The notes under the pieces are model-generated. The model did no database searches. It was given only the letters and a program-made list of their open reading frames with translations, and was not told the DNA's origin. Shown here piece after piece: positions 1-16,212 of a DNA stretch of 16,212 nucleotides; position 1 is the stretch's first letter; the number at the start of each line of letters is the position of its first letter. Source of the DNA: Bacteroidota bacterium (GTDB taxonomy: Bacteria > Bacteroidota > Ignavibacteria > Ignavibacteriales > Ignavibacteriaceae). Location: positions 1 to 16,212 of the forward strand of contig JAJYOQ010000036.1 in the NCBI GenBank assembly GCA_021796135.1, in the 5' to 3' direction. A program made the translations under genes and the position numbers.

Positions 1-2
1 AA

Positions 3-71
3 GTGTCTCAGGCACAATCGGTCGAAAGTATAAAAAGCGGGAAATCAAAAGCGGTTCGGGAAGGATGCTAG
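3..71 (+). CDS. possible 3' end of an upstream gene (partial)
   Basis: Frame 3 is open from the window edge to a TAG at 69-71 and would encode 22 residues ending S-K-A-V-R-E-G-C. The composition (charged, Ser/Lys-rich) is compatible with the C-terminus of a protein, but the piece is too short to recognise. Frame 2 is open slightly longer, to a TGA inside the repeat that follows, so the choice of frame is uncertain. A heptad repeat starts within a few bases of this stop, which suits an intergenic boundary here. Confidence 0.25.
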   Translation: MSQAQSVESIKSGKSKAVREGC

Positions 72-76
72 TTTTA

Positions 77-111
77 ATTTTGAATTTTGAATGCTGAATT
101 TTGAATGAAGG
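77..111 (+). repeat. heptanucleotide tandem repeat (ATTTTGA)
   Basis: Three exact copies of ATTTTGA (77-83, 84-90, 98-104) and one variant ATGCTGA (91-97) run head to tail, followed by a degenerate unit ATGAAGG. The period is exactly 7, so the copies phase with each other. Short heptad arrays of this kind occur between genes in several bacterial phyla. No function is visible here beyond marking the intergenic region upstream of the outer-membrane protein gene. Confidence 0.6.
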
Positions 112-128
112 ACAGGGGATTTTGAAAT

Positions 129-159
129 AATTTTTGCTGTTAAAATAAAAGCAAAAATT
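129..159 (+). repeat. 9-bp inverted repeat upstream of the outer-membrane channel gene
   Basis: AATTTTTGC (129-137) and GCAAAAATT (151-159) are perfect inverted copies separated by 13 bases. The stem has only two G-C pairs, so an RNA hairpin would be weak. It could be an operator, or a poor terminator for the gene upstream of the window. It lies about 20 bases before the proposed promoter of the next gene. Confidence 0.35.
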
Positions 160-179
160 TAATTTATATAAACGGGTTT

Positions 180-185
180 TATAAT
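180..185 (+). promoter_or_regulatory. candidate -10 element for the OmpP1/FadL-like gene
   Basis: A perfect TATAAT lies about 70 bases before the preferred start codon at 256. No convincing -35 hexamer is present at the usual distance. It overlaps the ATG at 184, which argues against that ATG being the start of translation. The call rests on one hexamer in AT-rich DNA, so it is tentative. Confidence 0.3.
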
Positions 186-255
186 GTACGGTATCTTACG
201 GAATAATTCTTCTCTACACAATAATCAAATCTATATTTTAAATAAAGGAATAGTT

Positions 256-1755
256 ATGAAAAAATCTTATGGAACTTTAGTTATAATGTTATTTATTTTT
301 TCCATGTCGTTATTTGCTCAATCCGGAACAAAGCTCGTCGGGTTTGATGCTAGAACTATGGGAAGGGGCGGTGTTGATATCGGTTTTTTTGATAATCCCG
401 ATTTAATGATGACCAATCCTGCGGGAATTTCTTTTCTATCTAATTCAATGTTAGATGCAAATTTTTCATTGATGGTGCCATCGCTTCATTTTCAAAATGC
501 TTTAAATAATAAAGACGGAAAGACAAATTATTTCCCCATGCCTGATATTTCATACGTATCAAGTGCTGATAATAATTTAACCTGGGGAATAGGACTTTTT
601 ACTCAAGGCGGAATGGGTTCTGATTTCACTTTAGATCATGCATTATTTGTTGATCAAAACGGAAATTATGTCCCTCAGACATATCATTCAAAATTAGCTG
701 TTATGCAAGGAGGACCTTCCGCATCTTATAAATTTACATCTTCCTTTTCAATTGGTATAACCGCTCAATTAGTATACAGTATGCTTGAGTTTCAGATGCC
801 CTATAGTCTTTCCCCTTCGGCTATGAAAGGCGTGATTCCACAAACGGGGGGAATGACATTCGGACAATTATTTGCTGCACCGCCATCACAGGGCGGATTC
901 GGATATCAAGAAGTTACGGCTGATGCAAACATGAATAATTTAACTGCAATTAGTTTTACAGGCAGAATAGGATTTGCTTATAAAGTTAATGATCAAATTT
1001 CTCTCGGATTAACATATTCACTTCCTACTTCACTGACTTACAAAAATGGTAAAGCTACTATGGATATGACTGCACAGCTAAATGATGCATTTGGAAAAGC
1101 TGTAATGGGCTATATGGCACAAAATCCAGGCGCAACTCAACAGCAAGCTCAAGGTGCAGTGATGACACAGTTTACAAACATGGGAATAAACTTACAAAAA
1201 GGCGCTATTGACAATTACAATCTGGAAGCAAAGTTGAAACTACCTCAATCATTAGGTTTCGGGCTTTCTTACAAGGCAACAGATTCATTTCGTGCCGGGT
1301 TTGATGTTGAATGGTATAATTGGCAAAATGCTTTTGACAATATGAGTCTAAATCTTTCCAATGGATCAAATCCGAATATAATGACAATGATGGGAAATAC
1401 CGGAAGTTTTTCAATTAATTTTCCAATGAATTGGAAAGATGTAATTCTGGTAAAAATCGGAGGAGAATATGATATAAACGAAGCACTTACAGTAAGGGCG
1501 GGATTTGCTTATGGAAACAATCCTGTTCCTTCCACCACAGTTTTCCCGGTATTCCCTGCAATTGTAGAAAACCATATTACAATCGGAGCAGGATATAAGT
1601 TGACTAATGCTTTTACTTTAAACGCGGCATATGAAATAGGTCTTAACAGTTCGGAGACAGCAAGTAATCCGAGTATTGTTGCAAACGAATACAACGGCAG
1701 CACAAGCCAGCTAGCAACAAATCTATTCCACATATCTCTCTCCTGGAATTTATAA
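256..1755 (+). CDS. OmpP1/FadL family outer-membrane channel protein
   Basis: A 499-residue protein of the OmpP1/FadL/TodX family: 14-stranded outer-membrane barrels that carry long-chain fatty acids or other hydrophobic compounds across the outer membrane. The start at 256 is preferred over the in-frame ATG at 184 because AAAGGAA sits just before it and it opens directly into a signal peptide (MKKSYG, a hydrophobic stretch, then F-A-Q at residues 20-22). The mature protein begins with the family's N-terminal hatch pattern: an A-R-T-M-G-R-G-G-V segment followed by N-P-A-G-I. The rest is rich in alternating polar and aromatic strands and ends in S-L-S-W-N-L, a typical aromatic barrel C-terminus. 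A Gln/Ala/Met-rich insert around residues 285-325 is probably a surface loop. It is a single gene with a terminator straight after it. The substrate cannot be told from sequence. Confidence 0.9.
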   Translation: MKKSYGTLVIMLFIFSMSLFAQSGTKLVGFDARTMGRGGVDIGFFDNPDLMMTNPAGISFLSNSMLDANFSLMVPSLHFQNALNNKDGKTNYFPMPDISYVSSADNNLTWGIGLFTQGGMGSDFTLDHALFVDQNGNYVPQTYHSKLAVMQGGPSASYKFTSSFSIGITAQLVYSMLEFQMPYSLSPSAMKGVIPQTGGMTFGQLFAAPPSQGGFGYQEVTADANMNNLTAISFTGRIGFAYKVNDQISLGLTYSLPTSLTYKNGKATMDMTAQLNDAFGKAVMGYMAQNPGATQQQAQGAVMTQFTNMGINLQKGAIDNYNLEAKLKLPQSLGFGLSYKATDSFRAGFDVEWYNWQNAFDNMSLNLSNGSNPNIMTMMGNTGSFSINFPMNWKDVILVKIGGEYDINEALTVRAGFAYGNNPVPSTTVFPVFPAIVENHITIGAGYKLTNAFTLNAAYEIGLNSSETASNPSIVANEYNGSTSQLATNLFHISLSWNL

Positions 1756-1771
1756 CTTTGCACTTCTTTGC

Positions 1772-1797
1772 AGGCGGCTATAAGCCGCCTATTTTTA
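1772..1797 (+). terminator. rho-independent terminator
   Basis: AGGCGGCT (1772-1779) and AGCCGCCT (1783-1790) form a perfect 8-bp GC-rich stem with a 3-base ATA loop, followed by ATTTTTAT. It lies 16 bases after the stop of the OmpP1/FadL-like gene and should end its transcript. Confidence 0.85.
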
Positions 1798-1838
1798 TAA
1801 AAATTCTTAATACGTTGCCCCTTTTTACCTTAGTATTT

Positions 1839-1866
1839 GGATACCCGCTTTCGCGGGTATGACAAT
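1839..1866. repeat. palindromic intergenic repeat (REP-like, CCCGCTTTCGCGGG core)
   Basis: ATACCCGC (1841-1848), a TTTC loop and GCGGGTAT (1853-1860) form a perfect 8-bp stem, flanked by GG before and GACAAT after. The pattern 'GGAT-CCCGC-TTTC-GCGGG-AT-GACA' is a known dispersed intergenic repeat style in many bacterial genomes. It has no T-run, so it is not a standard terminator. It sits between the terminator of the gene before and the promoter of the operon that follows. Confidence 0.6.
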
Positions 1867-1908
1867 GAGATTTTAACCCTTAATCTTTAACTTCACATCA
1901 ATAAATGT

Positions 1909-1916
1909 TAAATTTG
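1909..1916 (+). promoter_or_regulatory. candidate Bacteroidetes-type -7 element for the Ehr operon
   Basis: TAAATTTG matches the TAnnTTTG -7 consensus used by the primary sigma factor of Bacteroidetes and its relatives. It ends 14 bases before the ATG at 1931, which would give a leader of only about 8-10 bases. No clear TTG is seen at -33, and no Shine-Dalgarno sequence precedes the gene. It is the only promoter-like element visible before this seven-gene operon. Confidence 0.35.
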
Positions 1917-1930
1917 CATAAAAAAATTTT

Positions 1931-2617
1931 ATGGATTTGAAAATCAAGGATATTGTAACTCTACTAAACGTACCTGAGAAAACTGTTTATCAATGGATTA
2001 AGAAGAATGAAATTCCTTTTTATAAAATTAACCACCAATACAGATTCAGCCGTGCTGAAATTAATGAATGGATCTTAAAAACCCGGCAGGAGTTTTCCTC
2101 TTCATTAATCAATTTAATTAATAATGAAAATCAGACGACATTATCAGTACTAATAGAAAGAGGCGGAATAATAAACCTTGACTCCGGGGAAAGTGTTCCG
2201 GATATTTTGCGAAATGCTGTTGAAAGGATAAAGTTGCCGGAGAATTTAACAAAGGACGAATTATTGGGAGCATTACTTAACCGTGAAGAGTTAATGCCTA
2301 CTGCAATAGGGAGCGGCATTGCAATTCCTCATCCAAGAAATCCCATAGTGACCGACGGGAATAATTCGAGTGTTTCGATTTGTTATTTATCAAAGCCAAT
2401 CGAATTTGGAGCATTAGATAATCAACCTGTTCATACACTGTTTATTTTAATTACAGCTAATCCCCGTATGCATTTGGAAGCACTTTCTAAAATTTCATAT
2501 TTATGTCAAAATAATATTTTTTTAGAACTGTTAAAAAGGAAAGCTAAAAAGGAAGAAATTCTAACAAATGTTATTGCCATGGAGTCAGATTGGCGTAATA
2601 AAGGAATTAAGAATTAA
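1931..2617 (+). CDS. helix-turn-helix / PTS EIIA (PtsN-like) fusion protein
   Basis: A 228-residue two-domain protein. Residues 1-50 are an excisionase/MerR-type winged helix (HTH_17): D-I-V-T-L-L-N-V-P-E-K-T-V-Y-Q-W-I, then Y-R-F-S-R-A-E-I-N-E-W-I. Residues about 72-222 are a PTS fructose/nitrogen-type EIIA domain with the G-I-A-I-P-H-P-R motif, in which H134 is the predicted phospho-acceptor, and a second conserved histidine (H181) in R-M-H-L-E-A-L. Such proteins are most likely sensors or regulators that answer to PTS phosphorylation state and not sugar transporters, since no EIIB/EIIC is nearby. Its stop overlaps the next start (TAATG at 2615-2619), so it is co-translated with the complex. 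Inference: it controls the operon's expression or the complex itself according to carbon or energy state. No EI or HPr gene lies in this window. Confidence 0.85.
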   Translation: MDLKIKDIVTLLNVPEKTVYQWIKKNEIPFYKINHQYRFSRAEINEWILKTRQEFSSSLINLINNENQTTLSVLIERGGIINLDSGESVPDILRNAVERIKLPENLTKDELLGALLNREELMPTAIGSGIAIPHPRNPIVTDGNNSSVSICYLSKPIEFGALDNQPVHTLFILITANPRMHLEALSKISYLCQNNIFLELLKRKAKKEEILTNVIAMESDWRNKGIKN

Positions 2618-4599
2618 TGACAGCTATTTTAACTGGGATTATTTTATTCTTAACCGGCGGTGTTATTTCCATTTTCTTTCGTGATAAATTAAAAAAAATT
2701 GTTTTTATTTCTTTTGCTTTAGCTGCCCAATTTTTTTTACTTCCTCAATCATTTAATATTTTGTTAAGCGGAGGTCAAGCTGAAGCAAAATTTATTTTAT
2801 CCGACCCATTAGGTATATGTTCTTTTCGTTTAGACCCTTTAGCGAGTTTGTTTGTAATAATAATTTCTATAGGCTCTTTGTTGAGCGCGATATATTCCAG
2901 CAGCTATATGAAAATGTATGCTTCGAAAAAACTATCGCTTTCTTCTTTCTATTTCTTTTTTGGGATATTGTCTGTTTCAATGCTCCTTGTAGTGATAGCA
3001 CAAAACGCAATCGTGTTTTTGATTGTCTGGGAATTAATGTCAATCTCTTCTTTCTTTTTGGTTAGCTTTGAGAATGATAAATCTGAAGTCGTAAAATCGG
3101 GACTATATTATTTAATTTCTATGCAAGTAGGAGCTGCATTTTTAATAGCCGGATTCGCATGGGTTTCGGCGTCATCCGGCTCCCTTGATTTTAATTCATT
3201 CCGAAGCGTATTAAACAACTCTAATGGTTTTTCAAATTTAATTGTTGTTCTCTTCTTAATTGGTTTCGGAACAAAAGCCGGGTTCATACCTATGCACACA
3301 TGGTTACCCAAAGCACATCCTGCAGCTCCGACTGGTGTGTCAGCTTTAATGTCAGGAGTTATGATTAAAACAGGTATTTACGGAATACTGAGAGTTATTT
3401 TATTAAGCGGAAATATAAATTCGACTATTGCATACACATTTTTTTCAATAGCACTTCTAACAGCAATTACCGGCATAGCCAATGCGGCTTCGCAGAAAGA
3501 TTTGAAGAAATTATTAGCTTATTCAAGCGTAGAGAATATAGGTATTATCGGAATGGGTATAGGAATAGGAATGCTTGGTGTAGTATATAACAATTCAATA
3601 ATTGCCATGTTAGGATTTCTCGGAGCTTTACTTCATATAGTTAACCATTTTACTTTCAAGAGTATTTTATTTTACGGGGCAGGTATAGTTTATCTTAATA
3701 CACATACCAGAAATATTGATAAGTTAGGAGGATTACTAAAATATTTGCCTGTTACCTCGGTTTTGTTTTTAATCGGTTCACTTGCCATAAGCGGCTTGCC
3801 TATATTCAGCGGTTTCATAAGTGAATTACTAATTTATCTTGGGATAGCCAGAAGTCTTTCAATAAATAATTTGTCCATAAATATTTTTGCCATACTCGGG
3901 TTTTCGGGATTAGCTTTTACCGGGGCAATGGCGTTATTAAGTTTCACTAAAGCATACGGTATAGCTTTTTTAGGCAATCCCCGAACTCAGTATCAAGAAA
4001 AATTTAGGGAAAAAGATTTTTCGCTTCTTGCGCCGATGATATTTCTCGCTGTTATAATAATAATTACCGGATTGTTCCCATATCTGACTGTTTCGCTGCT
4101 TGTGAATATTTTAAAACAATTTTTACCAATTAATTCCATGAACGAATTTTCAAAAATTCAAATGAATCTAAAAATATTGTCGGGCTATATTTTAATTTTC
4201 ACTTCATTTATCTTATTCTTTTATTTTATAAGGTATCTTCTTTTAAAGAGAAAGCGAGTGGAATACTTTAAAACATGGGACTGCGGTTATCAAAAAGAAA
4301 GCAGCCGCATACAATATACAAGCAGTTCTTTTGCGCAGCCATTTTTAAGCCTGATTTCCGAGATTGTTCCACAAAAGATTAACGTAAACAAAGAGCCAGT
4401 TCTTTTCCCGAAAGAAGCTTCACTTGACAGTAATTCACAAGATTTCTTTGAACGATTTTTAATTCAGCCGAATTTAAAATGGTTGAGGAAATTCCTTGAC
4501 TTGTTTTCATGGATACAAAGCGGAAAAATGCAGCAGTATATAATTTATGGTTTAATCTTTTTGTTATTTATTCTAATATGGATTTTAGGAGTTAAATGA
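2617..4599 (+). CDS. hyfB: HyfB-like proton-pumping membrane subunit (Ehr complex)
   Basis: A 660-residue polytopic membrane protein of the NADH-quinone oxidoreductase/Mrp antiporter family, close in length to E. coli HyfB. Charged residues of the ion channel are present: E139 in V-W-E-L-M, K220 in F-G-T-K-A-G-F, K251 in V-M-I-K-T-G, H340, K348 in F-K-S, and K445 in S-F-T-K-A. The signature M-H-T-W-L-P-K-A-H-P-A-A-P-T lies at 226-239. After the core there is the HyfB/HycC-type C-terminal extension: T-W-D-C-G-Y at 553-558, then I-Q-Y-T-S-S-S-F-A-Q-P-F, and a final helix at about 640-658. It should form a distal ion-translocating unit of the membrane arm. It overlaps both neighbours (TAATG before, ATGA after), which indicates translational coupling. 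Confidence 0.92.
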   Translation: MTAILTGIILFLTGGVISIFFRDKLKKIVFISFALAAQFFLLPQSFNILLSGGQAEAKFILSDPLGICSFRLDPLASLFVIIISIGSLLSAIYSSSYMKMYASKKLSLSSFYFFFGILSVSMLLVVIAQNAIVFLIVWELMSISSFFLVSFENDKSEVVKSGLYYLISMQVGAAFLIAGFAWVSASSGSLDFNSFRSVLNNSNGFSNLIVVLFLIGFGTKAGFIPMHTWLPKAHPAAPTGVSALMSGVMIKTGIYGILRVILLSGNINSTIAYTFFSIALLTAITGIANAASQKDLKKLLAYSSVENIGIIGMGIGIGMLGVVYNNSIIAMLGFLGALLHIVNHFTFKSILFYGAGIVYLNTHTRNIDKLGGLLKYLPVTSVLFLIGSLAISGLPIFSGFISELLIYLGIARSLSINNLSINIFAILGFSGLAFTGAMALLSFTKAYGIAFLGNPRTQYQEKFREKDFSLLAPMIFLAVIIIITGLFPYLTVSLLVNILKQFLPINSMNEFSKIQMNLKILSGYILIFTSFILFFYFIRYLLLKRKRVEYFKTWDCGYQKESSRIQYTSSSFAQPFLSLISEIVPQKINVNKEPVLFPKEASLDSNSQDFFERFLIQPNLKWLRKFLDLFSWIQSGKMQQYIIYGLIFLLFILIWILGVK

Positions 4600-5537
4600 T
4601 GCTAAAGTATTTTATTATCGCTTTAGTTATAATATCTCCTTTCTTTTTTACCGGATTGATTAACAAAGTTAAGGCAATATGGGCAGGCAGAAAAGGCGCA
4701 CCCATTATACAACCATATTTTGATTTTGCCAGATTAATGCAAAAAGGCGAAGTAATAAGCAAAACCACATCATTTATATTCCAGATATCACCTTCAATAA
4801 ATATTGCTTCATCATTATTTGCGTTAATGCTAATTCCGCTTCCATTTCTTGGTTCGGTGATTAGTTTTAACGGAGATTTTATTTTATTTTCTTATACATT
4901 AGGTTTTTCAAAATTTATGATGACTCTGGCTGCTTTAGATACCGGCAGTAGTTTTGAAGGAATAGGCGCTAGCAGAGAAGTTACATATTCGACTATAGTT
5001 GAAACCGCTTTTTTTATTATAATGGGTTCTCTTGCATTATTAACGAATCAGATTTCATTCAGTTCAATTTTTGCCGTGTTAAATATGAGCACGGGTTATA
5101 CAATCCTTGTAAAAATATTACTGGTTATTTCTCTTTTCATAATGGTGTTATCCGAAGGAAGCCGTATTCCGATTGATGATCCTAATACACATCTTGAATT
5201 AACAATGATTCACGAAGTAATGATTTTAGATTATTCAGGAATAGATTTGGCATTTATATTATATTCTGCAGCTTTAAAAATGGTGATTATATCCATGCTG
5301 ATTGCCAATTTATTAGTTCCTTTATATTTAACATTGCCTATTGCTCTTATGCTTTTCACTTTTATTTTAATATTAATCTTTATGATAATAGGATTAGTCG
5401 AGTCTCTAATAGCCAGATTAAGAATTTCACATGTACCACAATTTATATTCTTCATGACAGCTTTCTCATTAATCGCATTTGCTATAATCGCCTTCTTTTT
5501 AAGAGCCGGAATACAATTTTCAGGGAAAGGTCTTTAA
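4596..5537 (+). CDS. hyfC: HyfC/HycD-like membrane subunit (NuoH family)
   Basis: A 313-residue membrane protein homologous to NuoH and HyfC/HycD, which anchors the peripheral arm to the membrane arm. Conserved cytoplasmic loops are visible: K-A-I-W-A-G-R-K-G-A-P and Q-P-Y-F-D-F-A-R-L (residues 27-47), then K-G-E-V-I-S; G-S-S-F-E-G-I-G-A-S-R-E-V (117-129); and E-G-S-R-I-P-I-D-D-P-N-T-H-L-E-L-T-M-I-H-E (187-207), the acidic loop characteristic of the hydrogenase branch. About eight hydrophobic segments are present. The start at 4596 overlaps the hyfB-like stop by four bases, and its own stop overlaps the next start (TAATG at 5535-5539). The ATG at 4599 is a possible alternative start. In complex I this subunit lines the entry to the quinone chamber and couples redox work to the pumps. 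Confidence 0.92.
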   Translation: MMLKYFIIALVIISPFFFTGLINKVKAIWAGRKGAPIIQPYFDFARLMQKGEVISKTTSFIFQISPSINIASSLFALMLIPLPFLGSVISFNGDFILFSYTLGFSKFMMTLAALDTGSSFEGIGASREVTYSTIVETAFFIIMGSLALLTNQISFSSIFAVLNMSTGYTILVKILLVISLFIMVLSEGSRIPIDDPNTHLELTMIHEVMILDYSGIDLAFILYSAALKMVIISMLIANLLVPLYLTLPIALMLFTFILILIFMIIGLVESLIARLRISHVPQFIFFMTAFSLIAFAIIAFFLRAGIQFSGKGL

Positions 5538-6172
5538 TGTCCGATATATTAATAATTTTATTAGGTACAACAATTTTATACATTTTTGCTGCAAGCCGAA
5601 TTGAAGCTTATGTTAAAGCACTAGCGCTGCAGGGGACTATACTTTTTTTATTGATTTTAGTTGATGTAAAAGATATTACCTGGCTGAATTTTGCTTTTCT
5701 GATTTTAGAAACCTTAATTATTAAAGGAATTATTATTCCATACTTTTTACTTTCTGTAATCAGGAAAAATGAAATCGGCAGAGAAGTCGAACCTTTCATT
5801 TCACAATTTTATTCTGTTCTAATAGCGAGCATAATTTTTATGTTTGGATTTGTTGCAGCCTTTTGGGCTGCTAAAACAAATGCCGGCATTAAGCCGCTTT
5901 ATTTCGGAGTATCAATAATACTTATTGTCGCTAGTTTATTTTTAATAATTAACCGAAAAAGAATCATCACGCACATTTTATGTTATATGATTTTGGAAAA
6001 CGGAATTTTTCTACTTTCACTTTCAGTTGCTAATGAAATGCCGATGCTTGTAAATGTAGGAGTGCTTCTTGATTTATTTGTAGGAATATATTTATTCGTT
6101 ATCTTCTTTAATAAAATTCAGGAGATGTATGACGGTAATCATATTGATACATTAACGGAATTGAAAGATTAA
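5537..6172 (+). CDS. hyfE: HyfE-like membrane subunit (NuoK-related)
   Basis: A 211-residue, almost wholly hydrophobic protein with six or seven membrane segments, of the hydrogenase-4 component E family. Diagnostic pieces are R-I-E-A-Y-V-K-A-L-A-L-Q-G (21-33), E-T-L-I-I-K-G-I-I-I-P (58-68, with intramembrane E58 and K63), and Y-M-I-L-E-N-G-I-F-L-L (150-160), where E154 corresponds to the proton-pathway glutamate of NuoK. D179 lies in a further helix. HyfE joins the HyfC-like anchor to the antiporter-like subunits and continues the line of charged residues through the membrane. It overlaps the previous gene by one base and is followed after two bases by the next start. It is weakly conserved in general, so the call also leans on gene order. 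Confidence 0.88.
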   Translation: MSDILIILLGTTILYIFAASRIEAYVKALALQGTILFLLILVDVKDITWLNFAFLILETLIIKGIIIPYFLLSVIRKNEIGREVEPFISQFYSVLIASIIFMFGFVAAFWAAKTNAGIKPLYFGVSIILIVASLFLIINRKRIITHILCYMILENGIFLLSLSVANEMPMLVNVGVLLDLFVGIYLFVIFFNKIQEMYDGNHIDTLTELKD

Positions 6173-6174
6173 CG

Positions 6175-7605
6175 ATGATAACGATAATACTTTTTTTACC
6201 CATCATTTTAGGAACCCTTAGTCTTATAATAAAGAAGTCATACTTCAACAGAATAGCATTATTCGGATCAGTACTTGTTTACGCTTTAGCTGCAATTGCA
6301 GTCTGGTCGAATTTTGAATGGTATATTTTGCCGGATTGGTTAATTTTATATTTTAAATTTGATAAACTCGGACTGTATTTTTTTACCGTGATGACATTAG
6401 TTTTTGCGAGCGTTGCAGTTTACAGTTTATTTTATTTTGAAGCGCATCAATTAACCGAGAAGCAAGAATCTGTTTATACTGCCGAAATACTTTTTTTCAT
6501 TGTTGCAATGTCGGGAGTGATATTATCCACTCATTTAGCATTGCTATGGGTATTTATTGAAGCGACAACATTAACAAGTGCATTATTAATATATTTTGAG
6601 AAGAAAAAATCTTCATTAGAGGCAACCTGGAAATATGTTTATATATGTTCCGTGGGAATAGCATTAGCTTTTGTAGGAATTATTCTCCTATCAATCGGAA
6701 GCAGGAGTATAAATTCGCTTTTCTTTTCTGATTTATATGCGAAGGCAAATGAAATAAATCCTTTCTGGCTTAAAATATCATTTGCATTTATTTTTGTCGG
6801 ATTCGGAACAAAAATAGGAATAGCCCCAATTCACGCATGGCTTCCAGATGCGCATTCGGAAGCTCCCTCGCCGGTATCTGCATTACTTTCGGGAGCGCTG
6901 CTGAACTCTGCTTTACTGGGTTTACTCCGAATCCATGAAATATTTATTAAAGCGAACTCACAAGTTTTTTCTAATTCTCTTTTTCTACTTACGGGATTTC
7001 TTTCCTTAGTCGTAACATCAGTCTTTATGCTTCGATTAAAAAATTATAAACGTATGCTGGCATATTCCTCAATAGAAAATATGGGGATTTTATTCATCGG
7101 AATATCTCTCGGTACTTTAGGATTTTTTGCAGTAATGATACATTTACTTGCTCATTCACTATCAAAATCGTCTTTATTTCTGACCTCAGGAAATATTCTT
7201 CATTTAAATAAGAGTAAAAAAATCGAAGATGTTAAAGGACTGTTAAAAAGAGACCCGCGCACCGGATGGCTTTGGATTGTTTCCATGCTGGCAATTATAG
7301 GATTGCCGCCTTTCCCAATATTTTTAAGCAAATTTCTTATCATAAGAGCCTTGTGGTTATCCGGTATGGGCTGGCTTATAATTCCGCTTTTCATATTGCT
7401 AATAATTATAACTTTTGGAATGAGCAGTGCAGTTTTTAAAATGTCCTTCGGTGAACCCCTAAACGGAGAGAAGGAAATCATAAAATTAAGTTTGACAGCT
7501 TATTCACCCCAAATAATTTTATTATTATTACTTTTAATTATCGGAATTGATATGCCGCAGCAAGTTCTTACTCTCATTAACAATGCCGCAGGTTTCTTTC
7601 ATTAA
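6175..7605 (+). CDS. hyfF: HyfF-like antiporter subunit
   Basis: A 476-residue polytopic protein of the NuoL/M/N antiporter superfamily, HyfF branch. The key residues are E129 in F-I-E-A-T-T-L-T-S-A, K213 in F-G-T-K-I-G-I-A-P-I-H-A-W-L-P, H223-D-equivalents in P-D-A-H-S-E-A-P-S-P-V-S-A-L-L-S-G, H323 and H327, and K331 in L-S-K-S-S-L. As in other HyfF proteins, an asparagine (N244, L-L-N-S-A-L) stands where NuoL-type subunits have a lysine. The length is close to E. coli HyfF (about 525) with a shorter C-terminus. It is the second pump-like subunit here. The third one of hydrogenase-4 (HyfD) is absent. The next gene starts one base after the stop. Confidence 0.9.
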   Translation: MITIILFLPIILGTLSLIIKKSYFNRIALFGSVLVYALAAIAVWSNFEWYILPDWLILYFKFDKLGLYFFTVMTLVFASVAVYSLFYFEAHQLTEKQESVYTAEILFFIVAMSGVILSTHLALLWVFIEATTLTSALLIYFEKKKSSLEATWKYVYICSVGIALAFVGIILLSIGSRSINSLFFSDLYAKANEINPFWLKISFAFIFVGFGTKIGIAPIHAWLPDAHSEAPSPVSALLSGALLNSALLGLLRIHEIFIKANSQVFSNSLFLLTGFLSLVVTSVFMLRLKNYKRMLAYSSIENMGILFIGISLGTLGFFAVMIHLLAHSLSKSSLFLTSGNILHLNKSKKIEDVKGLLKRDPRTGWLWIVSMLAIIGLPPFPIFLSKFLIIRALWLSGMGWLIIPLFILLIIITFGMSSAVFKMSFGEPLNGEKEIIKLSLTAYSPQIILLLLLLIIGIDMPQQVLTLINNAAGFFH

Positions 7606-7606
7606 A

Positions 7607-9106
7607 ATGGAAAAGCGATTGAAATATATTGAGATAAAAAACCTTCAGACCGTTTCATTGCACGATATACCTGTGTTACAAATGGAGGAATTAAGAACTG
7701 AATTAATTTTTAATATTAAAAGCGGAAAAAGGTTAGTCCAATTTTTTGGTAATAAAATTAATGAAGAAGTCATTCTCTATGTAATTATAGCTGATGACAT
7801 TGCATCAAAATTATTGATTACTTCGACAATATTTAAGTCAGAAAACTCCTATAACTCTATCACAACAGAAATTCCTTCGGCACATTTATTTGAAAGGGAA
7901 TTTTTTGAACAATACGGAATAAAGCCGGAAGGTCATCCATGGCTCAAGCCCGTCAGAAAAGGAATCGCCGGAATTAACAGTGCCGAACAGCAATATGATT
8001 TTTTTAGTATTACAGGAGAAGATGTTCACGAGGTTGGAGTAGGTCCAATCCATGCAGGGATAATTGAGCCGGGTCATTTTAGATTTTCCTGTCACGGAGA
8101 AAAAATTTATCATTTGGAAATTAAACTCGGATTTCAGCATCGGGGCATTGAAGATTTGTTTATTAAAAATAATACTCGTCCCATTTATCTTCAAAAGCTA
8201 TCCGAATCGATAGCCGGAGATACAGTGATAGGTCATGCAGGTACATTTATACGGGCTATAGAATCATTAAGCAGCGTTTCGATTTCAAAACGAGCTAAGT
8301 CAATTCGCACGATTGCACTTGAACTAGAAAGAGTTGCCATACACCTCGGGGATTTATCAGCGCTTTCGAATGATATAGGATATTTAACCGGCAATTCTGT
8401 ATTCGGCGCTTTGCGCACAAAAATTATTAATACGACGATGTCTATTTGCGGAAATAGATTCGGTAGAAATTTAATTACAATGGGCGGAGTTAATTTTGAT
8501 TTATCGGTTGATCTGACCGGGAAAATAATATCAACGATTAATCAATTGACAGACGAAGTTACACTTGCATCGGAGGTATTATTCTCATCTTCATCTGTTA
8601 TTTCAAGATTTGAAAAAACCGGAACAATTAAAAAAGAAACCGCTCTTGAAATCGGAATGGTAGGTCCGGCTGCAAGAGCATGCGGAATGGCGATAGATGT
8701 GCGTTCCGATCATCCATTCGGAGTTTACGAAAATTTTCCCGTGCACAAATTAACATTAAATACAGGAGATGTTTTTGCACGTGCATATATCCGTTTTATT
8801 GAAATTCAGCAATCAATAAAAATAATTCTGGAACTATTAAATAATTTACCAAACGGGGAGATAAAAAATACAAAATCTTCTATTGAGCCGGATACTCTTG
8901 TTGTTTCATTAACAGAAGGATGGCGGGGAGAAATAGCACATGTAGTAATTTCGGATAAAAACGGAAAAATCAGCCGGGTTAAGATTAAAGATCCCTCGTT
9001 TAATAATTGGTTTGCTTTATCTCTTGCAGTCAGAAACGAAGGAATATCGGATTTTCCTCTATGCAATAAAAGTTTTAATCTTTCATATAGCGGTTTCGAC
9101 TTATAG
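7607..9106 (+). CDS. hyfG: HyfG-like large subunit (NuoC-NuoD fusion) lacking all Ni-Fe cysteine ligands
   Basis: A 499-residue fused NuoC/NuoD-type protein. The ATG at 7607 is chosen over one at 7547, which would run 59 bases into the previous gene. Residues 1-130 are NuoC-like, with the F-E-R-E-F-F-E-Q-Y-G-I ... G-H-P-W-L-K-P-V-R motif. Residues 140-499 are NuoD/HyfG-like (V-G-P-I-H-A-G-I-I-E-P-G-H-F; L-G-F-Q-H-R-G-I-E). In catalytic HyfG/HycE proteins two C-x2-C pairs hold Ni and Fe. Here the first (V-C-G-I-C-G) reads I-A-G-D-T-V, giving A203 and T206. The second (D-P-C-F-S-C) reads N-L-S-Y-S-G, giving S493 and G496. The scaffold around both sites, including D-P-S-F-N-N-W and D-F-P-L, is intact, so this is a clean loss of the metal site and not decay. 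The protein fits the energy-converting hydrogenase-related (Ehr) class. No hydrogenase maturation gene is present in the window, and no C-terminal processing tail is present in the protein. Confidence 0.93.
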   Translation: MEKRLKYIEIKNLQTVSLHDIPVLQMEELRTELIFNIKSGKRLVQFFGNKINEEVILYVIIADDIASKLLITSTIFKSENSYNSITTEIPSAHLFEREFFEQYGIKPEGHPWLKPVRKGIAGINSAEQQYDFFSITGEDVHEVGVGPIHAGIIEPGHFRFSCHGEKIYHLEIKLGFQHRGIEDLFIKNNTRPIYLQKLSESIAGDTVIGHAGTFIRAIESLSSVSISKRAKSIRTIALELERVAIHLGDLSALSNDIGYLTGNSVFGALRTKIINTTMSICGNRFGRNLITMGGVNFDLSVDLTGKIISTINQLTDEVTLASEVLFSSSSVISRFEKTGTIKKETALEIGMVGPAARACGMAIDVRSDHPFGVYENFPVHKLTLNTGDVFARAYIRFIEIQQSIKIILELLNNLPNGEIKNTKSSIEPDTLVVSLTEGWRGEIAHVVISDKNGKISRVKIKDPSFNNWFALSLAVRNEGISDFPLCNKSFNLSYSGFDL

Positions 9107-9115
9107 AATTTAATA

Positions 9116-9118
9116 AGG
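9116..9118 (+). promoter_or_regulatory. ribosome binding site of the ferredoxin-HyfI gene
   Basis: AAGG/AGG at 9115-9118 lies six bases before the ATG at 9125. This is the only gene of the Ehr operon separated from its neighbour by a real gap (18 bases), so it does not depend on stop/start overlap and carries its own Shine-Dalgarno sequence. Confidence 0.55.
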
Positions 9119-9124
9119 TAAAAG

Positions 9125-9886
9125 ATGTTCGATTTATTAAAGTTACGAAAAAGACATGGATATCAGGCAATACCGGATATTAGAGCAGCTTCCCCTGTTC
9201 CAACACATCCAGGTTTCCCGGTTTTAGATGCAACAAAATGCACAGAGGACTGCATTCCCTGCAAAGATATTTGTCCAACCGGTGCAATTAAAGTTGACCC
9301 ACTTTCCATAGACCTTGGTAAATGTATTTTTTGCGGAGAATGTGAACGAGTTTGCAAAAACGGCGCAATTAAATTTTCCAATGAATATAAATTAGGAAGC
9401 ACAGAAAGAGAGCGCTTAATTATTTCTTCAGGTATGGCATTTGAGAATTTTAAACAAACCGCTATTGAATCAAAAAAGGAAATACATAAATTATTCGGTC
9501 GTTCTTTAAAGCTAAGGCAAGTTTCAGCTGGAGGCTGTAATGGTTGTGAGATGGAATTAGCCGCTTGCAGCAACGTAAATTTTGATATGGGAAGATACGG
9601 AATTGATTTTGTTGCTTCGCCCCGACATGCAGATGGTATTGTAATAACAGGAGCAATTTCAAAAAATATGGTACCTGCTTTAATGGATGCATATAAAAGC
9701 ATCAGCGAGCCAAAAATAGTAATTGCAGTAGGGGCTTGTGCAATAAGCGGAGGAGTTTTCGCAGAGTCAGAAGAGCTTAACCGCAGTATTTTCGATAAAA
9801 TTAAAGTTGATTTGTTTATTCCCGGCTGTCCGCCTCATCCATTGGTATTTATAAATTCTTTAATTGATTTTCTAGGCAGGAAATAA
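9125..9886 (+). CDS. hyfI: ferredoxin-HyfI (NuoB-like) fusion, small Fe-S subunit of the Ehr complex
   Basis: A 253-residue protein joining two modules. Residues 30-85 are a two-cluster ferredoxin domain: C39-x3-C43-x2-C46-x3-C50-P and C67-x2-C70-x2-C73-x3-C77. The first motif has three residues between its first two cysteines where the usual pattern has two. Residues 125-253 are the NuoB/HyfI fold with the N2-type cluster ligands C138 and C141 (G-G-C-N-G-C-E), C205 (V-G-A-C-A-I-S-G-G) and C235 (P-G-C-P-P-H-P). In E. coli these modules are separate proteins (HyfH and HyfI). The fusion should form a complete electron wire from a soluble donor to the site beside the HyfG-like subunit. It is the last gene of the operon, and the next gene converges on it only 10 bases downstream, with no hairpin terminator between them. 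Confidence 0.92.
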   Translation: MFDLLKLRKRHGYQAIPDIRAASPVPTHPGFPVLDATKCTEDCIPCKDICPTGAIKVDPLSIDLGKCIFCGECERVCKNGAIKFSNEYKLGSTERERLIISSGMAFENFKQTAIESKKEIHKLFGRSLKLRQVSAGGCNGCEMELAACSNVNFDMGRYGIDFVASPRHADGIVITGAISKNMVPALMDAYKSISEPKIVIAVGACAISGGVFAESEELNRSIFDKIKVDLFIPGCPPHPLVFINSLIDFLGRK

Positions 9887-9896
9887 GTTTAAGTGA

Positions 9897-10472
9897 TTAA
9901 TTTGTAAATCTCAATTTTACTTTTGGGCTATTCTTTTCATTGTACAGAATAAAGAAAGTGCCTATTAAAATTTCAAATGCAGAAGTAATGTAAAAGTAAA
10001 ATAAACCAAATCTTAAGTCGATAAGTGTTCCAAAGAATTTAAAAATTATGGAAAGTATGTAGAAGTCAAGTATTATATAAAAAAGATTAATGTGCCTATT
10101 ATCGTTAATATCTAATAGAGTTACCCTTAATAGAAATATCAATATTACTAGATGTTCTAAAATAATAATCATAATTACTTCCCGAATACCAAGAGAAAAT
10201 GATAGCCATGTAGTAATAATTGTAATAAGTATTAAATAACCCATGTATTTTTGCAGTTTGCTGAAACTTAATAATGATATTATCAAAAGTAAATTACCTA
10301 TTGAATAGAATTCTATCGGATTTAAATGAATAAACAAGTGAATTAATTCCAACAAAGGATCTAACAAAGCTAATATCAAAAAATAAAAAAAGAATTTCCC
10401 CTTAAATTGGCGAATTGGGGGAAATAGCCAAACTATTATAGATAAAGTTGCAATCAATCTTGGGAGCATCAT
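9897..10472 (-). CDS. hypothetical seven-helix membrane protein
   Basis: A 191-residue protein with about seven hydrophobic segments (near residues 4-18, 27-48, 56-71, 78-95, 98-119, 128-148 and 155-177), short loops and a basic C-terminal tail (K-V-K-L-R-F-T-N). It has no known catalytic motif. The layout resembles the stand-alone membrane input domain of some sensors, but no signalling domain is attached. Two ATGs lie at the start (10472 and 10469). A weak GGTGA overlapping the previous stop serves both. It starts 3 bases after the small secreted protein gene, so the two are clearly co-transcribed. Its 3' end meets the Ehr operon's end. No function can be assigned. Confidence 0.75.
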   Translation of the reverse strand: MMLPRLIATLSIIVWLFPPIRQFKGKFFFYFLILALLDPLLELIHLFIHLNPIEFYSIGNLLLIISLLSFSKLQKYMGYLILITIITTWLSFSLGIREVIMIIILEHLVILIFLLRVTLLDINDNRHINLFYIILDFYILSIIFKFFGTLIDLRFGLFYFYITSAFEILIGTFFILYNEKNSPKVKLRFTN

Positions 10473-10475
10473 ATT

Positions 10476-10922
10476 TCACCGGGGGACACAGAATGGAGGG
10501 CAAAATTGCGATTCTTCCAACGTAGTATCGCTATTAGTTATAGTTAGGACATTTTGCCTATTTTCTACAAATGTCACGGCATTCGATCCTTTTGTTAAAA
10601 GTTCTTGAACCATTGAAACACTGAATACATGAAAAACCTCTTCATTGGTAACAGTCATATTAACCGGAGAAAGTGGTTTCCTGATATTATCTAATATAAC
10701 AAGATTTCCGTTAATTATCGAAAACATAATATAGTTTGAAGTTTGTAAAAGCATGGTCTGCAAATCTGAACTATTTATACTGACAGAGGTAATTACTTGC
10801 CCATATAAATTATTCGCATCGCTTTTAGAATATAATTTTCCAACAGTCTGAGCATTTTGATTAAAAGTTATCAGCGTAATTAAAAGTAGTAAAAAAATAA
10901 GCGATAAATTTTGCGTTTTCAT
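10476..10922 (-). CDS. hypothetical small exported protein with C-terminal CPPFC motif
   Basis: A 148-residue protein with a clear signal peptide (M-K-T-Q-N, a leucine-rich core, then N-Q-N-A-Q, cleavage likely after A24). The mature part has Ser/Thr/Asn-rich beta-type sequence and ends in Q-F-C-P-P-F-C-V-P-R, with C141 and C145 as its only cysteines. These could form a disulfide or bind a metal. AAGGAAG precedes the ATG at good spacing. It is followed after 3 bases by the seven-helix protein gene and preceded by the response regulator gene at 84 bases. No family is recognised. Confidence 0.75.
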   Translation of the reverse strand: MKTQNLSLIFLLLLITLITFNQNAQTVGKLYSKSDANNLYGQVITSVSINSSDLQTMLLQTSNYIMFSIINGNLVILDNIRKPLSPVNMTVTNEEVFHVFSVSMVQELLTKGSNAVTFVENRQNVLTITNSDTTLEESQFCPPFCVPR

Positions 10923-10956
10923 ATTTCTTCCTTGTTCTATAATTATTGTTATTGTT

Positions 10957-10980
10957 AAAATCTAAGCCGATTTGACTTAG
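10957..10980 (-). terminator. weak hairpin after the two-component genes
   Basis: On the - strand RNA, CTAAGTC and GGCTTAG (10980-10974 and 10968-10962) pair over seven positions with one G-U wobble and a five-base loop, followed by ATTTT. It sits between the response regulator stop (11007) and the secreted protein gene. It could partly end the two-component transcript. The stem is too weak to say it separates the two gene pairs. Confidence 0.35.
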
Positions 10981-11006
10981 TTTAATTTCTGTTGTTTCAA
11001 TTCGAG

Positions 11007-11681
11007 TTAACCTTCAATTCTTGTATTGAATTCAATAGCATATTTAAGCAACTCAGATAATGATTCTAGATTCAGTTTGTCTGCCATATGCTTTCTATGA
11101 GTATCAACCGTTTTGATACTTATAAATAATTTTTCTGCAATGTCAGCACTGGTATTTCCTTTACCGATTAATTTTAATATTTCTATTTCTCTTCTTGTAA
11201 AATTGAACTTTGATTTATCGGAATTAGTTTTAAATATAGAATCAAATTTGAAAAATATTTCACTTAATTGTTCATCATTTAATTCTTTACCAAAATATTG
11301 ATGACCAGCAAAGATATGCCTAATGGCATATACAAGCTCTTCTTCCATTATATTTTTATTAACTAAACCCATTCCCCCGGATAATAGGCATGAATAAATA
11401 AATTCCTCGGAATCATACATAGACAAAAACAATATTTTTGCTTTACTATCTTTTATTCTAATTTTTTTGGCTGCATCAATTCCGGAGAGCACCGGCATTG
11501 AGATGTCAACTAAGGCAATATCCGGTCTATTTTCAAAATATTTTTCAAAAAGTTCTTCTCCATTTTCGGCTTCATTTATAATTAGAATATCAGAATAATC
11601 CGATAACATTTTGATGATTCCCGCTCTAAATAGTTTATGATCATCAGCAATCAGAATATTAATTAAATTAGAATCGTTCAT
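11007..11681 (-). CDS. NarL/FixJ-type response regulator
   Basis: A 224-residue response regulator. The receiver domain (about 6-125) has the acidic pair D13-D14, the phosphorylated aspartate D59 in L-V-D-I-S-M-P, S87 as the switch Ser/Thr position, and the conserved lysine K109. The LuxR/GerE-type DNA-binding domain (about 159-222) has F-T-R-R-E-I-E-I-L-K-L-I-G-K-G, then A-E-K-L-F-I-S-I-K-T-V-D-T-H-R-K-H. Its start overlaps the kinase stop by four bases (ATGA at 11681-11678), so it is the kinase's cognate partner. Likely targets are the inverted repeats upstream of this operon and possibly the neighbouring genes, but that is inference. Confidence 0.94.
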   Translation of the reverse strand: MNDSNLINILIADDHKLFRAGIIKMLSDYSDILIINEAENGEELFEKYFENRPDIALVDISMPVLSGIDAAKKIRIKDSKAKILFLSMYDSEEFIYSCLLSGGMGLVNKNIMEEELVYAIRHIFAGHQYFGKELNDEQLSEIFFKFDSIFKTNSDKSKFNFTRREIEILKLIGKGNTSADIAEKLFISIKTVDTHRKHMADKLNLESLSELLKYAIEFNTRIEG

Positions 11682-12826
11682 TTTATTTCTTTTATTGGAA
11701 TATTAATATTTAAATAAGTTCCTTTATTATTATTTTGTCCGATCTTAAAGGTACCGCCAAAGCTTTTTACTCTTTCCTGAATATTCAATAACCCGAATCC
11801 ATTATGTCCTTTATTGTTATTTGATATGCCTATCCCATCATCCGAGATATTTATTTTTATTTTCCCATCCGAATCATCTAGCTGAACCATAAATGTACTA
11901 GCATTTGAATGCTTTATAATATTGTTTAATGCCTCTTGAATGATTCTATAAATAGATAATTCCAACTTTTTGTCTAACCTTTGTTCAAATCCTAAAATAT
12001 TTAAGCTGCCTTGGAATGTACTTTCTTCAGAAATCTTTTTAATTAAAGAAGCTAATGTCGGACCTAGTCCCATTTCCTCCAGAATTGAGGGTTTAAGACC
12101 ATATATTATGTTTTTTAATTCAGAAATAGTACTATCGAATAAGTCTAACGAATTTTGAAAACCATTATTCATTTCAGGTTCAAGAGATTTTTTTTTATTA
12201 TAGTTAATAAAGTTCATTCTCAATAACAAAAGATTTTGTCCGATTCCATCATGTAATTCCCTGGCAATACGCTGACGTTCTTCCTCAATTAAGTTTTGTA
12301 AATTAATTGACAAACCTATAAGCTTATTCTCATATTCAACCTTATCGGTAATATCATGAAAATAAGCTTGTGCAATTTGAAGTGAAGATATTCCCCTAAA
12401 TAATACAGAATAATACTTGTAATTATTTATAAAAATAAGGTTTTCTGATTTGTTTTGATTTATATATTCTTTAACAGAAAAATTGATATCAGGTATTATT
12501 TCAGAAATATGTTTTCCTTCCAGCACATTTTCCTTAATCAATTGTTTAGCTGAGCCATTAGAAAATATAATCTTCCCATTATAATCGGTTCTAATTACCG
12601 GATCCGGATCCAGCTCTGCAAACAGAGCCATAAGTCTAGAATTTTTAAGTTCTAATGCATGTGTTTCAAGTAAATATTTTTTCCGGAGTGGAAATATGAT
12701 GTAATTGAAGATTAGAATTAAGAGAATAAAAAGTATAACTATGAAAAGAATAGAATAATAGATAGGATCATCGGGTCTGGCTAATAAATGTAAATATTCA
12801 TGAAGTTCTTTAGATAAACCATTCAT
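11678..12826 (-). CDS. PAS-containing HisKA_3 sensor histidine kinase
   Basis: A 382-residue kinase of the NarX/DegS/LiaS type. It has one membrane helix (about 22-46), a PAS domain (about 63-162, with L-D-P-D-P-V-I-R-T-D-Y-N-G-K-I-I-F-S-N and ending A-Y-F-H-D-I-T), and then the HisKA_3 dimerisation helix with the phosphorylated H192 in R-I-A-R-E-L-H-D-G-I-G-Q. The ATPase domain shows the N-box E-A-L-N-N-I-I-K-H-S-N-A (298-309), G1 D-D-G-I-G (329-333) and G2 G-F-G-L-L-N (343-348). With only about 20 residues before the helix there is no periplasmic sensor, so sensing is probably by the cytoplasmic PAS domain or a membrane partner. No haem or flavin ligand in the PAS domain is evident. It lies 15 bases after the 84-residue gene. 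Confidence 0.93.
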   Translation of the reverse strand: MNGLSKELHEYLHLLARPDDPIYYSILFIVILFILLILIFNYIIFPLRKKYLLETHALELKNSRLMALFAELDPDPVIRTDYNGKIIFSNGSAKQLIKENVLEGKHISEIIPDINFSVKEYINQNKSENLIFINNYKYYSVLFRGISSLQIAQAYFHDITDKVEYENKLIGLSINLQNLIEEERQRIARELHDGIGQNLLLLRMNFINYNKKKSLEPEMNNGFQNSLDLFDSTISELKNIIYGLKPSILEEMGLGPTLASLIKKISEESTFQGSLNILGFEQRLDKKLELSIYRIIQEALNNIIKHSNASTFMVQLDDSDGKIKINISDDGIGISNNNKGHNGFGLLNIQERVKSFGGTFKIGQNNNKGTYLNINIPIKEIK

Positions 12827-12841
12827 TTTTATAATTCAATT

Positions 12842-13096
12842 TTATGGCTGCTTTGTAAAAAAGGAGAGTAAGTTTTTAGATAATTCAATTATATATTTCT
12901 TTGTTAAAAATGTTTTCTCAGAATTTAGATTTGTTTGATCTATCGCATCATAGACTATGACATCATTGATTTCGGGGAATTTTTCCTGAATTTTTTTTGC
13001 AAGATAATATTTATTCTGGTATTCATTAAGATTTGAATAGTCAAAATCATTCAAACCCTCCAGGTATTTCTGCAATATTATTAAATTTATTTCCAT
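12842..13096 (-). CDS. hypothetical 84-residue protein, first gene of the signalling operon
   Basis: A small, soluble, charged protein (rich in Asn, Lys, Glu and Tyr) with no signal peptide or membrane segment and probably mostly helical. No family is recognised. It lies directly upstream of the histidine kinase (15-base gap, same strand), so it probably belongs to the same transcript and may modulate the kinase. There is no Shine-Dalgarno sequence. Instead the start codon lies within a perfect 12-bp palindrome just downstream of a TATATTTG promoter-like element. Confidence 0.6.
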   Translation of the reverse strand: MEINLIILQKYLEGLNDFDYSNLNEYQNKYYLAKKIQEKFPEINDVIVYDAIDQTNLNSEKTFLTKKYIIELSKNLLSFFTKQP

Positions 13097-13120
13097 TTGA
13101 TTTTAATTTTAAAATCAAAT
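13095..13120. promoter_or_regulatory. perfect 12-bp palindrome over the start of the signalling operon
   Basis: ATTTGATTTTAA (13095-13106) and TTAAAATCAAAT (13109-13120) are exact inverted copies separated by TT. The element covers two bases of the 84-residue gene's start codon and touches the candidate -7 element. It could be an operator bound by the response regulator or, if transcribed, a hairpin that hides the start codon. The stem has only two G-C pairs. Confidence 0.5.
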
Positions 13121-13123
13121 ATA
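13116..13123 (-). promoter_or_regulatory. candidate Bacteroidetes-type -7 element for the signalling operon
   Basis: Read on the - strand, TATATTTG matches the TAnnTTTG consensus exactly. It ends 19 bases before the ATG of the 84-residue gene, giving a leader of roughly 12-14 bases. No clear -33 TTG is visible, which could fit a promoter that needs an activator bound at the inverted repeat just upstream. Confidence 0.35.
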
Positions 13124-13151
13124 ACTTATAATAATGACCATGTACATCAGG

Positions 13152-13195
13152 AATTTTACTGATTTTTTCATTTAAATATCAGTAAAATTACTGAT
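13152..13195. promoter_or_regulatory. 12-bp inverted repeat with a third half-site (ACTGAT)
   Basis: AATTTTACTGAT (13152-13163) and ATCAGTAAAATT (13178-13189) are perfect inverted copies 14 bases apart. The core ACTGAT then appears a third time at 13190-13195. The half-site centres are roughly two helical turns apart, as expected for a dimeric regulator. The site lies about 30 bases upstream of the proposed - strand promoter, a position suited to activation by a LuxR-type regulator. Confidence 0.5.
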
Positions 13196-13329
13196 TTACT
13201 CTGACAAAAATTACAATTAAATTACAATATGGTTAACTACTAAAATTATTTTAGTTTATAGAGTGATGTTAGTTTGAATAGCGCTTATTTAAATAATTGT
13301 ATTAAATTTTCAAAAATAGGAACTTTTAT
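13190..13329. other. AT-rich remainder of the divergent intergenic region
   Basis: Between the inverted repeat and the possible small ORF, the sequence is AT-rich with scattered promoter-like pieces (for example TTAGTTTG at 13270-13277, one base away from the TAnnTTTG pattern). It shows no hairpin, tRNA or convincing ORF. The + strand promoter for the lipoprotein gene probably lies here. Confidence 0.3.
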
Positions 13330-13452
13330 ATGTGTCAAATCAATTATTTCATTCATAATTACAAAACTTTCAATTTACCGACTTATAAGGAAGTGTTTTT
13401 TGATAATTTAATCAAAGCGTTCCTTTTTTCAAGATTAGCGAATGTGATATGA
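13330..13452 (+). CDS. possible 40-codon ORF overlapping the lipoprotein start
   Basis: An ATG at 13330 preceded by AGGAA (13318-13322) opens a 40-codon frame beginning M-C-Q-I-N-Y-F and ending R-L-A-N-V-I. Its TGA at 13450-13452 overlaps the lipoprotein's ATG at 13449 as ATGA. The lipoprotein gene has no Shine-Dalgarno sequence of its own, so translation through this small ORF could load its ribosomes. Against this, no family is recognised, such ORFs arise by chance in AT-rich DNA, and a long hairpin lies inside it. It may be a leader, a real small gene or nothing. Confidence 0.3.
   Translation: MCQINYFIHNYKTFNLPTYKEVFFDNLIKAFLFSRLANVI
13387..13429 (+). promoter_or_regulatory. long hairpin in the lipoprotein leader
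   Basis: AAGGAA (13387-13392) pairs with TTCCTT (13420-13425), and within it TTTGAT (13399-13404) pairs with ATCAAA (13411-13416) around a six-base loop. A run of T follows to 13429. The form is terminator-like, but it is 20 bases before a start codon with no gene ending ahead of it. It could therefore be an attenuator or leader structure for the lipoprotein gene. Confidence 0.35.
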
Positions 13453-14459
13453 ACAAAACTATAAATTCAATATTAAATCATATTTCATTCTTTGTCTTAT
13501 TATTCTTGTTTTCATTTATAAGCTGTAAAAGCCCTACAGCTCCAAAGAATACCTTTCCGCCAGGCAATAGAGACTATACCTGGACGGCAGATACAATAAA
13601 TAATCCATTTTTACTATTCTATAATATTTGGGGAAGTTCCCCAAGCAATGTATGGACTACTGGTTCTTTGATGAGTGATGGAGTTTATCATTATAACGGG
13701 CAAAATTGGAGCTTAGATAACCGTGTTTATATCAGCGATCCTGATGCAGTCTGGGGCTATAACAATAGCTTATGGATTGGCAATGATCATGGCTGTATCT
13801 GGAAATTTACAGACTCATCATATACAGAAGAACTTAGTAATTTTAATGTTAATGGAAAATTTGTAGACTTTGTTGGAATGAAAGGAACATCAAATAATGA
13901 AATATATGCAGTAGGCTATAATTATACTAATCCGGTAATTATGAGATATGACGGAAATTCATGGCAATTGGATAAAACTTTATCGGACACTTCAATATTT
14001 AATCAAATTGTTTACTGCTACTCAAACGATAAATATTATATAGTATCAGCTCTAAATAATTACACAACGAAAATATATGAATATGATAGAAAAAATCTGA
14101 AATTAATTTATACTTATCCTGTAAGTAATGCAGGCCCGACAATAGCCTCAATAGATGGCTATCCTTATATAGTAGCAGGCAATAAAATTTATATGTACTT
14201 AAATAGAATTATGGTATTCATATTTGAAGTAGATGATCCTAATTTTGGAGGTGTAATATGGGGCAGGAACAGAAACGACATAATTATGATGATGCAAGAC
14301 GGGATAGCTGAATATAACGGAAGCGATTGGAAATATTTAATTAAATCTGCAGAAGCATACGTTTCACCTCATAGTGCAATATTTGAAAAAGATGTCTTTA
14401 TACCTGCAAAAATAAGATCAACAGGTATCTCAATAATCTATCATGGAACATTAAAATAG
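13449..14459 (+). CDS. surface lipoprotein with repeated W-G/D-V-W motifs (beta-propeller-like)
   Basis: A 336-residue protein with a lipoprotein signal: hydrophobic core, then F-S-F-I-S-C with the lipidated cysteine at 26, then K-S-P-T-A-P. The mature N-terminus has R-D-Y-T-W-T-A-D-T-I. Repeats of the type I-W-G-S-S-P-S-N-V-W, Y-H-Y-N-G-Q-N-W and V-G-M-K-G-T-S-N-N-E-I-Y-A-V-G suggest a six- or seven-bladed propeller-like fold. Related Ignavibacteria proteins are often annotated as 'glucosyl transferase', but no glycosyltransferase motif is visible, so I do not use that name. Likely role: exposed on the outer membrane, binding or structural. The start at 13449 has no ribosome site but overlaps the stop of a possible small ORF. 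Confidence 0.8.
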   Translation: MNKTINSILNHISFFVLLFLFSFISCKSPTAPKNTFPPGNRDYTWTADTINNPFLLFYNIWGSSPSNVWTTGSLMSDGVYHYNGQNWSLDNRVYISDPDAVWGYNNSLWIGNDHGCIWKFTDSSYTEELSNFNVNGKFVDFVGMKGTSNNEIYAVGYNYTNPVIMRYDGNSWQLDKTLSDTSIFNQIVYCYSNDKYYIVSALNNYTTKIYEYDRKNLKLIYTYPVSNAGPTIASIDGYPYIVAGNKIYMYLNRIMVFIFEVDDPNFGGVIWGRNRNDIIMMMQDGIAEYNGSDWKYLIKSAEAYVSPHSAIFEKDVFIPAKIRSTGISIIYHGTLK

Positions 14460-14468
14460 GAGGTAAAA

Positions 14469-14489
14469 ATGATAAAATATAAGCGGTAG
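14469..14489 (+). CDS. six-codon ORF with strong Shine-Dalgarno (leader peptide or remnant)
   Basis: AGGAGG (14458-14463), overlapping the lipoprotein stop, is the strongest ribosome site in the window. At ideal spacing it leads to ATG, then five codons and TAG (M-I-K-Y-K-R). The stop lies inside the first strand of the hairpin that follows, so a ribosome here would cover that strand. It may be a leader peptide acting on the hairpin, or the start of a gene whose body has been lost. Confidence 0.3.
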   Translation: MIKYKR

Positions 14490-14510
14490 TGAGCCACCAC
14501 TACCGCACTT
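14483..14510 (+). terminator. GC-rich hairpin after the lipoprotein gene
   Basis: GCGGTAGTG (14483-14491) and CACTACCGC (14498-14506) form a perfect 9-bp stem with a six-base loop, followed by ACTTT. It is the strongest stem in this intergenic stretch and probably ends the lipoprotein transcript, though the T-run is short. Confidence 0.6.
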
Positions 14511-14512
14511 TA

Positions 14513-14569
14513 AGGAACGCTCTAAGCTGTCTAGGCTATCATTTGTTTTACAAATGTTGAGGGCGTTCT
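14513..14569 (+). repeat. nested inverted repeats upstream of the secreted protein gene
   Basis: GAACGC (14515-14520) pairs with GCGTTC (14563-14568). Inside lies a perfect hairpin, CATTTGT (14540-14546) and ACAAATG (14550-14556), with a three-base loop. The outer arms and inner hairpin suggest a folded leader RNA or a small palindromic element. AAGGAACGCT at 14512-14521 is the inverted copy of AGCGTTCCTT at 13416-13425 on the other side of the lipoprotein gene. Confidence 0.4.
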
Positions 14570-14617
14570 ATGTTTATAAATCTAATCAAATATTCATTAA
14601 TAAAAAAGGAGTTTAAA

Positions 14618-16212
14618 ATGAAAAAGTTATTTGCAGCAATTTTCGTCTTATTATTCGCAAACTTTGTATTTCCTCAAAAACAAGTCACCAATGCAAGTAT
14701 TTCGGCAAATTTGTACGGCATAGAACACGATGAAACTTACAATAGTGATACTTTAAATGTAAATGGAGCTATTGTCGGAGGTCAGAGCGGATATGATTTT
14801 TATGCAGTATGCGTAATCGATTTGAGTTAGCTTGGTGGTAAGGTTACAAATGTAACTTCTGGCAGCATAACATTACAGTTCGGAGGAAGTAATGATGCCT
14901 CATTATGGACTTTCAACTATATTGGTGATGTATCAAATGAATATTATTCAAAGCAAGTTAATGCAATTATGCAGATCAATGCAAATTGGACGGATGATTC
15001 ACAGCCATTGACCTTACCGATCAGTTCATCGAATATTCACAACAATAAACTTACAATTGGTGTATTAAAAAAAATTGTTAATAATCATGAAACCGGTAAT
15101 ACTCAACTGGTAAATTATAATTCCGGAAGCATTACAGCAACTATTGACAGGCCTGTAACATTAAATGTTACATATAACCAGGGAAGTGGAAATATTGTCG
15201 CTTATGTTAATGGTGCTTATAATGCTCCTTTAGCGCCTGCACAAACAATGGGATACGAAACTGATCAAATCACTATTGGCGCACTTTCGCCTACTATTCC
15301 AAACTATACCCTAACTTATAATGAAAATCAAGCCCCATTAAATAAAAGTGCCTGGTGGATTTATGACCAAAATTATAAACTTCAAACTCAAACCTTAACT
15401 CCTACTACAAATACTTTTTCTATGCAATATAGCCAGAACAATTGGACATATGAAGCTCAAATGAAAAAACTATGCAACATTACACTTCAAAATAACTTTA
15501 TTGGTGTAAGTCATGGCTATTCAATTACTGTTAATGGGAGTCAAGTTAGCTCTCCTTCTTCTAATAACATGGTAGTAGAACAAAATGCTATTTCCGCTAC
15601 TGCAATTTCTCAATTAATAAATGGAATTTACTATAATTTTTCTAATTGGACAGACGCAAACAATAATGTAATTTCCACAAATAATGGTGCAACTTTTTAT
15701 CCTGGAAGCAATATGACTTATTCAGCAAATTTTATCGGAGTGCCTCCTTTCAATGTAATAAGCATGGGTTTTGATGTTGTTGTAGGACAGCCCATTAAAA
15801 TGCATTGGACGGATAACCCGAATCCGAATGTTACATATCAGATTTGGAGAAATATTAAAGGCGGTTCAGGTCCGGTTTTATTAGCCACCATTGGTCGAGG
15901 TGTTCAAACTTATACTGATTATGATTATCAATTTACCGGCTCTTATACTAATAATTTACTTTACTATGATGTCAGGCAGTATTATTCCGTTGAAGGCACA
16001 TATTCAACTCCAAACTGGCTTTCTGCTTATGGCAAGATTGCTCCTAAAACTATTGAAAATAATAAATTAACTTTGAACACGAATACTGATAATATTACAA
16101 ATTATTTCTTGGGCTGTTATCCTAATCCATTTAACCCGACAACAATTGTAAATTATCAATTACCTCAAGCAGGTTTTGTTTCCTTAAAGATCTTTGATAC
16201 AATGGGGCGGGA
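14618..16212 (+). pseudogene. type IX-secreted cell-surface protein interrupted by an in-frame TAG (3' end off window)
   Basis: AAAGGAG before ATG 14618 starts a protein with a signal peptide (M-K-K-L-F-A-A-I-F, hydrophobic core, then F-P-Q). It runs 70 codons to TAG at 14828-14830 (after V-I-D-L-S). The very same frame then continues open for 460 codons to the window edge (L-G-G-K-V-T-N-V). The downstream part has Asn/Thr-rich beta-type domains, a fibronectin III-like region (about 15740-16040, with V-T-Y-Q-I-W-R and Y-Y-S-V-E-G-T-Y-S), and at 16121 P-N-P-F-N-P-T-T, the start of the type A type IX secretion sorting domain. Such proteins are exported across the outer membrane and fixed to or released from the surface. 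There is no frame change, so one base substitution explains the break. Sequencing error or amber readthrough cannot be excluded. The ATG at 14570 is in frame but less likely as the start. Confidence 0.82.

What the first reader, a model, noticed from the sequence alone, without database searches (positions are those of the whole stretch)
7607..9106. Hydrogenase-4-like complex whose catalytic subunit has lost all four Ni-Fe ligands (Ehr-type)
Seen: the two cysteine pairs that define a Ni-Fe hydrogenase large subunit are replaced by A203/T206 and S493/G496, while the residues on both sides stay recognisable and the gene is intact. Known: complexes of this kind, called energy-converting hydrogenase-related (Ehr), have been described as links between complex I and group 4 hydrogenases, and their reaction is unsolved. 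Inference: this operon encodes an ion pump driven by an unknown redox couple (ferredoxin, quinone or another partner). It is the best candidate here for an undescribed system.
Basis: partly seen in the sequence, partly recalled or inferred. Interest (0 to 1): 0.82.

Follow-up and report, generated by a model that had tools for sequence, protein, structure and literature searches.

The report
Hydrogenase-like ion pump without metal site
This bacterial operon encodes a membrane machine built like a hydrogen-making enzyme whose metal-binding residues have been replaced by a different, strictly kept motif; such "Ehr" complexes are already known, but what drives them is not settled, and some relatives appear to lack any electron path to the old active site.

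Summary
In detail: the 499-aa large subunit (7607-9106) has A203/T206 and S493/G496 where NiFe hydrogenases have two CxxC pairs. It is not decay: a kept motif, G-D-[S/T] plus NKS-x3-SYxGxDL-stop, stands there in relatives from many phyla, with no maturation tail. The protein belongs to the known Ehr family, sister to formate-hydrogenlyase large subunits, so it is a new member of a known kind, not an undescribed system. The pocket keeps the hydrogenase proton relay (E154, H246, R357, E399, R440) but lacks the quinone His/Tyr (I153, G204); 29 of 49 Ehr genomes have neither MenD nor MqnA/D over cut-off. The window's small subunit keeps all 12 cluster cysteines, so ferredoxin-type electron input is plausible here. 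The operon starts with a helix-turn-helix/PTS-EIIA gene found there in several phyla. And elsewhere in the family the proximal [4Fe-4S] ligands have been lost more than once, replaced mostly by acid or polar residues (DCDN, TDES, DEDS), while most of the pump residues checked stay. Electron delivery to the old pocket therefore cannot be universal in Ehr.

The parts
1931..2617 (+). HTH_17 + PTS EIIA_2 protein (228 aa), first gene of the operon; phospho-acceptor-type His134 in IPHP (that this His is the phosphorylated one is recalled, from EIIA family knowledge)
   Evidence: Pfam PF12728 and PF00359. Same gene directly before HyfB in 24 of the 80 loci; P133-H134 in 26 of 26 aligned operon copies, window included.
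2617..4599 (+). HyfB-like antiporter subunit (660 aa)
   Evidence: PF00361, best NCBIfam model hydrogenase 4 subunit B, below its cut-off. E139, K220, K297, K348 kept in all 24 rows compared and K251 in 22 of 24 (N in two); a few rows are the same gene from overlapping loci.
4596..5537 (+). HyfC/NuoH-like membrane anchor (313 aa) with E-channel acids
   Evidence: PF00146; E128, E136, E187, D194, E201, E207, E269 kept in all 25 rows compared; positions 121, 195 and 212 vary.
5537..6172 (+). HyfE/NuoK-like membrane subunit (211 aa)
   Evidence: Only NCBIfam match 'hydrogenase 4 membrane subunit' (below its cut-off); PF00420 below its cut-off.
6175..7605 (+). HyfF-like antiporter subunit (476 aa)
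   Evidence: PF00361, hydrogenase 4 subunit F models, below their cut-offs. E129, K213, K292, K331 kept in the rows except L116 (three of four differ) and a cut-off row of L026.
7607..9106 (+). EhrL: HyfG/HycE-like large subunit (NuoC+NuoD-like domains, 499 aa) without Ni-Fe ligands
   Evidence: predicted fold pLDDT 88.6, best PDB match HycE 7z0s_E.
8063..8068 (+). I153-E154: quinone-His position is Ile; hydrogenase proton-relay Glu kept
   Evidence: I153 and E154 in 30 of 30 and in 82 of 82 Ehr rows.
8213..8224 (+). A203-G204-D205-T206 in place of the N-terminal CxxC
   Evidence: Alignment to HycE C241-C244.
9065..9103 (+). N487-K488-S489-...-S493-Y494-S495-G496-F497-D498-L499-stop in place of DPCxxC plus maturation tail
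   Evidence: N487, K488, S489, G496, D498, L499 invariant in the 30 rows of A1; no C-terminal extension in 82 rows.
9125..9886 (+). EhrS: fused 2x[4Fe-4S] ferredoxin domain + NuoB/HycG-like domain (253 aa); proximal ligands C138, C141, C205, C235
   Evidence: PF00037 + PF01058; MbhJ/HycG-type CxxC spacing; all 8 Fer4 and 4 proximal Cys present.

Best explanation
The operon encodes an Ehr complex: an ion-translocating relative of formate hydrogenlyase. Shown by sequence: the Ni-Fe ligands are absent, no maturation tail exists, the ligand sets for three [4Fe-4S] clusters in the window's small subunit are complete, the hydrogenase-type proton relay into the old pocket is kept, and the membrane-arm pump residues are kept. 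Inferred: a low-potential donor (ferredoxin, or a formate dehydrogenase encoded elsewhere) reduces the small subunit. Electrons and protons reach the metal-free pocket and reduce a small acceptor other than quinone, held by the rebuilt GDT/NKSxxxSYxGxDL site. The change of charge and of the flexible beta1-beta2 loop drives H+ (or Na+) export through HyfC-E-F-B. The HTH-EIIA leader protein probably tunes expression to the phosphorylation state of the PTS. The acceptor is not identified.
For: Ligand loss and new motif. Ehr clade of 30 rows, SH-aLRT 100. Proton-relay residues E154, H246, E399, R440 in 30 of 30 and R357 in 28 of 30 Ehr rows; their roles are taken from passages of the E. coli FHL structure paper PMC9474812. 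The quinone-head residues of complex I (Nqo4 H38, Y87; PMC7684303 passages) are I153 and G204 in 30 of 30, against H and Y in 15 of 15 NuoD rows. Menaquinone markers: MenD over cut-off in 7 of 49 genomes and MqnA/D in 13 of 49, none in both, so 29 of 49 have neither; no UbiA-type match in 5 of 49. HypD in only 15 of 49, so Ni-Fe maturation is not required. Pump residues kept, exceptions in parts. HTH-EIIA: of the 49 genomes, 23 with the gene all have HPr, 18 without it have none, 8 undecidable; 9 of 10 further EIIA genomes have HPr.
Against: No donor or acceptor gene was recognised in the operon or among the other genes of the window that were scanned. The close relative G001 has MenD, so quinone is probably available there. 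Several relatives have lost the proximal cluster or ferredoxin-domain cysteines, which does not fit a purely electron-driven pump across the family. The EIIA/HPr contrast rests mostly on one lineage (Melainabacteria), and HPr also occurs in genomes whose Ehr operon shows no EIIA gene (G058, G105, G102, G194). Genomes are mostly MAGs of unstated completeness; ubiquinone-specific genes were not searched; 40 of 49 genomes have below-cut-off MenD-model matches, which I take for other ThDP enzymes. The pocket loops 148-154 and 495-499 have pLDDT under 50.
Confidence: 0.5

Rival explanations
1. Redox-independent Ehr: the complex moves ions without electrons reaching the old pocket. The pocket binds a ligand (for instance a small anion such as formate or bicarbonate) or only protons, and the clusters are structural, regulatory or vestigial.
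For: The full set of four proximal Cys is missing in 52 of 121 rows of A3 and 75 of 118 rows of A4, with repeated patterns (DCDN/DTDN, TDES/TAED, DEDS); each set includes the window, and both searches were seeded with ligand-less queries, so these are not family frequencies. Parsimony needs 8 state changes on the small-subunit tree, 3 forced by starred branches. Ligand-less subunits sit beside Ehr large subunits: L150 with the motif intact, L045 with GDS and SCCGNDL, L114 with GGEP and SYAGCDL. HyfB and HyfF pump residues are kept in L150 and L114, and HyfF in L045, whose HyfB is not on the contig. Anion transporters lie by some Ehr operons: a formate/nitrite-transporter-like gene upstream in 16 of 80 loci (one of the 16 verified as PF01226), SulP in L151 and a SulP-STAS-EIIA fusion inside the operon of L157.
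Against: The window and its nearest kin keep all proximal ligands: 76 of 78 rows have CCCC, L045 has none, and L065 is cut off by its contig end. No ligand-driven version of a complex I-type pump is known to me. Ligand-less lineages may have changed function.
Confidence: 0.22
2. Ferredoxin:quinone oxidoreductase, complex I-like: the old Ni-Fe pocket has become a quinone site.
For: Close solved folds include complex I subunits; G001 has MenD and NuoD-type subunits.
Against: Both quinone-head residues are replaced by invariant Ile and Gly; proximal cluster has hydrogenase CxxC spacing, not CC; 29 of 49 Ehr genomes lack both menaquinone markers and 5 lack UbiA; the clade lies with FHL, not NuoD.
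Confidence: 0.18
3. Formate-linked Ehr: a formate dehydrogenase feeds electrons into the complex, which makes it a formate-driven pump.
For: Sister to FHL large subunits. E. coli hyf is followed by focB and 16 of 80 Ehr loci have an FNT-like gene upstream. In Geobacter sulfurreducens Ehr subunits were more abundant with formate than in the hydrogen-containing conditions (PMC7894505 passages), and an FDH-Ehr complex was proposed by others (PMC6349859 passages).
Against: No formate dehydrogenase or FNT gene was seen in this window; the FNT-like gene was seen only in loci titled Melainabacteria/Gastranaerophilales or unnamed ones like them.
Confidence: 0.15
4. MBS-like polysulfide reductase at an open-coordinated proximal cluster.
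For: MBS also lost Ni-Fe ligands (PMC7684303 passages).
Against: MBS lacks the MbhL E21 equivalent and has a shortened motif leaving a three-Cys cluster. Here E154 is invariant and the small subunit aligns without gaps to MbhJ and HycG through the CxxC.
Confidence: 0.05
5. Dead or decaying hydrogenase.
For: Loss of all four ligands.
Against: Full-length genes, new invariant motif over many phyla, conserved operon.
Confidence: 0.02

Closest known systems
Ehr complexes (energy-converting hydrogenase-related; Melainabacteria/Margulisbacteria, Geobacter, comammox Nitrospira, ammonia-oxidising archaea)
   Same: Group 4-like large subunit without the Ni-Fe-binding residues, antiporter-like membrane arm, unknown reaction (passages of PMC6349859, PMC7894505, PMC10284858, PMC10432482). 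PMC6349859 names Melainabacteria, Lentisphaerae and Spirochetes as carriers, groups that turned up as this window's relatives. PMC3569383 (passages) says the cysteines are absent 'in most cases' and present in one Desulfotomaculum EhrL, so the name is used more widely there.
   Different: The passages seen do not describe the HTH-EIIA gene, the fused small subunit, the GD[S/T]...SYxGxDL signature or loss of proximal ligands. I did not compare sequences with Geobacter GSU0739-45 or any sequence named Ehr in those papers.
E. coli formate hydrogenlyase / hydrogenase-4 (HycE, HyfG; 7z0s)
   Same: Sister clade; best fold match, TM 0.86 by query length; same gene kinds B-C-E-F-G-I as hyf; same proton-relay residues.
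   Different: FHL-type subunits have the Ni-Fe ligands and a C-terminal extension; hyf also has hyfD and separate hyfA and hyfH.
Complex I (NuoD/Nqo4)
   Same: Common fold, same kind of membrane arm.
   Different: Window lacks quinone His/Tyr and the adjacent-Cys motif; different side of the tree.
MBS of Pyrococcus furiosus (6u8y)
   Same: Ni-Fe site lost, ferredoxin-fed arm.
   Different: MBS keeps two Cys (C85, C385 of MbsL), lacks the relay Glu and has a three-Cys cluster (PMC7684303 passages).

Membership tests
Ehr complex | Group 4/complex I-type large subunit without the four Ni-Fe cysteines | tested here: met
Ehr complex | Large subunit falls in one clade with other Ehr-L, apart from hydrogenases and NuoD | tested here: met
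   30 rows, SH-aLRT 100; includes Melainabacteria, Spirochaetes and Lentisphaeria rows, groups named as Ehr carriers in PMC6349859. Sequences called Ehr in papers were not fetched as such.
Ehr complex | Antiporter-like membrane subunits in the same operon | tested here: met
   HyfB, C, E, F at 2617-7605.
Group 4 [NiFe] hydrogenase | Two CxxC pairs binding Ni-Fe | tested here: not met
Group 4 [NiFe] hydrogenase | C-terminal tail for maturation protease | tested here: not met
   No residue beyond L499 in any of 82 rows (two rows are cut short of it); HycE and HyfG go on.
Complex I-like quinone oxidoreductase | Quinone-head His and Tyr in the D subunit | tested here: not met
   I153 and G204, 30 of 30 Ehr rows.
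Complex I-like quinone oxidoreductase | Quinone reduction activity | not testable with these tools
   Needs protein.
MBS polysulfide reductase | Three-Cys proximal cluster with shortened loop; no relay Glu | tested here: not met
   Four Cys with hydrogenase spacing; E154 present.
PTS-linked operon | EIIA His and HPr in the same genome | tested here: inconclusive
   His134 in 26 of 26 copies; HPr in 32 of 33 genomes with the gene. The window's genome is not held and phosphorylation was not tested.

The most novel reading that the evidence does not exclude
Ehr is a family in which a complex I-type pump has been uncoupled stepwise from redox chemistry: first the Ni-Fe site went, then in several lineages the proximal [4Fe-4S] cluster was exchanged for an acid/polar site. 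The rebuilt large-subunit pocket would then work as a ligand- or proton-driven (perhaps anion- or formate-gated) switch of ion translocation, under PTS control in the window's branch, and not as an oxidoreductase.
Probability: 0.22. Interest if true: 0.88.

Novelty: new member of a known kind. Interest (0 to 1): 0.6.

Why it matters
What Ehr complexes do is an open question in bioenergetics in the papers seen, and relatives turn up in gut Melainabacteria, soil Proteobacteria plasmids, Thermaceae and Ignavibacteria. The residue table here separates the models: hydrogenase (excluded), quinone reductase (disfavoured), redox-driven versus redox-free pump. Natural variants that lack the proximal ligands while keeping the rest are a ready-made experiment on whether a complex I-type pump can run without electrons reaching its active-site pocket. 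The EIIA leader gene gives a testable link between sugar or PEP status and membrane energisation.

Tried and rejected
Tried and rejected: (1) a true hydrogenase with shifted cysteines: no CxxC in the protein; lone Cys203 and Cys495 occur in many relatives but not here. I asked whether Cys203 and Cys495 go together as a pair; they occur in all four combinations, so no pair is claimed. (2) A second hydrogenase large subunit pairing with this membrane arm: none in G001. G011 and G013 do have separate CxxC group 4 subunits (L093, L094), and several PF00346 places of other genomes were not read, so this is not excluded for all Ehr genomes. (3) A conserved downstream partner gene in the Ignavibacteria branch: the only recurrent one (6 loci, a long secreted-looking protein at varying distances) did not look like a partner; the larger recurrent families were in Melainabacteria-type loci. 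(4) The 542-aa gene between HyfF and HyfG in L022 matches FAD-dependent amine oxidoreductases and lies on the other strand; seen once, not used. (5) HPr as a perfect predictor of the EIIA gene: spoiled by G058, G105, G102 and G194 (HPr present, no EIIA gene seen at Ehr) and G178 (EIIA present, HPr not found). (6) Literature: searches, whose listings are capped; search 80 mostly returned Ehrlichia papers and 95 returned none. No listed title or abstract start was on PTS-EIIA with Ehr or on proximal-ligand loss in Ehr; this covers open-access PMC only. Recalled, not seen: Coppi 2005, Marreiros 2013.

Weak points and dropped rows: 49 of 80 loci were given to the genome searches (short contigs and near-duplicates left out by me), and completeness is not stated. 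The large-subunit tree is a quick search without bootstraps; 30 Ehr rows were chosen by me from the 80 loci and 7 plasmid loci. The small-subunit tree has 128 columns for 265 rows, few supported forks, and long branches that meet. The two small-subunit searches were seeded with ligand-less proteins (L045, L114) and list only the best 120 of 6062 and of 2651; from these I left out P0122 (same as L045) and P0296, P0317, P0320, P0334 (no contig given). In the class sample, where all matches were counted whatever their strength (query P0241, itself ligand-less), 1 of 26 Ehr-type small subunits was ligand-less. L116 breaks the HyfF residue pattern.

Full report
What is there. Window 1931-9886 (+) holds seven tightly packed genes: HTH_17-EIIA (1931-2617), HyfB (2617-4599), HyfC (4596-5537), HyfE (5537-6172), HyfF (6175-7605), the large subunit (7607-9106) and a small subunit with a fused ferredoxin domain (9125-9886). 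Neighbouring stops and starts overlap or lie within about 20 bases. The gene before it is an OmpP1/FadL-type porin (184-1755); among the 80 loci a match was found only in L001, though many loci are too short to show it. After the operon come four ORFs of at least 90 aa on the other strand.

The observation. The large subunit matches MbhL, HycE and Nqo4. HycE C241, C244, C531 and C534 fall on A203, T206, S493 and G496. The protein has no CxxC and stops at L499, where HycE and HyfG go on.

Not erosion but a rebuilt site. Among 82 rows (window plus 81 ORFs from the 80 loci), G204 and D205 are invariant, 206 is S or T in 81, and S493, G496 and D498 are invariant in the 80 rows that reach them. In a wider set of 30, down to 31% identity and including Variovorax, Allomeiothermus, Paraburkholderia, Rhodococcus, Rhizobium and Methylocalor plasmid copies, N487, K488, S489, G496, D498 and L499 are invariant. 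One row (L114) has GGEP for GDT, one (L115) has N for S493 and one (L045) has C for Y494. In four class relatives (G062, G102, G175, G194) the end reads GNDR, and in two more distant plasmid copies the ending differs (L161, L162).

Pocket chemistry. Using residue roles from passages of PMC9474812 and PMC7684303, each Ehr row was read at the mapped columns. The hydrogenase relay Glu is E154 in 30 of 30. H246, E399 and the canopy Arg R440 are kept in 30 of 30, and R357 is R in 28 and K in 2. (In the 82-row set H246 is Q in two and R357 is K in six.) The complex I quinone His and Tyr are I153 and G204 in 30 of 30, against H and Y in 15 of 15 NuoD rows. The canopy Asp is Asn in 25 and Asp in 5. 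So the site has neither metal ligands nor the quinone pair, yet it keeps the proton gear.

Tree. With 50 rows, the 30 Ehr rows form one clade (SH-aLRT 100) beside HycE/HyfG; the branch that parts these 32 rows from NuoD (15 rows, 100), Ech-like and MbhL rows has 95. On this tree the ligands were lost separately in Ehr and NuoD. It is a quick, unrooted tree. The predicted structure (pLDDT 88.6, pTM 0.91) matches HycE best (TM 0.86), but the pocket loops 148-154 and 495-499 are poorly predicted.

Genome tests (genomes of 49 of the 80 loci). HypD occurs in 15 of 49, so Ehr does not travel with Ni-Fe maturation. MenD is over its cut-off in 7 and MqnA/D in 13, in different genomes; 29 have neither. 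UbiA-type matches are missing in 5. Most are MAGs, and ubiquinone-specific genes were not searched. The nearest genome, G001, does have HypD, MenD, a NuoD and two NuoD-like subunits, but no CxxC group 4 large subunit among its four PF00346 loci.

Electron path. The window's small subunit has all eight ferredoxin-domain cysteines and the four proximal ones (C138, C141, C205, C235) in hydrogenase spacing. In relatives the ferredoxin domain is often reduced: 8 of 78 rows have only four cysteines there. Five of the seven plasmid copies read (L115-L119) have a short small subunit with no ferredoxin domain.

The proximal cluster is not sacred. L045 has N, D, S, D at the four proximal positions, and the Allomeiothermus plasmid copy L114 has none of the four cysteines. 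Searches seeded with these two gave, among the rows aligned, 52 of 121 and 75 of 118 without the full set, in repeated patterns: DCDN/DTDN, TDES/TAED, DEDS. Named sources among them include Meiothermus, Thermus, Calidithermus, Gaiellaceae and Lutibacter. Parsimony needs 8 changes, at least 3 on supported branches. In a class sample, 26 of 197 genomes had an Ehr-type small subunit (25 seen beside an Ehr large subunit) and 1 of the 26 (G058) was ligand-less. Its operon (L150) has the large-subunit motif GDT...SYCGHDL, and the membrane residues checked are kept. A Mycobacterium branderi plasmid shows a ligand-less small subunit beside a more distant large subunit. Hence an ion pump driven by an unknown redox couple may hold for the window but cannot be the rule for all Ehr.

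The leader gene. HTH-EIIA precedes HyfB in loci titled Ignavibacteria/Bacteroidetes, Caldithrix, Spirochaetes, Omnitrophota, Lentisphaeria and FCPU426, with the PTS histidine in 26 of 26 copies. Of the 49 genomes, 23 have it (all with HPr), 18 lack it (none with HPr; titled Melainabacteria, Gastranaerophilales or Cyanobacteria, or unnamed), and 8 loci are cut too short to tell. Of ten further EIIA operons, nine genomes have HPr. G058, G105, G102 and G194 have HPr but no EIIA gene seen at Ehr. HTH-EIIA-like genes sit between HyfB and HyfC in L153 and L154 (domain scores just under the Pfam cut-offs; in L154 only the HTH matched), and a SulP-STAS-EIIA fusion sits between large and small subunit in L157. 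PTS input into Ehr may therefore have been placed in the operon more than once.

Transport neighbours. An FNT-like gene lies divergently upstream in 16 of 80 loci, none titled other than Melainabacteria/Gastranaerophilales or unnamed bacterium (one verified as PF01226). SulP lies downstream of Ehr in L151. E. coli hyf has focB. This hints at formate or other small anions but was not seen in the window.

Verdict. An Ehr complex, a new member of a known kind. Most likely a ferredoxin-type, proton-coupled ion pump with an unknown non-quinone acceptor. The most interesting opening is the recurrent loss of the last cluster elsewhere in the family.

Noticed in passing
window 1931-2617; same gene in 24 of the 80 loci: HTH_17 + PTS EIIA gene heads the Ehr operon in several phyla and was not seen in Melainabacteria-type loci, whose genomes also gave no HPr match.
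   Followed up: yes
L150:11110-11868, L045:4292-5050, L114:12275-13147, L161:9001-9795: Ehr-type small subunits with acid or polar residues at the four proximal [4Fe-4S] ligand positions; repeated in many database proteins (alignments A3, A4).
   Followed up: yes
L157:6939-9140 (+): SulP + STAS + PTS EIIA fusion protein between the Ehr large and small subunit genes.
   Followed up: partly
L151:4611-6371 (-) and 13540-17289 (+): SulP gene directly downstream of an Ehr operon, and kdpA plus a P-type ATPase gene divergent from it.
   Followed up: partly
L032, L033, L035, L038, L040, L043, L046, L047, L051, L052, L055, L058, L059, L069, L074, L078: Formate/nitrite-transporter-like gene divergently upstream of the Ehr operon in these 16 loci (family verified by Pfam in L035 only).
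   Followed up: partly
L159 (G013), L160 (G012); also L024, L026: Two complete or near-complete Ehr operons in tandem, each with its own HTH-EIIA gene.
   Followed up: no
L036:5754-7073: Small subunit frame with an unrelated stretch of nearly 200 residues inside the ferredoxin domain.
   Followed up: no
window 184-1755: OmpP1/FadL-type outer membrane protein directly upstream; a match was found only in L001 among the 80 loci.
   Followed up: no
window 11007-12826 (-): LuxR-type response regulator and HisKA_3 sensor kinase pair on the opposite strand downstream.
   Followed up: no
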